Assembly (NCBI GenBank): GCA_945881915.1
Contig: CAMCVW010000002.1
Coordinates: forward strand, 1-64,000
Source: Thermoflexus hugenholtzii JAD2
GTDB lineage: Bacteria > Chloroflexota > Chloroflexia > Chloroflexales > Roseiflexaceae
DNA: 64,000 nucleotides
Reading direction: 5' to 3'
In this document: positions 1 to 64,000 of the stretch, one piece after another
Numbering within the stretch: the stretch's first letter is position 1
How the letters are laid out: each line of letters starts with the position of its first letter
Notes under the pieces: model-generated
Told to the model about the DNA's origin: nothing
The model's database searches: none
What the model saw: the letters and a program-made list of their open reading frames with translations, nothing else
Program-made: the position numbers and the translations under genes

Positions 1-303
1 TGGGGCTGGATTATTGTGGGAACGAGCTTTGCTCAGTTTTGTCTGTCAATCTACGAGCAATTCGTTCTCGCCCAGCCCGATAACCAACCGTGGTGGCTGC
101 TGCTTTCAACCATGATTTTGTCAATCGTATTGGCAATCTATGGCGTCCGCATGACGCATGGCTACGCACGTGTATTCGGCAAAACCGGTTGGTTCACGGT
201 GGGCTTGATTTTCATCCCGTACGTGTTCTACCCAATCTTGGCATTCGGGAATGCCCCATACCAACCCGACGGCATGGTCTACAATAGTTTTGGACCAGGC
301 TAA
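1..303 (+). CDS. C-terminal part of a membrane protein, cut by the window edge
   Basis: The reading frame is open to base 1 and no stop precedes it, so this is the tail of a longer gene; the GTG at 16 need not be a start. The 100 visible residues hold two strongly hydrophobic segments (around LLLSTMILSIVLAIYGV and WFTVGLIFIPYVFYPILAF) separated by a short basic loop with a G-K-x-G-W motif. That pattern, two helices around a GKxGW turn and a final ILAFG, is like small DUF5684-type membrane proteins or the C-terminal membrane part of signal-peptidase-like proteins. The function is not known. A stop at 301-303 is followed after 17 bases by the next gene, which it may be co-transcribed with. Confidence 0.55.
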   Translation, partial: WGWIIVGTSFAQFCLSIYEQFVLAQPDNQPWWLLLSTMILSIVLAIYGVRMTHGYARVFGKTGWFTVGLIFIPYVFYPILAFGNAPYQPDGMVYNSFGPG

Positions 304-320
304 GCACAGAGAGGTGCAGT

Positions 321-1361
321 ATGACAAAAGTACGAATCGGGGTCATTGGAACGGGCGGTATCGCTCGCAATCGGCATTTGCCTTGTTTCACCAAAAATAC
401 CGACTGTGAGGTTGTGGCCGTTGCGGATGTGGTCCAGACATCACTCGAAGAGGTCGGCGCGCAATTTGGTATCACGGGACTCTACCAAGACTACAAAGAA
501 ATGTTCGCCCGCGAACGTCTCGATGGTGTTATCGTCTGCACACCCAACAAATTCCATGCACCAGCGACCATTGACGCCCTCAACGCTGGCATCAATGTAC
601 TGTGTGAAAAACCAATGGCGCTTGATCCCGCCGAAGGTCGTGACATGATTGCAGCGGCCAACAAAAACCAGAAAATCCTGACCATCGGATTCCATTATCG
701 GCACCGTTCGCAAGTAAAGGCCGCCAAAAAGGTCATCGACAGCGGTGAACTGGGCCATGTCTACATGGTCCGCGTCAATGCACTCCGTCGCCGCGGTATC
801 CCGTCGTGGGGATCGTTTGTACACAAGGACATTCAGGGCGGTGGCGCAATGATTGACTTTGGTGTACACACCCTCGATAGCGCACTCTATTTACTCGGGA
901 ATCCCAAACCCGTTGAGGTTTCGGCAACGCTGTCTCAACACCTCGGCACGAAACCAAATGTCAATCCTTGGGGTCAGTGGAATTACCAGCAATTCACCGT
1001 AGAAGACCAAGTCGCTGCGTTTGTACGCTTCGAGAATGGTGCAACCATGCTGCTCGAATGTTCGTGGGCATTGAACGTTCCCGAAACAAAAGAGACTATT
1101 TCACTCTCGGGTACCGAAGCCGGATTAGATGTGTTCCCACTCAAAATCAACAAAGCCCACCACGACATGTTGGTGAGTTGGTCACCTGATTGGATGCCCA
1201 ACGAGACCGACGAGCCCGGCATTGGCCAAGCTGCAGACTTCATCAATGCAATCAAGACGGGCCAACCCACTAATTGCACAGCAGAACAAGCACTGCAAGT
1301 AACCGATATCGTCGATGCCATCTACCGTTCCGCAACCGTGGGGCACGCAATTCGGCTCTAA
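321..1361 (+). CDS. Gfo/Idh/MocA family oxidoreductase
   Basis: A 346-residue NAD(P)-dependent sugar or inositol dehydrogenase-like enzyme, the usual length for the family. The N-terminus gives the Rossmann glycine motif (IGVIGTGGIA, about residues 6-15), and the family's E-K-P motif sits at residues 96-98 inside CEKPMAL. The second half has the mixed-sheet substrate domain with a GGAMIDFGVHTLD segment containing the usual catalytic-region histidine. The ATG follows a GAGAGG ribosome site. Members act on many sugars and cyclitols, so the substrate cannot be called. A hairpin terminator follows directly, so the transcript probably ends here. Confidence 0.9.
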   Translation: MTKVRIGVIGTGGIARNRHLPCFTKNTDCEVVAVADVVQTSLEEVGAQFGITGLYQDYKEMFARERLDGVIVCTPNKFHAPATIDALNAGINVLCEKPMALDPAEGRDMIAAANKNQKILTIGFHYRHRSQVKAAKKVIDSGELGHVYMVRVNALRRRGIPSWGSFVHKDIQGGGAMIDFGVHTLDSALYLLGNPKPVEVSATLSQHLGTKPNVNPWGQWNYQQFTVEDQVAAFVRFENGATMLLECSWALNVPETKETISLSGTEAGLDVFPLKINKAHHDMLVSWSPDWMPNETDEPGIGQAADFINAIKTGQPTNCTAEQALQVTDIVDAIYRSATVGHAIRL

Positions 1362-1372
1362 TTTGTTTATCC

Positions 1373-1396
1373 AACCAGCATCTTCGGGTGCTGGTT
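1373..1396 (+). terminator. Hairpin terminator after the oxidoreductase
   Basis: An 8-bp perfect stem (AACCAGCA / TGCTGGTT) with an 8-base loop containing TTCGG, followed by GTTT. It overlaps a TTG that could otherwise be read as the next gene's start, which argues for the later ATG at 1416. Confidence 0.7.
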
Positions 1397-1415
1397 GTTT
1401 CACAAGGGAATCACA

Positions 1416-1850
1416 ATGCGGATTTCAAAACGCGGTGAATATGGATTACGAGCCATGATTCTATTGGCGAGCCATACAGAAAACAAAGGTGTCATGCAAA
1501 TCAAAGCAATTGCAGCTGCAGAACACATTCCCGTCAAGTTCCTCGAGCAAATTCTGTTGGCTCTCAAAAATGCCGGTGTGCTCCACAGCAAAATGGGTAT
1601 CGGTGGCGGGTATTCACTTGCCAAACCCGCCACAGAAATCATGCTTGGTAAAATCATCCGGACTCTCGATGGACCACTCGCTCCGATAAGCTGCGTCTCA
1701 CAAATCGCCTACGAAGCGTGTAATTGTCCCGACGAAGCGACCTGCAAACTCCGTGCAGTCATGTTCGACGTGCGCACCGCAATGACCAATATTCTCGACA
1801 AGACATCACTCGCAGACGTCGTTGGCGGCCACGCCAGCATTACAATCTAA
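1416..1850 (+). CDS. Rrf2 family transcriptional regulator, likely Fe-S binding
   Basis: A 144-residue protein with the typical Rrf2 winged helix: opening MRISKRGEYGLRAMI, then a recognition helix region around HIPVKFLEQILLALKNAG and a wing at GGGYSLAKP. A cysteine cluster follows near residues 100-117 (C, then C-x-C, then C), the spacing expected for Fe-S sensing members such as IscR, NsrR and CymR-like regulators. I chose ATG 1416 because AAGGGAA lies just upstream and the upstream TTG at 1395 sits in a terminator. No iron-sulfur assembly genes are adjacent, so its targets are unknown. The 3' end is duplicated in tandem just past the stop. Confidence 0.88.
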   Translation: MRISKRGEYGLRAMILLASHTENKGVMQIKAIAAAEHIPVKFLEQILLALKNAGVLHSKMGIGGGYSLAKPATEIMLGKIIRTLDGPLAPISCVSQIAYEACNCPDEATCKLRAVMFDVRTAMTNILDKTSLADVVGGHASITI

Positions 1851-1887
1851 CGACGTCGTTGGCGCCACGCCAACGTTACGCTCTAAC
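1815..1887. repeat. Tandem repeat of the Rrf2 gene's 3' end
   Basis: Bases 1815-1851 (end of the Rrf2 gene with its TAA) are repeated at 1852-1887 with five mismatches and one missing base. The second copy folds as a perfect 8-bp hairpin (CGTTGGCG / CGCCAACG, 3-base loop, 1857-1875) and its TAAC end coincides with the stop of the convergent gene. It may act as a terminator between the two convergent genes. Confidence 0.75.
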
Positions 1888-2668
1888 GCATCACATATGC
1901 CAACATCTGTGCGACGAGTTCGGCAGATTCAGTGTTATGGTACCGGAATTGGGCAGGCTGCTTGAGTCGTTCCGCATGAATTATCACTGCATTCGTGTAT
2001 GGGTCAACGCCAATCACATCATCAAGTGCAATCGTCATGGTTTTGCGATCGCCTTTAAAAATTACCCGCTGCGACGTGATAACCAAATCACCACGAGCGA
2101 CTTCTACGGTCGCGGTCACCGGGACCGAATGACCACGGCTACTCCCAAATCGGTACGACACACCCCGTGCAATCCGAAAAGAAATACCGCGGTTTCCGCC
2201 AACAGTCTCTCTCCGAATCACCTTTTCTTCAAACAGTCCAACCGGCTCCGACCAATATGCCAGTTCGCCGCCCTTGAGTTGTACACCGGCGAGGGTAATC
2301 GGTGTGATCACGCCACGCGACAATTCGTAAATTTTCCGTTGCGTGTGCAGGGTACTCAGGAGTTCACCGACTGTTTGTGGGGGAATCTGCGTCAGGGCGA
2401 CGATATCGTTGATGGTCTTCAACTCGCTGTCACTGAGCTGTCCATCCGTTTTCGCAGCAGCTGCAGCATCTTGCAGAATCCGCGTACCGACCTCGCGTAC
2501 ATCGTCTGCGGTCAATCCATGTGTCGTGACCTCAAAACGTAATGCATGAATTTCTTGTGGAGTGAGCACCATATCCGCAATTGCAGTTTTGAATAGCTCC
2601 CGCAATGCATCTTTCCCTTGTGAACGCTGAAGAGATTCTTTGATTGAATCTACGAGCTTTTGAAACAT
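1883..2668 (-). CDS. TerB-like helical domain plus PH/GRAM-like domain protein
   Basis: A 261-residue protein with no signal peptide. Residues about 20-110 are all helical and rich in acidic turns (LTPQEIHALR, KTDGQLSDSELKTIN), resembling the TerB-like helical domain linked to tellurite and stress-response systems. The C-terminal half has the signature of bacterial PH/GRAM-like domains: GDLVITSQRVIFKG followed by IALDDVIGV. ATG 2668 is chosen because GAGGG precedes it; an upstream start would add 14 non-conserved residues. It diverges from the vWA-PP2C-kinase genes across a 101-base gap, so a shared control region is likely. The domain calls come from pattern recognition and the role is inferred from context. 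Confidence 0.6.
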   Translation of the reverse strand: MFQKLVDSIKESLQRSQGKDALRELFKTAIADMVLTPQEIHALRFEVTTHGLTADDVREVGTRILQDAAAAAKTDGQLSDSELKTINDIVALTQIPPQTVGELLSTLHTQRKIYELSRGVITPITLAGVQLKGGELAYWSEPVGLFEEKVIRRETVGGNRGISFRIARGVSYRFGSSRGHSVPVTATVEVARGDLVITSQRVIFKGDRKTMTIALDDVIGVDPYTNAVIIHAERLKQPAQFRYHNTESAELVAQMLAYVMR

Positions 2669-2769
2669 AATACCCTCACGACGCAATACTGTAGCTATGA
2701 TACCATTCACTCATGCAACAAAAGTAGCGTTCATATCGTCTGTGACGCGAGCAATAAAAAGGAGCACGT

Positions 2770-3426
2770 ATGACAACTATTCCTGATGTCACTTTTGATC
2801 CCACAAATCCGGATCCTCGTTGTGCTTGTATATTGATTCTCGACACATCGGGTTCGATGCACGGTGAGAAAATCAATCAACTCAACCAAGGTCTGGTGGC
2901 TTTTCGCGATGCATTGCAATCCGATTCGGTCGCGCAATCACGCGTCGAGATAGCCATCGTCACCTTCGGTCCCGCCCAACTCGTGCAAGACTTCACCACT
3001 GCTGGGAACTTCAACCCACCCACCCTCACGTCGAGTGGCGATACCCCACTCGGAGCAGCCTTGCAGCAAGGGCTCGATATGTTGGCACTGCGCAAGCAAG
3101 TCTACAAAGACAACGGAACGCCATACTACCGACCATGGGTTTTCCTCATTACCGATGGAGCTCCCACCGACGGCGACGCTTGGAAGGCTGCAGCGACGCG
3201 GATTATCGATGAAGAAAACAAAAAAGGCGTAGCCTTTTTTGCCGTCGGGGTCGAAGGCGCAGACATGCAAGTGCTCAAACAATTGTCTACACGCGAACCA
3301 TTGACACTCTCTGGGGTACACTTCCGTGAAATGTTTGTTTGGCTGTCCTCAAGCCTCCAGAAAGTTTCGCAGTCACAACCGGGCACCCAAGTTCCGCTCG
3401 CTCCTCCCACGTGGAATCAGGTCTAG
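2770..3426 (+). CDS. vWA domain protein (YegL/TerY-like)
   Basis: A 218-residue protein that is essentially one von Willebrand factor A domain, close to the length of E. coli YegL. A full metal-ion-dependent adhesion site is visible: DTSGSM (D-x-S-x-S, about residues 26-31), a threonine in GDTPLG, and the aspartate in ITDGAPTD. No signal peptide or membrane segment, so it is cytoplasmic. GGAG precedes the ATG. It heads a run with a PP2C phosphatase and, further on, a Ser/Thr kinase, the same trio as E. coli yegL-yegK-yegI and the TerY-phosphatase-kinase sets described in Ter stress systems. Likely an adaptor or scaffold in that signalling unit. Confidence 0.88.
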   Translation: MTTIPDVTFDPTNPDPRCACILILDTSGSMHGEKINQLNQGLVAFRDALQSDSVAQSRVEIAIVTFGPAQLVQDFTTAGNFNPPTLTSSGDTPLGAALQQGLDMLALRKQVYKDNGTPYYRPWVFLITDGAPTDGDAWKAAATRIIDEENKKGVAFFAVGVEGADMQVLKQLSTREPLTLSGVHFREMFVWLSSSLQKVSQSQPGTQVPLAPPTWNQV

Positions 3427-3433
3427 TTGTATT

Positions 3434-3462
3434 GCTGCCGACGCTCCCAGAGCGTCGGCAGC
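3434..3462 (+). other. 13-bp hairpin between vWA and PP2C genes
   Basis: A perfect 13-bp inverted repeat (3434-3446 with 3450-3462) with a CCA loop lies in the 50-base gap between the two genes. No T-run follows, so it is not a standard terminator; it may stop part of the transcripts or protect mRNA ends. Confidence 0.6.
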
Positions 3463-3476
3463 GCCGAGAGAATCCA

Positions 3477-4289
3477 ATGAACTGGCGTATCGCAAAAGCA
3501 TCAATCATCGGTACCGGCCACGACAAGACAGGGATGCCCTGCCAAGACAGTCATTATGTCATGCAGTTGCGCGACACCCTCATCATTGCCGTTTCCGACG
3601 GGCTCGGATCAGCCAAACTGTCACACGAGGGCTCACGGATTGCCTGTGCATCAGCAGTTGAAGCCTATGCGAACACCGTCGAGGCTGCATTCAATACAAC
3701 CGCACTCACACTAGCCGCGGACCAACACACACCTGCTCCGTTCAACTACGAAAGTGCACTCCAGACCGCATTTTTCAGTGCACGGAACGCCCTCGAACGG
3801 GAATCCAACCGCACCCAACTGCCACTTCGCGACTACGCATGTACCTTACTTGTAGCCGTCATCGAGGCCGAATCGTGGTACAGCATGCATATCGGTGACG
3901 GCACCATCGTTGGGCTTTACACACAACAGCCTGCAAAAACCCTCAGCATCCCCGAAAACGGAGAGTTCATCAATTCCACCACCCCCATCACCAGCGACGA
4001 CTACCAATCGCATATGCGCTATGCCCACGGGCACGAATTGTTGGCTGGTGTGGCATTGCTGTCTGATGGTGTCACTCCCATGTGCATCAACTACAAAAGT
4101 GGCTCAGCGTATGATGGGTTTTTCAGACCTTTACAAAGCTGGCTCGCAGATGCAACCCAGTTATCGGGCATCGACGAATCACTCAAACAGTTCCTCGATA
4201 CACCCAAAATGCGCCAAAAATCAGATGACGACATGACGCTTGTTTTGGCCTTGCGGGAACATAACAGTGAAACGGTACATTCTCTCTAA
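3477..4289 (+). CDS. PP2C-family Ser/Thr protein phosphatase (YegK/PphC-like)
   Basis: A 270-residue cytoplasmic phosphatase of the PP2C (PPM) class. The metal-site motifs occur in order: QDSHYV near residue 22, SDGLGSAKLSHEGS near residue 38, IGDGTIVG near residue 140, SDGVTPM near 195 and SDDDMTLVLAL near the end. ATG 3477 follows GAGAGA; the frame is open further upstream but those codons overlap the vWA gene and the hairpin. It is close in length to E. coli YegK/PphC, a phosphatase paired with the kinase YegI. Here it should reverse the phosphorylation done by the kinase at 5776. The MOSC gene begins 10 bases after its stop. Confidence 0.9.
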   Translation: MNWRIAKASIIGTGHDKTGMPCQDSHYVMQLRDTLIIAVSDGLGSAKLSHEGSRIACASAVEAYANTVEAAFNTTALTLAADQHTPAPFNYESALQTAFFSARNALERESNRTQLPLRDYACTLLVAVIEAESWYSMHIGDGTIVGLYTQQPAKTLSIPENGEFINSTTPITSDDYQSHMRYAHGHELLAGVALLSDGVTPMCINYKSGSAYDGFFRPLQSWLADATQLSGIDESLKQFLDTPKMRQKSDDDMTLVLALREHNSETVHSL

Positions 4290-4299
4290 CTGGTGGAAT

Positions 4300-4839
4300 A
4301 TGCAGATTCTCAGTGTGAACATAGGGCAAGAACGGCCGTTCGACCACACAAAGCCAGAGAAAACATCCGGGATTTTCAAAATTCCTACCTTGTCGCCGAT
4401 TGAAGTATCGACAAACGGGCTTTTCGGTGACGGCATTGTGAACACCAAAAACCATGGTGGTGTCGACCAGGCGGTGTATGTTTACGGGCGTCCTGACTAT
4501 GACGCATTCGAGGCAGAGCTTGGGTATACATTGCCGAACGGGATCTTCGGTGAGAACCTCACCATCTCGAACCTCAGCAGCGCAACGTTTACCATCGGCG
4601 ACCGATTGCAGATAGCAGATGTTGTCCTCGAAGTAACCGCGCCACGCACACCATGCGAATCGCTCAACGCCCGCATGCGAGACAAACAGTTTGTCAAACG
4701 ATTTTTTGCCGCAGACCGTCCCGGTTTTTATTGTCGCGTGCTTGGCACAGGCACCGTACAAACGGGGGATGACGTACAGTATGTGCCGTATCACCGCCCT
4801 GGAATAGGCATCAGTGAAGCGCATCGCATTATGCGCTAG
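4300..4839 (+). CDS. MOSC domain protein (YiiM-like)
   Basis: A 179-residue protein opening with MQILSVNIGQ, then NHGGVDQAVYVYGRPDYDAF, GIFGENLTI and a TPCESL cysteine motif, the pattern of YiiM-type MOSC proteins. MOSC domains carry the molybdenum cofactor on a conserved cysteine; YiiM-type proteins are linked to reduction of N-hydroxylated bases. The cysteine in TPCESLNARM is in the expected place. ATG 4300 is preceded by GGTGGA. It follows the PP2C gene by 10 bases, so it is in the same transcript, although it has no known link with protein phosphorylation. Confidence 0.85.
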   Translation: MQILSVNIGQERPFDHTKPEKTSGIFKIPTLSPIEVSTNGLFGDGIVNTKNHGGVDQAVYVYGRPDYDAFEAELGYTLPNGIFGENLTISNLSSATFTIGDRLQIADVVLEVTAPRTPCESLNARMRDKQFVKRFFAADRPGFYCRVLGTGTVQTGDDVQYVPYHRPGIGISEAHRIMR

Positions 4840-4841
4840 GT

Positions 4842-4958
4842 GTGACACACAACCGCGCCACGATGGAACGGTTTATCGGTGAACCAATCCATATCCTTTT
4901 GCGCACCTACCTCACAGCCGAGCTCGCACGTGCATATGAATCAGCCGATCGCGCGTGA
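4842..4958 (+). CDS. Possible short open frame after the MOSC gene
   Basis: A 38-codon frame starting with GTG right after the MOSC stop, with an internal ATG at 4863. The predicted peptide has a plausible amphipathic segment (IHILLRTYLTAELARAYES), but there is no ribosome site and no recognised family. It could be a small protein, a gene remnant or chance. Confidence 0.25.
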   Translation: MTHNRATMERFIGEPIHILLRTYLTAELARAYESADRA

Positions 4959-4978
4959 TCCAATGAACATTTGCCACT

Positions 4979-5140
4979 ATGCAACGAGATATCATCGTTC
5001 CCTCCGCAGTGCTAGCAATGTTCTATAGCAAGGAACGATTCTGCTACCGAACGTTTCATGACTCCGGCATGGCAGTCTCGCGTGGAGATGTGGTTCCTGT
5101 GGAGGCACGTAATAAGGCCAAATACAGATACACAAACTGA
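4979..5140 (+). CDS. Possible 53-residue small protein
   Basis: A 53-codon frame from ATG 4979 to TGA 5138-5140. The peptide is balanced in composition (it includes FCYRTFHDSG and GDVVPVEARNKAKYRYTN) and looks more like a real globular protein than a random frame. No clear ribosome site is seen and I recognise no family. It lies between the MOSC and carbonic anhydrase genes in the same direction. Apart from this and the shorter frame before it, I see only a spacer in 4840-5181. Confidence 0.35.
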   Translation: MQRDIIVPSAVLAMFYSKERFCYRTFHDSGMAVSRGDVVPVEARNKAKYRYTN

Positions 5141-5181
5141 TTGCTATACTACAGTAATACAGTACAACAGGGGAATTCATC

Positions 5182-5757
5182 ATGGGTATGCTCAATGAAA
5201 TACTGGCACACAACGCAGACTACGTACAGACGCGTCAATACGAATCTTTGCAGACCGATAAATTCCCCGACAAAGGGCTTGCGATTCTCGCATGTATGGA
5301 TGCACGCTTGGTCGAGTTGTTGCCGCAAGCACTCGGAATTCGCAATGGCGATGGAAACCTCATCAAAAATGCAGGTGCGTTGGTCACAGCCCCATGGGGT
5401 TCCGTGATGCGGAGTCTATTGGTTGCAGTGTATGCATTACGTGCAGAAGAAATCTGTGTTATTGCTCACTATGACTGCGGGATGAGCACGATTGACCCGT
5501 CAGCAATTTTGGCAGAAGCGCAAACTCGTGGCATATCTGACGACGTGATTCGCACGCTTCGTGTCTCAGGTATTGATCTCGATGGTTTTCTCAAAGGTTT
5601 TGCAAACGTCGAAGACAGCGTCCGGAACACCTGTATGATTGTTCGCCAGCACCCACTCCTGCCCCGCGATGTGCCAGTGCATGGCTTGATCATAGACCCC
5701 TCAACGGGTCGTTTAGACACCATTGTGGATGGGTACGCGGTCATGCAGGCAGAGTAA
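5182..5757 (+). CDS. Beta-class carbonic anhydrase
   Basis: A 191-residue cytoplasmic zinc enzyme interconverting CO2 and bicarbonate. The zinc ligands are visible as Cys38 (in ACMDARL, with the Asp40-Arg42 dyad), His96 and Cys99 (in AHYDCGM); the glycine-rich stretch NLIKNAGALV is also typical. The length fits short prokaryotic beta-CAs of the Rv1284-like type. GGGG precedes the ATG at good spacing. The kinase gene starts 18 bases after the stop, so the two may share a transcript. Bicarbonate supply and the signalling genes have no established link, so this may simply be a passenger gene. Confidence 0.92.
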   Translation: MGMLNEILAHNADYVQTRQYESLQTDKFPDKGLAILACMDARLVELLPQALGIRNGDGNLIKNAGALVTAPWGSVMRSLLVAVYALRAEEICVIAHYDCGMSTIDPSAILAEAQTRGISDDVIRTLRVSGIDLDGFLKGFANVEDSVRNTCMIVRQHPLLPRDVPVHGLIIDPSTGRLDTIVDGYAVMQAE

Positions 5758-5775
5758 AGAATTGAACGTGAATCG

Positions 5776-8526
5776 ATGACACGCTACACCACTCCTTCAA
5801 ATACCATAATCACAACCACCAAAAAACTCGGTGAGGGCGGGGAGGGTGCGGTATTTGATGTGGCTGGGCAGAGTGCTCTCGTCGCAAAAATCTACCACCC
5901 GGCGCGATTAAACGCTTCTCTTGCGGCAAAAGTCATTGCGATGACGCGCAACCCTCCCGAAGACGCCACCCGGGCGTCACTCAATCATGTATCCATCGCA
6001 TGGCCAACAGACGTCCTGTACTCCGGCAAAAAGTTTGTGGGCTATACCATGCCCAAAATCAAGAAGTCTGACGACCTGTATGATCTGCTTCAGCCGCAAC
6101 AACGTGCCAAAGAGCATAGCGGATTGAATCACCGGCATCTCTACCGCACTGCCCGCAATCTCGCCATTGCAATGGATGCAATTCATCGCAAAGGCTACGT
6201 CGTCGGTGATGTCAACTTCAAAAACGCACTGTTCAATGACGATGCGCTGATCACCATGGTGGACTGCGACTCTTTGCAGGTCACGGATAGCGCTGGTGTG
6301 GTGCATCATTGTCTCGTCGGTGTGCCCGAATACACGCCGGCTGACCTGCAAGGTAAGGATTTCGGACGGGTCACGCGCACACCGAATCACGATGCTTTTG
6401 GGCTGGCAATTTTGATTTTTCAGATGCTGATGCAGGGATTCCATCCCTTTGCAGGCAGGCCAAAACCCGGGGTACCAGATGTCGAGCAGGCGCATATTTA
6501 CTGCATCTCAAAAGGGATTTTTCCGTATCTCGTGGGGCAACCCTACGAACCGCCACCTGCCGCGCCATCGATGCTTTGCTTGCCTGTATTGCTACAACAG
6601 CAATTCGAACGCGCATTCACCCAACCAAACGCACGACCCACGCCCAAAGACTGGGCCAATCTTCTTGCGATGGTCGAAACGCGCCTCGTACCATGTCCAA
6701 ATGACCAGTCACATTGGTACCCGAGCGACGGCCATTGCGTAATCTGCGAGATTGACTACAACGTCGGTCGGCGCATACGAACGAGTCCGAAACCGAGTAC
6801 CACCGTACAGATGCAGGTGCCGCTGCCACCACAACCCAGCATTACAACGGGTCCGTTGCGTCCTTCTGCAATATCCAAACCTCACGTCGCTCCACCCACG
6901 CCCCAAACTCCAGCGCTGAACAAACCTACTGTCCCGCGCACTGCACCGGCAACCCCCGTTGCACCGGCAAATCCAGCACCATCACGCCCTACACAAACAA
7001 CTCCAACAGTACAGTCGCCGTCAATACCTACGCAGACGCTTCCTCCGCTTGTGTCACCGAATCCTGTACGACCGACACCTCGTACTACCCCCTCAGTTCC
7101 TGCACCACAAACGGGTAGATCAGTACCGTTCGACATCATTGCAACAATCAGCACGTACGTCCAACAGCATCGCATGATGGTGATCCCTATTGCAGTGATT
7201 TTCATGGCGTTGGTCATTGTCGTGGTGTCGAATTTCAATTCTGCAGGTGACTCTTCTACTGCCGCTGTCTCCGTTCCAAGCAATGCAGAACCTACAATAG
7301 GCATCATTGCTGCTACGAGGACACGCGTTGCACGCGCTACAACGGTGCCTGCAGCGCCGATAGAAGGTGCAAATGCAATAATCCCGACAGACGGTATAGG
7401 AGCTTGCACACCTGTCAACATAGTGGCCGCACACTGGAAGATGCTGTCTCCCGCGAAGCAGTCTCAAATGCTGAAAAATCTCGAACAATTGCGTACAAAA
7501 CCGTATAAAGCAGACGTATTACAACTCTCCGGAGCAGATCTCATCGGCGGGGGAAGTGGAACACAATTTCCAGATTTACAAGCGTTATGCACCGATGTGC
7601 GCTTGCTCCAAAGCAATCCTCTGCGTTATGACGCGTCGAGCCCGCTCCAAGGGAGCCAACTCTGCACGAAACCTACGTGCACCTTGGTAGCACCAGAGTA
7701 CCGTCTCGTATTTGTAAAAAACGATGTCGCGAGCAAATCGAATTTCTATAGCTCAGATAGTCTTTTGGAACATTTTTTTGACCAAAACAACCCACCTGCT
7801 ATCGCATCAGTAGGACTCCAATTACAGGACGCAAGAGTCCCAGGGACATTTGAATCACTGCTCACCCCATTTGTGCAGATTCCACTACTCGAGATGAAGG
7901 TTAACAATCCTATTTGGACAACCAAAATTGGCGACAGCGAACAGAGAATGGTAGATGTCAATGTAGGTGATTTATTCTACACGGGCGAAGAGGGGCTTTC
8001 ACCTGCACGTGAGCCATCCCGACAGAATCAATACTATCGCATCGTCAAGGTACCACTACAGCGTTGGACAGACGGTGTAACAGTCAAGCCGAGTGACTAC
8101 ATCAACGGATTCGAGAAAAACATCAACATGACCAGAGGTCTCATTGAATCGGTCATCATGGCTGATTCCACCTCTATAGAAATTCGCTATGCTCCAGGGT
8201 TACCAAAAGAGCTTGCCGATGCAATTGCACCAGTTGCACTGCACAGAAACGAGCTTCTCACCAATAGCATGGGTGAATGGCTGTTCAGTGGTGCGGGGAA
8301 TTCATTTCGTCTCGAGCACATCACTGACTCGAGAAAATCATTCTCAATCGATATGCCAGCCAACGTGCAACAATTAGCCCGTCAAATACGTATGGGTACG
8401 TATGATGTTGCAATCATTGATCCTGAATATGCCCCCGAGGTATTGGACATACTTTTGGGAGTAGATTTGACAGCGTACACAATGATGCTCATTCCAAGCG
8501 GGACTACATGGGTCATTCAGAATTAA
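5776..8526 (+). CDS. Transmembrane Ser/Thr kinase with solute-binding-like ectodomain
   Basis: A 916-residue protein in three parts. Residues 10-270 are a protein kinase of the YegI-like branch: glycine loop GEGGEGAVF (19-27), Lys38 in VAKIY, catalytic Asp145 and Asn150 in GDVNFKN, and DCD (163-165) in place of DFG. Residues about 340-460 are a Pro/Thr-rich linker. One membrane helix lies at about 467-487. The outer 430 residues look like a family 5 (oligopeptide-type) solute-binding protein: WTDGVTVKPSDYINGFE is close to that family's W-(S/T)-D-G-x-x-x-x-x-x-D motif, followed by residues typical of its middle domain. It probably senses an extracellular ligand and signals through phosphorylation, opposed by the PP2C at 3477. 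The next gene, 10 bases on, is a separate binding lipoprotein. The kinase call is sure; the ectodomain call is a pattern match. Confidence 0.85.
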   Translation: MTRYTTPSNTIITTTKKLGEGGEGAVFDVAGQSALVAKIYHPARLNASLAAKVIAMTRNPPEDATRASLNHVSIAWPTDVLYSGKKFVGYTMPKIKKSDDLYDLLQPQQRAKEHSGLNHRHLYRTARNLAIAMDAIHRKGYVVGDVNFKNALFNDDALITMVDCDSLQVTDSAGVVHHCLVGVPEYTPADLQGKDFGRVTRTPNHDAFGLAILIFQMLMQGFHPFAGRPKPGVPDVEQAHIYCISKGIFPYLVGQPYEPPPAAPSMLCLPVLLQQQFERAFTQPNARPTPKDWANLLAMVETRLVPCPNDQSHWYPSDGHCVICEIDYNVGRRIRTSPKPSTTVQMQVPLPPQPSITTGPLRPSAISKPHVAPPTPQTPALNKPTVPRTAPATPVAPANPAPSRPTQTTPTVQSPSIPTQTLPPLVSPNPVRPTPRTTPSVPAPQTGRSVPFDIIATISTYVQQHRMMVIPIAVIFMALVIVVVSNFNSAGDSSTAAVSVPSNAEPTIGIIAATRTRVARATTVPAAPIEGANAIIPTDGIGACTPVNIVAAHWKMLSPAKQSQMLKNLEQLRTKPYKADVLQLSGADLIGGGSGTQFPDLQALCTDVRLLQSNPLRYDASSPLQGSQLCTKPTCTLVAPEYRLVFVKNDVASKSNFYSSDSLLEHFFDQNNPPAIASVGLQLQDARVPGTFESLLTPFVQIPLLEMKVNNPIWTTKIGDSEQRMVDVNVGDLFYTGEEGLSPAREPSRQNQYYRIVKVPLQRWTDGVTVKPSDYINGFEKNINMTRGLIESVIMADSTSIEIRYAPGLPKELADAIAPVALHRNELLTNSMGEWLFSGAGNSFRLEHITDSRKSFSIDMPANVQQLARQIRMGTYDVAIIDPEYAPEVLDILLGVDLTAYTMMLIPSGTTWVIQN

Positions 8527-8536
8527 AGAGGTATCA

Positions 8537-9703
8537 ATGCGACGTACATATGTGGGAATGGCAGTGTTGTTTAGTATATTCATTATGTCTTGTGGAACTA
8601 TTTCACAGCTGACCGATACTGCCTTACCAACGGCGCAGGTTATCGTCATTACTGCCACCCCTGAGGCGAATCCGATCGCAGCACCCACAGATACTACCGT
8701 GATTGAAGAGCCCACTCCTGCAGCAGATCTCGGCGAATCGACTTTGGTTGCGGTGCAGTCGCGCGGCATGTTGCGCTGTGGCGTCAATGCAGACCTGCCA
8801 GGATTTGGGCTGTACGATGCAGTACGTAAGCGCTGGAGCGGATTTGACGTTGATTTTTGTAAGGTTATTGCCGCTGCAGTACTTGGTGACCCGAGCAAAG
8901 TTGAATACATACCCGTAACCACAGCAGACGGTCCCAACGAACGTATGAACGCGGTCCGCACCAAAATGATTGATGTCCTCATCCGAAATACGACCTGGAC
9001 CGCTTCACGAGATGGATCGCAGTTGATGTTTGCGCCGACGACGTTCCATGATGGACAGACATTCATGGTGCGTGTCGACAGCGGAATCAAAACGCTCGAA
9101 GATTTGCAGAACAAACGGATCTGCGCTGCCAGTGGCACCACCACGGTGCTGAACCTTCGTGATGATTTTGCAGCCCGTGATATTCCTATCGATTTATTAG
9201 AAATTGATGGCGAAAAACTCTATCCAATGTATGGTGCCGGCGAGTGCGACGCGGTCACCAGCGATAGCAGTCAATTATCAGTCCAACGCATCAACCTCAA
9301 AAATCCAGACGCACACATCGTTCTGGGCGATCGCATCTCACGCGAGCCGCTCGGTCCGGTCGTTGCCGAAGGAGACGACCAGTGGTTCGACATCGTCAGT
9401 TGGAGTGTGTACGCCACAATGTATGCCGAAGAACTGCGTGTCGACCGGTCGAATGTCGACGAAGCGATTGCTTCGAGCACCGATCCGCGCGTGTTGCGCT
9501 TGTTGGGAGTCGACGGCAAAATCGGCAGCCAGTTCGGGCTATCACCGGACTTTGCCTATCAAATCATCTCGAAGGTGGGGAACTACGGAGATATCTACAA
9601 CGATAATCTCGGCCCCGATACGACATTCAATATCGATCGTGGTCCGAACAAAGCATGGAATCTGGGGGGTGGGGGCGTGCTCGCTTCGCCTCCGTTCCGT
9701 TAA
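8537..9703 (+). CDS. Family 3 solute-binding lipoprotein (amino-acid type)
   Basis: A 388-residue exported lipoprotein: basic start, hydrophobic core, lipobox ending IMSC at about residue 19, then a Thr/Pro-rich tether. The mature part reads as a polar amino acid binding protein of the AapJ/BztA kind, with GMLRCGVNADLPGFGLYD, WSGFDVDFCKVIAAAVLGD and the later YGAGECDAVTSD. No ABC permease or ATPase lies nearby. It is 10 bases behind the sensor kinase, so it may supply ligand to the kinase ectodomain instead of to a transporter; that is inference. AGAGG precedes the start, and a strong terminator follows the stop. Confidence 0.9.
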   Translation: MRRTYVGMAVLFSIFIMSCGTISQLTDTALPTAQVIVITATPEANPIAAPTDTTVIEEPTPAADLGESTLVAVQSRGMLRCGVNADLPGFGLYDAVRKRWSGFDVDFCKVIAAAVLGDPSKVEYIPVTTADGPNERMNAVRTKMIDVLIRNTTWTASRDGSQLMFAPTTFHDGQTFMVRVDSGIKTLEDLQNKRICAASGTTTVLNLRDDFAARDIPIDLLEIDGEKLYPMYGAGECDAVTSDSSQLSVQRINLKNPDAHIVLGDRISREPLGPVVAEGDDQWFDIVSWSVYATMYAEELRVDRSNVDEAIASSTDPRVLRLLGVDGKIGSQFGLSPDFAYQIISKVGNYGDIYNDNLGPDTTFNIDRGPNKAWNLGGGGVLASPPFR

Positions 9704-9713
9704 ACGTTGAATC

Positions 9714-9746
9714 AAAACGCACCTCGCAGCGAGCGAGGTGCGTTTT
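9714..9746 (+). terminator. Rho-independent terminator after the signalling operon
   Basis: A perfect 14-bp stem (9714-9727 with 9733-9746), loop AGCGA, ending in TTTTT. It closes the run of genes that starts at 2770. Confidence 0.9.
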
Positions 9747-9856
9747 TCATTCCCCAGTTGTACGGTGCGAATGCTGACGGAATCTCACCTGTAGTCACAG
9801 AGACTCATGCTAGGTCGACACACTGCATGCACTCTTCGGACGAACCCCCTATGGGC

Positions 9857-10804
9857 TCATCTCTCAAACATCGGGTTTTGATCTGCAAAGTTGTCTACCA
9901 GTGCACGGATATGCTCAGGGGTAGTTCGGCAGCAGCCTCCTATGATGCGTGCCCCCGCTGCGACCCATGTTTGCGCTGCCGCAACATAATCCGCGCAGCG
10001 AACGGTGCCAGACCAGGTTTTGGTCGTGGCATCGTAAGACTCCCCAGAGTTTGGGTACACCACTATTGGCTTGGTGGTGTGTGCTGCAATCTGAGCGACG
10101 AGCGAAGCAACATACTGTGGTGGAGTACAGTTCACCCCGATGGCAACCACAGATTCGTACACGTGCAACTCTTGCGCAACGCGTGTAATCGACTGGCCCG
10201 CATTCGTCGTGGTGCCATCACGACAACTCATAGCAATCCAACAACCTATATCAGGGAACTGTGCCACACAGGCTGCCAGTGCGTGTGCTTCTATGAGGTC
10301 GGGAATGGTCTCGCATGCGATGAAGTCGACACCAGCAGCGACGAGCGTAGCAATCCGAGGCATATGAAAAGCCAAAAGCTGGGAGTGGCTGAGGCCATAG
10401 TTGCCACGGTATTCCCCACCATCAGCCGTGTATGCACCGTACGGGCCAACTGATCCGGCGATGAGTGGGAGCGTTTTGGATGCTGGATTATCAAGCGCCC
10501 AGCGTGCCCGAGCGGACTGTGCCACACGCACAGAAGCGGTAATTGCTTGGTGTGCTTGCGCTTCGGTAAAGCCAGCCGCGATGTAACCCGGCACCGTCGC
10601 TTGATAACTTGCGGTGATGAGAATTTGTGCCCCTGCCCGTACATAATCGACGTGTACCGCTTCGATACGTTCTGGTTCACTCAGCAAGTATTTTGCGGAC
10701 CAGAGGTTATGCTGCAGGTCGGCGCCGTGACGTTCGAGTTCAGTGGCGAGGGCTCCATCGATGACGATGATAGATTGTGAATCGAGTAACTGCTGTAACG
10801 TCAT
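9857..10804 (-). CDS. mmuM: Homocysteine S-methyltransferase
   Basis: A 315-residue enzyme that methylates homocysteine to methionine, using S-methylmethionine or AdoMet in the MmuM branch; E. coli MmuM has about the same length. Visible features are DGALATELERHG at the start, the zinc-binding cysteine in GVNCTPP and the paired cysteines in GGCCRTTPEH. ATG 10804 starts just before the conserved first strand; the frame runs further upstream, but those residues are unrelated to the family and overlap the cysD control region. It diverges from the sulfate activation operon, so both sides of this gap concern sulfur metabolism. Confidence 0.92.
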   Translation of the reverse strand: MTLQQLLDSQSIIVIDGALATELERHGADLQHNLWSAKYLLSEPERIEAVHVDYVRAGAQILITASYQATVPGYIAAGFTEAQAHQAITASVRVAQSARARWALDNPASKTLPLIAGSVGPYGAYTADGGEYRGNYGLSHSQLLAFHMPRIATLVAAGVDFIACETIPDLIEAHALAACVAQFPDIGCWIAMSCRDGTTTNAGQSITRVAQELHVYESVVAIGVNCTPPQYVASLVAQIAAHTTKPIVVYPNSGESYDATTKTWSGTVRCADYVAAAQTWVAAGARIIGGCCRTTPEHIRALVDNFADQNPMFER

Positions 10805-10874
10805 GCAAGTGCTCTTTTTGTTGTTGGGGTGATATGCATCTGATAATCTCCTACGCAGTACCAAATGTGATACT

Positions 10875-10903
10875 ACTGAAGTAAAGTCTATGTATGATAT
10901 ACT
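10875..10903 (+). promoter_or_regulatory. Probable cysD promoter
   Basis: A TATACT -10 box at 10898-10903 lies 26 bases before the cysD start, with a weak -35 (ACTGAA, 10875-10880) 17 bases upstream. The 124-base gap to mmuM should also hold that gene's promoter. I see no recognisable riboswitch in it. Confidence 0.45.
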
Positions 10904-10928
10904 ACACACATGTTTTTGGAGGAGCTTT

Positions 10929-11822
10929 ATGGACCATTTGTCGAACCTCGAGGCAGAAAGCATCCATATTTTCCGTGAAGTTGCTGCGACGTTTGAACGT
11001 CCGGTGATGATGTATTCGGTTGGCAAGGATTCTTCGGTATTACTTCACCTCGCACTCAAAGCATTCTACCCATCGTTACCACCGTTCCCGATATTGCATG
11101 TCGATACATCCTGGAAGTTCCGCGAGATGATTGCATTCCGTAATCAACGCATGGCAGAGGTTGGTGTCAAACACCTCGTACATCGGAACGAAGAAGCTAT
11201 CGCAAATGGCATCAGCGTCTTCACTCACGGTTCTGGCGTGCACACAGATGAACTCAAAACGGTTGCTCTACGGCAGGCTCTCGACAAACATAAGTTTGAT
11301 TGTGCAATCGGCGGTGCTCGACGTGATGAAGAGCGGTCCCGCGCCAAAGAACGCATTATGTCGTTCCGTAATCAACATCATCGCTGGGATCCCAAACGAC
11401 AACGCCCCGAACTCTGGCACTTGTACAATACCCGCATCGCCCCTGGCGAGAGCGTCCGTGCATTCCCGATTAGCAATTGGACTGAACTCGATATTTGGCA
11501 GTACATCAAGCGCGAAAACATTCCGGTTGTGCCACTCTATTTTGCAAAAGAGCGCCCAACAGTGATTCGCGAAGGTCAAATTTTCATGTTGGACGACGAT
11601 CGTATGCCGTTGTTGCCGGGTGAAAAGCCCGAAATGCGGATGATTCGATTCCGCACACTTGGCTGTTACCCACTGACTGCTGCAGTAGAATCAACTGCGG
11701 CAACTATTGAAGAAGTTGTCCAAGAGACCCTGAGCGCCCGTACGTCTGAGCGTGCAGGCAGAATGATTGATCACGACAAGCCTGGCTCGATGGAGCAGAA
11801 GAAAATCGAAGGCTACTTCTAA
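10929..11822 (+). CDS. cysD: Sulfate adenylyltransferase subunit 2
   Basis: A 297-residue ATP sulfurylase catalytic subunit of the PAPS reductase/N-type ATPase fold, making adenosine 5'-phosphosulfate from ATP and sulfate together with CysN. The PP-loop appears as [14 protein letters not shown] (about residues 31-44), followed by the conserved [26 protein letters not shown] and [10 protein letters not shown] segments. ATG 10929 follows a GGAGGAG ribosome site. Its TAA overlaps the ATG of the next gene by one base (TAATG), so the two subunits are translationally coupled. E. coli CysD is 302 residues. Confidence 0.97.
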
Positions 11823-13690
11823 TGCAACAGATTACACTCGACAGCCAGCGAAGCTTGCTCCGATTTTTGACATGTGGCAGTGTGGATGACGGCAAATCGA
11901 CCCTGATCGGCCGCTTATTGTACGATGCACAATTGATTTTTGAAGATCAATTGCGTGGCATTCACATCGAAAGTCAACGTAAGCTCGGCGATGTCGATGC
12001 GCTTGACTTATCATTGCTCGTTGATGGACTCCAAGCAGAACGAGAACAAGGGATTACCATCGACGTCGCGTACCGATTTTTCTCTACTGCAAAACGACGC
12101 TTTATCGTTGCTGACACCCCAGGACACGAGCAATATACGCGGAACATGGCCACAGGCGCGTCGTCAGCTGATGTAGCAGTGTTACTCGTCGATGCACGAA
12201 AAGGCCTGTTGGTTCAGACCCATCGTCATAGCTGCATCGCGTCACTCCTCGGAATTCGGCATGTCGTCCTCGCCATCAATAAGATGGACCTGATGGAATA
12301 CAACGAAGACGTGTTCCGTAGTATCGAAAAGCAATATCGCGAGTTTGCAAAACAACTGAACTTTACCAGTATCACCGCAATCCCCATGTCAGCACTGCTG
12401 GGCGACAACGTATTTAAGCACAGCACCAATATGCCATGGTACCAAGGCTCGACGTTTATGGCCTTTCTCGAAGAAGTGGATGCTGATGCAATCCACGAGA
12501 ATGAGCCATTTCGTATGCCCGTGCAATGGGTCAATCGACCACACCAGGATTTTCGTGGATTCAGCGGGACGATTGCGAGTGGCTCCGTCAAGGTCGGTGA
12601 CAATATCACTATTTTGCCGGTAGGAACTCCAGCTGTGGTTCAACGCATTGTGCAATATCAAACCGAACGCGAAATTGCGGAGCGGGGAGAAGCCATAACT
12701 ATTGTGCTCGACCGCGAAGTGGACGTGAGCCGCGGCAATGTATTGAGCAGTGTTCAGAATCCTGCGTCGACGAGTGAACGCGTGGAAGCACACGTGATGT
12801 GGATGCACGAGACTCCGGTTCAGGCCGGGAAACAAATGCTCTGTAAGTTGGGAACGGCGCTCGTCCCAGCCGTCATCACGAAGATCTCAGGAAAAATCGA
12901 TGTCAACTCGATGGAAAAATTGCCCGCAGACATACTTACAATGAACGAAATCGGGATCTGCGTCGTCCAATTTGAATCAAAAATTGGTCATGATACATAC
13001 CTCGAAAATCGAGATATGGGCGGCTTCATCTTCATCGATAGGCTCAGCAACGAAACGATTGCTGCGGGAATGATTATCCGTGATGCTTCTACGACGCAGA
13101 ATATTACCTGGCACAAAATGGACGTCGACACCAACGCACGTGCCACAACAAAGGGACAAAAACCATGTGTCCTGTGGCTGACAGGCTTGTCCGGTTCCGG
13201 CAAATCTACCATTGCCAACCTAGTGGAACGCGCACTCTGGGCGGAAGGGAAGCATACATACATCTTGGATGGCGATAATGTCCGTCACGGATTGAGTAGC
13301 GACCTTGGATTTAAGGCTGAAGACAGGATCGAGAACATACGCCGGGTCGCGGAAGTATCACGCTTGATGACCGATGCCGGATTAATCATCATTGTGTCGT
13401 TGATATCACCATTCCAAAGCGAGCGCGATCGTGCACGGCGCACGATTAAGCAAGGTGAATTCATTGAAGTATTCATTGATACCCCGCTCGAAGAATGCGA
13501 ACGTCGTGATCCCAAGGGGCTATACAAACGAGCCCGCGCTGGCGAAATCAAGGGAATGACAGGCCTAGATGCTCCATACGAAGCACCAGAAAACCCTGAA
13601 CTGCATGTCTCGACGATGGCTCAATCCCCCGAAGATTCAGCACTTCACATTGTGTCATGGCTCCGTACAAAAGGCTTCTTGCATGCATAA
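11822..13690 (+). CDS. cysNC: Fused sulfate adenylyltransferase GTPase and APS kinase
   Basis: A 622-residue bifunctional protein of the NodQ/CysNC type. Residues 1-430 are the EF-Tu-like GTPase CysN: SVDDGKSTLIGRL, DTPGHEQYTRNMATG and INKMD nucleotide motifs, then two beta-barrel domains. Residues about 450-622 are the APS kinase CysC: P-loop GLSGSGKSTIAN, DGDNVRHGL and the lid region with YKRARAGEIKGMTG. Together with CysD it converts sulfate to APS and then PAPS, for sulfate assimilation or sulfation. No APS/PAPS reductase or sulfotransferase is in the window, so the fate of PAPS is not visible here. A strong terminator follows. Confidence 0.97.
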   Translation: MQQITLDSQRSLLRFLTCGSVDDGKSTLIGRLLYDAQLIFEDQLRGIHIESQRKLGDVDALDLSLLVDGLQAEREQGITIDVAYRFFSTAKRRFIVADTPGHEQYTRNMATGASSADVAVLLVDARKGLLVQTHRHSCIASLLGIRHVVLAINKMDLMEYNEDVFRSIEKQYREFAKQLNFTSITAIPMSALLGDNVFKHSTNMPWYQGSTFMAFLEEVDADAIHENEPFRMPVQWVNRPHQDFRGFSGTIASGSVKVGDNITILPVGTPAVVQRIVQYQTEREIAERGEAITIVLDREVDVSRGNVLSSVQNPASTSERVEAHVMWMHETPVQAGKQMLCKLGTALVPAVITKISGKIDVNSMEKLPADILTMNEIGICVVQFESKIGHDTYLENRDMGGFIFIDRLSNETIAAGMIIRDASTTQNITWHKMDVDTNARATTKGQKPCVLWLTGLSGSGKSTIANLVERALWAEGKHTYILDGDNVRHGLSSDLGFKAEDRIENIRRVAEVSRLMTDAGLIIIVSLISPFQSERDRARRTIKQGEFIEVFIDTPLEECERRDPKGLYKRARAGEIKGMTGLDAPYEAPENPELHVSTMAQSPEDSALHIVSWLRTKGFLHA

Positions 13691-13771
13691 CGTCTGCGGT
13701 GTCTGTAGGAATCTCGATGCAACACGCGCAGATATTTGTATATAGTATAAGATTCACCTTCCCAATACACC

Positions 13772-13806
13772 AAAAAGACCTCAGAGCTTCGCTCTGAGGT
13801 CTTTTT
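13772..13806. terminator. Bidirectional terminator between cysNC and the MerR gene
   Basis: A 16-bp stem (13772-13787 with 13791-13806), loop TTC, flanked by A-rich and T-rich runs, so it can work for both convergent genes. Confidence 0.92.
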
Positions 13807-13824
13807 TGGATGACCATTGGCCGT

Positions 13825-14460
13825 CTAGGATTTGCTGCGTCGTAATGCCGCCAATATGCGACGTATCTCACCTAATTCCGTCATGCCATCATCACGGACA
13901 TGGAGTTCCAACGAAGGAGATATGGTTATGCGGTTCCATGTCTCGCCCAGATTCGTTGGAATAGGCTTTCGCAAGACGACATCAGATTGATCGTTGTCGT
14001 ATGCCCCAGGGGCTGAGGCAAATGAGGGGTCTAGCAAATTTGCTGATTCAGATGCCAAATATGGTAATTTTCTGCGCATTTCGGGCATTATTCTGGACAC
14101 ACCAGAGTGTGTCACCGCACGCAACTCATTCGCGGCATACAGATGACCACTCACTTCCTGCTCTACCGACATGTCAGCGAAGCGTTGCTCTATGGCAGCT
14201 GGCACAGGGCCAGCCAAACGTTCGAGATCATCCGCGTCCATCGAAGCCATTTGGTCCCGAATTACTCGAAGTGGCAAAAATCGTTCCTTGAGATGCTTCG
14301 CGGCGCATAGTTGCAGATAGTGACGACGCGTGTAGCGTGCGTACCGATCGCGACCGGCAGGCTCATCAAGAACGCCTTCATCGGTATAGAACCGAATAGT
14401 CCTGACAGTGACATTTGCCATTTTTGAGAGTTCATTTATCGTCACGCCGTCTTTAGACAT
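13825..14460 (-). CDS. MerR-type transcriptional regulator
   Basis: A 211-residue regulator with an N-terminal MerR winged helix: TINELSKMANVTVRTIRFYTDEGVL includes the MerR turn and R-x-Y-x-x-x-G-L/V core, followed by DRYARYTRRHYLQL. The C-terminal 120 residues match no metal- or drug-binding domain I recognise and contain no cysteine pair, so metal sensing is unlikely. ATG 14460 has AGGATT upstream; a start nine codons earlier lacks that support. A near-consensus promoter lies upstream. It is transcribed behind, and in the same direction as, the GntR gene. Confidence 0.85.
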   Translation of the reverse strand: MSKDGVTINELSKMANVTVRTIRFYTDEGVLDEPAGRDRYARYTRRHYLQLCAAKHLKERFLPLRVIRDQMASMDADDLERLAGPVPAAIEQRFADMSVEQEVSGHLYAANELRAVTHSGVSRIMPEMRRKLPYLASESANLLDPSFASAPGAYDNDQSDVVLRKPIPTNLGETWNRITISPSLELHVRDDGMTELGEIRRILAALRRSKS

Positions 14461-14494
14461 TTTGAATCCTAACAGTAATACTGACAACTATCGA

Positions 14495-14523
14495 ATAGTA
14501 TATTCATCTGGTTTTTTTGTCAA
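14495..14523 (-). promoter_or_regulatory. Sigma-70-type promoter for the MerR gene
   Basis: On the minus strand TTGACA (14523-14518), a 17-base spacer and TACTAT (14500-14495) lie 35 bases before the start codon. The spacer length and -35 match the consensus. The -10 overlaps CTATCGAATAG, a short inverted repeat suitable for autoregulation. Confidence 0.75.
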
Positions 14524-14571
14524 TACAGAGCTTGTTTTCCTGATGAATCTGCGATGTACGCACAATCAAAC

Positions 14572-15297
14572 CTATGCATGCTGCTCAGGATCACGCTGCA
14601 TTGCCAAGATTGCAGCATTCACGTGCTGGTGCATGGTACGACTCGCGCCTTCACTGTCACCGTCGATTATCTTGCGCACCAAACTCACGTGATCTTGGTG
14701 CACAGCATCCAACTCATCACGTGAGCGCCTCTGCTGTAATCCAACCAGGCTCGTCATTTGCAACCCTCCGCTCAGGGATTCCACAAAATATGCAAGCATC
14801 TCGTTCTTGCTCGCTGCAGCTATCCGACGATGCAGTTGCGCATCTAAAATACTATACGCGTCAATCTTGTAGCGTTGCTGCTCCAATTCTTGGATATTTT
14901 GCTCGAGTAACAATATATCTGCATCATCTCGCCGAAGTGCTGCGAGGGCGCATGATTGCACTTCGATGCCCAGCCGAACTTCGAGCAGTTCAATGACCGA
15001 CACCGCATTTAGTTGTGTTGCACGCTCAAAAAAATGGATGAGAGCGGTTGCGTTCACCGGACTCACCATTGCATTACGCCCATTGGTAATGGTGAGCACA
15101 CCTCGACCCGCCAACGTCCGTAACGCCTCACGCACGACAGGTCGACTGACGCCAAGAATTTCGGTGAAGCGCATTTCGGAAGGGAGAATGTCCCCTGGTT
15201 TGAGATTCTGCGTCAACACAAATGATTGCACATGTTCGACAACCTGCTCGACGAGTGTTCTTTTCACGAGTTTTGCTAGTGGGGGAGACGTTTGCAT
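14572..15297 (-). CDS. GntR/FadR-family transcriptional regulator
   Basis: A 241-residue FadR-type regulator. The winged helix is visible at GDILPSEMRFTEILGVSRPVV and REALRTLAGRGVLTI (residues about 35-70). The C-terminal FCD domain is all helical with the expected acidic and histidine residues (LLEVRLGIEVQ, DAQLHRRIA and MHQHVNAAI), which in this family often bind a metal and an organic acid. ATG 15297 follows GGGAAG; an in-frame ATG at 15312 is possible. It diverges from the SDR-like gene over a gap that contains a near-perfect 21-bp palindrome, probably its own operator. Confidence 0.9.
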   Translation of the reverse strand: MQTSPPLAKLVKRTLVEQVVEHVQSFVLTQNLKPGDILPSEMRFTEILGVSRPVVREALRTLAGRGVLTITNGRNAMVSPVNATALIHFFERATQLNAVSVIELLEVRLGIEVQSCALAALRRDDADILLLEQNIQELEQQRYKIDAYSILDAQLHRRIAAASKNEMLAYFVESLSGGLQMTSLVGLQQRRSRDELDAVHQDHVSLVRKIIDGDSEGASRTMHQHVNAAILAMQRDPEQHA

Positions 15298-15331
15298 GAC
15301 AATACTTCCCATATACCGTATACTCGTCAGA

Positions 15332-15352
15332 CCTGTCATACAGTATGACAGG
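15332..15352. promoter_or_regulatory. 21-bp palindrome, likely operator of the GntR regulator
   Basis: CCTGTCATAC and GTATGACAGG form 10-bp arms around one central base. It sits between the start of the GntR gene (15297) and the SDR-like gene, and covers an ATG at 15345 that is therefore unlikely to be the real start. The half-site contains G-T-A-T, as in several FadR-group operators. Confidence 0.7.
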
Positions 15353-15371
15353 GCATGCGAGTGGCAATCAG

Positions 15372-15983
15372 ATGGAATTCTGGCTCGAACCTCAGGATGG
15401 TGCGCTTGCTAGCCATACTGTCCTACGCATACAACAGTATCTGGACAAGATTGCAGTAACACTCCAAACGTCCCAAAATCCACCCATCCAAACAACCATA
15501 ACGCCCCTCTGGGAGGTGGCATTGAACGACATCGATTGCACCGCGTTGCAGAACCTATTGTGTGAAAGTTTAACATACATTGGGCACATAGATGCGGTAG
15601 CCTACGACTGCACGAATTCAATCGTTGATGATTACTGGTACGCCACAGTTTCGATGTGTCAATCGATAGGGCAGACAACAATGAAGACTTCGTTGAGTGT
15701 GGTCCTGGGACTGAACCCGCTTGACAGCGCGGCGGCCGCAGTCGAGGCATCGGTACGTCACTGTGCAGTACACAATGCACGGTCTGGCATCCGCGTCAAC
15801 ATTATCTATGGCCCGGCAAATAACTGTATCACCACACTCCCCGTCGCACAGTACCTGCTTCACCCTCACTCGCGCTATCTGACAGGATCAGTATTCAGCG
15901 CAGATGGCAAAATCCTCCTCGGCGGAATGCTGCATGCGGAACGCATCCTTGCACAGCGCGCCATCCCATCAATTACACCGTAA
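15372..15983 (+). CDS. Degenerate SDR-like protein
   Basis: A 203-residue protein whose C-terminal half follows the short-chain dehydrogenase pattern: SAAAAVEASVRHCAVHNA, SGIRVNIIYGPAN, VAQYLLHP, then RYLTGSVFSADG match the helix, the IRVN-x-I-x-P-G strand and the final TGxxxxxDGG of SDRs. The N-terminal half lacks the TGxxxGxG cofactor loop, and no Y-x-x-x-K catalytic pair is present, so it is probably not an active SDR. It might be a pseudoenzyme or a subunit that pairs with another SDR. The start is uncertain: ATG 15345 lies inside the operator-like palindrome, so ATG 15372 is preferred. Probably controlled by the divergent GntR regulator. Confidence 0.6.
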   Translation: MEFWLEPQDGALASHTVLRIQQYLDKIAVTLQTSQNPPIQTTITPLWEVALNDIDCTALQNLLCESLTYIGHIDAVAYDCTNSIVDDYWYATVSMCQSIGQTTMKTSLSVVLGLNPLDSAAAAVEASVRHCAVHNARSGIRVNIIYGPANNCITTLPVAQYLLHPHSRYLTGSVFSADGKILLGGMLHAERILAQRAIPSITP

Positions 15984-16032
15984 ATAGGGTAGACTATTCC
16001 ATAACAAACGTGTCGAGTGCTGAGGAGTCATC

Positions 16033-16776
16033 ATGTCATTTTGGAGTCAAATAGACGGCAGTGTCTACAATGCAATCGGTGTCCTAATTGGTGGAAGCTT
16101 GGGATTGTTATTTCGCCATGCACTGCCTCCACGTGTGTCGCAGACAGTGCAATCTGCTATTGGATTGACGACTATTTTTCTCGCGGTGCGTATTGCCTGG
16201 CAGCTCGGTGATATCAATGCGGGGTCCATCCCTGGAATCGTCATTGCGTTAATAGCCCTTGCAATAGGTGGGGGGATCGGCGAAGCACTTCGACTCGATG
16301 AACGCCTCGGAGGGATTGCGCAGCGTTTCCAGACACAAAGTGGTCAGACTAACGATCCACGATTCAGCGAGGGACTTCTCGCGGCATTTCTTATCTTTTG
16401 TGTCGGCCCAGTTACCATTCTCGGGAGTATTGACAATGGGCTGCGCGGCGATAATCAGTTACTGATTGTCAAAACGGTCCTCGACACAATCACTTCAGCA
16501 GCTCTGGCAAGTAGTTATGGGATAGGGGTTTTGTTTTCGGCAATTCCATTGTTGCTAGGGCAAGGCGCCATTTCAGTAGCAGCGGGTGCGTTTGCCCAGT
16601 ACATTCCTGATGCAGCACAGAATCCGTATGTATTGGTGGCAACGAGTACCGGGGGAATCATCCTGATTGGGTTAGGACTCAATCTTTTGGACGTAACCAA
16701 ACTACGCATCGCAGCGCTCCTGCCGGGATTATTGCTCGCACCCGCATTGCTCTGGTGCGCCCTTCTGTTTGCTTAA
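16033..16776 (+). CDS. DUF554 family membrane protein
   Basis: A 247-residue integral membrane protein with six or seven hydrophobic segments and the family's repeated glycine-rich turns: NAIGVLIGGSLGLLF near the N-terminus, GLLAAFLIFCVGPVTILGSI in the middle, STGGIILIGLGLNLL near the end. These are hallmarks of DUF554 (YqgA/YdfK) proteins, which are widespread but have no settled function and have been suggested to be transporters. TGAGGAG precedes the ATG. It stands alone between the SDR-like gene and a bidirectional terminator. Confidence 0.9.
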   Translation: MSFWSQIDGSVYNAIGVLIGGSLGLLFRHALPPRVSQTVQSAIGLTTIFLAVRIAWQLGDINAGSIPGIVIALIALAIGGGIGEALRLDERLGGIAQRFQTQSGQTNDPRFSEGLLAAFLIFCVGPVTILGSIDNGLRGDNQLLIVKTVLDTITSAALASSYGIGVLFSAIPLLLGQGAISVAAGAFAQYIPDAAQNPYVLVATSTGGIILIGLGLNLLDVTKLRIAALLPGLLLAPALLWCALLFA

Positions 16777-16815
16777 GGAAAACACCCCGTCATTCTGTGA
16801 CGGGGTGTTTTCCTT
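16775..16815. terminator. Bidirectional terminator
   Basis: A perfect 18-bp stem (16775-16792 with 16798-16815) with loop TTCTG and T/A runs on both sides, between convergent genes. Confidence 0.93.
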
Positions 16816-16824
16816 TTTCGGAAC

Positions 16825-18354
16825 CTAATCACCAAATTGGATACCTTGAGCAAGCGGCAATTGATTGCCCCAGTTGATGGTGTTGGTTTGGCGGCGCATG
16901 TAGGCGCGCCATGCATCGCTACCGCTCTCGCGGCCGCCGCCGGTTTCTTTTTCTCCACCGAACGCACCACCGATTTCGGCGCCGCTCGTTCCAATATTGA
17001 CATTTGCAATACCACAGTCACTTCCGCCGTGCGATAAGAATCGTTCCGCTTCACGCATGCTGTCAGTGAAGATTGCACTGCTGAGTCCTTGGGCCACATC
17101 GTTGTGCATTGTGATTGCTTCGTCGAGGGTGGCATAGCTCATGATATACAGAATCGGGGCGAAAGTCTCTTCGCAAACGACTTCGATTTGTTTCTGCATC
17201 CGAATGATGGTCGGTTCAACGTAGTTGGCGCCGATATCAGTGCGTTGTTTGCCGCCGACCAACACTGTCCCTCCGCCAGTCGTTGCACGGGTGATTGCTT
17301 GCATCATGCTTGCAACCGCACCTGCAGTTGCAAGTGGTCCGACCAACGTACCAGCGTCGAGCGGATTCCCAATTGGGACACTCGCATATGCTTTGATGAG
17401 ACGTTGGCAGAGGGCATCCACCACACTCTCGTGCACAATCAAGCGGCGGGTTGTCGTACACCGTTGCCCCGCAGTACCGACTGCACCGAATAGCACGGCA
17501 CGAACAACCATATCGAGATCCGCATTCGGCGTCACGATAATGGCATTATTACCACCGAGTTCGAGAATCGAGCGACCAAATCGGCCGGCAACGGTCGTGG
17601 CTACCTTTCGGCCAGTTTTGGTGCTGCCAGTGAACGAAACCAACGGCAATCGGTGATCTTCGCTCATTGCTTGCCCGACCACAGATCCACTGCCCACTGC
17701 AAGTGTGAATAACCCGGTAATACCATGATCAGCCATCACTTTGTTCGCGAGGTGCTGCACCGCAATGGCAGACAGCGGGACGAGTTCAGATGGCTTCCAG
17801 ATATTGGTGTCGCCACAGACCGCTGCGATTGCGGCGTTCCAACTCCAGACAGCGACTGGGAAGTTAAATGCGCTGATGATACCGATTGGACCTAGCGGAT
17901 GCCACTGTTCATACATGCGGTGTTGTGGTCGTTCGCTGTGCATCGTCAAACCGTAGAGTTGGCGGCTCAAACCGACTGCAAAATCACAGATATCGATCAT
18001 TTCTTGGACTTCGCCCAATCCTTCGGGGCGGATTTTACCCATCTCGAGTGAGACGAGTTCCCCCAACGGTTCTTTGTATTCTCGCAAAATATTCCCAAGG
18101 TCACGGACCACGTCTCCACGCTTGGGTGCGGGTACGGAACGCCAGCTTGTGAACGTCGACTGTGCAGCTACGACGGTACGGTCGTAGCTTGCGAGATCTG
18201 CAAGTTGGACTTGTGCAATTGCTTCGCCAGTGGCTGGATCGTAGGAAGTGATCCATTCACCTGTTGATTGGATCCACTCAGGTCCCGTACAGGTGCCCAA
18301 ATTGCGATTGGAAATATGCAGTTTCGTCAGTAAGTTTTGGGTACGCGTGGCCAT
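16825..18354 (-). CDS. ALDH7-type aldehyde dehydrogenase (piperideine-6-carboxylate type)
   Basis: A 509-residue NAD-dependent aldehyde dehydrogenase. ELGGNNAII carries the general-base glutamate, GTAGQRCTTTRR the catalytic cysteine, and the C-terminal GTSGAEIGGAFGGEKETGGG stretch is specific to the ALDH7 group (antiquitin, alpha-aminoadipic semialdehyde / piperideine-6-carboxylate dehydrogenase, bacterial AmaB). It would oxidise alpha-aminoadipic semialdehyde in lysine breakdown, though ALDH7 enzymes accept other aldehydes such as betaine aldehyde. ATG 18354 follows AAAGGAGTG. No lysine aminotransferase or saccharopine gene is adjacent. Confidence 0.92.
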   Translation of the reverse strand: MATRTQNLLTKLHISNRNLGTCTGPEWIQSTGEWITSYDPATGEAIAQVQLADLASYDRTVVAAQSTFTSWRSVPAPKRGDVVRDLGNILREYKEPLGELVSLEMGKIRPEGLGEVQEMIDICDFAVGLSRQLYGLTMHSERPQHRMYEQWHPLGPIGIISAFNFPVAVWSWNAAIAAVCGDTNIWKPSELVPLSAIAVQHLANKVMADHGITGLFTLAVGSGSVVGQAMSEDHRLPLVSFTGSTKTGRKVATTVAGRFGRSILELGGNNAIIVTPNADLDMVVRAVLFGAVGTAGQRCTTTRRLIVHESVVDALCQRLIKAYASVPIGNPLDAGTLVGPLATAGAVASMMQAITRATTGGGTVLVGGKQRTDIGANYVEPTIIRMQKQIEVVCEETFAPILYIMSYATLDEAITMHNDVAQGLSSAIFTDSMREAERFLSHGGSDCGIANVNIGTSGAEIGGAFGGEKETGGGRESGSDAWRAYMRRQTNTINWGNQLPLAQGIQFGD

Positions 18355-18435
18355 CGTCACTCCTTTGGTACGCACCACTGCGGTGCACATGTTCAGAGGG
18401 TATTGTACACGCGAGCAGTCTGTTTGTCAGCCGCG

Positions 18436-21195
18436 TTAGGAGTCATGGAGTTGGAAGGATTCTACCGCACTGACGATGTCCGTGTATATTTTTCCCTGAC
18501 CTTTGCCGGTTGATGGGCGCCAATTATCTGCGACTCTGCGAATATAGCGGCCAAACAGCGTTCGCACATAGGGACTGAGAATGACTAAATCGAAGTTAGG
18601 GATTATGCGTTCGATGCGTTCTGCGTCTCTATCCCAGTTTGAGCGCCAGCCGATGAGATCCCAAGTAACCAGAATATGCGGATGTGTGGTTTGCAGTTTT
18701 TCGGTTATCTGATCTTTGAAGCCTTGTTGAGTTTCGTTCCCGCCGATGTACAGCACACGGCAAGGACGTGTCTTCAAAACCGTTTGCGGTCGCTCTAAGA
18801 GACCAGTATAGTGACTTGCATTGCTGTGTGGGAATTGGGCTAACAAACTGAGTGTGGCACGCGCCTGATGAAAAGCGTGCTGACCAAGGTGGATGTTGAG
18901 CAATTGCTCGATGAGGTGGATTGCGTCTTCGGGTTTGCCTGCCATGAATGCCAGTTGAATGCGGAGGTTCAGCGTTTCGGCTTCACCCCAGATGCGTACA
19001 ATGGTCTCGTGACCAGAGAGGATGACCTGGTCTATCTGTGCAGCATACTCACTGTAGTGATCAGCGTGGTTTTCGAGGAGATTGAGGACATACTCGATTG
19101 ATTCTTCGGAATGACGTTCGGTAGCAATATGCCAAGCTTCGAGCAACAGTGCGAATTTTTCTGCTCGGGGTAACACAATAAACTTTTGTCCATAGAAATA
19201 GCGTTGCCAGATGTCGCGTGGCTGTTGCATCACTTCAGCGACATTGCACAAATCGAAGATGTCGACATCTCGATAGCGAAACAAATGGATCATCACGGCA
19301 CGCCCAGCATCACGGTCAACACGTGCGATGTTGTGATAGATAGTCAACCAGTGTCGTAATGGGAAGAAGATTGTCGAAGTAAACAAGAGATGCAGATCTT
19401 GCATCAAGGTGGGAATTTCACTGAGTTCGAGATATTGTGACCAGGTGCGCACTTTGAGGAACATAACCCAGTCAAACAGTCCTCTCGTCTGGTACGAGGC
19501 GAGTTGGCGTTCCATCCCACTTTTCGCATCATGAAAAAAATCGTACGCCGTGCGAAATTGGCCTTCACCCAGTGCGATGATACCCAATACGAATTGTGCG
19601 TTTGTATGTTCACCGAGAGGAATACGCAACGCCTCTTCGAAGTAATTCCGTTGCTCTTTCAGTGCGACTTGCACCACTCGAAAATCATTTGTGTCATTCG
19701 GCACAATAGAATCGAGAGCCGGGAAACCAGCAGCTGAAATACCGATGTCTGCTTGGCACTGGGCAACTTCACTGAAGCCAGGTATGGTGATGGCGAGTTC
19801 GAACAGTTCAATTGCCCCATTGAATTGTTTTTTTCGACGGAGGAGTTGTCCACGTTTTCGCAAACATCGCGCATAGAAATCACCGAAAATACCGCCCGTG
19901 AGGCAGTTTTGAATGAGTGATTGCAGTATTTGATCTGCGTATATTTGGTGCTCACCGTTGCGAACGAGTCGGGCAGCGATGGTATAGATGGCGTGAGGAA
20001 TGCTATCAGGGTGTTCAGCATGCTGCATGTGTGGGACGGGGCAGTGCACGAGAAGCTTCGCGAGCGCATCGTAGTCGGCTCGATCATCGAGAGCACTGAC
20101 GATAACGTAGAGAAGACCGACATCCTCTTGCGGAATGGTCGAAAGGACTTTTTCGTAATAGCGTTGGTAGTTCTGCACTGCTTCAGCAACGGTATCCCCG
20201 CTCTCGCGGTACGTCGCCAACAAATATCCCAAGAATGCCCAGGATTGCGCTTCTTGGGATTGATTTTTCGTCGGCACAAATCGCGCACTCGTTGCTCCTG
20301 CAAAATATCCCGTGTGAAAATGATACGTTGCAACATCGCCGTTTAATGTCATCAGTTCACGGACTGCTTTGGCCATATCGTCAGGACTCAGAGCGCCAAC
20401 AACACCGGCCACACAATCGTGAATCGCACGCATAATGAGCCGATCGAGCGGAGAAAAATGATTCGGCGTGCTCGCAAGTGGCGGAGGGGGATCGGGAAGT
20501 TTCTGCGGCAGTGGCACGGTGAGGCGCTTGTTTGCTAAAGTTGAACGCCGTTCCCCCCCATTGGGTAAAGGAATCACAACGTCGTGTGTCTCGGTCACCG
20601 GTACCGAAGGTGCGTCTACCGCGGGAAGTTCTACCTCTGCCACATGGCGTTGTGCGTCAGCCCAGGAGAGGTGAGTTTGCCATATTTTTTCATAGCGCTC
20701 GTCGAGAAAAGCGTCGCTGCGACCTGGACATTCCGAAAACAACGTAAACATACACATCGCAGCTATTGGTGGTGCTGCTGCATCTGTGAGGTGATCCACA
20801 ACTCGCAAATACCAATCTGTTGGGTACTGGTTAGATGGTAAATCTGGTTCTCCGTCATTCCCGATGAGGCGCAGGTCTTCGATGAGTTGACCATGACAGC
20901 TTTTTAAATAGCCGTGACAAATATCGTGGATGACAAGGGAGTTTTGACTTGCATATTCGAGTAATCGTTCGACGCGCCATACAACAGGACGGTTTTTGAC
21001 ACTGACAACGCGAAAATTCATGCGTCGTGCTAAAAGTTCATCAAATCGGTGAATTTTTGTGCGTTTGTCTATAAATTCTTTGCGTTCAAACAAAAACTGC
21101 ACCATGGTGCTGCGTATTCGTGGTTCAATCGTATCCCAGAACGTTTTGAGGGAGTTTGGGGTGCGGATAATCACCGCGAGTTGCTCACGTGTCAT
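18436..21195 (-). CDS. Large helical-repeat protein with DUF2325-like C-terminus, unknown function
   Basis: A 919-residue soluble protein with no signal peptide or membrane helix. The first 200 residues are helical and of no known family. A Pro-rich stretch at about 220-250 leads into a long helical region (330-790) that looks like TPR repeats (for example KRGQLLRRKKQFNGAIELFE). Residues about 806-890 form an alpha/beta domain starting CRVLYIGGNETQ and ending near LSPYVRTLFGRYIRR; its G-G strand-loop and late D-L-V-I-L strand resemble DUF2325-type domains. It has a plain start with no strong ribosome site visible. It stands alone, between the ALDH7 and aldolase genes. TPR plus a possible nucleotide-binding-like domain suggests a sensor or scaffold, but nothing fixes its role. 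Confidence 0.6.
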   Translation of the reverse strand: MTREQLAVIIRTPNSLKTFWDTIEPRIRSTMVQFLFERKEFIDKRTKIHRFDELLARRMNFRVVSVKNRPVVWRVERLLEYASQNSLVIHDICHGYLKSCHGQLIEDLRLIGNDGEPDLPSNQYPTDWYLRVVDHLTDAAAPPIAAMCMFTLFSECPGRSDAFLDERYEKIWQTHLSWADAQRHVAEVELPAVDAPSVPVTETHDVVIPLPNGGERRSTLANKRLTVPLPQKLPDPPPPLASTPNHFSPLDRLIMRAIHDCVAGVVGALSPDDMAKAVRELMTLNGDVATYHFHTGYFAGATSARFVPTKNQSQEAQSWAFLGYLLATYRESGDTVAEAVQNYQRYYEKVLSTIPQEDVGLLYVIVSALDDRADYDALAKLLVHCPVPHMQHAEHPDSIPHAIYTIAARLVRNGEHQIYADQILQSLIQNCLTGGIFGDFYARCLRKRGQLLRRKKQFNGAIELFELAITIPGFSEVAQCQADIGISAAGFPALDSIVPNDTNDFRVVQVALKEQRNYFEEALRIPLGEHTNAQFVLGIIALGEGQFRTAYDFFHDAKSGMERQLASYQTRGLFDWVMFLKVRTWSQYLELSEIPTLMQDLHLLFTSTIFFPLRHWLTIYHNIARVDRDAGRAVMIHLFRYRDVDIFDLCNVAEVMQQPRDIWQRYFYGQKFIVLPRAEKFALLLEAWHIATERHSEESIEYVLNLLENHADHYSEYAAQIDQVILSGHETIVRIWGEAETLNLRIQLAFMAGKPEDAIHLIEQLLNIHLGQHAFHQARATLSLLAQFPHSNASHYTGLLERPQTVLKTRPCRVLYIGGNETQQGFKDQITEKLQTTHPHILVTWDLIGWRSNWDRDAERIERIIPNFDLVILSPYVRTLFGRYIRRVADNWRPSTGKGQGKIYTDIVSAVESFQLHDS

Positions 21196-21273
21196 CGGTG
21201 TTTCCTTTTTTTGGGGGAAAACGTTTGAATCCGAGAAGGGGCAGAAAAGATGAGCAAGAGCGATAGGACGAGG

Positions 21274-21299
21274 ACCTACGAGGAGATGTCCTCGTAGGT
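21274..21299 (-). terminator. Hairpin after the aldolase gene
   Basis: A perfect 11-bp stem (ACCTACGAGGA / TCCTCGTAGGT) with loop GATG, 40 bases past the aldolase stop on the minus strand. No strong T-run follows, so termination strength is uncertain. Confidence 0.55.
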
Positions 21300-21338
21300 A
21301 GTGTACCGAATCATGTCAAAAGTGACAACTGCATGGAC

Positions 21339-22130
21339 CTACGATTTTGTCTGCGCAAAAAGCATGCGTGCGCCATGCATGAAGAGCGCACCATCTGCAC
21401 CCACAGTCAAAAAGTGCACGCCGCGGTCTGCATACGGCTTCAACGCGTCAGCCGAAGGTCCGATAATTCCGATGCCGACTCCTGCTTTGGTAGCAGAAGA
21501 GATGATGGAGTCAATAGCAGATTGCATCTGTGCTGCGTTCATCGCCACCCCGAGAGACTGGCTCAAATCGGATGTGCCTATGAAGATTACGTCAGCTCCG
21601 ACGGTCGCACAGATTTCGTCCCTGGCGGCATGGCCTTTGGCTGTTTCGATTTGCAGAACCACGGTGACGTGTTCGTTCATCCGCACGGGGTAGTCCAATT
21701 GTGCCGATGGGGGCGGTGGATAACTTGCCTGACCCTGGTGTTGCGACAACAGGAACGATTGTGTCAATGTATGCAATCCACGGGTACCTACCGGAGGATA
21801 TTTGCTCCACTCCACAGCCTGGCGGGCTTGTTCTGCAGATTCGATCATTGGGATCATCACACCGTCAGCACCTGTTTCGAGCGCTTGCTGAATGGCTCCG
21901 CGACTCAAATCCCGGACGCGCACAATCGCTGCTATTCCATATGCGTGAGCCGTCATCACCAATTGACCTACCATACTTGCATCAATGGGAATGTGCTCAT
22001 GATCAATGATCACAAAATCACACCCTACCGCTGCCAACATGCCGATGACCGCAGGATCCTGGAACATCACAAAGGTCGAATAACACGGCCGGGAACGAAG
22101 TGTGGCACGCAATTGACTGGGAGCAATCAT
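21339..22130 (-). CDS. HpcH/HpaI family aldolase
   Basis: A 263-residue class II (metal-dependent) pyruvate aldolase of the 4-hydroxy-2-oxoheptanedioate / 2-keto-3-deoxysugar-acid type. Conserved pieces are FVIIDHEHIPID (catalytic His and metal-site region), GVMIPMIESAEQA, LQIETAKG with the metal-binding Glu, and FIGTSDLSQSLG with the metal-binding Asp. The length is typical. AAGGAG precedes ATG 22130. No sugar acid pathway genes flank it, so the natural substrate is not clear. Confidence 0.92.
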   Translation of the reverse strand: MIAPSQLRATLRSRPCYSTFVMFQDPAVIGMLAAVGCDFVIIDHEHIPIDASMVGQLVMTAHAYGIAAIVRVRDLSRGAIQQALETGADGVMIPMIESAEQARQAVEWSKYPPVGTRGLHTLTQSFLLSQHQGQASYPPPPSAQLDYPVRMNEHVTVVLQIETAKGHAARDEICATVGADVIFIGTSDLSQSLGVAMNAAQMQSAIDSIISSATKAGVGIGIIGPSADALKPYADRGVHFLTVGADGALFMHGARMLFAQTKS

Positions 22131-22268
22131 CTTCGGTTCTCCTTACAGTTTTGATGTGATAATCATACATGACTGGCTGGCTGTCTGCCGAACACGAGAA
22201 CCATGCTAGGATGGGAATTGTGTGTGAAGGTTATTCGTTCGAATACCGTTGATGAAAGAAGGAATACT

Positions 22269-22505
22269 GTGTTGTTGATCCTCAGCATTGTGATTCAAGT
22301 AGTTGAGATAGTATTCCTCGTGTTTTTTGTGATGCAATTCGTCGATCCAAGCGGAAATCATCGGGTAACGGTGACACTCAAGCCGTTTGTTGAGCCTATT
22401 CTTGCACCGATCAGAGGACTGCTTCCGGCAAACTCGTTTGATTATGCAGCATTAATCGTTGTGTTATTGCTCAATATTGTGCGTTGGATTTTTCCTATTG
22501 CATGA
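22269..22505 (+). CDS. YggT family membrane protein
   Basis: A 78-residue protein with two membrane helices around the YggT-type segment LKPFVEPILAPIRGLLP, the family's P-x-x-x-P-(I/L)-R core. YggT proteins are small, broadly conserved membrane proteins, in some bacteria linked to osmotic tolerance or cell division clusters. I chose GTG 22269 because GAAGGAA lies eight bases upstream and it gives a standard-length protein; ATG 22203 would add a charged, unconserved leader. It is monocistronic or weakly linked to the next gene, 90 bases on. Confidence 0.85.
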   Translation: MLLILSIVIQVVEIVFLVFFVMQFVDPSGNHRVTVTLKPFVEPILAPIRGLLPANSFDYAALIVVLLLNIVRWIFPIA

Positions 22506-22595
22506 TTTTTTGTAGTACTAAACCATGGTATGCCGCGTGCATATGTGTTGATACGATAGAATGTACGGATGGAAGCACACACGAAAGAGGGTACG

Positions 22596-23465
22596 ATGAC
22601 CGCACGAACATACGGCGCCCAGCATATGGTGACACAGCTTCGCAGAGTCATGCTCCGCACCCCAGACGCGTCATTTTATGGCGCTGATGCGACACGCTGG
22701 CACTACACCAGTCAGCCAGAGAAGGAAGGCGCACTCGCCGAACATGCTGCGCTCTGCGATACATTGCGCAAAGCTGGGGTCGAGGTGATTATGCATGACA
22801 CGCCACTGTCAGATCATGCAGATGCAATTTTTTGTTTCGACCCGGTCATCGTGACCGATAAAGGGGCCATCCTGCTTGCGATGGGCAAAAAACTGCGCGA
22901 GGGCGAAGAAGCTGCTATTGGTACAAGCCTCGAAAAAGCGGGTGTGCCTATCTTGGGGCGACTCACCGGCAGTGCGAAAGCCGAGGGTGGTGATATGCTG
23001 TGGCTCGACCATCAGACACTTGCCATCGGACTGGGCTTTCGGACCAACCACGAAGCGGTCCGCCAACTCAAAGCGCTACTCGAACCAATCGGCGTCACCG
23101 TTTTGGCATATGATCTGCCATATTTTACCGGTCCAGAAGCGTGTTTACACCTGCTTTCGTTGATTTCGTTAGTCGATCATGACTTAGCCGTTGTCCATTT
23201 GCCGCTGATGCCGACTGCCTTCTACCAAGAACTGGTCCGTCGCAATATTCGGATGATTGAAGTCCCAGCGCACGAATTCGACACCATGGCCACGAATGTG
23301 CTTGCAATTGCACCAAAGGTATGTCTGATGCTTGACTGCAATCCCATCACTGCACGCATGCTTGCAGATGCTGGCTGTGAAGTGCAGACGTATCGGGGCA
23401 ATCAGATTTCGCTGAAGGCAGAGGGTGGTCCGACCTGTCTGACTCGTCCCGTGTTGCGCGACTAG
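22596..23465 (+). CDS. Amidinotransferase-fold hydrolase (DDAH/arginine-deiminase-like)
   Basis: A 289-residue protein of the guanidine-modifying (pentein) fold. Markers are EGGDMLWLDHQTLAIGLGFRTN, where E-x-x-D binds the guanidinium, and the catalytic cysteine near the end in EGGPTCLTRP. It resembles dimethylarginine dimethylaminohydrolase-like proteins, which hydrolyse N-methylated arginine to citrulline; some relatives have other or unknown substrates. The usual catalytic histidine region appears altered (PEACLHLLSLISLVD). ATG 22596 follows GAAAGAGGG. The M20 deacylase starts 26 bases downstream, suggesting joint processing of an acylated or methylated arginine-like compound. Confidence 0.85.
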   Translation: MTARTYGAQHMVTQLRRVMLRTPDASFYGADATRWHYTSQPEKEGALAEHAALCDTLRKAGVEVIMHDTPLSDHADAIFCFDPVIVTDKGAILLAMGKKLREGEEAAIGTSLEKAGVPILGRLTGSAKAEGGDMLWLDHQTLAIGLGFRTNHEAVRQLKALLEPIGVTVLAYDLPYFTGPEACLHLLSLISLVDHDLAVVHLPLMPTAFYQELVRRNIRMIEVPAHEFDTMATNVLAIAPKVCLMLDCNPITARMLADAGCEVQTYRGNQISLKAEGGPTCLTRPVLRD

Positions 23466-23491
23466 TTCTTTTGTCCGGAGGAGTGACCCGA

Positions 23492-24766
23492 ATGGAACGG
23501 ATCAATGCTACCGAGCAACGCGTGCTCGATGCGATTCACATGGAAGACGTGCTGCAATTTTTGGGTGAGCTTGTCTCGTTCCAAAGTCTTGCAGATAACG
23601 AGTCACCGGCACAGCGCCATATCGCAGCCAAAATGCTTTCGTTCGGATTTCAGACAGATGTCTGGGATATCGACTTCGCCACGCTGCGCCAGCATCCCGC
23701 ATTCAGTTGGGAGGTTGAACGGAGTACCGGCCTTGGCGTTGTGGGGACGATTGGTGCAGACCGCGGCGGCAAATCACTGCTTCTAAACGGACACATTGAT
23801 GTCGTCCCCGCAGGCGACCCAGCCAATTGGCACAGCGATGCATACACAGCGAGTATTCGCGATGGAAAAATGTATGGTCGCGGTGCATTGGACATGAAGT
23901 CGGGTCTCGTTGCTGCATTGTGGGCAGTTCATGCCATCAAGGCTGCACAGGTGCAGTTACGCGGTCGTTTGCACATCGCCAGTGTCATTGGCGAAGAGGA
24001 TGGCGGTTGTGGCACACTCGCGACCATAGTGCGTGGCTATATTGCAGATGCAGCGATTATCCCCGAACCGACACGCCTCGCAATTGCACCTGCACAGGCA
24101 GGTGCGCACAACGTACGCATTCGTGTGCCGGGGCTGTCTGCACACGGCTGTTACCGCGAAGAGGGAGTCAGCGCGATCGAGAAGTACATGGTAATCCACG
24201 CGGCTCTCGTCAGGCTCGAAGCAGAACGCAACCAACGCATGCGACATCCGCTCTTTGCACAGTACCGGTTACCATATCCATTGAGCATCGGTACGGTACA
24301 CGCAGGGAATTGGCCTTCGAGTGTCGCAGAAGAACTCATTGCCGAAGGGCGGTATGGGATAGGTATTGGCGAAAACTCCGGTGATGCCCGCCGCGAATTG
24401 GAAGCAGCCGTTGCACGCGCTGCCGACGAAGATCCATGGCTACGCGAGCATCCGCCCATCATTGAATGGTGGGGTGGTACGTTTGAGCCAGCCGAATGTG
24501 ACGTCAACCATCTGATTGTCGGCATCCTGAGTGAAGCGCATCAACTAACGGCGAATACATCAACTCCACCTGCCATCGAAGGGATGACATACGGTGCTGA
24601 TATGCGTCTTTTGGTGCATCAAGGTGGCATGCCGACCGTGATGTATGGACCAGGCGATGTTCGGCTTGCCCACAAACCTGATGAATACGTACCCATTCAG
24701 GACATTCAGACCGTTGCTCGGAGTCTTGCCCTCACTGCTATGCGATTCATCGGTTACGACGACTAA
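23492..24766 (+). CDS. M20 family deacylase/peptidase (ArgE/DapE-like)
   Basis: A 424-residue di-zinc hydrolase. LLNGHIDVVPAGD gives the first metal His and Asp, YGRGALDMKSG the bridging Asp, IGEEDGGCG the catalytic Glu pair, IPEPT a further ligand region, and the final ligand His is in LAHKPDEYV. These are signs of the ArgE/DapE group, which removes acetyl or succinyl groups from amino acids. A GGAGGAG site lies just before ATG 23492; the TTG at 23471 would place that site inside the gene. It follows the DDAH-like gene closely. Its TAA overlaps the stop codon of a decayed convergent gene fragment. Confidence 0.93.
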   Translation: MERINATEQRVLDAIHMEDVLQFLGELVSFQSLADNESPAQRHIAAKMLSFGFQTDVWDIDFATLRQHPAFSWEVERSTGLGVVGTIGADRGGKSLLLNGHIDVVPAGDPANWHSDAYTASIRDGKMYGRGALDMKSGLVAALWAVHAIKAAQVQLRGRLHIASVIGEEDGGCGTLATIVRGYIADAAIIPEPTRLAIAPAQAGAHNVRIRVPGLSAHGCYREEGVSAIEKYMVIHAALVRLEAERNQRMRHPLFAQYRLPYPLSIGTVHAGNWPSSVAEELIAEGRYGIGIGENSGDARRELEAAVARAADEDPWLREHPPIIEWWGGTFEPAECDVNHLIVGILSEAHQLTANTSTPPAIEGMTYGADMRLLVHQGGMPTVMYGPGDVRLAHKPDEYVPIQDIQTVARSLALTAMRFIGYDD

Positions 24767-24866
24767 TCAGCCGCCAGGTACCATTGTTCAACACACCAGA
24801 TATACCACGGCGTATCGAGGTTTATTTGTCAATTTGGCGTGGCAATTGATAATTGCACGCCATTAT
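24763..24866 (-). pseudogene. Decayed 3' fragment of a family 5 solute-binding protein gene
   Basis: About 100 bases match the 3' end of the intact gene at 27069-28715, in the same orientation, with roughly ten mismatches and one missing base. Read in the matching frame, it ends INLDTPWYIWCVEQWYLA plus a stop (complement of 24763-24765) that overlaps the M20 stop, but an in-frame TGA interrupts it upstream. Similarity stops abruptly near 24866. It is therefore a dead duplicate end, and it marks one border of the island that carries the SGNH gene. Confidence 0.85.
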
Positions 24867-25336
24867 TATGAAGAACGCTTTCTTCACTATAAGAGTCTTT
24901 GACCATACCATTCACAGGATCTTGCTTTTACAAATACCGATGTTTTGGATCGTCGGTGCAACAACTCTATCGTGGCGCTGAAAGGATTTGAGATGCTAAT
25001 AAAACAGCTCTTTCTAAGCTAATTTACTTCTCCAGTCTCGCTTCTTTACGGGGATTCTTGAAAATGATACATTGAACACGTTCACGGGTGGGTCATCATC
25101 AACAGAGTTTAAACTTCGACTCATCCAAAATCCGTCACAATGATTCATGTATCCTAAACCTAGCGAAAGTCAGTGGCATTGATGACACATTACTCCTGAG
25201 CTGTGTGTATAATCCTTGCGGATGGTAAACAAGCATAGTTCTCAATGTTTTTCTTATTCAATAGTACCGTGAAAAATTTATGAACTCTTGCCAGAAGCGC
25301 AGAGCCTCAGGGTACTGACAATCGTTAGGAATCTTC
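24867..25336. other. Gene-free, A+T-rich stretch before the SGNH gene
   Basis: 470 bases without a convincing frame on either strand, visibly richer in A and T than the neighbouring genes. A TATAAT at 25208-25213 could be the -10 box for the following gene, though no good -35 stands at the right distance. No inverted terminal repeats or transposase remnant were recognised. Confidence 0.5.
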
Positions 25337-26380
25337 ATGCGCCGCTGCTTACAGCTCTTAGTTGTGTTTTGCATCATTTTTTTGTCTGCTCACCAAGCCT
25401 TCGCATACAGCAAGGATTGCACGAAACGTGAGATTCAGGTACATTCGCAAGGATGCGTGCCCCTGGGTGCTGACTTGCATCGGAGCCACGTGGTTGGTTT
25501 AAACGCCAATGAAACTTTTTCGAATGGCAAGAATTTGGCTGTTATAGACTCACAAAACTCTACTTCCATTATGGTAGGATCAATCAGTCTCATCAGGACT
25601 CCCCAAAAGTATCTCAGTCAGCCAGCCAGTATTAAACGCGTTTTGTTTATCGGCAATAGTTATACTAGTGTTAATAATTTACCGTCAATATTTGGATCAA
25701 TAGTTAAGAATAGTGGAAATCAAGTACCCACTATCACAGCGGTAACACCTGGTGGTATCAACTTCAGAGGTCATTTGTTTCATCCTGCGACGCTGACTGC
25801 TATTGATGCAGGTAACTGGAACATAGTGGTACTGCAAAACCAGAGCCAAGAACCCGCTTTTGCGGAAATTGATCTCCAGCGGCGAGCAGAAATGGTACAG
25901 AGCGCTGCTGCACTCTGTCAGCGAATTCGTCAGAAAAGCCCAAAAGTACGGATCGTTTTTTATGAGACATGGGCGCGCCATACCAACTACTGGGTCAACA
26001 GTATGCCGATGGCAGAAGGTGCTAACCCAAAAGAAATGCAAGCACGCTTACGTAAATGGTATGGCATTGTAGCGCGAAACAACCAGGCCACAGTCGCCTC
26101 AGTCGGCGACGCTTGGGAATACCACTACAAAAAACAGAACCCGATGCGACTGCATACAAAAGATAATTCGCACCCACTATTTGCAGGAAGCTACCTCGCC
26201 GGACTTGTACTATTTGGTACAATCTATAACAAATCAGTAGCGAACATCTCTTGGAACGGATCATTGACTGCCGAAGTTGCAAAACAACTGCGTACGGCTG
26301 CGACTCACACTCTTGCAGCGACAAAATCAAAAAGCTCACATGTGGGTGCATATAACGGATATCTGCATGGCCAAGAATAA
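25337..26380 (+). CDS. Secreted SGNH/GDSL-type hydrolase (DUF4886-like)
   Basis: A 347-residue exported enzyme: a signal peptide of about 23 residues (MRRCLQLLVVF to QAFA) and, after a cysteine-containing leader region, an SGNH hydrolase domain from about residue 98. FIGNSYTSVNNLP carries the nucleophile serine block, VVLQNQSQEP the third block, and DNSHPLFAGSYLAG the Asp-x-x-His acid/base pair. This pattern is typical of DUF4886 proteins, which probably deacylate polysaccharides or other esters. AGGA precedes the ATG. Base composition is more A+T rich than the surroundings and the gene lies alone between two copies of a neighbouring gene's end, so it was probably acquired. Confidence 0.85.
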   Translation: MRRCLQLLVVFCIIFLSAHQAFAYSKDCTKREIQVHSQGCVPLGADLHRSHVVGLNANETFSNGKNLAVIDSQNSTSIMVGSISLIRTPQKYLSQPASIKRVLFIGNSYTSVNNLPSIFGSIVKNSGNQVPTITAVTPGGINFRGHLFHPATLTAIDAGNWNIVVLQNQSQEPAFAEIDLQRRAEMVQSAAALCQRIRQKSPKVRIVFYETWARHTNYWVNSMPMAEGANPKEMQARLRKWYGIVARNNQATVASVGDAWEYHYKKQNPMRLHTKDNSHPLFAGSYLAGLVLFGTIYNKSVANISWNGSLTAEVAKQLRTAATHTLAATKSKSSHVGAYNGYLHGQE

Positions 26381-26455
26381 TACTGATTAGTAGCAATAAG
26401 CACATTTCAACCTCGCAATCACCAAATGTCGCGGTGCGGGCTTGGGTGACTACTC

Positions 26456-26674
26456 GTGCACAGGTGCATTATCTTTCGTGAGTACAACTACTGTCAGTTG
26501 TTGCAATACGCACCGTCTTGTTGCACAAAACGAGTGTATATCGGAACGCAACACATCGTACATACTGATCCAGACAAAGTCGTAGTTACAGCAACACGCG
26601 AAAAAATACCAGTCACATATACCGCTCAGGCATTGTATCGGCAGATTCGTGGAGAAGCACCTAGAGCATTGTAA
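26456..26674 (+). CDS. Possible 72-residue protein or remnant in the island
   Basis: An open frame from GTG 26456. The second half (TDPDKVVVTATREKIPVTY) has a protein-like composition; the first half is cysteine-rich (YAPSCCTKRVYIG). No ribosome site and no recognisable family. It may be a fragment of a once larger gene. Confidence 0.25.
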   Translation: MHRCIIFREYNYCQLLQYAPSCCTKRVYIGTQHIVHTDPDKVVVTATREKIPVTYTAQALYRQIRGEAPRAL

Positions 26675-26799
26675 GCACATTGCCGTATAGAATGACTCAT
26701 AACTGGGTGTGTTCGGCCAGCACAATAAAAGTCAAAGCACCTATATCGCATAAACGAATTATCTACAAAATTCGAAGTGCAGGGGTACTCTACCTGTAA

Positions 26800-26979
26800 C
26801 TACATTGCATCATGTTTCTCATTTTCGATTCCGGCTTTACGTTCTTGTATGCTGGCTAAAAGTCCGGGACCGATGAATTTCACAATGACCGCATAGGCGA
26901 TCTTACAGAGGGCGAGTTTGGAAGCCCATGTCGTATTCTGTGATTTATGTCTATTCGCAGCAGTAAAAAACTTCGCAAC
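26800..26979 (-). pseudogene. Possible C-terminal gene remnant
   Basis: The minus strand is open for 59 codons with no start codon and ends in TAG at 26802-26800. The peptide looks like the end of a real protein (KLALCKIAYAVIVKFIGPG, then LLASIQERKAGIENEKHD). The upstream part is missing, cut by a stop at 26982-26980. I cannot assign a family. The rest of 26381-27068 holds nothing I can support. Confidence 0.35.
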
Positions 26980-27068
26980 CTACTGCGACAAGCTATAGTT
27001 GAAATCGATGTGAGTTATTGCTTTTGTGCAGTAGTGACTGCAATATCCGCTGCTGGTTGCGAGAATGA

Positions 27069-27171
27069 CTATTCAACCGCTAAGTACCATTGTTCAACAC
27101 CCCAGAGATACCACGGCGTATCGAGGTTTATTTCTCCCTTTGGTGTGGCAATTGATGATTGCCACACCATT
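27069..27171. repeat. Intact copy of the ~100-bp border repeat
   Basis: The 3' end of the solute-binding protein gene, repeated in decayed form at 24763-24866 in the same orientation. The two copies bound the 2.2-kb island. Confidence 0.8.
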
Positions 27172-28715
27172 GTGTGCATGCGTCGCGCCAGTGGGATGAC
27201 CGCGTTGCTTTGAAGCACACGAATTAGTGCATCTCGCTCGATAGAAGTACGTTTTTGGTATTCATACAGCGACTGAGCACTGATTTGGAGAGATTCATAG
27301 CTCGAATCGGTGTATCCACTGAGGTTCAGTGTTGGCCGCACATCCGGCAAACCTGTATTCACATTGTCCCGCGCAAACAACGGATATGTCGATCCATCAT
27401 AGATGTAGGTATCTGCGTACTGACTGTCACTACGGCCATTACCCCATTCCACGATTGCCATATCAAAGGCAAACGGAGGGATGAATTGCTCCAGGTACTG
27501 CGATCGCCGCATGGGGATGAGTTCCACAGACAATCCTCGTAGACGCCACAGCGCAACGAGTGCCTCGGCAATTCGAACATGTGACTGATTCGTGCTATCG
27601 ATGCCTAGGCGCAATGTGAGTGGCTTTTCATCTTTGAAGAATTGACGCGTGTCTTCATCCCACTGCCATCCCGCACGAGCGAAAAGCGGCTGTATGTCGA
27701 TTGTTTTGGTGACCGTGACGGTAGCTGCAAACGGGTGTGCAGACAATGCGAGGCTTTCTTGCGCGGCGAATTGCGTGAGTCCTGCCAACTGCATCGTTTC
27801 CGAAACTGGGATAGCGCTTTGTACGATAGAGCGCAACTCCGGGTCTGCAGTGACGTATTCATTGCGGAGATTGAACACGAGAGCGACGAGCGAGTTTTGT
27901 TCTATCGATGCCGTGGAGACCGAATTCAAGGAAACATCACCTGAATATTCCATCAATTCTGCAATCCCAATTTGACCCGTACGCAGTCCATCAATTGCAC
28001 CTTTTTGGTTTAATTCTGGAACAATGACGAGCCCATCGAGAAAGGGTTCTCCACGATGATACTGTGGATTTGCATTGAGATGTAGCGACCCTGCACTGTC
28101 CTTTTCGCTGAATATGAACGGACCTGCGCCGGTAGAAAGTGTGATGAGATTGAGTGATTCTATGGGCTGTGTACCCAAAACATGCATAGGCAAAATGGGG
28201 AGTGCCCAAAGACTCAATAGCGGGGCGTACGGACGCTGCAACGTGAAGACAACCGTCAAAGAATCTACGGCTCGTACCGCGGTCAGCACAGATAGTTCGC
28301 GCAAAACCGGTGTCGTTGGCGCAAAAGTCAACAACGCGGCATAGGTGTACGCAACATCGGCACTCGTCAGCGGTTGTTCGTCAGACCACACTAAGTCGGG
28401 CTTGAGTGTCGCAGTAATCACTGTTCCATCAGGGGCTGCAGTCCAGCCAGCCAGTAACTCGAGCTGAGGGACACCGACATTGTCGAGGCGCATCAATCCC
28501 GCCTGCGTGACAGTGACGAATGCCTCTGCCGCACGACTCTGCACATGCCATGGCTGTACAACGTCCAACCCATCAGAAAACGCGAGCGTTACTGTTCCGC
28601 CACGAGGGATGACCGGTTGTGCAGAGAAGATCGCATCAAACGGCGCAGAGAATTGACATGCGGACAAAACAACAACAAATACGCACACAAGCAGCCATCG
28701 TGCCCGCTCACCCAC
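27069..28715 (-). CDS. Family 5 (oligopeptide-type) solute-binding lipoprotein
   Basis: A 548-residue exported lipoprotein: GTG start after AGAAGGAA, hydrophobic core LLVCVFVVVLSAC with a lipobox cysteine at about residue 20, then a mature protein of the SBP_bac_5 kind with WSDEQPLTSADVAYTYAALL (the family signature), YAPLLSLWALPILPMHVLG, and the late WGNGRSDSQYADTY. Such proteins bind peptides, nickel or sugars for ABC importers. No permease or ATPase genes are adjacent, so its partners lie elsewhere or it acts in sensing. Its last 100 bases are duplicated upstream of the SGNH island. Confidence 0.9.
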   Translation of the reverse strand: MGERARWLLVCVFVVVLSACQFSAPFDAIFSAQPVIPRGGTVTLAFSDGLDVVQPWHVQSRAAEAFVTVTQAGLMRLDNVGVPQLELLAGWTAAPDGTVITATLKPDLVWSDEQPLTSADVAYTYAALLTFAPTTPVLRELSVLTAVRAVDSLTVVFTLQRPYAPLLSLWALPILPMHVLGTQPIESLNLITLSTGAGPFIFSEKDSAGSLHLNANPQYHRGEPFLDGLVIVPELNQKGAIDGLRTGQIGIAELMEYSGDVSLNSVSTASIEQNSLVALVFNLRNEYVTADPELRSIVQSAIPVSETMQLAGLTQFAAQESLALSAHPFAATVTVTKTIDIQPLFARAGWQWDEDTRQFFKDEKPLTLRLGIDSTNQSHVRIAEALVALWRLRGLSVELIPMRRSQYLEQFIPPFAFDMAIVEWGNGRSDSQYADTYIYDGSTYPLFARDNVNTGLPDVRPTLNLSGYTDSSYESLQISAQSLYEYQKRTSIERDALIRVLQSNAVIPLARRMHTMVWQSSIATPKGEINLDTPWYLWGVEQWYLAVE

Positions 28716-28750
28716 ATCGAATTCCTTCTATGACGACCAAAGGTGATGCC

Positions 28751-30349
28751 TTACAACCCTACGGCTGCGCCATCTTTGCGCGGATCTGATCCTGCGTAGG
28801 AGACGCCATCTTGGACCACAATAATCTGGCCACCGCCAAACCCCCCGACTGCTGCTGGTACAACATCATGACCCAATGCACGTAACTGTTGCTGTACGCT
28901 TTCATTGTGTTCGAGAGAAATGGTCTTTTTGCCTTCATATGGTTCGAGCAATTCATAGCGCGGCGCATCGAGTGCTTCTTGGGGATTCATGTCGTAATCA
29001 ATCATATTGACGAGCATCTGGGTGTGCCCCTGAGGCTGCATAAATCCACCCATCACACCAAAGCTTGCCCATAGTTCTTCGTTTTTGGTGACCATGCATG
29101 GAATGATTGTGTGATAGGGACGCTTCCCTGGCTCGAGCGCATTGGGATGTCCTTCCTCAAGGACAAAACACGCACCTCGATTTTGCATACAAATCCCGGT
29201 ATCCCCAGCGACAACGCCGGAGCCAAAGCCGTAATAGAGACTATTGATGAATGAAACTGCGTTTCCCCACTGATCCACAGCAGTGATATACACGGTGTCA
29301 TTCGAAATAGGAAGTTCCCCTGCAGTGACCGCTCCAACCGACTGCATATCGACTAATCGCCGTCGCGGAGCGATGTATGCCTCAGACAACAGGCCTTCTA
29401 CGGGCACTTTTTTGAATACCGGATCGGCAATGTAACGCGCCGCGTCGGCAAATGCAAGTCGCATCGTTTCGATTTGCAGATGCAATGATTCAGCAGACTG
29501 CGGGGCATACTGCCGCAGGTCGAAGCCTTCCAACAGCCGCAATGCGATTAATGCAGTGAGTCCCTGTCCATTCGGGGGGCATTCATAGACGTCGAACCCT
29601 CGGTATGATGCAGTTGCAGGGGCTATCCATTCTGATTCGTGTGCTGCCATATCCGCACTGCTGAGGAAGGCTCCGTCGCGCGCAAGTGCTTTGATAATCC
29701 GGCCTGCGAGTGCACCCCGGTAGAACGTTTCGGCACCCCCAGCAACGATTTCTTCAAACGTCTTTGCAAGCGCAGGTTGACGAAAAATTTGGCCGAGTTG
29801 TGGCGCTCTGCCATTCGGTAAGTAGGTGCTGGTCGCATCGGCGTGTAGTCGTAACTTCGCTTCTGCAGTGGCCCAGCCACGGGCAATGATCTCGCTGACG
29901 GCAAACCCGTCGCGCGCATAACGGATTGCAGGCGCGAGAATTTTGTCGAAACTCAGGTTGCCGTGTGCATGAATCAACGACTCCCAAGCAGCGACTGCTC
30001 CGGGCACCGTAATTGGGAGCACACCATTGAGCGGGATTGTTGATAATCCCCGTTCAGCAAAAACACCACGATGCAACGTCTGCGGAGCACGACCACTGCC
30101 GTTGAGCGCACGGACTTTTTTCGTTTTGGCGTCATACACCAATGCAAATGCATCACCGCCTATACCAGTACTCATTGGTTCAACGACATTGAGCACGGCA
30201 GCGGCGGCGATTACTGCGTCAGCTGCGGTGCCACCTTGTGCAAGCATCTGTAATCCTGCTTGGGCAGCGAGGGGGTGGCTCGTCGCCACAGATCCGCCCG
30301 TGCTGACGATCATTGACCGACGAGATGGATAGGCGCTCATGCTCTTCAT
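28751..30349 (-). CDS. ggt: Gamma-glutamyltranspeptidase family protein
   Basis: A 532-residue Ntn hydrolase that would transfer or hydrolyse gamma-glutamyl groups, for example of glutathione. SHPLAAQAGLQMLAQGGTAADA and the following GIGGDAF open the family; the self-cleavage site is the threonine of NDTVYITAVDQWGN at about residue 360, followed by YYGFGSGVV. No signal peptide is evident, so like many bacterial homologues of this branch it may stay in the cytoplasm. ATG 30349 overlaps the stop of the upstream thioredoxin-like gene (ATGA), showing translational coupling; ATG 30340 is an alternative. The pairing with a thiol-redox gene fits thiol metabolism. Confidence 0.92.
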   Translation of the reverse strand: MKSMSAYPSRRSMIVSTGGSVATSHPLAAQAGLQMLAQGGTAADAVIAAAAVLNVVEPMSTGIGGDAFALVYDAKTKKVRALNGSGRAPQTLHRGVFAERGLSTIPLNGVLPITVPGAVAAWESLIHAHGNLSFDKILAPAIRYARDGFAVSEIIARGWATAEAKLRLHADATSTYLPNGRAPQLGQIFRQPALAKTFEEIVAGGAETFYRGALAGRIIKALARDGAFLSSADMAAHESEWIAPATASYRGFDVYECPPNGQGLTALIALRLLEGFDLRQYAPQSAESLHLQIETMRLAFADAARYIADPVFKKVPVEGLLSEAYIAPRRRLVDMQSVGAVTAGELPISNDTVYITAVDQWGNAVSFINSLYYGFGSGVVAGDTGICMQNRGACFVLEEGHPNALEPGKRPYHTIIPCMVTKNEELWASFGVMGGFMQPQGHTQMLVNMIDYDMNPQEALDAPRYELLEPYEGKKTISLEHNESVQQQLRALGHDVVPAAVGGFGGGQIIVVQDGVSYAGSDPRKDGAAVGL

Positions 30350-30831
30350 TTGTTTGGTACCTCTACTCCCAATCCCGCCACGAGGGTATCGAATTGCGGC
30401 CGATTGACCGTACCCATTGAACGCCATACTTCGGTGCCATTTGCGTCGAAGAGGACGTATGTCGGAGTCATTTTCACACCGATTTGCGCTGCAATGGCCC
30501 GATTTTCCGCATCCCGGGCATCGAGATGGACAACACGCAGTTTGTTTTGATAGTCTTGTTCAATCCCATTCACGATGGGCTTCGAGAGCACGCAGCCCAT
30601 TCAGTATTCGGAATAGTATTCGACGAGGACTGGTTTACCGCCTTTGAGAATAGTCGGAATGTCCGCTGTCGCAGTTCGTCTTGCGTAGATTCCCATTGCT
30701 GCAAAGCCGAGGAGGACCGCTGCAATGGTCACAATTTGGATCGTATTCCAACCGGATTGATTCGCCCACCATACCGTTCCACCGAGGAAGAGTATCAGCA
30801 TCAGAATGAGTGAGTTTTGGTTGACAAACAT
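30346..30831 (-). CDS. Membrane-anchored thioredoxin-like protein with in-frame TGA at the active site
   Basis: Read through one TGA (30603-30601), this is a 161-residue thioredoxin-like protein. Two membrane helices (about 7-23 and 31-50) precede a thioredoxin fold. VLVEYYSEY, then TGA, then MGCVLSKPIV lines up without gaps to [20 protein letters not shown] of the trxA in this same window, so TGA stands exactly at the first cysteine of C-x-x-C (residue 77, partner Cys80). The cis-proline (MTPTY, Pro123) is intact and the frame runs on to an ATGA overlap with ggt. A UxxC selenoprotein is therefore likely; a recent TGC-to-TGA mutation or a sequencing error are the alternatives. A selenocysteine-type hairpin is noted separately. 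AAAGGAA precedes the start. Confidence 0.75.
30565..30579 (-). promoter_or_regulatory. Candidate bacterial SECIS hairpin
   Basis: Downstream of the TGA on the minus strand, CCCAT (30579-30575) pairs with ATGGG (30569-30565) around the loop CGTGA. The loop starts 26 bases after the TGA and has G as its second base, as in the published bacterial SECIS model (upper stem of at least 4 bp, loop 16-37 bases after UGA, G in the first two loop bases). Short stems like this arise often by chance. A competing 7-bp stem starts directly after the TGA. Confidence 0.4.
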
Positions 30832-30946
30832 GGCTTTCCTTTCGACTCTGTACGAATTATACAGGAGGAAGCCGGCGGTTAATCGAAGCTTGCAAAAGAT
30901 GCGGGTGTGAATTGAGTATAATGATTGTGAATACAGAGAGGTTCAC

Positions 30947-32341
30947 ATGTTCGACGACAAACCACAGCATGAGTGCGGTATCTTTGGGATTTTCGCGCCG
31001 GACGAAGACGTCGCTCGAATGACGTTTTTCGGTTTGTATGCACTGCAACATCGTGGTCAAGAAAGCGCTGGCATCGCAGTTGCAGACGGGACGTCCATCA
31101 ACCTCCACAAAGAAATGGGTTTAGTCGCCCAAGTATTCACCGAAGAAAAACTCAAACCATTGACCGGGCATGTAGCCATAGGCCACACCCGGTATTCCAC
31201 CACTGGTTCTTCTAAACTGCTCAATGCGCAACCATTTGTCGTTCAGAGTGCCCTCGGCCCACTGGCTATTGGACACAATGGCAACCTTACCAACGGCACC
31301 GAATTGCGGAATGAACTCTTCGAACGCGGTTTTGGACTGAGTTCCACGAGTGACAGCGAAGTCATCGTTCAAATGCTCGCAGGTGGCCCGGGTTCGAATT
31401 GGGACGAACGTATCAATGCACTGATGACCCGTGCCGAAGGCGCGTATTGTCTGACCGTATTGACCCGCAATACCCTCTATGCGCTGCGTGATCCTTGGGG
31501 CATCCACCCACTATGCCTCGGTAAAATCGGGAGTGGCTGGGTCGTCGCTTCTGAAAGTTGTGCCCTGGCGACTATCGGCGCCGAATACATCCGAGAACTC
31601 GATCCCGGCGAAGTCATCGCGATCGATGCTCATGGGCCTCGTACCATCGGTCGTCACCAAGCCAGCAAACGTGCATTATGTCTCTTTGAGTATATTTATT
31701 TTGCACGACCTGATTCGTTGCTCGATGGTCGCACATTACATGCTGCACGTGTGACTGCCGGGCAAATCCTTGCAGAAGAATCACCCGTCGATGCAGATGT
31801 CATTATCCCAGTCCCCGACAGCGGGATTCCTGCAGCAATTGGTTTTGCACAGAAATCTGGTATTCCATACAGTGAGGGACTGATTAAAAATCGCTACATT
31901 GGGCGCACATTTATTCAACCCGACGATCGTCTGCGCAAAGTTGGCATTCAGCTCAAATTTAACACGCTGAGTGATAACTTGGCTGGTAAGCGCGTAGTGA
32001 TTATCGACGACAGTATTGTGCGAGGGAACACGTCTGGCCCCATGGTCAAAATGCTCCGTGCAGCGGGTGCACGGGAAGTTCATATGCGCGTCTCTTCGCC
32101 ACCTATCAAACACCCGTGTTTCCTCGGTGTTGACATGGCGACATACCCCGAACTCATCGCCCACCGCATGGACGTAGAACAGATTCGGGCACACCTCGGC
32201 CTCGATAGCCTCGCCTACCTCTCGTTACCCGGATTGCAACGAGCCACACAATCGCAGGGATTCTGCAATGGCTGCTTCACGGGGCAATACCCTGTCGATG
32301 TGACGTTTGTCGACAAACATGCATTTGAATCAAACAAGTAG
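30947..32341 (+). CDS. purF: Amidophosphoribosyltransferase
   Basis: A 464-residue enzyme for the first committed step of purine synthesis: glutamine and PRPP to phosphoribosylamine. The N-terminal nucleophile is Cys10 (HECGIFGI), exposed after removal of a nine-residue propeptide, as in Bacillus-type PurF; the glutaminase region continues with LQHRGQESAGIA and GHTRYSTTG. The phosphoribosyltransferase PRPP loop is VVIIDDSIVRGNTS near residue 355. C-terminal cysteines (GFCNGCFTG) fit a [4Fe-4S] site of the Bacillus type. AGAGAGG precedes the ATG and TATAAT at 30917-30922 may be the -10 box. No other purine genes are nearby. Confidence 0.97.
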   Translation: MFDDKPQHECGIFGIFAPDEDVARMTFFGLYALQHRGQESAGIAVADGTSINLHKEMGLVAQVFTEEKLKPLTGHVAIGHTRYSTTGSSKLLNAQPFVVQSALGPLAIGHNGNLTNGTELRNELFERGFGLSSTSDSEVIVQMLAGGPGSNWDERINALMTRAEGAYCLTVLTRNTLYALRDPWGIHPLCLGKIGSGWVVASESCALATIGAEYIRELDPGEVIAIDAHGPRTIGRHQASKRALCLFEYIYFARPDSLLDGRTLHAARVTAGQILAEESPVDADVIIPVPDSGIPAAIGFAQKSGIPYSEGLIKNRYIGRTFIQPDDRLRKVGIQLKFNTLSDNLAGKRVVIIDDSIVRGNTSGPMVKMLRAAGAREVHMRVSSPPIKHPCFLGVDMATYPELIAHRMDVEQIRAHLGLDSLAYLSLPGLQRATQSQGFCNGCFTGQYPVDVTFVDKHAFESNK

Positions 32342-33095
32342 GCTCTTCCCACTGTACGAGAGTGCACGTGCGCATTATCCACATGAGCCGCACTGGTGGC
32401 CATTGCATACTCCTGACCGCGGATACGAGGTGACACTTGGGATGGTACTGGTACAACAGACGCAATGGGGAATTGTCGAAGCAGCTGTTTTACGCATTCT
32501 CGCAGCGGGATATACCTCTTTTGAGGCTCTTGCACTGGCCGACGCACACACGCTCGCAACGCTCTGTAAACCGTGTGCCTTTTATACCCGCAAAGCTGTA
32601 GCGCTCATTCGCATCGCGCAGCACATTGTAACGCTGCCCGACGGATTCGTGTCACTCGTGACTGGTGAACGAAGTGCTCTTCGAGCAGGCCTATTAACCC
32701 TGCCGCAGATTGGCAGAGAAAGTGCAGATACACTCCTGCTGTACGGTGGTGATCATCCGTTATTTATTGTTGATGCATATGCACGCCGGGTACTCGCACG
32801 AACAGGAATCTATGCCGACCAAATTGACTGTATGCGTGCCTCGTACGATGCCATACAGCAGGTCATAGAAGCAGATATTGGACCTGTTGATGTCGCAACT
32901 GCACGCGAGTTGCATGCAATGATGGTCGAATCTTCAATCCATCACTGCACAGCAAATAATCCTCGGTGTACAAAAACAGGCGCGGTTCGACGATTCGTCG
33001 ATCCGCGCAAATGTGATGCCCATTGTCCCCCGTGCAGTGGCTGTCCTGCAGCCTCACTGTGTCTCTACCATCAAAACACTATTGTGCTTGGGTAG
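32319..33095 (+). CDS. Endonuclease III-like DNA glycosylase with Fe-S cluster
   Basis: A 258-residue helix-hairpin-helix DNA repair protein. The fold shows EVTLGMVLVQQTQWGIVEAAV, the hairpin LLTLPQIGRESADTLLLYG, and FIVDAYARRVLARTG with the conserved catalytic-region aspartate; the Lys of bifunctional Nth enzymes is not at the usual hairpin-following place, so it is closer to the monofunctional 3-methyladenine glycosylase III type. The C-terminal KCDAHCPPCSGCPAASLCLY contains the Fe-S cysteines. ATG 32319 overlaps the end of purF by 23 bases; TTG 32307 is an alternative. The 3' end overlaps the convergent gene by 17 bases. Confidence 0.88.
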   Translation: MHLNQTSRLFPLYESARAHYPHEPHWWPLHTPDRGYEVTLGMVLVQQTQWGIVEAAVLRILAAGYTSFEALALADAHTLATLCKPCAFYTRKAVALIRIAQHIVTLPDGFVSLVTGERSALRAGLLTLPQIGRESADTLLLYGGDHPLFIVDAYARRVLARTGIYADQIDCMRASYDAIQQVIEADIGPVDVATARELHAMMVESSIHHCTANNPRCTKTGAVRRFVDPRKCDAHCPPCSGCPAASLCLYHQNTIVLG

Positions 33096-33606
33096 ACGGG
33101 CGAAAGACAAATTCCCAGCGGTACATACCATCCTGTTGCGCAACACCGTGCCAAATGCCCGCGGTGGGCGATTTATTCCCGTAGTCGTATGTGTGCCCAG
33201 TTAAATCTATGGTGTCGTTCGTCGTGACTTGGAGCGTTGCCAAGACACAACAGCCGTGAGTTACCAACATAACCGAACTATGACCGTGCGGGTGTACTGA
33301 CTCGAGAAAACCATGCACACGACGACGCACACTCTGGTGGTCTTCAGATGGAGCACTCTCGCGGATGCCATCCACATACGCAAACGGGGCCACAAGGTGT
33401 TCACTGACAATCGATGCAGTCTGCCTCGTACGGGCAAACGGTGACACATAGACGATTGAAATAGCCTTCCCCGACAACCATCGCCCTGCCTGCAGTGCTT
33501 CATGCCGCCCGGTCGCAGTCAATGGCGGTCCAGGGACGACATTATAAGGGACACCACTGGCGCGGTCCGGTGCTGCATGGCGCAGCACATAAATCTCTTG
33601 TACCAT
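33079..33606 (-). CDS. Histidine phosphatase family protein
   Basis: A 175-residue member of the phosphoglycerate-mutase-like superfamily. LRHAAPDR contains the R-H motif with the phosphorylated histidine, VSPFARTRQTASIV the second arginine block, and VTHGCCVLA the second catalytic histidine. Such proteins range from broad phosphatases to RNase/protein phosphatases such as SixA; the substrate here is open. AGAGGT precedes ATG 33606; an upstream start (33630) would place that site inside the gene. Convergent with the endonuclease III-like gene and divergent from an SDR gene 51 bases away. Confidence 0.9.
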   Translation of the reverse strand: MVQEIYVLRHAAPDRASGVPYNVVPGPPLTATGRHEALQAGRWLSGKAISIVYVSPFARTRQTASIVSEHLVAPFAYVDGIRESAPSEDHQSVRRRVHGFLESVHPHGHSSVMLVTHGCCVLATLQVTTNDTIDLTGHTYDYGNKSPTAGIWHGVAQQDGMYRWEFVFRPSTQAQ

Positions 33607-33657
33607 ACCGATGACCTCTACTTTCGCCAATCATTGTACCTGACCAGAGGAGGGTGT

Positions 33658-34428
33658 ATGCAATCCCAACGACTCATCGGTCGATCAGCCATTGTGACCG
33701 GCGCCGGACGCGGCATTGGTCGTGCCATCGCCCTCGCGTACGCTCGTGAAGGTGCGCGTGTGGCGCTGGTGAGCCGCAGCGCAGAAGAACTCACGACTGT
33801 AGCTGCCGAGATTTCCGCAAACGGGGGTATCGCACTCGTCTGCCCTTGTGACGTCCGAGATTCAGCAGCCGTCAACGCTGTCGTCGCAACAGTTGTCGCT
33901 GCATGGGGCACCATCGACGCCTTGGTCAATTCGGCCGGTATACCCATGGTTGCTCCGACGGTAGAATTGTCGGACGAACGTTGGCAACAGGCCATCGACA
34001 TCAATTTGAACGGTACCTTTTACTTCTGCCGCGCAGTGGGAGCGGTCATGCTCGAGCATCAGTTTGGCACCATTATCAACATCGGCTCATTGCATTCGTT
34101 CCAAGGAATTCCAATGCGTGCTGCGTATGCCGCTTCCAAAGGGGCAGTACTCCAATTGACCCGCTCTTTGGCTACCGAATGGGCGCCACACGGCATCCGA
34201 GTGAACTGTATTTCACCAGGTTGGATTCGGACCCCACTGCAAGACTCCCTTGTGGCGCAAGGAAAACTGGATCGCGCACCCATCATCGCCCGCACCCCGG
34301 CTCGACGAGTGGGGGAAGTGGCTGATATTGCTGGTCCAGCGGTTTTTCTTGCAAGTGACGAATCCAGCTTTATCATCGGCGAGCAGCTAGTGATTGATGG
34401 TGGCTGGGGGATCTACGGCTTCCTTTAA
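33658..34428 (+). CDS. Short-chain dehydrogenase/reductase
   Basis: A 256-residue classical SDR. The cofactor loop is TGAGRGIGRA near residue 13, followed by CDVRD, VNSAGIPM, the serine in NIGSLHS, and the catalytic pair in YAASKGA (Tyr-x-x-x-Lys, about residues 157-161); FLASDES and GEQLVIDGGW close the domain. AGGAGG lies directly before ATG 33658. Like glucose or gluconate 5-dehydrogenases and FabG-like enzymes it could act on sugars or acyl groups; the sequence alone does not decide. A hairpin follows the stop. Confidence 0.93.
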   Translation: MQSQRLIGRSAIVTGAGRGIGRAIALAYAREGARVALVSRSAEELTTVAAEISANGGIALVCPCDVRDSAAVNAVVATVVAAWGTIDALVNSAGIPMVAPTVELSDERWQQAIDINLNGTFYFCRAVGAVMLEHQFGTIINIGSLHSFQGIPMRAAYAASKGAVLQLTRSLATEWAPHGIRVNCISPGWIRTPLQDSLVAQGKLDRAPIIARTPARRVGEVADIAGPAVFLASDESSFIIGEQLVIDGGWGIYGFL

Positions 34429-34439
34429 ATACCAGATTT

Positions 34440-34465
34440 AATGGGAAGGGTTTCCCCTTCCCATT
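34440..34465. terminator. Terminator-like hairpin between convergent genes
   Basis: An 11-bp stem (AATGGGAAGGG / CCCTTCCCATT) with loop TTTC between the SDR gene and the ArsR-phosphatase gene. T-runs on either side are weak. Confidence 0.65.
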
Positions 34466-34523
34466 CCAGCACAATGTGTAAAAAGTACAAATCTACTCCC
34501 CATTCTCTAGAACAGAAAATGCG

Positions 34524-35210
34524 TCAAAATCGCATGCCTAATACACTCACGCGCTGTCTGATTATCTCGCGTGTGTTTCGAAAAACATCAAGGTCTGCGT
34601 GTAATGCAGGATCGGGTATGCTCCAATGCAAATGCTCTACATGTGTGAATGATGCACCCGCTGTTTGCCGTGCACTGTCACAGACGCTGACGACGATCGT
34701 GGGCTCTACTGTGACCGCTGCCAATTGTGTCGTCGCTGCCAATGTGAGATCAATGCCCACCTCGGCCATCGCAATAATCGTCATGGGATGAATTGGCCGA
34801 ACCTCGATACCACAACTCGCCACCGCTATCTGTGTTGGCAGGATTCTTCGCGACCATGCTGCCGCCATTTGCGAACGTACACTGTTCGCGCGACACACAT
34901 ATAAAATCACCGCAGGTGATACATTCTTGTCCTCAGGCAAAAAACCAAATTTACGTTGTAGCGCTGTGATATATCGCGCAAGCACATCTCCATCAAGTCG
35001 ATAATAGACGACCCGTGCATCATGATCACTTCTGTTTCCATATAACAATCCTGCACGCACCATTTGTTTTATCTGATATGATGCCGCACTTGCTGGGAGT
35101 GCGAGCTCGCTGGCGATGTCGTGTGCTGACAGATCACGGTCGCGCATCCGTACAAGGAGCTCTACGCGCTTCTGATCTGCGACTATTTCAGCGATTCTCT
35201 GCTCATTCAT
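34524..35210 (-). CDS. ArsR repressor fused to an arsenate-reductase-type phosphatase
   Basis: A 228-residue fusion. Residues 1-90 are a winged-helix ArsR domain (DIASELALPASAASYQIKQM recognition helix, then a wing with ARVVYYRL). Residues 98-228 are a low-molecular-weight tyrosine phosphatase/ArsC domain: the loop C-x5-R is Cys106 to Arg112 in VCRANSVRSQM, and the general acid is in SIPDPALH. It would both sense and reduce arsenate-related species, or the phosphatase domain may be regulatory. It diverges from the GAPDH-arsJ pair over an A+T-rich gap with an inverted repeat. GGTGGGAAT precedes the start. Fusions of this kind are known in Actinobacteria and Chloroflexota. Confidence 0.92.
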   Translation of the reverse strand: MNEQRIAEIVADQKRVELLVRMRDRDLSAHDIASELALPASAASYQIKQMVRAGLLYGNRSDHDARVVYYRLDGDVLARYITALQRKFGFLPEDKNVSPAVILYVCRANSVRSQMAAAWSRRILPTQIAVASCGIEVRPIHPMTIIAMAEVGIDLTLAATTQLAAVTVEPTIVVSVCDSARQTAGASFTHVEHLHWSIPDPALHADLDVFRNTREIIRQRVSVLGMRF

Positions 35211-35255
35211 ATTCCCACCTCGTCGTCATACTACCACACATTGACAACATTTCAA

Positions 35256-35286
35256 ATTCAATTTATTATTTAAAATGTAATTGAAT
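35256..35286. promoter_or_regulatory. Inverted repeat, likely ArsR operator
   Basis: ATTCAATT (35256-35263) and AATTGAAT (35279-35286) flank a 15-base A+T-rich spacer in the gap between the divergent ars genes. TTCAA/TTGAA half-sites are common in ArsR operators. The right arm covers the ATG at 35285, favouring the GAPDH start at 35303. Confidence 0.6.
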
Positions 35287-35302
35287 GAAAGAACAGGTTG
35301 AC

Positions 35303-36310
35303 ATGCGCATTGGAATCAATGGCTTCGGAAGAATCGGCAGATTAGCGTTTCGGCTTGGTTTAACTGACCCGTCATTAGAATGGCTCCGCATCAATGAACC
35401 GCAGGGCGATGCAGAAATGTGTGCATACTTAACCAACTATGACACCGTACACGGTCGAAGTAGCATCCCGGTCACGGCGGCTGATGGTGCAGTAGTTGCT
35501 GCAAACAAAAGCATTCCGTTATCGCACAACAAAGAAATAGTAGCAGCAGATTGGGTCAATTGTGACATTGTGCTTGAGTGTAGCGGCAAATACCGTACTG
35601 CTGCTAGTCTAGATCCTTTTTTTGCAGCAGGGGTTCGAACCGTGATTGTGGCGGCACCCATAAAAAGCAATGCGTTGAATGTCGTGATGGGGGTGAATGA
35701 ATACCTCTATCAACCCGCACGTGATCGTGTTGTCACCAATGCGTCGTGCACCACCAATTGTCTCGCTCCCATTGCCCAGGTCATCCATGACGGATTAGGA
35801 ATCCGTCATGGGATGATTACCACGATGCACTGCATGACCAACACACAGAGTGTGGTCGACAAGCCAAGCAAAGACGTACGTCGTGCCCGCAGTGCTTCGC
35901 AGAACATGATACCCACGACGACAGGATCAGCATCGACAATCGGCCTCATCATACCGGCACTCAACGGCAAACTCGATGGAGTGGCAGTCAGAATTCCGAT
36001 GCTGGGTGCATCATTGACCGATTGTGTGTTCGAGGTCGAACGACAAACGTCCGTTGCAGAAGTCAATGAGCTCCTACGGAATGCAAGTCGCACGCCACGC
36101 TTGGATGGAATTTTAGGGTACGAAGAAGCACCACTCGTATCGAGTGATTATCGGAGCGATCCTCGCTCGGCAATCATCGACGCAGCCAGCACCATGGTGA
36201 CGGGTGGAACGCAGGTGAAAATTCTTGCGTGGTACGACAACGAGATGGGGTACAGCCAACGCATGCTGGAATTGACACAGCATGTGATACGTCAAACGGC
36301 AAAACAATGA
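35303..36310 (+). CDS. ArsJ-associated glyceraldehyde-3-phosphate dehydrogenase
   Basis: A 335-residue [21 protein letters not shown] Rossmann motif, then [11 protein letters not shown] with the catalytic cysteine near residue 150, and [12 protein letters not shown] at the end. Next to arsJ, such an enzyme uses arsenate in place of phosphate to form 1-arseno-3-phosphoglycerate, which ArsJ exports, as shown for the Pseudomonas arsJ-gapdh pair. The stop overlaps the arsJ start (ATGA). I chose ATG 35303 because an operator-like repeat covers the earlier ATG 35285 and the first conserved strand starts here. It is probably distinct from the glycolytic GAPDH of the genome. Confidence 0.93.
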
Positions 36311-37503
36311 ACACAAATGCCACCACGCGCAGTGCAGTAGCATATAGTCTACTCACGCTTTCTGATGGTGCGCTACGCATGCTCGTCATGTTTCATCTCG
36401 CCACTGTGGGGTACAGTGCACTCGATTTGGCATTTGTTTTTGCTGGCTACGAGCTGGCCGGCGTCTTTACGAATCTGTACGGAGGTAGACTCGCCAGTCG
36501 AATCGGCTTACGCAACACGATGTCCCTTGGACTATCGTTGCAGGTGGCGGTACTGAGTGTTCTCGCACTCACCCCAACACTCCCCGGAGTCTGGTTCTTG
36601 TGCATCCTCCAAGGGCTATCAGGGGTCGCCAAAGATTTGACAAAAGTCGGAGCGAAAAGCTCTGTGGCGACGCACACTTCCGGTGGCCAGCTTTTTGCGA
36701 TTATCGCACTGGTTACGGGTGCAAAAAACACATTGAAGGGGATTGGTTTTTTTCTGGGTGCGGTGCTCTTCTGGTCGGTGGGATTGCAACCAACCCTCAT
36801 CTCACTTGTAGTAATCGTCTCTGTAGGAATGATCGTATCGGTGACGCAACCGCAGGACCGCGGAGAAGCGCCGGAGACGAAATTTCGCTCGCTGCTTTCG
36901 CAGATTCCTCAGATCAATCTGCTCGCCGTCGCCAGGTTGTTTTTGTTTGGCTCACGAGACATCTGGCTGGCAATAGGAATGCCGCTGTTTTTCGCAGCAG
37001 CCCCAGGCTGGGGATTTTGGCAGAGCGGCGCTGTGATGGCGGGGTATACCATCATGTACGGCGTGATCCAAGCCGCAACGCCACGTCTTTTGCATGGCAG
37101 ACCGGCTCCGGGGGGAATCATAACTGCACTCGTGACCACCATCCCCGCGATCGTCTGTATCGGAGTTGCCGTGCTCGAGTGGCGTGGAGGCCTTCCGCCC
37201 TGGGGAATGGTAATTATGATCGGAATCTATAGTTCCTGCTTTGCGGTCGCCTCAGCGATACATTCATACCTCATTGCGGCGTACGCACAAGCAGCCAACG
37301 TATCCAAGAACATCGGGCTCTATTACAGTGCAAACGCAGTCGGACGCCTGTGTGGGGTGCTTTTGTCTGGGTACTGTTATGTCGAGTGGGGAATCATCGG
37401 TTGCGTACTCGGGGCAGCACTATTCTGCATCCCTGCAATTGTCTGTGCCTTGCCATTGCCGCGACCAGCAGGGACAATGCAGATCAGCGGCAGCACGGAA
37501 TAA
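36307..37503 (+). CDS. arsJ: Organoarsenical efflux permease ArsJ (MFS)
   Basis: A 398-residue 12-helix major facilitator. The N-terminal stretch [20 protein letters not shown], followed by [20 protein letters not shown], is the recognisable ArsJ signature. It exports 1-arseno-3-phosphoglycerate, which then breaks down outside to arsenate, so the pair gives arsenate resistance. ATG 36307 overlaps the GAPDH stop, showing coupled translation. A 14-bp hairpin follows the stop. No arsenite pump (Acr3 or ArsB) lies in the window, although the fused phosphatase domain could make arsenite. Confidence 0.93.
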
Positions 37504-37508
37504 CTAAT

Positions 37509-37539
37509 CGCGGGTCTGTTGCTTTGCAACAGACCCGCG
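37509..37539. terminator. Hairpin between arsJ and the first MFS gene of the array
   Basis: A perfect 14-bp stem (37509-37522 with 37526-37539) and loop TTT between convergent genes. No T-run follows, so it may work through Rho-independent pausing only in part. Confidence 0.65.
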
Positions 37540-37558
37540 GTATGGATGTCACTGCTCG

Positions 37559-38830
37559 TTAATCATGTTTGTCGGTATACGGCAAAATCGAAATGAGTGC
37601 GCCCGAAATAACATAGCTTGCAGCAGACAGTACCAATACCCATGTGAACGATCCATTGGCCGTAATCGTTCCGCTCAGCACCGACGCGCCTGCCCAGCCG
37701 AGCGACCACGACATGCTGCTGAGGCTTGTACTCGTGCCACGCTGACGCAGTGGGACGGTCTGCATCATCAACGCAGCAAAAAGCGGGAAGGTCATACCCA
37801 CCAACAAACGATTGATGTCGTACGAAATGGAAACCACGGTCAATACGGGAATGAGCATCGCGAGCATCAACGGCGCGCCCAACATCCGTGACCATGCGGA
37901 CGCTTGGCGCACGCCAAAACGTTTTGATAACGGGCCGCCAAGGATACTCCCGACTCCCATCGCCAGTGCCGCTACTGCCAGATTTAAGCCGACATTCCCA
38001 TCTGTCATCCCGAATTGCTGCCGGTAGAACAGATTTTGAAACGGCACAAATAATCCGCCCGCAGTACCAAAGAAGAACGACGGCGTCACTAACAAGATGA
38101 GACGGGACATGGGAACAAGTAGTTTATCCCCGTCTGCGTCTGCACGCGCGGTTTGCGAATCTGCACCATGTGTGTGATGCGTTTTGATTCCCAGCAATGG
38201 CACGACTGCCAAAAACCCAATAGCGGTCACACTATAGAGGGCAATCCGATAGGCTACCTCGGATGTTGCGTCGACGCCCGCTAGCGGCGCCACAATCGCA
38301 GGGAGCATACCGCCAAGAATCGAACCCACAAAGCCGATCAACGTGGATGCTGCTGCATTGATACCGAACATGGCAACTCGCTGCCGTGGTTCGATGACGA
38401 GCGACAGCAGCGGAACGACCGCAGTGTACGTCGCCATGTTTGCCGCGCCAATGATGAAAAAGACGGTATTCATCAACATGAGTGGGCTCAATGTCCCGAA
38501 TGGAGTCACGAGAGTCACTCTATCGATCATCAACAACACGGCCCAGCCGATTGCATATGTCAAAATGCCGATATAGAGCATCCGTTTTGCGGATATCTTG
38601 TCGATAAACATCCCCACAGGGAATCCAAAAATCACACCTGCAATCCGAAAAACAGACTGCAATTGGCCTGCTACTGCATTGTCATATCCCAAACTCGTCA
38701 AATAGAAATTGAAGAGAATATCTGCAATGCTGAACGACAATCCAAATAGGATGCCGTGGGCCATAATCCGAAAGACAGCTGGCGATCCCGACGCAGTCAA
38801 CTCCCGCCATTGGGAACGAATCGTATTCAT
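37559..38830 (-). CDS. MFS transporter, array copy 1
   Basis: A 423-residue, 12-helix major facilitator. The first helix pair and the loop read FRIMAHGILFGLSFSIADI, then LGYDNAVAGQLQSVFRIAGV and FPVGMFIDKISAKRML, the A-loop D-x-x-x-x-R motif of MFS drug and sugar transporters. GAGGT precedes ATG 38830. It is the most distal of three same-strand paralogues (the order of transcription is 41585, 40291, 38830). It matches copy 3 (40356) most closely, both having a QRGTSTSLSSM(S/L)WS block in the second half. The substrate is unknown. Confidence 0.9.
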   Translation of the reverse strand: MNTIRSQWRELTASGSPAVFRIMAHGILFGLSFSIADILFNFYLTSLGYDNAVAGQLQSVFRIAGVIFGFPVGMFIDKISAKRMLYIGILTYAIGWAVLLMIDRVTLVTPFGTLSPLMLMNTVFFIIGAANMATYTAVVPLLSLVIEPRQRVAMFGINAAASTLIGFVGSILGGMLPAIVAPLAGVDATSEVAYRIALYSVTAIGFLAVVPLLGIKTHHTHGADSQTARADADGDKLLVPMSRLILLVTPSFFFGTAGGLFVPFQNLFYRQQFGMTDGNVGLNLAVAALAMGVGSILGGPLSKRFGVRQASAWSRMLGAPLMLAMLIPVLTVVSISYDINRLLVGMTFPLFAALMMQTVPLRQRGTSTSLSSMSWSLGWAGASVLSGTITANGSFTWVLVLSAASYVISGALISILPYTDKHD

Positions 38831-39055
38831 CCGATACCTCGATAGAGAAAAAACTTATGTCTACGTCGAAGCGACGACGAGGGTTAGCAAATGAATACAG
38901 AATCAACAGAACGACAGTTCACCGCATAAAAACGAGTTCTCGTTGCAGCATCACTCGCGCGTCATTTCGTCCATTGACAGAAACCATCTCCCAGATGCTG
39001 ACAACCAGAAACGGCGTACTACATACCATGCTCCGACAGCATCATACGTATTGCA
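38831..39055. other. Spacer between MFS copies 1 and 2
   Basis: 225 bases without a credible frame. It should hold the promoter or processing site for copy 1, but I could not pick a convincing -35/-10 pair. Confidence 0.4.
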
Positions 39056-40291
39056 TCATGATTTTCCCGTTGCACGCATCGTCACTGCCTTGAATGGAAT
39101 CAACCCGAACGCTAAACCACAGCCTGCATACCCACAGGCACTCAAAATAATGAGCAACTGCCAATCCCCATGTGCTTGTATCTGGCCACTCCCATAGGCT
39201 GCTATCGCCCATCCTATTGACCACGCCATCGTTGAGATACTTTTGACCACACCGCGCTGGCGTGTTGCCACCGCTTGGAACAACATCATATCCATGTATG
39301 GAAAAACCATACCGATGAGCAAGCAGACGACGAAATACCCAGCCATTGCAATTATCATTTGATTACTCAGCAGACCCAGACAAAAAGGCAAGCAGAGGAT
39401 TCCCGCCACCACGACCACCGTCCGCACGCCAAAGCGTGTCACCAAACGCCCCCCGAGAACGCCGCCGACCCCCATCAACAATGTAAACGTTGCCACGACA
39501 ACACCAATAGTTGCATCCGGCAATGCGTACGCATCACGAAAATAGACATTCAAAAAAGGATGTAAAATGCCACCTGCACAACCCACGACAAAGTAGCCGA
39601 TGGTCATCACGACGACTTTGCTGAGTGGGACGGAGTGTTCGTCATCCCCCTGAACACCACGATCGCTATGGAATATGGAGATTTTTTTGGACAAACCGAC
39701 GAGCGGAAGCAACGCGACCGCAGATGCAATGACCAAAATTGCCAGAGTCGCTCGGTATGCAGGGACATCCGTTGGTCCAACGCCCAGCAGCGGGGCAATC
39801 TGAGAAGGGAGGAAACCAGCGACCAGTGAACCCACAAAACCCATCACCGTAATAATCGTGAAATTGAAACCAACCAGCTGCGCACGGTCAGCGATGCTCC
39901 CAATCCCACTCAGCGCTGTAATCCCAGCAACCGTCGCAATCGTAAAAAACGTCCCTGAACAAAAGTATGCGATCTGCAATACGAGGATGTTTGGAGCAAG
40001 CAAGAGGACCGCCCACACCATGATGTTTGCGGCAGCACCAATTTGCAGCGTTCGAACACTGCCAATCCGATCAACTGCAATGCCAATTGGAATGCCAAAG
40101 ACAAAGCCAGACACGCGAACCAGACTCGCCATTTCGCCCGTCACTTCGCTCCCGTAGCCGAGTCCGAGCAGATAAAAATTGAAAATTACATCCGGGATGC
40201 CGTTCAGAAAGCCCGCAATCATCGTGAAAACATAGATACGCACGACTAATGGGTTCGCAAACAGCTGCGAAAACGATGTACGCATGTGCAT
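39056..40291 (-). CDS. MFS transporter, array copy 2
   Basis: A 411-residue major facilitator related to its neighbours: IPDVIFNFYLLGLGYGSEVTG and FGIPIGIAVDRIGSVRTL line up with the same positions in copies 1 and 3, and the second half has AVATRQRGVVKSISTMAWSIG. It is the most divergent of the three, lacking the TSTSLSSM block. AAAGGTG precedes ATG 40291. The gap to copy 3 is 64 bases, so copies 3 and 2 may be co-transcribed. Confidence 0.9.
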   Translation of the reverse strand: MHMRTSFSQLFANPLVVRIYVFTMIAGFLNGIPDVIFNFYLLGLGYGSEVTGEMASLVRVSGFVFGIPIGIAVDRIGSVRTLQIGAAANIMVWAVLLLAPNILVLQIAYFCSGTFFTIATVAGITALSGIGSIADRAQLVGFNFTIITVMGFVGSLVAGFLPSQIAPLLGVGPTDVPAYRATLAILVIASAVALLPLVGLSKKISIFHSDRGVQGDDEHSVPLSKVVVMTIGYFVVGCAGGILHPFLNVYFRDAYALPDATIGVVVATFTLLMGVGGVLGGRLVTRFGVRTVVVVAGILCLPFCLGLLSNQMIIAMAGYFVVCLLIGMVFPYMDMMLFQAVATRQRGVVKSISTMAWSIGWAIAAYGSGQIQAHGDWQLLIILSACGYAGCGLAFGLIPFKAVTMRATGKS

Positions 40292-40355
40292 ATCACGGCA
40301 CCTTTGCCATAGTCAAATACCGTCAAGCCCAGACCTTGCGCCGGCTCGCTGAGCT

Positions 40356-41585
40356 CTAGTACCCGTCGTCTTTGAACGGGATGAGATAAAACGATATCCC
40401 TGATACCACGTACGCGATACCTGATATTATGAATACCCAATAGAATCCGCTATCGCGCTGCATGTAGCCACTCATGAGCGCAGCCGCTGACCAGCCAAAC
40501 GACCAGAGCATCGACGAAAGGCTCGTGCTCGTGCCTCGTTGTTCGGCCGGCACGGACTGCATGACCAGAGCATCAGCCAACGGAAAAGTTATGCCAATGA
40601 CGAGTCTGCTGGCGTAGTAGGCTGCCGCAGAAACCCACAGGTTGGGTACCAACATCAACAATAATGTTGGTGCCGCCAAAAAGCGCGTCCACGCTGCAGC
40701 CCTGCGCAATCCAAAACGTTTTGCAAGCGGGCCACCGATAAAGCTTCCAAGCCCCATAGCAAATGCCGAAATGGCCAATATCAGACCCACCTGCGCATCA
40801 GGCAAGATGAATTGCTCACGAAAGAACAGATTTTGGAATGGAACCACCATACCACCGCCCAAGCCGAGTAAAAATGCTTGTGACGAAAACAGGACTAAAC
40901 GCATGAATGGCAACTTGTGGCCAGAACTGGCTGGAGTGACATGCCCTGCAGCGTGGTGTTTGGTAGCAGCAGCCGAAAACCCCAACAGCGGAATAATCGC
41001 CAGAAAGCCGATCACTGACACACTGATGAGTGCCAGTCGGTAGGCCAGCGGATCGATTGCTGTCACACCCACCAGCGGAGCAATCAATGATGGTAATGCA
41101 CCGCCAAACAACGAACCGATGAACCCTACAGCAATCGTCGCTCCTGCGTTTATGCCGAAGAAACTCGCCCGTTGCTTTGCTTCAATCACGCTGCTCAGCA
41201 GAGGGATGATTGCGGTATACGTGGCGATATTTGCAGCACCTACCAAGAAATAGACCGGTGCAATGACACGAATGTCAGTCGATGAGAGCAGCGCTAACCA
41301 GCTTGCACCATACGCAATGATGCTAAACATCAACACACGCCGCGCTCCGCGTTTATCAATCAGCATACCCACCGGTATACCAAAAATCACACCAGCAGCG
41401 CGGAAAATTGAATTCATCTGACCAGCTACTTCATTGCCGTAGCCGAGGCTATCTAAATAGAAATTGAATATCACATCCGAAATACTGGCAGCTAGCCCGA
41501 ACAAGAGACTATGGATCAAAATTCTGAATACCACAGGACTGAAATCAGCAAAAAGAGTCGCTATCCGTTTGGGTGCAATCGTCAC
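40356..41585 (-). CDS. MFS transporter, array copy 3 (first transcribed)
   Basis: A 409-residue, 12-helix major facilitator. Opening helices FRILIHSLLFGLAASISDV and IFGIPVGMLIDKRGARRVL match copy 1 closely, as does EQRGTSTSLSSMLWSFGW. I chose GTG 41585 because GGGAGG lies six bases upstream; an ATG at 41624 would add 13 residues before any conserved part. It is the promoter-proximal member of the array and diverges from the glycosyltransferase at 41725. The substrate is not evident. Confidence 0.9.
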   Translation of the reverse strand: MTIAPKRIATLFADFSPVVFRILIHSLLFGLAASISDVIFNFYLDSLGYGNEVAGQMNSIFRAAGVIFGIPVGMLIDKRGARRVLMFSIIAYGASWLALLSSTDIRVIAPVYFLVGAANIATYTAIIPLLSSVIEAKQRASFFGINAGATIAVGFIGSLFGGALPSLIAPLVGVTAIDPLAYRLALISVSVIGFLAIIPLLGFSAAATKHHAAGHVTPASSGHKLPFMRLVLFSSQAFLLGLGGGMVVPFQNLFFREQFILPDAQVGLILAISAFAMGLGSFIGGPLAKRFGLRRAAAWTRFLAAPTLLLMLVPNLWVSAAAYYASRLVIGITFPLADALVMQSVPAEQRGTSTSLSSMLWSFGWSAAALMSGYMQRDSGFYWVFIISGIAYVVSGISFYLIPFKDDGY

Positions 41586-41724
41586 CGGAACCTCCCATGT
41601 CTGTATGATGCCGTATTGTACCATGTTGCATGATTTGTATCGGTCAAACGAGCCATCACACCATTGGGTGATAGGCTAGAATGTGCAGGGTACAGAACAG
41701 AGGAAAAAAGCGGAAAGAGCAGAG

Positions 41725-42837
41725 ATGCGCGTCGCAATCTTCACCGAAACATTCCTCCCCAAACGCGATGGTGTCGTCACTATCCTTTGCCAGATGCTCG
41801 ATGCACTCGAGGATGCAGGCATAGAGGTATGCGTCTATGCTCCACCATCTGCACCTCATGCGTATCGTCAGATGCGTGTGTATCCGTCGTGGGGGCCACG
41901 ATTCCCGTTGTACCAAGAACTCTACTGCAGCATGCCAACCTTTGCCGGTGTGCGTGGAATGGTGTCATTCAAACCAGACGTTATCCATGTGATGAATCCG
42001 ACATTTATCGGTGCGGTTGGGGTCATCATGGCAGCAATCGGTCGCGTCCCGTTGATTGCTTCGGTCCATATGGATATTGACTATTATGTCCGTCAATACG
42101 CGGGATCATGGGGATTACCAATTGCCTGGACGTTTTTCAAAGTGTGGCACAATCGAGCACGTATCAACCTGGCACCATCGACAGCTATGGTCAATCAACT
42201 CACAGAACATGGGATTGAACGCGTGCGGCACTGGTCGCGCGGAATCGATACGTCGCGTTTTTGCCGCACTCCGATGAACGCACAGATCCGCACCTTTTTT
42301 CTGGGCGACAAACCAAATGCCCTTGTCATCCTCTATGTTGGTCGATTGACTTCCGAGAAGGGCATAGACTCACTTCTCCCATTTTGCAATGACCCACGGT
42401 ACCGGGTGGTGCTCGTTGGAGGTGGTCATCACGAAGCGCAGACACGCGCACGCTTTGCCCACACAGATGCCCTCTTTACTGGGGTGTTAATCGGTTCAGC
42501 AGTGGTGGAAGCGTACGCGGCAGCTGACATTTTCGTATTCCCGTCGGTGAGTGAATCATTCGGGCTTGCCCCCCTTGAAGCAATGGCATGTGGCCTTGCA
42601 GTCGTTGCCCCGTATGTCGGGGGACTCCGCGACACCCTTATTCCCGACGAAAACTGCAAAATCTACGACCACGCTGATCCATCCGCCCTGTCGCGCGTCG
42701 TTGATGCGCTTGCGGAGGATGCGGACGAACGTTGCCGGATCGCAACAAACGGCGCTCACTACGCTGCACAACGCAGTCAAGAACAATCAATGCAAGAATT
42801 GATTACACTCTACAGACAACTCGCACATGCACATTGA
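41725..42837 (+). CDS. GT4-family glycosyltransferase (SqdX/mannosyltransferase-like)
   Basis: A 370-residue GT-B enzyme. MRVAIFTETFLPKRDGVVT is the start typical of SqdX (sulfoquinovosyl diacylglycerol synthase) and of GT4 mannosyl- or glucosyl-diacylglycerol synthases. The C-terminal domain shows LYVGRLTSEKGID and the EX7E motif in FPSVSESFGLAPLEAMACG. Likely substrates are a membrane lipid acceptor and a nucleotide sugar. ATG 41725 begins at the conserved strand. The next gene starts 11 bases before its stop, so the operon is tightly coupled. Confidence 0.9.
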   Translation: MRVAIFTETFLPKRDGVVTILCQMLDALEDAGIEVCVYAPPSAPHAYRQMRVYPSWGPRFPLYQELYCSMPTFAGVRGMVSFKPDVIHVMNPTFIGAVGVIMAAIGRVPLIASVHMDIDYYVRQYAGSWGLPIAWTFFKVWHNRARINLAPSTAMVNQLTEHGIERVRHWSRGIDTSRFCRTPMNAQIRTFFLGDKPNALVILYVGRLTSEKGIDSLLPFCNDPRYRVVLVGGGHHEAQTRARFAHTDALFTGVLIGSAVVEAYAAADIFVFPSVSESFGLAPLEAMACGLAVVAPYVGGLRDTLIPDENCKIYDHADPSALSRVVDALAEDADERCRIATNGAHYAAQRSQEQSMQELITLYRQLAHAH

Positions 42838-43600
42838 CATTTCATTCATTGAGTCGAATACAGCGACGTTTATCGGTTCGGTCGTCACGTCCATTGGCAA
42901 ATGGGACCCAACTACCGCGATTCATGTGCAACCGTGGGAAGATGCCGTGACCACTGTTGCAGGGGAGCGTTATCCTTTTAATCATGTGGGAGGGGTAATT
43001 CGCAGCGCGAACCTTGCGCAAATCTACGCGGATTATCCGACGCTAACAGTGCCCTTTGTGATTGAGTGCGCACCAGCTTGTCAAACGACACAAGATTTTA
43101 TTGCGTTTCGAGATTTCGGGCTGAGACCATTCTCGAGCAGTGTGGTTCTCGTCTATGATGCATCAACGCATGTCCCACGCATTCCCCAGAGTAACCTCGT
43201 CTGGTCAACTGCTGAAGCACCAGAGCTGAGTACGGATTATCTGCCCACAGATGCAGAACGTATATTGCGGCGTGCATATGGCAGTCAATCTGAGGCTACG
43301 ATTGTTTCGCTGCTGCATAGTGACGGTATGATTGCCAGCGCCGGCATCCGGATTGTCGAAGGCTACGCGTTTTGTTTTGGGGCATGGGTTGCGCCACATC
43401 GGCGTCGCCGCGGCCACTATGCAACGCTCCTTGATGCCCGACTTTGGTATGCCCGACAGCAGGGTTGCCACACGGTTCTTATCCAGACGCAGGCGCGCAC
43501 CGCAGTCGCATATGCTGCGCAAGAACGCGGATTCACCTACGGTTGGGAACGGCAGCGGTGGATCAAGAGAATCCAGCCGCATCCCAAGGAGCACCTATGA
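42827..43600 (+). CDS. GNAT-family N-acetyltransferase
   Basis: A 257-residue protein. The N-terminal half has no clear domain; the C-terminal half is a GNAT fold with AGIRIVEGYAFCFGAWVAPHRRRRGHYATLL, in which the R-R-R-G-H/Y acetyl-CoA loop stands at about residues 188-196, then ARQQGCHTVLIQTQ and AYAAQERGFTYGWERQRW. The acceptor is unknown. It overlaps the glycosyltransferase by 11 bases and its stop overlaps the SDR start (ATGA), so the three are translated as one unit. Confidence 0.88.
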   Translation: MHIDISFIESNTATFIGSVVTSIGKWDPTTAIHVQPWEDAVTTVAGERYPFNHVGGVIRSANLAQIYADYPTLTVPFVIECAPACQTTQDFIAFRDFGLRPFSSSVVLVYDASTHVPRIPQSNLVWSTAEAPELSTDYLPTDAERILRRAYGSQSEATIVSLLHSDGMIASAGIRIVEGYAFCFGAWVAPHRRRRGHYATLLDARLWYARQQGCHTVLIQTQARTAVAYAAQERGFTYGWERQRWIKRIQPHPKEHL

Positions 43601-44430
43601 CGCAACAGGACGCTGGTCGCGTGGTGATGGTTACCGGAGCAAGTTCTGGAATCGGCGCAGCCACAGCGCGTTGCCTGGCGCATGCAGGCATCACTGTCGT
43701 GATGTGTGCACGCCGACTCGAGTTGCTCGAGGAACTACGTATGACGTTACCGAATGCCGCAACGCATCGTTGTCTGGCTGTTGACGTGACCGATGCTGCT
43801 GCAATTTCGGATGCAATTACGACAACGGTAGCTCACTACCAGCGCCTTGATGCAGTCATATGCAATGCAGGCATTGGCATAACTGCACCGATAGCCGAAA
43901 TGGACTACCATCAATTTCAGCAGGTTCTTGCGGTCAATGTGGGTGGGTTTTTGCACATCGTACGCGCAACAAACCCGGTATTCAAGATAACAGGGAGCGG
44001 ACATTACATTGTCATATCATCTGTGGTAGGTCAGCATGCACTACCGTACAACGGCGGTTATTCTGCATCAAAAGCAGCCCTCGAACGGCTCTGCCAGGCA
44101 CTACGGATTGAGCTGCGCGGCAGCGGCATCGGATTAACGGTGATACGTCCTGGTACCGTTGCGACGGAATTTTTTGAACATCGCATCGGGCCGGACGGAG
44201 AACGGCGCATTGCCAAAAGTAATGGGATGTCACCAAACGTGGTTGCACAGAGTGTCCTCTACGCACTCGAGCGACGTCCACGTGTTATCTACCCTCGGCT
44301 ACGCGATAGGCTTATGAGCATCTGTGCAGATATCTTTCCAAGCCTGACCGACGTGGTTTTGGCACGCAGTATCACATGGCAACAAAAAACCGGTGTGGAC
44401 GAGATGTCCTCACCGGTTGATTCTGATTAG
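43597..44430 (+). CDS. Short-chain dehydrogenase/reductase
   Basis: A 277-residue SDR. MVTGASSGIGAATARC is the cofactor loop, then CNAGIGITAPI, SSVVGQHALPYNGGYSASKAAL with the Tyr-x-x-x-Lys pair, and IRPGTVATEFF. The long C-terminal tail (PRVIYPRLRDRLMSICADIFP) is hydrophobic, like SDRs of the lipid or retinol/short-chain group that lie on membranes. ATG 43597 overlaps the GNAT stop; AAGGAG is upstream. The 3' end overlaps the convergent CsoR gene by four bases. Confidence 0.92.
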   Translation: MTQQDAGRVVMVTGASSGIGAATARCLAHAGITVVMCARRLELLEELRMTLPNAATHRCLAVDVTDAAAISDAITTTVAHYQRLDAVICNAGIGITAPIAEMDYHQFQQVLAVNVGGFLHIVRATNPVFKITGSGHYIVISSVVGQHALPYNGGYSASKAALERLCQALRIELRGSGIGLTVIRPGTVATEFFEHRIGPDGERRIAKSNGMSPNVVAQSVLYALERRPRVIYPRLRDRLMSICADIFPSLTDVVLARSITWQQKTGVDEMSSPVDSD

Positions 44431-44708
44431 GAGCGCGAAGCTCGCAAGAGTGCCAGAACGCGCTCGACGTCGGGTGGCTGCGGACTTCCGCCGTCGCACA
44501 GTGCCTCATGCGCACAGCGTTCGGCGAGGGCTGTACCGACGCTTGATACTGCGGCTTTGATGGCATTGAGCTGCGTCAAAATATCAGTGCAGTCGCGACC
44601 ATCGGCGAGCATTCGCTGAACTCCACGGACCTGTCCTTCAATACGCACCAACCGCATCGCTAAATCGGTGCGGGCCTGCGTGCTGAGTGGGAGCAATCGA
44701 TCAGTCAT
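44427..44708 (-). CDS. CsoR-family transcriptional repressor with unusual cysteine set
   Basis: A 93-residue all-helical repressor of the CsoR/FrmR/RcnR family: RLVRIEGQVRGVQRML is the DNA-binding first helix, and Cys40 in RDCTDIL is the family cysteine. At the next ligand position, where CsoR has His61, this protein has Cys65 (AERCAHEALC), and the third ligand position is Ala69. The set therefore differs from copper-sensing CsoR (Cys-His-Cys) and from CstR (two cysteines 29 apart). With the thioredoxin gene just upstream, a redox, sulfane-sulfur or electrophile sensor is more likely than a copper sensor. No zinc or copper transporters are near. Confidence 0.88.
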   Translation of the reverse strand: MTDRLLPLSTQARTDLAMRLVRIEGQVRGVQRMLADGRDCTDILTQLNAIKAAVSSVGTALAERCAHEALCDGGSPQPPDVERVLALLRASRS

Positions 44709-44719
44709 GCATCCCTCCG

Positions 44720-45049
44720 TTAGGAGTTTGCAATCGTATCGAAGTCTCGTTTCAATTCAGATTTTGGCTTGACTCCGACAATCCGACTGACTTCCTTCCC
44801 GCCTTTGAAGAAAATCATCGTGGGGATAGCCTGCACCCCGAATTGCGCAGCATACTTCGAAGATTCGTCTGTGTTTACTTTGGCAACGATGACTTTGCCG
44901 GCGTATTCCCCAGCGAGTTCTTCCAAAATGGGAGCTACAGCGCGGCATGGGCCACACCATGGAGCCCAAAAGTCAACCAAAACCGGGGTGTCGGATTTGA
45001 GGACGTCTGCTTCGAATGAGCTGTCTGAAACGTTGAGTGGCTTTGTCAT
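44720..45049 (-). CDS. trxA: Thioredoxin
   Basis: A 109-residue cytoplasmic thioredoxin: FWAPWCGPCRAVAP with the C-G-P-C dithiol near residues 33-36 and the cis-proline in QAIPTMIFF near residue 76. It reduces protein disulfides with electrons from thioredoxin reductase. AAGG precedes ATG 45049; an upstream start would add 26 unrelated residues. The CsoR-family gene begins 11 bases after its stop, so the two are one operon, and a CsoR-type palindrome lies just upstream. Confidence 0.96.
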   Translation of the reverse strand: MTKPLNVSDSSFEADVLKSDTPVLVDFWAPWCGPCRAVAPILEELAGEYAGKVIVAKVNTDESSKYAAQFGVQAIPTMIFFKGGKEVSRIVGVKPKSELKRDFDTIANS

Positions 45050-45075
45050 GTCTGGCCTTACTTTCTGTCTGTCAA

Positions 45076-45091
45076 ATACCCTATGGGGTAT
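45076..45091. promoter_or_regulatory. CsoR-type operator upstream of trxA
   Basis: ATACCC and GGGTAT arms flank TATG, the G/C-tract-with-A/T-ends layout of CsoR/CstR operators. It lies 27 bases before the trxA start, next to an alternating TATATA stretch that could be the -10 region, so the downstream repressor probably controls its own operon. Confidence 0.65.
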
Positions 45092-45170
45092 ATATCTAGT
45101 ATATATACGGATGACTACGTGCGTCAACCGGACAACATAAGAAATACACTAGATTACAGAACGATTGCGT

Positions 45171-45199
45171 TTGACATCCCACAAAAGACCGTTTATACT
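45171..45199 (+). promoter_or_regulatory. Consensus sigma-70 promoter for rplU-rpmA-rpmE
   Basis: TTGACA (45171-45176), 17-base spacer, TATACT (45194-45199). The expected start site is near 45206, giving a leader of about 86 bases that includes the hairpin at 45252-45268. Confidence 0.88.
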
Positions 45200-45251
45200 T
45201 CACGTTGATAAATTATTCCACATACGTGTGAATATCAAGCAGTTATGCAGA

Positions 45252-45268
45252 TCCAACGAGTCGTTGGA
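45252..45268 (+). promoter_or_regulatory. Hairpin in the rplU leader
   Basis: TCCAACGA and TCGTTGGA pair perfectly around one base, in the untranslated leader and 24 bases before the start codon. It could be the site of feedback by a ribosomal protein, as is common for such operons. Confidence 0.45.
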
Positions 45269-45291
45269 AAGCAAACGCAAGGGAGAATACG

Positions 45292-45663
45292 TTGTACGCC
45301 ATTATTCGTGATCGTGGTATGCAATACCGCGTGCAAGAGGGGCAATTGCTCGACATCGCACTACAGAGCGAAGCAGCTGCCGGCAGCGAACTCACCATTG
45401 AGGACGTGTTGTTGGTGGGCGGCGAGCAGACGGTAGTCGGCAACCCAACAGTCGACGGTGCCAGAGTGGTACTGAAGGTCATTGGTGCTGTGCAAGACGA
45501 CAAAATCGTTGTGTTCCGATACAAGAGCAAAAAGCGTTATCGCCGCCGCACCGGTCATCGCCAAGATTTGACCCGAGTGCAGGTCACCAAGATTGAATTC
45601 AACGCATCGAACGATAGCAAAGCCGCAAAAGCACCTCGCCGCAAGGCCGGAGCAGCAGCGTAG
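45292..45663 (+). CDS. rplU: Ribosomal protein bL21
   Basis: A 123-residue 50S subunit protein. The start (M)YAIIRDRGMQYRVQEGQ, and the middle KSKKRYRRRTGHRQ contact region for 23S rRNA, are characteristic. Translation starts at TTG 45292, with AAGGGAGA at good spacing and no ATG in a usable place. An Ala/Lys-rich tail of about 20 residues extends past the usual end near residue 103. It leads the rplU-rpmA pair found in most bacteria, here extended by rpmE. Confidence 0.96.
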   Translation: MYAIIRDRGMQYRVQEGQLLDIALQSEAAAGSELTIEDVLLVGGEQTVVGNPTVDGARVVLKVIGAVQDDKIVVFRYKSKKRYRRRTGHRQDLTRVQVTKIEFNASNDSKAAKAPRRKAGAAA

Positions 45664-45690
45664 TTCTACACAATCAAAGGAGATGTCGTC

Positions 45691-45957
45691 ATGGCACATA
45701 AAAAAGGTGTAGGTAGCTCACGTAACGGTCGTGATAGCAACCCAAAGATGTTGGGCGTGAAGCGCTTCGGCGGACAAGTCGTTGGTGCAGGTGAAGTGTT
45801 GATACGTCAGAACGGCACCAAATTCAAACCAGGCAAGAATGTTGGTTTGGGTCGTGACTTCACCATCTACTCAATGATTCCCGGTCGCGTGGTTTTCGAA
45901 CAGTACAGCCGCACACAGAAGCAAATCAGCGTCTATGCAGACGAGGTTGCACAGTAA
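45691..45957 (+). CDS. rpmA: Ribosomal protein bL27
   Basis: An 88-residue 50S protein near the peptidyl transferase centre. [19 protein letters not shown] is the standard N-terminus, without the cleavable extension seen in Firmicutes; [17 protein letters not shown] follows. AAAGGAG precedes the ATG. It is 27 bases behind rplU. Confidence 0.97.
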
Positions 45958-45967
45958 GGAGCACGTG

Positions 45968-46219
45968 GTGAAGCAGGGAATCCATCCAAAAACATTTGCA
46001 ACGGTGTACACATGCACCAGCTGCAGTACTCAGTGGCCGACGATTGCCACAAAAGAGAACCTTCGTCTCGATGTCTGTTCCAAGTGCCACCCATTCTACA
46101 CCGGCGAACAGCGCATTTTGGACACCGCTGGCCAAGTTGATCGCTTCATGAAGCGTCTCAAGGTAAGCCAGGATGTGCAAGCAGCAGCAGCCACGCGCGT
46201 CGACACAAAAAAGAAGTAA
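45968..46219 (+). CDS. rpmE: Ribosomal protein bL31
   Basis: An 83-residue 50S protein of the zinc-binding type: CTSC and CSKCHPFYTG supply the four cysteines, and the start (M)KQGIHPKTF is typical. GTG 45968 is preferred because AAGGAG (45956-45961) stands six bases upstream; GTG 45965 is too close. Zinc-type L31 can serve as a zinc store. Linkage of rpmE to rplU-rpmA is less common than rplU-rpmA alone. A strong terminator follows. Confidence 0.95.
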   Translation: MKQGIHPKTFATVYTCTSCSTQWPTIATKENLRLDVCSKCHPFYTGEQRILDTAGQVDRFMKRLKVSQDVQAAAATRVDTKKK

Positions 46220-46230
46220 CTCATCCATCA

Positions 46231-46265
46231 CCGCACCGTACGCAATGCGTACGGTGCGGTTTTTT
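46231..46265 (+). terminator. Rho-independent terminator after rpmE
   Basis: A 14-bp GC-rich stem (46231-46244 with 46246-46259) followed by a run of six T. Confidence 0.93.
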
Positions 46266-46293
46266 GTGTGATTACCGAATTCCAACAAAAAAC

Positions 46294-46315
46294 CCGCCTT
46301 GCATCTGCAAGGCGG
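46294..46315 (-). terminator. Terminator for the small membrane protein gene
   Basis: On the minus strand a 10-bp stem (CCGCCTTGCA / TGCAAGGCGG) is followed by G and a run of T. It faces the rpmE terminator. Confidence 0.88.
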
Positions 46316-46337
46316 ATTATGTGCGTGATGCCGAACG

Positions 46338-46625
46338 TTACACGAGACCTGAAAAACTCAAACCAATGACCGCAGCCATCAGCAACACTCCCCAGAAAGT
46401 GATGCGGCGGAGGTCATGGGCAATGATGGCATATTCAGCAGTGTAGTTAATGGTGTCTGATGTCAATTTGCCCTGGCGTCGCGTCGTGCGAAGTGTTTTG
46501 GAAGGGCTGGTCATTACAGGCTCGGCGATGTGTTGGGGGATTTCAAATGGGACTTCAACATCTCCGTTTGTCGATGCAATGCGAGTGTTGATGCGTTTCC
46601 GGTCTGCGCGTGAGAGTCGTGCCAT
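46338..46625 (-). CDS. Small single-helix membrane protein
   Basis: A 95-residue protein with a basic N-terminus (MARLSRADRKRINTRI), a middle of low complexity, and one C-terminal membrane helix (ITFWGVLLMAAVIGLSFSGLV) preceded by YAIIAHDLRR. The layout, soluble basic head and a C-terminal anchor after a D-L-R-R motif, recurs in small Chloroflexota proteins, but no function is known. GGAG lies ten bases before ATG 46625. It is convergent with rpmE and diverges from the glycosyltransferase at 46682. Confidence 0.7.
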   Translation of the reverse strand: MARLSRADRKRINTRIASTNGDVEVPFEIPQHIAEPVMTSPSKTLRTTRRQGKLTSDTINYTAEYAIIAHDLRRITFWGVLLMAAVIGLSFSGLV

Positions 46626-46681
46626 CTGTATGCTCCATGCTGCAACATGCAAATTCTAATAACGTGTCGTATTATAGCATA

Positions 46682-48958
46682 GTGAACAACGTTACTTTCG
46701 TGGGTTCCCCACGTTTCAAAATTACAGCCACCGTGTTCCTCGCATGCATTGCCGCAATCATGCTGAGTTTTGCGATACATGCCGTTCCGACACGGCATAA
46801 CGTCGATATCGGTGGATATGACAGTGCATACCTGCAGGGCTTTTTTGATCAGCAGCCTGCGCCAGCAGAATTTGGTGTCGATCTGAAAACCCGATGGAGC
46901 GGTGCTTCTGCTGCGTTTCGCCTCCCACTCATCGGGATGCCGGCGACCGTCACATTGCGCGTCGCAACACCTATATCCAAAACACTCATTTTGCAATCGC
47001 CGACTGCGCAACTGACCACTCCGTTCGCTGTTGCATATGGCTGGCAGGACCTGCGATTCACCGAATCTGGAAGCCTCACGAAATGGACGGATACGGCCGT
47101 TTCGCTCTCTAGTACTACCTCCCCTTGGCAAAAAGGTGACCTGCGAGAAGTAGGCGTGCTCGTTGATACACTCACGTATGAAACTGGCTGGTTTGCACTT
47201 CCGTACCCGAGTACGGTCAGTCTCTCTGTGGTGTTGGCGGGGATGATTGCCTACTTATTGCATCTGTGGTGGGGGGTTGGCAATACCCGCACAATTGGTA
47301 TAGCGGCAGCTTTTCCAAGCCTGTTGGTAGCTTTGGCCTGGCGCTGGCCCATGGCTTCATTTTTGGTATGGAGGGATGCCCTTCCCTGGCTTTGTATAGT
47401 TGGCCTTTTGCTCCTGAGTTGGCAGTACCGTGCAATCGTGCGGGAGCATTGGCAACAGAAGCAAGGTCGCTACGGTACAATTGGGATTCTCAGCTGGGGG
47501 GTTTGGCTGTGGTGGGTGCAGCAGCGTCATGTGACGCTGGTTGTCCCGGGGGTCGAAAAGGATTTTCGGTCATTTGCGAGCCGCACTGAGTCGCTCAGCA
47601 GTGTCCTGAACGCTGATCCGTTTTATCAAATTGGCTACCCGTTCATTCTCTGGGCAGGTCAGCGGCTCAGTGGCGAAGCCGTTTTTACGGTAGCAACGGG
47701 TTGGGCGGTCATTGCCGCTGTAATCACACTCTGCGCGTCCTGGTACATCGCCAGACGCGTTTTCGGACGCGGATGGGACCTTGTCTGTGTGGCAATCATG
47801 TCAGCGAGCAGTTTTTTTGTCGAATACAGTCTACTGATTGGCAGCGACATGACATTCACCGCTTGTGCTGCAGTTTCGCTCGCAGCGACACAATGGGCGA
47901 TGGAGGGTCCGAATCAACGCAGACGTTGGTTTCTGGTCGGGGTGACTGCAGGGCTAGCGTACATGGTGCGTCATACGGGAGTGATATTGCTTGCACCTAT
48001 CGTCCTCGCGTGTTTTGCACCTCAGAGCACCTGGCGGTTTCGGCTCTCAACACTCATGGTGGTTGTTGCAGGCTGGGCAGTGTGCGCGGCACCGCAATTG
48101 TTCGTCAATCTCCGCGATACGGGGCAGATATTCTTCAATTTTCAAGCCAAAAATAGTTGGTTAGCTGTGTATGGGAATGTGGATTGGGGGCGTTGGGCTG
48201 ACGTTCCTGATTCGATTTCGTTGGGGGATGTTATCCTATCTGACCCGAATCGCTTTTTTTGGTCGTGGTGGCATTCCCTTGTCGGTGTGTTCGGCACTGG
48301 TGCAAGCACCAAAGAATACGATACCGCACTCTGGCAAAGACTACTGAGCGTACCGTTTAATTGGTTGAGCACGGTCGGTGTCTTGTGGATGGGATGGATG
48401 GTGCTAGAGAAACGTCTTGATCGCGCACGAGGCGTATTACTCGTATGGGCGATCGGGTTTGTGGCAGTTTCATCGATAGCGTTTATCTTGCCGCGCATGC
48501 TGTTACCGCTGACGTTGGTTGCTGCAATGACCGCTACAGATGGGCTCCGCGTCGTGACAAAACGCATCCCGCGGGTCGAATGGATTGTTATTGCGAGCAT
48601 CTTGATTGCAGGGTTATTCAATGCAGGAGTCACAGGGGCAACCCAGCTGGAGGCCGGTCAACCGGATGACGAATATGCTGCGTTGTCCTACGTACACACA
48701 CTCGAACCGCAGCGCTTGGTTGTTTTGGTCCCTGCAGAGTCACCCGCGGGGAAATATTCTGCATTGTCTGACCGAGTAGTGGCTCGTATTACACAGTATC
48801 CGGTGGACCCCAAGCGTGTGTGCGCCGGTTCGCCAGACTATGTCCTCTGGTCAAATGAGCTCGTCCCACCAGACTCCACGCTAGTACCACTCGCCCAATT
48901 CGGTAGATATCGGGTGTTTCGTATGGCAGATTCACCACTGTACTGCACACGTCAGTGA
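46682..48958 (+). CDS. GT-C type membrane glycosyltransferase (GT39/ArnT-like)
   Basis: A 758-residue protein with an N-terminal helix, an extracytoplasmic domain of about 150 residues (residues 45-185) and then ten or more membrane helices, the layout of GT-C glycosyltransferases using polyprenyl-phosphate sugars. The acidic pair in the first outer loop (HNVDIGGYDSAY) would be the catalytic DxD-like site. The last 100 residues are extracytoplasmic. I prefer GTG 46682: it has no ribosome site, but TATTAT ends seven bases upstream at 46670-46675, so it may be read from a leaderless mRNA. The next genes, a GT2 and an LPG-synthase-like protein, suggest a lipid-linked glycosylation route. Confidence 0.78.
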   Translation: MNNVTFVGSPRFKITATVFLACIAAIMLSFAIHAVPTRHNVDIGGYDSAYLQGFFDQQPAPAEFGVDLKTRWSGASAAFRLPLIGMPATVTLRVATPISKTLILQSPTAQLTTPFAVAYGWQDLRFTESGSLTKWTDTAVSLSSTTSPWQKGDLREVGVLVDTLTYETGWFALPYPSTVSLSVVLAGMIAYLLHLWWGVGNTRTIGIAAAFPSLLVALAWRWPMASFLVWRDALPWLCIVGLLLLSWQYRAIVREHWQQKQGRYGTIGILSWGVWLWWVQQRHVTLVVPGVEKDFRSFASRTESLSSVLNADPFYQIGYPFILWAGQRLSGEAVFTVATGWAVIAAVITLCASWYIARRVFGRGWDLVCVAIMSASSFFVEYSLLIGSDMTFTACAAVSLAATQWAMEGPNQRRRWFLVGVTAGLAYMVRHTGVILLAPIVLACFAPQSTWRFRLSTLMVVVAGWAVCAAPQLFVNLRDTGQIFFNFQAKNSWLAVYGNVDWGRWADVPDSISLGDVILSDPNRFFWSWWHSLVGVFGTGASTKEYDTALWQRLLSVPFNWLSTVGVLWMGWMVLEKRLDRARGVLLVWAIGFVAVSSIAFILPRMLLPLTLVAAMTATDGLRVVTKRIPRVEWIVIASILIAGLFNAGVTGATQLEAGQPDDEYAALSYVHTLEPQRLVVLVPAESPAGKYSALSDRVVARITQYPVDPKRVCAGSPDYVLWSNELVPPDSTLVPLAQFGRYRVFRMADSPLYCTRQ

Positions 48959-49004
48959 TCTAAAGCCACGTATAATCAACCATGTGTTCTGAAGAGGAGC
49001 TTCT

Positions 49005-49907
49005 ATGACCAACCCGACGACGTGGCCATTCAGTATCAGTGTGGTCATTCCTGCACACAACGAAACGCACACCATTGCTTCGGTCATTGCAGGGGTGAAA
49101 GCGGTCGTCCCTGCCGCCGAAATAATTGTGGTAGATGATGCATCGCGCGACGACACGGCCGACAAAGCCGAAGGAGCGGGTGCCACAGTCATTCGCAGAC
49201 CACACAACGTAGGGAATGGTGCAGGTGTGAAAACCGGAGTCCGCGCGGCCCACGGGGACATCGTCGTAATCCTCGATGCAGACGGTCAACACAATCCTGC
49301 TGATATGCCTAAACTCTTGCAATATATCGGCCAGTACGACATGGTCATCGGGGAACGGACGCGCGCAGGTCAACAGAATACGATTCGCTGGCTGGGAAAC
49401 ACGATTCTCAATAAACTCGGCAGCTACCTCATCGAAATGGATATGCGCGATTTGACTTCAGGGTTCCGCGTCATGCGTCGATCGGTTATGCTCGAGTTCG
49501 TCCACCTCTTACCGAACAAAATGTCGTGGCCTACCACGAGTGCGCTGGCATTCGGGAAATCCGGTTATCATGTGCGCTTCGAACCAATTGATGTGGCACC
49601 GCGTGTAACGGGGAAAAGCGCGCAAAAACTCATTCGCAACGGATTCCGCTTTACGGGGATTATTTTGCGCATTACCACGTTGTTTGCACCGATGCGCATT
49701 TTTTTTCCTGTGGCCGTGTTGATGTTTCTTCTCGCAGTGGCGTCATTCGGTATTAGTTACCTGTATACCGATGCCGGCCGATTTTACATTCCCAATTCCG
49801 CTGTGATGCTTTTTGTAGGGTCGATTATCGTGTTTATGTTTGGATTGTTGGCAGAGCAGATTGCTGGTTTACGGTTTGCGCGGCGTGAATCGGCGGAGTC
49901 GCGCTGA
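49005..49907 (+). CDS. GT2 glycosyltransferase, dolichol-phosphate-mannose-synthase-like
   Basis: A 300-residue protein: a GT-A catalytic domain with SVVIPAHNETHTIASVI, IIVVDDASRDDTADKA and VVILDADGQHNPADMPKL (D-A-D metal site), then two C-terminal membrane helices (residues about 232-290). It would move a sugar from a nucleotide sugar to polyprenyl phosphate, feeding GT-C enzymes such as the one just upstream. GAGGAG precedes the ATG. It overlaps the next gene by one base (TGATG). Confidence 0.92.
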   Translation: MTNPTTWPFSISVVIPAHNETHTIASVIAGVKAVVPAAEIIVVDDASRDDTADKAEGAGATVIRRPHNVGNGAGVKTGVRAAHGDIVVILDADGQHNPADMPKLLQYIGQYDMVIGERTRAGQQNTIRWLGNTILNKLGSYLIEMDMRDLTSGFRVMRRSVMLEFVHLLPNKMSWPTTSALAFGKSGYHVRFEPIDVAPRVTGKSAQKLIRNGFRFTGIILRITTLFAPMRIFFPVAVLMFLLAVASFGISYLYTDAGRFYIPNSAVMLFVGSIIVFMFGLLAEQIAGLRFARRESAESR

Positions 49908-50881
49908 TGCGAAAATCGTTGCTGCGTTGGACATTGCGGCTCATAGGTCCAGTGCTGTTCGTCGTTTTTTTGTGGCGCACGGACATAGACGCAATTGGGC
50001 TGTCACTCCGTGATGTGCAATGGGTGCCGGTGGCAGTTTCACTCGGATTGATGCCTATTTTCATTGTCGTCAAAGCATGGCGCTGGCACATCATCCTAGC
50101 TGAGCTTGGGCTCAATCCGCCGTCTGTATGGACTTTGAGCCGAATTTACACGGTCGGCCTGTTCCTCGGCGGCACGACGCCTGGTCAGAGCGGGGACTTT
50201 GTGAAGGCGTTGTATCTACGCAACAGTAATCGCAAAATGCCTAGCTTGTTGTTCAGTATTTTTGTAGAACGCCTCTGTGATGTCGCCGCAATGGCGGTGA
50301 TGGCGTTCATCGGGCTGAGCGCATTAGCTGCGAATTTTGACGTACAAACGCGGATGACACTGCAAACGACGACAACGTTGGTTGCGGTGTTGATTTTTGC
50401 GCTTTTGCCCACATTGCTGATTCGCAAAAGTCGTGAACTATTGTTTGGTGTGCTGCGACGTCTCATACCGCAGCGATTCCGACCAAAGTATAACGCCATA
50501 ACCGGCCAGTTCAATGCACTCGACATTGGTATGAAATCAGCGTTGCGGCTGGTCATTGCGACGATGGGTTCTGCCTTATCGACAGCGGTGCGAATCTGGC
50601 TGTTATTTGCTGCAATGAATGTTGCACGGGTATCATTGAGTGCAATCCTCGGCGCGACTGGGCAAATATCGTTGTTGCAAGCGTTACCGATTAGTGTGTC
50701 GGGAATTGGCATTCGGGATGTCGTACTGGTGGCGTTGCTACGCACATATGAGTACCCAGATGCCTATGCGCTGGCCTTGAGTGGGTTGTTTTTGTTGATT
50801 AATGTCCAACATATCATTGTGGGGTTTTTGTTCTCGTTACGATTCCCCATACCCAGCGAGAATGTCAATGGTGATGCGTAG
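49907..50881 (+). CDS. LPG-synthase-type flippase-like membrane protein
   Basis: A 324-residue membrane protein with eight or so helices of the lysylphosphatidylglycerol synthase transmembrane family (UPF0104, AglD-like). GGTTPGQSGDFVKALYLR and ISVSGIGIRDVVLVALL are the two conserved polar loops. In sugar-lipid loci such proteins stand next to GT2 enzymes and are thought to flip or present lipids. The MprF lysyl-transfer domain is absent. It is coupled to the GT2 gene by a TGATG overlap and to the next gene by a 14-base overlap. Confidence 0.88.
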   Translation: MRKSLLRWTLRLIGPVLFVVFLWRTDIDAIGLSLRDVQWVPVAVSLGLMPIFIVVKAWRWHIILAELGLNPPSVWTLSRIYTVGLFLGGTTPGQSGDFVKALYLRNSNRKMPSLLFSIFVERLCDVAAMAVMAFIGLSALAANFDVQTRMTLQTTTTLVAVLIFALLPTLLIRKSRELLFGVLRRLIPQRFRPKYNAITGQFNALDIGMKSALRLVIATMGSALSTAVRIWLLFAAMNVARVSLSAILGATGQISLLQALPISVSGIGIRDVVLVALLRTYEYPDAYALALSGLFLLINVQHIIVGFLFSLRFPIPSENVNGDA

Positions 50882-51260
50882 ATTTTTGTTCATACTGATA
50901 CTCAGCGCATGCGCGTACCTGACTAGCTGTAGTCAGCAGACATTCGCCACTGCAAGTAGTGACGGAATAACCTGTACGCTCAGTTTTTCGGCACCGTTGG
51001 TCGCGAATCAATCCATTCCCGTCATCGTACAGTTCACACGAGATGGGCAGTATGTATCGATAGCAGATGTTGCACTCGACTTACAAATGCCAGGAATGAC
51101 TATGGGCAGCAGTCGGCCCATGGCCGAAGCCCAGAGTGATGGCAGCCACACCGCAAATGTGTTATTCACGATGGACGGTGAATGGTCCATCGTGGTCACT
51201 GCACGCAGTGCGCAGGAGCCGGTGCGTTTCGTGATAAATCATATTCTTGTCAGCCCATAG
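50868..51260 (+). CDS. YtkA-like lipoprotein
   Basis: A 130-residue lipoprotein: hydrophobic leader FLFILILSACAYLTSC with a lipobox cysteine, then a beta-rich domain with VPVIVQF-like and LDLQMPGMTMG segments typical of YtkA/FixH-type extracellular domains, which are linked to copper or cytochrome assembly. MPGMTMG offers several methionines that may bind Cu(I). ATG 50868 is preferred; ATG 50862 and 50874 are possible. It overlaps the preceding gene by 14 bases. A terminator follows. Confidence 0.78.
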   Translation: MVMRRFLFILILSACAYLTSCSQQTFATASSDGITCTLSFSAPLVANQSIPVIVQFTRDGQYVSIADVALDLQMPGMTMGSSRPMAEAQSDGSHTANVLFTMDGEWSIVVTARSAQEPVRFVINHILVSP

Positions 51261-51273
51261 AAAACAACAATGC

Positions 51274-51306
51274 AACGCCCGTCGGTCTGTGACCGACGGG
51301 CGTTTT
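51274..51306. terminator. Bidirectional terminator
   Basis: A 14-bp stem (51274-51287 with 51291-51304), loop TGT, then TTTT; on the other strand it serves pfkA. Confidence 0.9.
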
Positions 51307-51322
51307 CTCATGAAGAAGTGAC

Positions 51323-52384
51323 CTAATCGCCAAAAATCGTTCCTACACCCCGTGCCGTCCGCACGAGGTCGCTGTGGGGACGAATGGTTTTGAGGTGGCT
51401 GACGGCCTCGATCATGGGAACGGTGGTGATGTCTTGGGCACTGAGTGCAACCATTTCGCCGGTGATTCCATCGTGCAAGGCACGAACTGCTGCTGCTCCG
51501 AAGCGCGTCGACAGAATGCGGTCGTAGGGCGTCGGGGTACCACCGCGCTGTAAGTGTCCGAGCACGACACAGCGTGACTCTTTGCCGGTGAGTGCTTGGA
51601 GCTGCTCGGCGACCATTTGACCGACGCCTCCGAGACGTCCATTATCGCCATAAATTGGCTTCCCTCCACGAGGGAATGCACCCTCGGCAGTGACAATCAT
51701 AGTGAATTGATTACCGGCTTTTTCACGGGCAATGACGCGTTCAGCGATTTTGTTGATGTCGAAGGGAATTTCGGGAATGAGGATGACGTCAGCACCCCCA
51801 CCGATGCCACAATGGAGTGCGATCCAGCCGACGTGCCGACCCATGACTTCGAGCACCATCACACGATTGTGGCTCGCAGCAGTGGTGTGCAGGCGATCGA
51901 GCGCATCGGTAGCGACCTGAAGTGCAGTGTCGAACCCAAAGGTGCGGTCAGTGCCAGCGAGGTCGTTGTCAATGGTTTTTGGGACACCGATGACGGGGGC
52001 TCCCATGTTCGATAGTTCGAGCGCAATAATCTGCGTCCCTTCGCCACCGATGGTGATGAGCCCCGTCAATCCCAGTGCCAAGATGTTGTTGTAGGCTGCG
52101 AGATACGGATCGTCTACTGCTCCAACGACACGCGGACCGTTGAAGTGGCCACGGTTGGTGGTACGCAGAATGGTACCGCCTCGGTTCAATAGTTCTTTCA
52201 CATCGCTGTCAGTCAAAACTCGATAGCGGGGAGTGCCAATCAGGCCTTCAAAGCCGTCCTCGATGCCCAGCATTTCGTAGCCGAGGGCTTCGCCAGATTT
52301 GACGGCTGCCCGGATGACGGCATTGAGCCCAGGTGCATCGCCGCCGCTGGTGAGCATGGCAATTCGTTTTTTTGGGGTGGGCAT
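51323..52384 (-). CDS. pfkA: 6-phosphofructokinase
   Basis: A 353-residue PFK-A family enzyme, phosphorylating fructose 6-phosphate. TSGGDAPGLNAVIRAA is the phosphate-binding start, ITIGGEGTQ the phosphoryl-donor loop, VPKTIDNDLAGTDRTFGFDTA the catalytic segment (its Asp pair is present), and VMGRHVGWIA the substrate segment. The donor loop reads G-G-E-G-T; Gly at the position where PPi-dependent enzymes have Asp points to ATP as donor. AAAGGAAG precedes ATG 52384. Single gene. Confidence 0.95.
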   Translation of the reverse strand: MPTPKKRIAMLTSGGDAPGLNAVIRAAVKSGEALGYEMLGIEDGFEGLIGTPRYRVLTDSDVKELLNRGGTILRTTNRGHFNGPRVVGAVDDPYLAAYNNILALGLTGLITIGGEGTQIIALELSNMGAPVIGVPKTIDNDLAGTDRTFGFDTALQVATDALDRLHTTAASHNRVMVLEVMGRHVGWIALHCGIGGGADVILIPEIPFDINKIAERVIAREKAGNQFTMIVTAEGAFPRGGKPIYGDNGRLGGVGQMVAEQLQALTGKESRCVVLGHLQRGGTPTPYDRILSTRFGAAAVRALHDGITGEMVALSAQDITTVPMIEAVSHLKTIRPHSDLVRTARGVGTIFGD

Positions 52385-52483
52385 AGCGCTTCCTTTCTGT
52401 GCGAGTGTCTGGTACCGGCCGACGTTGGCGACACTGCCAAGGAGGCGAAGTCGTGCTTCTGACGGCGTGATTATACCGCAGTC

Positions 52484-53179
52484 TCAGCGACGTGCAAGCC
52501 AATCACGGAACGCAGACAGATCGGCACACTCCTGCCACGTGCGTTGGTCACTCGGAATATCGACGTGCTCGTGCTGCCAGGTGAGGTGGTAGGGGATATG
52601 GACGGCGTGTCCACCGATGGCAACGACGGGCAGAATGTCGGAACGGAGCGAATTACCGACCATGACAAACTCCTGCGGATTGATGTCGGAGCGCTGCAGG
52701 ATGCGCTGATAGGCATGCGGTGTTTTCTCGCTGACGATGTCGATCTGACGGAAGTAATCGGCCAATCCTGACCTGGCTATTTTGGCTTCTTGGTCAAACA
52801 AATCACCTTTGGTGATGAGCATTAACTGGTAGTGCTGCGCCAAGTCGGGGATGAGGTCTGCTACGCCGGGCAGGAGCGTCAGTGGCGCATGGACCATGCC
52901 ACGAGCCATGTCGATGATGGTGGCGATGTCTCGGCCAGGAATAGCGCCGTCGCTGACCTCGATGGCGGTCTCGATCATCGAGAGGGTGAATCCTTTGATG
53001 CCGTACCCGAAGTAGGCCAAATTCCGGCGTTCGGCGGCGTGGAGTTCCTCGGCGTCCCAATTTTGGCGGTACGGGGCGAGCAGTTGCATGTACTGCTCCT
53101 GAGTGGCGACGAAGAGATCTTCGTTGGCCCACAGCGTGTCGTCGGCATCGAATGCAATGGTTGTAATGTTCATAATCAT
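52484..53179 (-). CDS. HAD-superfamily hydrolase
   Basis: A 231-residue phosphatase-like protein. AFDADDTLWANE is motif I with the nucleophile aspartate, LITKGD motif II, the lysine of VSEKTP motif III, and MVGNSLRSDI motif IV. An alpha-helical cap (C1 type) lies between motifs I and II. It resembles phosphoglycolate or nucleotidase members; the substrate is open. The start is uncertain: ATG 53179 or 53173. No ribosome site is seen, and TACAAT just upstream could give a leaderless mRNA. It diverges from the large secreted-repeat gene. Confidence 0.88.
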   Translation of the reverse strand: MIMNITTIAFDADDTLWANEDLFVATQEQYMQLLAPYRQNWDAEELHAAERRNLAYFGYGIKGFTLSMIETAIEVSDGAIPGRDIATIIDMARGMVHAPLTLLPGVADLIPDLAQHYQLMLITKGDLFDQEAKIARSGLADYFRQIDIVSEKTPHAYQRILQRSDINPQEFVMVGNSLRSDILPVVAIGGHAVHIPYHLTWQHEHVDIPSDQRTWQECADLSAFRDWLARR

Positions 53180-53308
53180 ATTGTACGCAGGCAGCGAACG
53201 AGTTTCAAGCAACAATCCGAAGTAAATTCCCGTTTCGTGACCACATATGTGAATAGTTGGGATGGTATTGTTGATACAGGTACCATGGTTTCGCACCAAG
53301 GGGGCGTT

Positions 53309-56300
53309 ATGCAACGATTCAGACTGATGCAATTTATTATGGCTATAGTGACGTTTATGAGCGTCCTGATGCCGAGTATGTCGACCGCGCAAGCATCGAC
53401 GGGTGTTGGCACACAGATTTTCGACACCACAGGCACGAGCACCCGCTTCGTCGATGTGGTCGTCGGTGACAATCATACCTGCGCACTCAAGGCCAACGGC
53501 ACCGTGATGTGCTGGGGGTACAACGGTGAAGGGCAGTTGGGGATCGGGGATGGGTATACCCGGTATAGCCTCGTCCCGATAGAAGTTCCCGGTATCACGA
53601 CGGCAGTAGCGATTGCTGCTGGGTCAAACAACACTTGTGTCATCTTGCGCGATGCGAGTTTGTCGTGCTGGGGGTATGGGAACTTCGGTGACGGCAATGG
53701 TCTCTATGTCCGTTGGTCAGCTGGTGTCATCGCAGGCATGCGCGATGTGACGCAGATTGCCATGTCGAATCGCGGCTCATGCCTTTACAACAAATATTCG
53801 CAACTGATTTGTTGGGGAGATAACTACAGCGGTTACAGCAATGAATATTGGTTGGTAGCAGATGGTACCAGCTATTTTAATTGGCCACGATTAATAACTA
53901 CAGATTCATTTACCAATATTGCAATCCGAAATATAGATCGATATCGTCGCACGTGTGTGCAACGCACAGATGGACGTGTTGCGTGCATCGGGGTCAATGC
54001 AGATGGCGCACTCGGTTTGGGATTTACATCGACTTATAATCACAACGGCTACTCCGTCGTCGGCCTGGGTAATTATGTCAACAAATTCGCCATGGGCGCT
54101 AATGGTGGGTGTGCAATTTTGACTGACAAGACGGTCAGCTGCTGGGGCTCGTTTGCCGGTGGGTATGAATCTACCGCGCGCAACATCCCCATGCCTGAAC
54201 CAATCGCAGACGTCTACGGTTCGACGAACTATCGGTATTGGCTGAAGGGCGTATCGGGCAAAATCTATGCCGTCGGCGATAATTGGGGATCGGCCCTCGG
54301 GGTGAACAGCAATGTAACACCGTGGAATATCATCACCGAAGTGCCTGAAATTTTTGGGGCGACACGAGTGGCGGGCGCAGATCACATGCATGGCTGTGCG
54401 GTTCTCCCAAGCGGGCGCATCAAGTGCTGGGGACAGAATTCTAATGGGCAACTCGGCAATGGGACACAAACAGGTGCGTGGGTCCCGGTCAATATTGCAC
54501 TCCCCGGCGAGCCAATAATCGGCAGCACGACGACCAGCGAAGACACCCTGAGCGGGTTGATGCGTATCCGTCGGCATCCCGAGGATGGCGCCGAAACATC
54601 GCATGTGCGGATTACGCGCGTGCTCAATGGTCGCTTGTTCAAACCGGATGGTGTCACAGCGATTGCTGCGGGAAGCTATCTGACCATGGCAGAAGCCGAA
54701 TCCGGCGTGCGCTTTTTGCCCGACACCAACATCAACGGCCCCAACATCGGCGCAGTGGCCATCCAGGCATCGACCAAACCCAATATCACAGGCGTCAGTG
54801 CAAGCGTGGTGACGGGCACAATTACCGTCAGTACCATCGCAGATGCGCCACTCATCACGAATGCTGATACGTACGAAGACACCCAATCGTACGACGGTCT
54901 GGTGATTCAACGCAATGCAGCCGATGGCCCCGAAGTGACGCATGCAGTGATTACCAACATCGTCGGTGGGCAATTGTATCGTCCGGACGGCACAACACCA
55001 CTCCCCAACGGCAGCATCATTGACCTGGTCACCGCAGCACAAGGTCTGCGTTTTACCCCCGAGCCAAACCGCACATTGCCGGGCAGTGTCGAAGTCCGGG
55101 CGGCCACGTCAGGGACGGGCGAAGGTCTGAGTGTTCCGGCAACTGCGAGTATCACTATTTTTGCTGTCGTTGACGGAGCTCCTTCGATTACGGGGACGAC
55201 GGTGCGTGAAGACGAAATGGGCCGGCCAGACATCGTCATCACCAAGAATGTCATCGACGGGGACGAAATCCGCGCATTCCGCGTCGTCAGTAACGCACCG
55301 GGTCGCTTCTATTTGAGCGATGGCGTGACGATGGTACTCAATGGAGGATTCGTCTCTGCAGCATCAGCTGCCAATGGCATACGGTTCCGACCGAATCCCA
55401 ATGTATTTGGTTCATATACGATCCAGACCCAGGCAGCAACATCCCCGACGGTGGAAGGTATCGGTGGCGACGTCGCCACGGCGGCGATCATCATCACACC
55501 CGTCGCCGATGCGCCGCGCATCACCGGCACGACGGTCGCCGAAGGTGGCTTGAGCGAAACGGGGTTGGTCGTGTTGCCCAATAGTGCGGATGGCGCCGAG
55601 GTGACACACTTCCGCATCGCGAGCGTCGTGGGAGGAACGTTGTTCCTTGCCGATGGGATGTCGAGTTTGTCCGTCGGGCAGTTCATCACGGTCGCTCAAG
55701 GGGCTGCAGGTTTGAAGTTTGCTGCACCCATTGCATCAATAGGCAACGGGATGGTCGAGGTACAGGCAGCCACAGCTGCAGCACTCACCGCCACAACCGC
55801 GACTCGTGCCACCGCAATGATTAGCATCTCGGACAAAACGGCTCCGGACATCCTCGTGCCGTACGACATGATTTTGGATGCATATACCGACACCGGTACT
55901 CGCGTCGACTTCACCGTCAGTGCGAGCGACCTGCGTGATGGGATTGTGCCGGTGACCTGCTCGTACGTCAGTGGCGTCTATCTGCCTGTGGGGACACACA
56001 CCATTACCTGTAGCGCAAGCGATCGTAGCGGGAATCAGGCGAGTGCGTCATTCATCGTGATTGTCCAAAAAATCGCGTCATCGGTGACATTGAGCCCCAT
56101 CGGTGCTGTTTCTGGCCAAAATGTGTCGTTGCGCTGGGCTCTGGGGGTCGAAACAGGCCAGGCCTATCGCTTTGATATTCAACGTCGCGCATTACCGAGC
56201 GGCGAGTGGATGTTGGTTGCCCAGAACGTCAGTGAGCGCTCTGCTACCGTGCGCAGTATGGGTGAGCTCGTCTATGCATTCCGCTTACGGGCGACACTCC

Positions 56301-57832
56301 CCGACGGGACTACGGGACCTTGGTCAAATATCGTCAATACGGTCATCGACGAAACAGCTCCGAATGTCTCAGCGTGGATAAACCGTGGTCCGTCGACACT
56401 CACAGGGGCAGAGGCAACAACGAGTAGTCGCGTCCGTTTGACAATGCAAAATAGCGATGCCGATCCAGCCACTCTGGTGCGTTGGAGCGAAGACGGTCTC
56501 ACCTATTCCAGTTGGATTCCCTACCGCAGCATCAACGAAGTGACCCTCAGTGTAGGGGATGGGTACAAGGAGCTCCACATTGAAGCGCGCGACCGCGTTG
56601 GCAATGTCACCACGACCTATACAGGGATTATTCTCAATACGACCGTGACTGACGCGTATAGCGTGACGATGAATAATGGGGATAGCTTCACATCGAGTAA
56701 CACAGTCAATGTGAGTGTCACCGCCCCACGGAGTGTGATTACACCCATCGCCGAGATGCAATTTAGTACGACTGGGGTGTTTGATGGGAGCCAACCGTGG
56801 CAGCCATTCGCCCTCGGTGGTACATGGACATTCGAGCCTACCACGTCTGGTATGTATCGTTTGTATATCCGATTCCGCAATGTCGATGGTACGATTTTGC
56901 AGGTTGTCCAAGACGATATTCTGGTCGACAGTACAGCGCCGGTTTCGACATTGAGCATACGTAGTACGACCGCAGCATCGGTGACGATTGCGTTGAGCAG
57001 TAGTGATCGTGCCACTTCGAGCCGCGCAGCAGGGTCGGGTGTCACTCAGATGCAGATTGCCTCTGCAGGGGCATTTGGCAGTGCTTCTTGGCTTCGGTAC
57101 GCAACAACGGCAACAGTGAGTTATGACAAAGCCAACAAGAGCGCAGGGGGTATATATGCCCGCTTCCGCGATCGCGCAGGGAATGTCAGTGCAACCCGGT
57201 GTATATCACCAACGGGTACCGTGTGTAGCGTCAACCCTGCGTACGTGAGTAACGCGATACCGGTCATCCGGATTTCCACACCGTACCGCATTGCAAGCGG
57301 CGCTGTGATCATACTGTCGGAACGTCTCATCGATGCATCTGACTCCGAGACGCCACAGAGCCAATTGAGCTTCACTCTCCTCACCGAGCCTGTTAATGGC
57401 TGGATGTTGTACGGCGGCAGTCGCATGTCTGCAGGAACACGATTTACCCTCGCCGACCTGGCCCGTAAGCGGGTGGTCTACCGTCAAAATGGCACGAACA
57501 GCGAACACGACCGCATCGTCATCCAAGTGACTGATGCTCGGGGTGCTCATGCAAGTGCCACCGTCTGGTTCTTGATTAATGGTGTTACGGACCCCGAACT
57601 TCCAGCGACGCCGGAACCGACGGTGACCGTTATTCCCACGTCGGTTCCTACGTCTATCCCGACGATGACTCCCACACGTACACCCACACGGATGATTCCG
57701 ACGATGACTCCCACACGCACACCGACACGGAAGATTCCGTCGATGACTCCCACACGCACACCGACACGGAAGATTCCGCCTACCCCGACCAAGAAGTTCC
57801 CACCCGTTCCGACGAAAAAGGCTCGTCCGTAG
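53309..57832 (+). CDS. Large secreted RCC1/cadherin-like repeat protein
   Basis: A 1507-residue exported protein: a signal peptide of about 30 residues, then RCC1-type beta-propeller repeats to about residue 390 (CALKANGTVMCWGYNGEGQL and similar, with conserved C-x-L...C-W-G and Q-L-G turns), then four cadherin-like/Ig-like repeats of about 105 residues each starting T-x-x-E-D/G, a HYR-like domain (VPVTCSYVSGVYLPVGTHT), fibronectin-like modules, and a Thr/Pro/Arg tail of 13-residue repeats ending in Lys/Arg. There is no LPXTG or membrane anchor. AGGGGG precedes ATG 53309; upstream start codons would add an antisense-overlapping leader. Likely a surface or matrix protein for binding or adhesion. 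Confidence 0.85.
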   Translation: MQRFRLMQFIMAIVTFMSVLMPSMSTAQASTGVGTQIFDTTGTSTRFVDVVVGDNHTCALKANGTVMCWGYNGEGQLGIGDGYTRYSLVPIEVPGITTAVAIAAGSNNTCVILRDASLSCWGYGNFGDGNGLYVRWSAGVIAGMRDVTQIAMSNRGSCLYNKYSQLICWGDNYSGYSNEYWLVADGTSYFNWPRLITTDSFTNIAIRNIDRYRRTCVQRTDGRVACIGVNADGALGLGFTSTYNHNGYSVVGLGNYVNKFAMGANGGCAILTDKTVSCWGSFAGGYESTARNIPMPEPIADVYGSTNYRYWLKGVSGKIYAVGDNWGSALGVNSNVTPWNIITEVPEIFGATRVAGADHMHGCAVLPSGRIKCWGQNSNGQLGNGTQTGAWVPVNIALPGEPIIGSTTTSEDTLSGLMRIRRHPEDGAETSHVRITRVLNGRLFKPDGVTAIAAGSYLTMAEAESGVRFLPDTNINGPNIGAVAIQASTKPNITGVSASVVTGTITVSTIADAPLITNADTYEDTQSYDGLVIQRNAADGPEVTHAVITNIVGGQLYRPDGTTPLPNGSIIDLVTAAQGLRFTPEPNRTLPGSVEVRAATSGTGEGLSVPATASITIFAVVDGAPSITGTTVREDEMGRPDIVITKNVIDGDEIRAFRVVSNAPGRFYLSDGVTMVLNGGFVSAASAANGIRFRPNPNVFGSYTIQTQAATSPTVEGIGGDVATAAIIITPVADAPRITGTTVAEGGLSETGLVVLPNSADGAEVTHFRIASVVGGTLFLADGMSSLSVGQFITVAQGAAGLKFAAPIASIGNGMVEVQAATAAALTATTATRATAMISISDKTAPDILVPYDMILDAYTDTGTRVDFTVSASDLRDGIVPVTCSYVSGVYLPVGTHTITCSASDRSGNQASASFIVIVQKIASSVTLSPIGAVSGQNVSLRWALGVETGQAYRFDIQRRALPSGEWMLVAQNVSERSATVRSMGELVYAFRLRATLPDGTTGPWSNIVNTVIDETAPNVSAWINRGPSTLTGAEATTSSRVRLTMQNSDADPATLVRWSEDGLTYSSWIPYRSINEVTLSVGDGYKELHIEARDRVGNVTTTYTGIILNTTVTDAYSVTMNNGDSFTSSNTVNVSVTAPRSVITPIAEMQFSTTGVFDGSQPWQPFALGGTWTFEPTTSGMYRLYIRFRNVDGTILQVVQDDILVDSTAPVSTLSIRSTTAASVTIALSSSDRATSSRAAGSGVTQMQIASAGAFGSASWLRYATTATVSYDKANKSAGGIYARFRDRAGNVSATRCISPTGTVCSVNPAYVSNAIPVIRISTPYRIASGAVIILSERLIDASDSETPQSQLSFTLLTEPVNGWMLYGGSRMSAGTRFTLADLARKRVVYRQNGTNSEHDRIVIQVTDARGAHASATVWFLINGVTDPELPATPEPTVTVIPTSVPTSIPTMTPTRTPTRMIPTMTPTRTPTRKIPSMTPTRTPTRKIPPTPTKKFPPVPTKKARP
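57665..57781 (+). repeat. 39-bp tandem repeat in the Thr/Pro-rich tail
   Basis: Three head-to-tail copies starting at 57665, 57704 and 57743, each coding MTPTRTPTR plus four more residues. Copies 2 and 3 are nearly identical. Likely to vary in number by slippage or recombination, changing the tail length. Confidence 0.9.
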
Positions 57833-57841
57833 TCAATTTCA

Positions 57842-57874
57842 AAATCCCCTCTCGACGACGTCGAGAGGGGATTT
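57842..57874 (+). terminator. Terminator after the secreted repeat protein
   Basis: A 15-bp stem (57842-57856 with 57860-57874), loop GAC, ending in TTT. Confidence 0.88.
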
Positions 57875-57928
57875 CGTTGTCCGTGTTATACTTTTAAAGT
57901 TCACTCCTCCTCGTCAGTCGGGATTTTG

Positions 57929-60028
57929 ATGACCCGTCGCGATGCAGCACAACACGCATTCATGGTGCACAACACACGCATCCGTGTGTTCTTCTTTGTG
58001 TGCCTATTTTTCCTTTGGGCGGCGACTGCGACGCATGTTGCCTTGTCAATACCAACGACAGAACACATGGGCGCAGCCGATGAAGCTGCATTGGCACAAA
58101 ATTGGCTCTTCCAGAGTGGCTACGCGGAACTTGAAAATCACGATGGTGCACCTGCGCGATGGTTGCTCAGTCAACCCAAATCCTCATATAGGCTGGTGAA
58201 TAGCGCGATCGACGATTCGCTCCTCCACTACAGCAGCACGATCGTCCCGGTGAACTTCGGATCATATGCGCTGCGCCTGGCTACTCCAGAGCAGAAAACA
58301 CTGACACTGACAGGTGCGACACGCACCGTCTCGTTTGACCTGCAGCCTGGTGTACGAACATATACAGTTCTCGTCGAACAGTCTTTTGTGCCCGCACAAA
58401 CCCGACTTTTACCGATTAGTACAAGTGCATATGAGCAATTCGGATTCAGCACAGATACCTATACGCAATCTAAACAGGACGCACGCAAGTTAATCGCAGA
58501 CTTCCGCAGTGCAACGCAGACGCGCTGGGCTACACCGTTGTCGACCATCGCATTATGGGTGCTGTTGAGCATGCCGCTGCTCACCATGCTACTGGTGTGG
58601 TACCGCAGTCCTGGATCATACAACGCTGCATTGACGGGGATTATCATCATTGCACCTTGGCTATATGCGTGGGGTACACAGAGCACCCCGACCATAGAGC
58701 CAGTGGTAACCGTTATCGTCTGTGGTGCGCTGCGGATATTACGCGTTGGCGCAGTGCGCGTTGGCATGATTGGTTCGACCACTCCCAGTCCATTCTGGAT
58801 TGTGGCACTGGCAGTGAGTTGCTTCAGCGGAACACGTGCACTGGCAGTGTCTCACTGGATGCTTGGTGTAGATATCACTGCACTGACTTCATGGAATTCA
58901 TTTTTTGCGTATATTGTCCAGATGCGGGCTGCATTCCCAATCCCACTTTTGGCAATCGAATATCAACTGACGCACACACAGATTCCGTTTTTGTTTGACG
59001 TTATGTACACCATGGTATTCGTGCGTATTTGTGCAATCGCGGGGATCATGGCAGCGCTTTCGTACATCCCAGCGCACTCTAATATCTGGCGTACTGCAAA
59101 ATACGGCGCGCTTATACTGTTGAGTCTAGGCGTCGCATTTATCTATCGCTACGATGACCGCAATTATTGGATGACATACGACGCTTGTATCGGATTAGCG
59201 CTCATTTCCGTTTTTCTGCTTCTTCGAGGCAAACTCGACCGGCCATCACAGTGGCTCATGCTCGGAGCGGCGATTGTTGCCGCAGACAGCTTGCGCCCAT
59301 ATATGCAGTTTTTTTTGCCGATTCTTCTGATAGCGGGATTACTCCAGATTGGCACGAGGCATGGCTGGCGTGGCTTACGTTGGTACCTTATCCCCTTTAT
59401 CTATAGTATTACGTGGCATTTGCATCACATCATCGGCCTCGAGCAGTGGTCCTGGAGCAACTATGCGGGCTTCAATATTGCACGGGCGTGGCTCCCCGAA
59501 TCCTATGCACAAGCAGTTATCGGCCTCCCACCAGATATGAACGATCCGGAATGGGGGGTTCGCAGCAGCGCACTCACCCGCGCGAGCATCGCGTGGATTA
59601 CGAGCCATCCATGGCAAGCCGTTGGGAATGCGCTGGCATTACTCTGGCAGATGGTACAGATTCCGGTGAGCATCGAGCGATTTAATAGTGCCGGAGGCAC
59701 CTACGAGGTGACACGTGCCATTCCATGGTTTATCGCACCCTTTCGGGTGTTGGTGGGCGGGGTAATGATTGCGCAGCTCGTGGTACTCTTGCACGATGTG
59801 ACGCGACGACCTTCGCAATGGCAGTATCGGACTTTTGAACGTGTCATTTGGATTACAATATTCTGCTTGACTGCTCTATGTGAAAAAGGTGAACAAGCAC
59901 GTTTTGTGGCTTCGTATATACCGCTGCTTTTTTTAGGCTGGCTAGAGATTGCAAATATACCCGATTGGAATGCAGTAAATAAAAAAGTTCAGAATATATA
60001 CCGTCGTTCATTTAGGAAGAATATCTAA
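57929..60028 (+). CDS. Multi-spanning membrane protein, probable GT-C glycosyltransferase
   Basis: A 699-residue protein: an N-terminal helix (VFFFVCLFFLWAATATHVAL), an outer domain of about 160 residues, then ten or more helices. The acidic pair in the first outer loop (GAADEAALAQNW) matches the D-E site of GT-C glycosyltransferases, and the layout copies that of the 46682 protein, though the two share little direct sequence. The outer domain carries no known fold. I use ATG 57929; the TTG immediately before is also possible. The donor and acceptor are unknown. Confidence 0.7.
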   Translation: MTRRDAAQHAFMVHNTRIRVFFFVCLFFLWAATATHVALSIPTTEHMGAADEAALAQNWLFQSGYAELENHDGAPARWLLSQPKSSYRLVNSAIDDSLLHYSSTIVPVNFGSYALRLATPEQKTLTLTGATRTVSFDLQPGVRTYTVLVEQSFVPAQTRLLPISTSAYEQFGFSTDTYTQSKQDARKLIADFRSATQTRWATPLSTIALWVLLSMPLLTMLLVWYRSPGSYNAALTGIIIIAPWLYAWGTQSTPTIEPVVTVIVCGALRILRVGAVRVGMIGSTTPSPFWIVALAVSCFSGTRALAVSHWMLGVDITALTSWNSFFAYIVQMRAAFPIPLLAIEYQLTHTQIPFLFDVMYTMVFVRICAIAGIMAALSYIPAHSNIWRTAKYGALILLSLGVAFIYRYDDRNYWMTYDACIGLALISVFLLLRGKLDRPSQWLMLGAAIVAADSLRPYMQFFLPILLIAGLLQIGTRHGWRGLRWYLIPFIYSITWHLHHIIGLEQWSWSNYAGFNIARAWLPESYAQAVIGLPPDMNDPEWGVRSSALTRASIAWITSHPWQAVGNALALLWQMVQIPVSIERFNSAGGTYEVTRAIPWFIAPFRVLVGGVMIAQLVVLLHDVTRRPSQWQYRTFERVIWITIFCLTALCEKGEQARFVASYIPLLFLGWLEIANIPDWNAVNKKVQNIYRRSFRKNI

Positions 60029-60167
60029 ATAATCATTTCGCTTTGCGCTGAGAATCCCCTTTTTCAGGCATGACAGAACATTGATAATTTTGTGAATTCC
60101 GTTTACTATATTCTCTAGTACTATAAACATACGTACTATATTTTGTCGTAAATCAAGGATTGGATCT

Positions 60168-60830
60168 ATGACATCACCCATCGGAATGTTGGCATTGCAT
60201 GTGTTGCCCGTTTTGTTTACTCTGTTGGCCTTCTGGCAGATTAGTAATCTGGCAGGGAGGCGTAGTCCACGTCGCGAGAGCCTTGCCAATGCAGGAATAA
60301 TTGGAATCACGATTGGGTTGATGGCCAAAACATACCTACAGATCGAATTCAGCAGTGCGCTGGGATTGACTGCTACATCGCCGTATGCAACGTACCCAAT
60401 TCTGGCAGCAGGCTACATTCTGCTTATGTTCGGCTTCGTGGGGTGGGACCGGATGTTGCTATCACGGCCGGGCTGGACTATGCCGATGTTAGTAATTGTC
60501 CTTATCGAAGCTGCAACATTTATCAGTGCTCGCCTCGGGATGACGAATTGGTGGATGATTCCCTTTGTGGTGGTGATCGGATCTGTTATTTTGATCGATT
60601 TGCTTTTTCTCGGCTTTGCAGTACGGCAACGACTCACTATTGCAATCCCCTTTCTGCTGCTGCACATCGCGTCTGTCGTCGTGACAACAGCCATCGAACT
60701 CAAAGCACCAACGAACGTAGCGCTCCTTAACGGAATCTTGTTGAGCACGATTACAAGCGCAGTGTTGTTTGTGATTTCGACGCAACTGATTGCGCGTCAT
60801 ACGGCACGTGGCCGGATGATGGTGGTATAG
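60168..60830 (+). CDS. Seven-helix membrane protein of unknown function
   Basis: A 220-residue, very hydrophobic protein with about seven helices and short loops, no charged motif other than RRSPRRES near residue 31, and no signal cleavage site. AGGA precedes ATG 60168. It is the last protein gene before the tRNA genes and shares its direction with the GT-C gene upstream, from which it is separated by an A+T-rich 139-base gap that probably holds its own promoter. I recognise no family. Confidence 0.65.
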   Translation: MTSPIGMLALHVLPVLFTLLAFWQISNLAGRRSPRRESLANAGIIGITIGLMAKTYLQIEFSSALGLTATSPYATYPILAAGYILLMFGFVGWDRMLLSRPGWTMPMLVIVLIEAATFISARLGMTNWWMIPFVVVIGSVILIDLLFLGFAVRQRLTIAIPFLLLHIASVVVTTAIELKAPTNVALLNGILLSTITSAVLFVISTQLIARHTARGRMMVV

Positions 60831-61138
60831 AACGTTGGTGTGTGGTTCGGTACGAAATACCAACCGTCCATCCATGCATTCTGTGCAGTACTTCAGAAAA
60901 CCACATGGCTGCGCCAAACATCAGTGCGATGCTGCAGAGCTGATACATTCGTGCGGGATTTGCGTGAACTTCTTGCCATTGCACACGAATACCCGTGTTC
61001 ATAGCGCGCGCAATGGTACGGTCCATGCACCATTCCACAGCGGAGTATTGCCTGCGCGAGACACAAACTTCGATTTGACAATCCCGCACGCATCGGGTAT
61101 ATTTCAAAATGTAATTGATGTGCAACCAGGCATTACAA
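60831..61138. other. Gene-free stretch before the tRNA pair
   Basis: 308 bases without a supported gene on either strand; it probably carries the tRNA promoter, but I could not pick one box pair with confidence. Confidence 0.4.
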
Positions 61139-61224
61139 GCCGGAGTGGCGGAATGGCAGACGCGATGGTCTCAAAAACCATTGAGGGCAACTTCATGTGG
61201 GTTCGACTCCCACCTCCGGCACCA
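61139..61224 (+). tRNA. tRNA-Leu (CAA)
   Basis: An 86-base gene including an encoded CCA. GCCGGAG and CTCCGGC form the acceptor stem, the anticodon loop CTCAAAA gives CAA, the long variable arm TGAG...TTCA is typical of class II Leu tRNAs, and the T arm is GTGGGTTCGACTCCCAC. Confidence 0.95.
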
Positions 61225-61231
61225 ATTTTCA

Positions 61232-61309
<78 letters not shown>

Positions 61310-61317
61310 CGACAGAT

Positions 61318-61345
61318 ACCGGCTCCAATGCGGAGTCGGTTTTTT
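61318..61345 (+). terminator. Terminator of the tRNA pair
   Basis: A 9-bp stem (ACCGGCTCC / GGAGTCGGT with one G-U pair), loop AATGC, then six T. It covers a possible earlier start of the transporter gene, which is therefore set at 61361. Confidence 0.88.
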
Positions 61346-61360
61346 GTATACAGAGCAACC

Positions 61361-62278
61361 ATGAACAAACCGCGTTTTTCGCCAATCTGGCTTGGAGCCG
61401 CCCTGCTGGGACATACTGCATGGGGAATATACCCGGTGTTGGCACGGTATCTCCAAATCCAAGCACATATTCCGGGCTTGACTCTTTTGACCATCGCAAA
61501 CGGGTTTGCTCTGTTGGTGATGTTGGCAGTAGTGGCAATACGGGGTGAGTTTGGGCAATTACGTGTTCGTGCAGGCTGGTTAGTAGCGTTATTTGCCATG
61601 CTGCGCGCTGTTACCAATGTACTGGCCGCGAGATATGCACCGGCAGCTCAGGTGACGCTGATTGGGCTGTTGACGCCGCTTCTCGTCGTCGTGATGGGAC
61701 GGTGGTGGTTCAATGATCCTGCGCCCCCCAACACCGGTGTCGTATTGGCATTGTCACTCCTGGGAGCGATGGTGATGTTGAGCGGCGACATCCAAAATCC
61801 GGATTTTTGGCAGAGTGGCGGGAGCAGTAGTTGGGTCGGTATTGCCCTAGCATTGACAAGCAGCGTGATGTTGGCCTTGTATATGCTGTCGGTACGGCGC
61901 ACCAGCAGCTACGGTATCTCGAGTGAAGCGACATTCCTGCTCCAGCTGATTGCCGTGGTGGCGACATCAATACCGCTATCCTACGCAATCGGTGAGCGAT
62001 TTGACGGGCTCGCATCGCTCCAACCCGCACATTGGATAGGGCTGGCCTGTTTCTCACTCTTTATCGTCATCGGCGCTAACATTCTGCAGGTCTACACGCT
62101 GCGGAAGCTCGGCGCTTCGTTGGTGACTGCAGTACAGGCATGGCGTCTCCCCGTGTCTGCAATTGCTGCTGGGTTCATATTGGCAGAGTGGTTGCAGACA
62201 CCAACGGAATTCATCGGAGCGGGATTGACTGCGATGAGCGTGACATGGTACCTCGTGTCGCAGCGTAAGTCAGCTTGA
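61361..62278 (+). CDS. EamA/DMT-superfamily transporter
   Basis: A 305-residue, ten-helix permease made of two EamA halves (residues about 10-145 and 160-300). Helix ends show GHTAWGIYPVLARYL, FAMLRAVTNVLAARYAPAAQ and, in the second half, GANILQVYTLRKLGASLVTAVQAW, which is the repeated pattern of drug/metabolite transporters. Family members export amino acids, nucleotides or drugs; the substrate is unknown. ATG 61361 follows GAGC, past the tRNA terminator. Confidence 0.92.
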   Translation: MNKPRFSPIWLGAALLGHTAWGIYPVLARYLQIQAHIPGLTLLTIANGFALLVMLAVVAIRGEFGQLRVRAGWLVALFAMLRAVTNVLAARYAPAAQVTLIGLLTPLLVVVMGRWWFNDPAPPNTGVVLALSLLGAMVMLSGDIQNPDFWQSGGSSSWVGIALALTSSVMLALYMLSVRRTSSYGISSEATFLLQLIAVVATSIPLSYAIGERFDGLASLQPAHWIGLACFSLFIVIGANILQVYTLRKLGASLVTAVQAWRLPVSAIAAGFILAEWLQTPTEFIGAGLTAMSVTWYLVSQRKSA

Positions 62279-62313
62279 CCGTACCCGCATACGAGTGCTA
62301 TCATTGAGTCATT

Positions 62314-62390
62314 GGCTCTGTAGCTCAACTGGATAGAGCATCACCCTCCGAAGGTGAAGGTTGCTGGTTCGAACCTAGTCAGAGTCACCA
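62314..62390 (+). tRNA. tRNA-Arg (CCG)
   Basis: A 77-base gene with encoded CCA. GGCTCTG pairs with CAGAGTC (one G-U), the anticodon loop CTCCGAA gives CCG, and the T arm is GCTGGTTCGAACCTAGT with two G-U pairs. Confidence 0.95.
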
Positions 62391-62398
62391 CACTCGAG

Positions 62399-62417
62399 CG
62401 CCCAGCCATGCTGGGCG
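62399..62417 (+). terminator. Short hairpin after tRNA-Arg
   Basis: An 8-bp stem (CGCCCAGC / GCTGGGCG) with loop CAT followed by TTCT; a weak terminator 18 bases before the ABC ribosome site. Confidence 0.65.
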
Positions 62418-62440
62418 TTCTGTATTGACGAGGAATGTCA

Positions 62441-63382
62441 ATGATCAATGCAGTCCACCTCACAAAATCCTACGGGCCAGTCGTTGCGGTCCGCGATGTC
62501 AGCCTCACCGTTGGCGAAGCACAGATCTATGCGCTCCTCGGTCCGAACGGCGCTGGCAAAAGCACCACCATCAACATGTTGACCACCTTGCTCAAGCCTG
62601 ACAGCGGGAGTGTACACATCAACGGACACAATGCCGCAAGTCATCCTGATGCTGTACGCCGCATCATCGGCGTGACATTCCAAGACCTCGTCCTCGACCG
62701 TGATTTGACGGGGCGCGAATGTCTCGACTTCGCCGGTCGGTTATACAATCTTGCGCCAAACCTACGCAAACAGCGCATCAACGAAGTCCTTGCATTGGTC
62801 GAATTGGGCACAGCCGCTGACCGTTTGACGGGGACGTATTCTGGCGGGATGAAACGGCGACTCGAGTTAGCACGTTGCCTGATGATGCATCCGCTGGTGC
62901 TCTTTTTGGATGAACCGACACAAGGGTTAGACCCTCAGCATCGGGCACAGATATGGCAATACATCAAAGATTTGCGCTCCCAAAATGGGATGACGGTGTT
63001 ATTGACGACACATGCCATGGACGAAGCCGAGAACCTCGCAGATACGGTCGGAATCATCGATGACGGCGCGATGGTGAGCGAAGGTACCCCTGATGCATTG
63101 ATTGGTAGTCTGGGCAGCGCATACATTCGCATCAACGCTGCATTCCCACCCGGATACAGCCCATCATTTGGCGCTGCCGCTTGGGTCACCATGGTCGACG
63201 CACAACCAGGAGTTTTGACCATTGGCGTACTCCATGGGGCACGTCAGATGACGACCATTATCGAAACACTTCATCAGGACGGCATTGTCATTTTGGACAT
63301 CAGTATGACGCGCCCTTCGCTGGGCGACGTCTTTCTCCAAGTCACCGGCCGCGCATTGCGCGACGAAGGAGCATCACGATGA
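62441..63382 (+). CDS. ABC exporter ATP-binding protein (DrrA-like)
   Basis: A 313-residue ATPase: Walker A GPNGAGKSTT, Q-loop in VTFQDLVLD, signature YSGGMKRRLELARCLM, Walker B LVLFLDEPTQGLD and H-loop TTHAMDEAE. The C-terminal extension after residue 220 is typical of DrrA/CcmA-type exporters, which export drugs, lipids or polysaccharides. ATG 62441 is chosen because GAGGA stands seven bases upstream; ATG 62435 would be too close to it. Its stop overlaps the permease start (ATGA). Confidence 0.95.
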   Translation: MINAVHLTKSYGPVVAVRDVSLTVGEAQIYALLGPNGAGKSTTINMLTTLLKPDSGSVHINGHNAASHPDAVRRIIGVTFQDLVLDRDLTGRECLDFAGRLYNLAPNLRKQRINEVLALVELGTAADRLTGTYSGGMKRRLELARCLMMHPLVLFLDEPTQGLDPQHRAQIWQYIKDLRSQNGMTVLLTTHAMDEAENLADTVGIIDDGAMVSEGTPDALIGSLGSAYIRINAAFPPGYSPSFGAAAWVTMVDAQPGVLTIGVLHGARQMTTIIETLHQDGIVILDISMTRPSLGDVFLQVTGRALRDEGASR

Positions 63383-64000
63383 TACATGCGACACATGCAA
63401 TTTGGCTGCGCCATATGCGTAAGTTCTTCCGCAACCGCGAAGAACTCGGCGGACTTTTGATCCAACCCATTCTATGGGTGGGACTTTTTGGCATTGGGAT
63501 GGCCCGCATGGTCACTGCACAAACTGATTATGTCACCTTTATGTTGCCCGGTATATTGGCGTTGACCGCACTGGGTGGTGCTGCAGGCGGCGGGATGATG
63601 TTCCTCGATGAACGTCTGCGCGGCATCCTACGTGAGTACCAAGTCGCTCCCATTCCACGACTCAGCATTCTGCTGGGCCACATTGCAGCAACCGTCAGCA
63701 AGGCATTTTTTCAAATTGTGATTGTAATCCTTGTCGGGCTGGCAGTGGGTGTGCAATGGACCTTTGGCTTTGGCGCATTCGTGAGTGCATTGATTTTTCT
63801 TTTGGCATTCACGCTGGGCTTTTGTGGGCTGTCACTTGGGATTGCAATACGTTCCAAGAGCATTATGGGATACCACGGCATGCTCTTTCTTTTTAACTTA
63901 CCGCTGTTATTTGCGTCGAATGCGCTCTATCCATTGACCGATGCTCCCATCTGGATGCAATGGCTCGCATATGTAAACCCAGCCACCTGGTACATCGACG
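63379..64000 (+). CDS. ABC-2 type permease (DrrB-like), 3' end cut by the window
   Basis: The first 207 residues of an ABC-2 membrane subunit, open to the last base. It starts at ATG 63379 inside the ATPase stop (ATGA), with AAGGAG upstream. The visible part has five hydrophobic segments, the LDERLRGILREYQVAPIPR cytoplasmic turn and the SNALYPLTDAPIWMQWLAYV, then NPATWYID motif, near the end of DrrB-type proteins. Only about 40-50 residues should be missing. Together with the ATPase it forms one two-gene exporter. Confidence 0.92.
   Translation, partial: MIHATHAIWLRHMRKFFRNREELGGLLIQPILWVGLFGIGMARMVTAQTDYVTFMLPGILALTALGGAAGGGMMFLDERLRGILREYQVAPIPRLSILLGHIAATVSKAFFQIVIVILVGLAVGVQWTFGFGAFVSALIFLLAFTLGFCGLSLGIAIRSKSIMGYHGMLFLFNLPLLFASNALYPLTDAPIWMQWLAYVNPATWYID

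Follow-up and report, generated by a model that had tools for sequence, protein, structure and literature searches.

The signals that bacterial Ser/Thr kinases sense are largely unknown and have been called an outstanding question (PMC6069109). In the GlnH-GlnX-PknG system, an operon-linked family 3 amino-acid-binding lipoprotein feeds a Ser/Thr kinase, with genetic support (PMC6069109, PMC9769921). As the authors of PMC6069109 also mention other kinases linked to solute-binding proteins (SBPs) as well as single-chain SBP-kinase fusions (MSMEG_1200 type), the general idea of such a relay is already known. TerY-P triads consist of a VWA protein, a PP2C phosphatase and a Ser/Thr kinase with a C-terminal zinc ribbon (PMC11090510, PMC4978471), and have been hypothesised to be metal-sensing switches linked to restriction and defence (PMC11090510).

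The locus described here lies in the window, i.e., the whole stretch of 64,000 nucleotides analysed (bases 1-64000 of one contig of a 3.09-Mb genome). With GlnH-GlnX-PknG it shares a family 3 SBP lipoprotein encoded in the operon; however, whereas the four-helix GlnX links the SBP to a soluble kinase in that system, kinase, helix and outer domain form one TerY-P-type chain here, and no ORF for a GlnX-like membrane protein lies between the kinase and lipoprotein genes. PknG itself is a soluble rubredoxin-kinase-TPR protein, while the window kinase reads kinase-zinc ribbon-TM-outer domain. As in the MSMEG_1200-type fusions, a kinase and an SBP-type domain occur in one chain, but by description those fusions carry SBP domains, whereas a half domain is found here together with a separate SBP. 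A search of the literature on TerY-P kinases, SBP-linked kinases, Chloroflexi kinases and permuted SBPs, with most subscription journals outside its scope, did not find this combination. What is new is the half domain derived from family 5 binding proteins (SBP5) outside the membrane, its occurrence as part of a TerY-P kinase, and an orphan clade of putative amino-acid-binding lipoproteins common to two kinase types.

Results

The kinase and its operon

Sequence and gene order identify the kinase as the third component of a TerY-P triad. VWA protein, PP2C phosphatase and kinase are encoded together, in the order of the described triads, and a zinc-ribbon motif follows the kinase domain (Table 1); this pattern recurs in six of the seven orthologues, and the remaining one has unread bases at that site. 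The PADLOC models gave a TerY match for the VWA protein (E 6e-4), no match for the PP2C phosphatase and matched the kinase to other kinase models. Unlike in described triads, the kinase spans the membrane, carries an outer domain and is followed by a lipoprotein gene; unlike in defence-linked triads, no restriction or defence genes were adjacent among the ORFs read. As compared to one MOSC gene in the window, two tandem MOSC-like genes occur in the triad operon at L012:5883-7256, and none among the listed ORFs of the triad operon at L016.

Table 1. Features of the triad operon and of the kinase it encodes (positions in the window)
Feature	Position	Strand	Basis
TerB-domain protein, divergent from triad	1883..2710	-	PF05099 E 1.8e-6
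VWA protein, TerY-like, of triad	2770..3426	+	PF00092 E 1.9e-11; DTSGSM motif; PADLOC TerY E 6e-4
PP2C phosphatase of triad	3477..4289	+	PF13672 E 3.1e-44
MOSC-domain protein; in most relatives located between PP2C and kinase	4300..4839	+	PF03473 E 1.9e-31
Carbonic-anhydrase-family protein, directly 5' of kinase	5182..5757	+	PF00484 E 3.4e-13
Membrane-anchored Ser/Thr kinase, TerY-P-type triad member, 916 aa	5776..8526	+	ORF translation; PF00069 E 2e-5, below cut-off; VAKIY, GDVNFKN, DCDS motifs
Zinc-ribbon-like motif C-x6-H..C-x2-C, kinase residues 307-324	6694..6747	+	Sequence pattern
Single transmembrane helix, kinase residues 467-485	7174..7230	+	Hydropathy
N-terminal part of outer domain, residues ~542-671, not SBP5-like	7399..7788	+	Orthologue alignment; profile score vs SBP5 at noise
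Half domain of SBP5 origin (domains I/II), residues ~672-916, without lobe III	7789..8523	+	Profile comparison, predicted fold
WTDGVTVKPSDY segment, residues 764-775	8065..8100	+	W-T-D-G at 764-767; invariant W and Y
Orphan AapJ-type lipoprotein, putatively amino-acid-binding, SBP family 3	8537..9703	+	PF00497 E 3.4e-11; 4z9n E 4.3e-73

From N- to C-terminus, the kinase consists of a kinase domain, the zinc ribbon, a Pro-rich linker, one TM helix and the outer domain. The catalytic Lys and Asp and the DFG-equivalent motifs are present in every orthologue covering those positions, on which basis the kinase looks active; by eye, the catalytic-loop Lys position is occupied by Asn. An earlier note on this DNA had described a single membrane helix followed by an outer part of about 430 residues, which agrees with our data: the 19-residue segment at 467-485 has a hydropathy of 2.98 as compared to 1.6 or less for all other segments, and the 429 residues C-terminal to it (488-916; 7237-8523) make up the outer part.

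Among 158 genomes of the class, a search with the kinase domain found the subfamily in 16 (at E 1e-30). The C-terminal parts of these proteins differ widely, comprising RCC1 and WD40 repeats as well as multi-TM and helix-hairpin-helix regions recognised by eye or from weak matches; the subfamily thus evidently swaps its C-terminal module. The genome also contains a second VWA-PP2C-kinase triad (L078:7215-13015), whose kinase of 1418 aa ends in RCC1 repeats, and related kinases with WD40, multi-TM, helix-hairpin-helix or other C-termini are found in other genomes of the class at loci L082, L081, L084, L085 and L086, where VWA and PP2C genes adjoin several of them.

The outer domain

Orthologues of the kinase were sought in 80 genomes (own included); in seven the match spanned most of the outer domain, in an eighth its tail only, and the tail of the orthologue in genome G008 was found by profile search. 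All outer-domain orthologues among the 80 genomes are confined to the genus of the window. Pairwise identity is 65-93% in the kinase part but 21-82% in the outer part, where most pairs show 21-47% and one close trio 76-82%. In three close pairs, dN was 0.10-0.15 as compared to a dS of 0.47-0.77, indicating purifying selection, which argues against a dead remnant.

The W-T-D-G motif and following segment that had been noticed by eye hold up: W223, Y234 and F238 (aligned outer-domain numbering) are invariant in 7/7 orthologues, most orthologues retain the WxDG segment, and at this motif the region aligns with genuine SBP5 proteins. A standard Pfam scan found no SBP_bac_5 (PF00496) in the window kinase at the curated cut-off, so that the eye had seen more than the scan; among the seven orthologues, one showed SBP_bac_5 (E 0.13). 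The names GDA1_CD39 (Pfam) and AfpA (NCBIfam) were obtained for the outer domain below threshold and were taken as chance. Searches of PDB sequences with the outer domain or its profile did not find an SBP (best E 0.09 and 0.53).

The profile of the seven orthologues, a shallow alignment of effectively about four lineages, scored 72.8 against SBP5 domains I/II (200 column shuffles: mean 14.8, maximum 25.9; reversed 16.8) and 62.4 against conventional SBP5 (maximum of 200 column shuffles 22.6), as compared to 15.6 against the unrelated SBP3, and a forced-global alignment was collinear up to the last residue of the kinase. Searched against 26 genomes of the family, the profile gave 42 rows, i.e., 9 orthologous, 6 from shorter paralogues, 2 unassigned and 25 others; the latter fell within profile columns 164-273 (E 5e-6 to 8e-3), those in the correct frame read as SBP5 proteins, and 8 of 8 correctly framed SBP5-like sequences matched back to the profile.

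The AlphaFold model of the outer domain is of moderate confidence (pLDDT 70.5, pTM 0.67). Among the matches listed, 50/50 Foldseek hits in the PDB were SBP5-type (best E 9.7e-5), with low TM-scores (0.15-0.30); we take them, by recognition, to be all cluster C SBPs. VIA-align likewise placed model residues 131-370 on SBP5-type structures in 50/50 matches listed, with a best Z of 8.0, values up to 8 being a grey zone by the tool's own notes; kinase residues ~672-916 often corresponded there to chain positions ~1-280 of SBP5 structures of ~500 residues. Because these structure matches agree with the sequence profile, the SBP5 fold was accepted despite the grey-zone Z, with the fold of domains I/II resting on the predicted model.

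Both the sequence profiles and the predicted model support a relationship between the outer domain and family 5 binding proteins that is limited to the first half of the latter (domains I/II), an incomplete fold. It shares with the cluster C proteins AppA, DppA and NikA the fold of domains I/II and the W-x-D-G region, but lacks lobe III, is fused to a kinase and is no secreted lipoprotein. The similarity found by profile to SBP_bac_5 or cluster C SBPs covers domains I/II and does not extend to lobe III: the kinase and all seven orthologues end where the cleft-closing lobe would start. We also considered that lobe III might be supplied by the N-terminal outer part, whose three Cys are invariant among orthologues, and rejected this, as its score against full-length SBP5 (16.2) equals noise. 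Thus, the family 5 binding fold proposed in the earlier note, for which it had suggested profile searches and structure prediction against SBP_bac_5, was recovered by both approaches for residues ~672-916, while the lobe that would complete a cleft is absent.

Among the full-SBP5 ORFs of the same genome that were read (L019, L020, L021, L047 and the window copy), none is a kinase fusion. The window copy is a conventional SBP5 gene (PF00496; 27069-28715, minus strand) that adjoins a gene resembling, by eye, gamma-glutamyltransferase (28751-30427), with no permease among the listed neighbouring ORFs. In lipoproteins at L021:1948-3882 (minus strand) as well as L032, L030, L036, L037, L043, L048 and L051, the two Pfam halves of SBP5 are swapped (profile 204-355 before 20-208), a natural circular permutation; these proteins end near the end point of the kinase outer domain, and a permease gene adjoins the copy in the same genome (L021).

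The downstream lipoprotein

The lipoprotein gene starts 11 bases downstream of the kinase gene; its product shows a lipobox-like MSC, and residues 68-378 (mature length) align with 4z9n. By sequence it thus resembles AapJ, yet no permease or ATPase gene adjoins it (AapQMP is absent from the neighbourhood) and it falls in a separate clade. Matches at E 1e-40 were found in 61 of 80 relatives (91 rows). Among the 59 of 91 rows whose neighbourhoods were read (one tblastn piece <150 aa being left out), AapQ was adjacent in 21, all 47-53% identical to the window lipoprotein, and in 0/38 others. In a tree of the rows of at least 280 aa (57/59), with the "Aap" label set by permease adjacency, the 21 AapQ-linked rows, which sit in AapJQMP transporter operons, lie on one side of a branch with support 100/99 and the orphan copies apart. 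Identity to the window copy across the genus is 69-86%. An Arg and an Asp, which we presume to be amino-acid contacts, are retained in 37/37 and 38/38 readable rows, respectively.

In 9/9 genus genomes that carry the lipoprotein, its gene comes after that of the TerY-P kinase, which was recognised by the kinase domain in 7 and, at contig edges, by the kinase tail in 2; the genomes are mostly drafts, and counts of neighbourhoods inside one genus are not independent events. In seven genomes (8 rows) of another family, lipoprotein homologues lie directly 5' of a different membrane Ser/Thr kinase. This second type has an N-terminal zinc ribbon, a standard catalytic loop, one membrane helix and an outer domain of ~83 aa (A3). 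Outside the genus, 21/29 orphan rows lack a neighbouring kinase of this kind, so that the association of the lipoprotein with kinases is not universal. The A3 domain, which has a C-x-C motif (e.g., L131:7820-8071), occurs in 45/80 genomes, including some without a lipoprotein match, and as the co-occurrence is incomplete it was not counted as support. A3 is widespread in the order and was not found in the genus of the window. At L135:2718-5307, one kinase gene is preceded by a tandem pair of orphan AapJ-type lipoprotein genes.

Discussion

The most economical reading of these data is a relay from lipoprotein to kinase, in which the lipoprotein would bind an amino acid and signal through the outer domain of the kinase, by analogy with GlnH-GlnX-PknG; we give this roughly even chances. 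Under this reading, the kinase of a TerY-P triad would have been converted into a membrane receptor. The lipoprotein would bind an L-amino acid outside the membrane and, in its loaded or closed form, dock on the outer domain, whose SBP5 half would serve as a protein-protein platform instead of a ligand trap; the single helix would relay the signal to the inner kinase, the PP2C phosphatase would reverse the phosphorylation and the VWA protein may bring the target or a metal. Against this relay, the adjacency of lipoprotein and kinase inside one genus may be inherited, and the rapid divergence of the outer domain, as compared to a lipoprotein conserved at 69-86%, is not what a tight conserved interface suggests.

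Alternatively, the outer domain may have a structural role, mediate dimerisation or be a degenerate remnant, with the kinase sensing the state of the membrane, the envelope or a metal and the lipoprotein being a mere neighbour. The great variety of C-terminal parts among TerY-P kinases fits this, as do the MOSC and carbonic anhydrase genes in the same operon and the paralogue with a shorter outer domain, which is found in three genomes and not near the lipoprotein. However, the lipoprotein follows the kinase in every genus genome that has it, its homologues adjoin an unrelated kinase type in seven other genomes, and the outer domain is under purifying selection; we therefore regard this explanation as rather unlikely. 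The paralogous kinases (L053:13778-15976, L052:6452-8620 and L054:14945-17299) have an outer domain of 230 residues, of which only the ends correspond to the long form, and are flanked by genes for secreted-looking proteins, some with DUF4352; the model of the short domain was poor (pLDDT 57.6), with nothing below E 2.4 in a fold search.

It is also conceivable that the outer domain itself senses a ligand, with domains I/II binding a peptide, sugar or metal in the absence of lobe III, or with the halves of two kinases forming one cleft. Domains I/II of SBP5 proteins hold part of the ligand contact surface, and the WxDG segment is kept in most orthologues; moreover, single-chain SBP-kinase fusions exist (PMC6069109). 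On the other hand, lobe III occurs in 0/7 orthologues, the N-terminal outer part shows no match to SBP5, lobe III included, and the would-be pocket diverges rapidly, so that we consider this quite improbable. As the cleft-closing lobe is missing throughout, the direct readout of peptide levels that had been envisaged for the kinase is unlikely; the downstream lipoprotein is a better candidate for the ligand sensor than the outer domain, and probably does the sensing on behalf of the kinase. A chance or generic resemblance of another fold to SBP5, for which the negative Pfam scan and the moderate model confidence might speak, is very improbable given a score almost three times as high as that of the best among 200 shuffles, a collinear alignment and only SBP5-type proteins among the fold matches listed.

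A bolder version of the lipoprotein-to-kinase relay is a split receptor, in which half of an oligopeptide SBP, captured by a TerY-P kinase, would act as a docking lobe for a lipoprotein from another SBP family that closes onto it when loaded with an amino acid. Both halves would be recycled transporter parts, and orphan AapJ-type lipoproteins would serve unrelated Ser/Thr kinases throughout the order as a general source of amino-acid signals; in this full form, we hold it to be unlikely and put it forward as speculation.

Overall, this locus offers a concrete input for a TerY-P kinase, which would be an extracellular amino acid presented through a lipoprotein. The lipoprotein clade that accompanies this kinase is also found beside a second kinase type, and half of a binding protein appears to have been preserved as a receptor domain.

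Follow-up and report, generated by a model that had tools for sequence, protein, structure and literature searches.

Thioredoxins with a UxxC active site form a verified selenoprotein family that is suited to high substrate concentrations (PMC13188914). WP_010956703.1, a member of Pfam family PF00085, is an example listed as experimentally verified (PMC13188914), and an earlier note on the locus described here treated these proteins as an established selenoprotein class. The Prx-like thiol:disulfide oxidoreductase selenoproteins (PF00578) carry UxxC or UxxU motifs (PMC13188914). According to the rules set out for bacterial SECIS elements, the hairpin has a loop of 3-9 nt on a stem of 4-16 bp and lies 16-37 nt from the UGA; a G occupies one of the first two loop positions, often with G or U next to it, and the minimum free energy is -7.5 kcal/mol or lower (PMC13188914). 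For Chloroflexota, a survey published in 2006 counted three selenoproteins (PMC1794560).

The window, i.e., the whole stretch of 64,000 nucleotides that was analysed, stems from a Roseiflexaceae MAG (3.09 Mb, 98.6% complete) whose GTDB genus, UBA965, was judged by its relatives. Its reverse strand carries a gene that, on the evidence of sequence comparison and a structural model, almost certainly encodes a membrane-anchored thioredoxin-like selenoprotein, with a SECIS hairpin directing selenocysteine (Sec) to position 77 of a U-x-x-C redox centre. The pertinent features are the following.

30346-30831, reverse strand: whole gene of the putative selenoprotein, a membrane-anchored thioredoxin with Sec77, 161 residues (frame, Pfam, conservation, model)
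30601-30603, reverse strand: in-frame TGA, predicted to be read as selenocysteine, U77 of U-M-G-C
30565-30579, reverse strand: candidate bacterial SECIS hairpin CCCATCGTGAATGGG (arms CCCAT and ATGGG, loop CGTGA), encoding P-I-V-N-G, 21 nt past the TGA (pattern, pairing)
30664-30831, reverse strand: N-terminal portion, predicted to form two membrane helices (helices 5-26 and 30-56 of the model; hydrophobic stretches in the translation)
30349-30651, reverse strand: thioredoxin domain, residues 61-161 (Pfam, alignment, model)
30835-30842, reverse strand: probable ribosome-binding site (AAAGGAAA) 5' of the start ATG, read from the sequence
28751-30349, reverse strand: ggt, a gamma-glutamyltransferase-like gene named by sequence resemblance, whose start overlaps the selenoprotein stop (ATGA)
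30947-32341, forward strand: divergent purF-like gene (464 aa), a conserved upstream neighbour named by inspection

The frame at 30346-30831 is open apart from the TGA at 30601-30603, and the two frames into which it falls (30601-30831 and 30346-30600) are in the same phase with this codon as their sole separator, just as the earlier note had stated; the ATGA overlap with ggt that it described is likewise present. An ordinary table-11 reading splits the gene in two. The start ATG of the full frame is preceded by the ribosome site GAAAGGAAAGCC (GAAAGGAAAGCC-ATG). In the genus contigs examined, the gene keeps both neighbours, the divergent purF-like gene on its upstream side and ggt on its downstream side; the tie between the selenoprotein gene and ggt is positional only.

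When the TGA is translated as U, the 161-residue product matches the Pfam Thioredoxin model PF00085 (E 5.7e-11; 42.8 bits, above the gathering score of 23.5), and an AlphaFold model, built from 12 sequences with Cys substituted for Sec and of moderate confidence (mean pLDDT 79), places two long N-terminal helices ahead of a thioredoxin domain. The joined product thus corresponds to the membrane-anchored thioredoxin proposed earlier. The closest solved structures to the model in the PDB are thioredoxins. Aligned to solved thioredoxins, U77 takes the place of the first active-site Cys, C80 that of the second and P123 that of the cis-Pro, so that the assignment of the TGA to the first Cys of C-x-x-C, with Cys80 and cis-Pro123 intact, holds beyond the original alignment by eye; in the model, helix 78-97 directly follows U77 and P123 precedes strand 124-128. 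The predicted fold is that of a thioredoxin: the redox pair sits where helix 2 begins, and the cis-Pro lies opposite. The nearest NCBIfam model, the thioredoxin equivalog TIGR01068, scores 54.4 bits and its cut-off of 96.8 is not reached. By homology, the 161-residue protein would be a thiol-disulfide oxidoreductase that uses Sec as its nucleophile, and arginines past helix 2 suggest a domain facing the cytoplasm.

TGA is found at the same codon in all nine genus members that possess the gene, namely the genome studied here and eight further ones recovered in a class-level search (53-75% identity). Beyond the genus, homologues, which the earlier note had proposed to align, carry TGA at this position, or TGC/TGT in some lineages. 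Where computable, pairwise dN/dS is about 0.04-0.17 both before and after the TGA, and the changes downstream of it fall mostly at third codon positions; purifying selection acts on both flanks. The gene was not found in the genus genomes G073 (72% complete) and G077 (93% complete), both of which contain selA, and it may therefore be dispensable.

As alternatives, the earlier note had named a base-calling error and a nonsense mutation of recent date; either would have struck a gene for a Cys thioredoxin. TGA is indeed one base away from the Cys codons TGC and TGT, and Cys homologues exist, but the same TGA recurs in eight other genus members and in dozens of genomes besides, the downstream half is under in-frame purifying selection, and the hairpin and the TGA co-occur. 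The occurrence of the TGA in nine genomes that were assembled separately excludes a base-calling error even without recourse to the reads, and the probability that we assign to mutation or error is negligible.

A further explanation invokes two proteins: a membrane peptide of 76 residues and, made by termination-reinitiation, a thioredoxin half of 84 residues. In this genus an ATG sits immediately 3' of the TGA (TGA ATG); the second half thus begins with a start codon and such a mechanism is conceivable. The earlier note saw no ribosome site for independent translation of this half, a point that needs qualifying in view of the ATG; outside the genus, the ATG is not generally kept, and the TGA is mostly followed by codons for I, L, A, S, G or P. 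Moreover, neither half is a complete thioredoxin (the second lacks strand 68-73 and the first active-site residue), some homologues are single frames with Cys at this codon, and a covarying hairpin is left unexplained, which makes the two-protein explanation very improbable. We regard all three alternatives, nonsense mutation, sequencing error and a pair of separate genes, as effectively ruled out and return to the single gene with Sec77.

The SECIS hairpin, which is conserved in step with the TGA, was absent from the earlier note. Among 23 aligned TGA homologues of the class it is ungapped, mostly of the form CCC[AG]TCGT[GT][AG]A[TC]GGG, and lies exactly 21 nt past the TGA, counted from the first where a homologue has two. 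All hairpin cells pair in this set; in eight sequences an A-U pair is exchanged for G-C, the change on the 3' side being at a silent third codon position. Of 40 residues invariant in the genus, just eight are also encoded by a codon that never varies; five of the eight (K, P, I, V, G) lie over or beside the hairpin. The single exact match to the pattern in the genome is the site at 30565-30579; in a genome-wide search tolerating mismatches, none of the near matches examined proved to be another TGA gene, and the two-mismatch matches are mostly chance. Rfam holds no family for the hairpin.

In a phylum-wide set of 65 TGA genes, 310 of 325 base-pair cells are paired and all five pairs are present in 51 genes, with alternative Watson-Crick types, i.e., compensatory changes, at pairs 3, 4 and 5 and a G-U in the loop of every gene. 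When synonymous codons were redrawn in 2000 trials, the mean was 210 and the maximum 233, and permutation of synonymous codons within columns gave at most 294, none of 2000 trials reaching the observed value; these statistics come from related sequences and are not strict probabilities. The 15 homologues with TGC or TGT, a set that includes a few distant, weak homologues (e.g., G443 and G168b), have 31 of 75 cells paired, no more than expected from their codons, and the hairpin has also been lost from the close Cys relatives G219, G240, G387 and G205. In a named set, 70 of 75 usable TGA genes are fully paired; many of these loci had already been counted, and genes with the motif P-[IV]-V-[DN]-G were favoured by the scan. 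The hairpin is conserved and covarying in the Sec forms and lost in the Cys forms.

With a 5-nt loop (CGUGA), a G at its second position, a 5-bp stem and a distance of 26 nt, the element at 30565-30579 agrees with the published rules on geometry and loop sequence. Its energy is borderline, at -6.9 kcal/mol for the local segment (limit -7.5) and -11.5 kcal/mol for 60 nt with the hairpin forced; the unconstrained fold, at -14.8 kcal/mol, is a different hairpin. Folding predictions for the free RNA of this species, of G080 and of G075 favour another hairpin, which starts at the first codon after the UGA. Only if the initial 12 nt are covered, as they would be by the ribosome, is the SECIS predicted to form, then with a probability near 1. 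The alternative hairpin (AUGGGCU/AGCCCAU; 30575-30600, reverse strand) would mask the 5' arm of the SECIS in free mRNA and may be due to chance; G081 shares the UMGC motif yet does not favour it. These paired segments right after the UGA were initially taken for the SECIS itself; as they are unconserved, the downstream hairpin took their place.

The genome also encodes the machinery for Sec insertion, in line with the earlier expectation: selA (E 1.8e-149 with profile TIGR00474), selB (E 3.5e-101), selC, i.e., a tRNA-Sec with the anticodon TCA, and selD (E 6.9e-104). PF12390, used as a selA probe, had no match in this genome, and TIGR00474 was employed instead; it should be noted that selA is too common across the class for its presence to be a strong test. 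The selD gene, located outside the window (G000:C2:84360-85286; L018), is itself interrupted by a TGA in the motif SAG-U-AAKMGPG, which we take to be the usual Sec site of SelD, and it is likely a second selenoprotein gene of the same genome. TGA read-through is known in general, and the codon might be decoded as another amino acid, such as Trp or Cys by a near-cognate tRNA, with no Sec machinery involved; given that it aligns with the Cys codons of relatives at the position of the nucleophile, and that a SECIS-like hairpin as well as tRNA-Sec, SelA, SelB and SelD are encoded, we regard such decoding as exceedingly improbable. Machinery, homologues and hairpin together support the interpretation as a UxxC selenoprotein advanced in the earlier note.

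For the selenoprotein, the following course of events can be envisioned. SelB would deliver Sec-tRNA(Sec) to the ribosome at the UGA (30601-30603), guided by the SECIS 21 nt downstream, and the ribosome would insert Sec77 to yield the 161-residue protein, the thioredoxin domain of which would be anchored in the membrane by the two N-terminal helices, with the orientation proposed above. Sec77 would serve as the attacking nucleophile and Cys80 as the resolving thiol, so that the U-x-x-C centre could reduce or exchange disulfides or related oxidised groups.

Homologues of the protein span the Chloroflexota and reach the Acidobacteriota; their motifs are UxxC and, in some lineages, UxxS. In one branch with UGAS or UAAS (L029, L030, L031, L098, L100), Sec is kept and the resolving Cys is replaced by Ser. 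Among the matches listed, a plasmid search produced ordinary thioredoxins only. Records titled Singulisphaera (L158) and Rubrobacter (L201) carry Chloroflexota-type genes of the family; their titles look wrong, and the stretch in L158 seems to be that of genus member G078. In a tree of 55 membrane-anchored members, the Cys forms are scattered, with at least nine label changes, five of which are forced by well-supported branches, and G205, G219, G240 and G387 sit within well-supported Sec clades. This unrooted tree, from which the direction of change is read, suggests repeated replacement of Sec by Cys with loss of the hairpin. L091, L108, L110 and L119 are Cys versions nested in Sec clades with a degraded SECIS and appear to be Sec-to-Cys conversions.

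A sister group of probable lipoproteins possesses two TGAs (UxxU) and one hairpin. It comprises L036, L050, L051, L052, L053, L034, L140 and L141 and, in the named set, L212, L222-L226, L228 and L229; several of these loci have a lipoprotein-like N-terminus, and the single SECIS-like hairpin lies 21 and 12 nt past the two TGAs. PF00085 is matched by the three sisters tested, whose hits do not include PF00578.

How does this family compare with known systems? No paper on the membrane-anchored branch was found in the open literature, the scope of our search; the branch may be covered by a survey of groundwater MAGs that used deep learning and is cited in PMC13188914. The NCBIfam families of HUIPC thioredoxins (NF047660), SaoT (NF040730) and TsoB (NF045694) resemble the protein in their thioredoxin-like fold and UxxC-type motifs; the 161-residue product gives a mere 14.9 bits with the TsoB model (cut-off 805) and no match with NF047660 or NF040730, and no curated NCBIfam model claims the membrane-anchored branch. 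This selenothioredoxin type, whose split gene recurs across the phylum, proves to be widespread and overlooked in Chloroflexota. We consider it rather probable that the membrane-anchored UxxC/UxxS forms and the lipoprotein UxxU forms make up an uncatalogued, phylum-wide family with a common SECIS module that lies within the codons for P-[IV]-V-[DN]-G, that in the UxxU forms a single SECIS, its loop at distances of 26 and 17 nt, serves both UGAs, and that Sec forms have repeatedly given rise to Cys forms that lost the hairpin. With its many Sec and Cys versions of a single protein, some with a SECIS and some without, the family amounts to a natural experiment on keeping or dropping selenium, and its UxxU forms could show whether two UGA codons can share one SECIS.

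With the Prx-like selenoproteins of PF00578, the lipoprotein sisters share the two-Sec UxxU motif; unlike that group, those tested match PF00085. The TrxA-like thioredoxin encoded in the same window (44762-45007 region) has the thioredoxin fold and about 33% identity over the domain, but it carries WCGPC, no membrane helices and no TGA. The gene belongs to a known kind, the UxxC thioredoxin selenoproteins of PF00085, with which it has in common the Pfam family, the replacement of the first active-site Cys by Sec, the UxxC motif and a SECIS just downstream. By description, its branch is set apart from them by two N-terminal membrane helices, a start of the form F-[VI]-N-[QR]-[NY]-S, a motif that varies between UxxC and UxxS, and the peptide P-[IVAT]-V-[DN]-G encoded by its SECIS.
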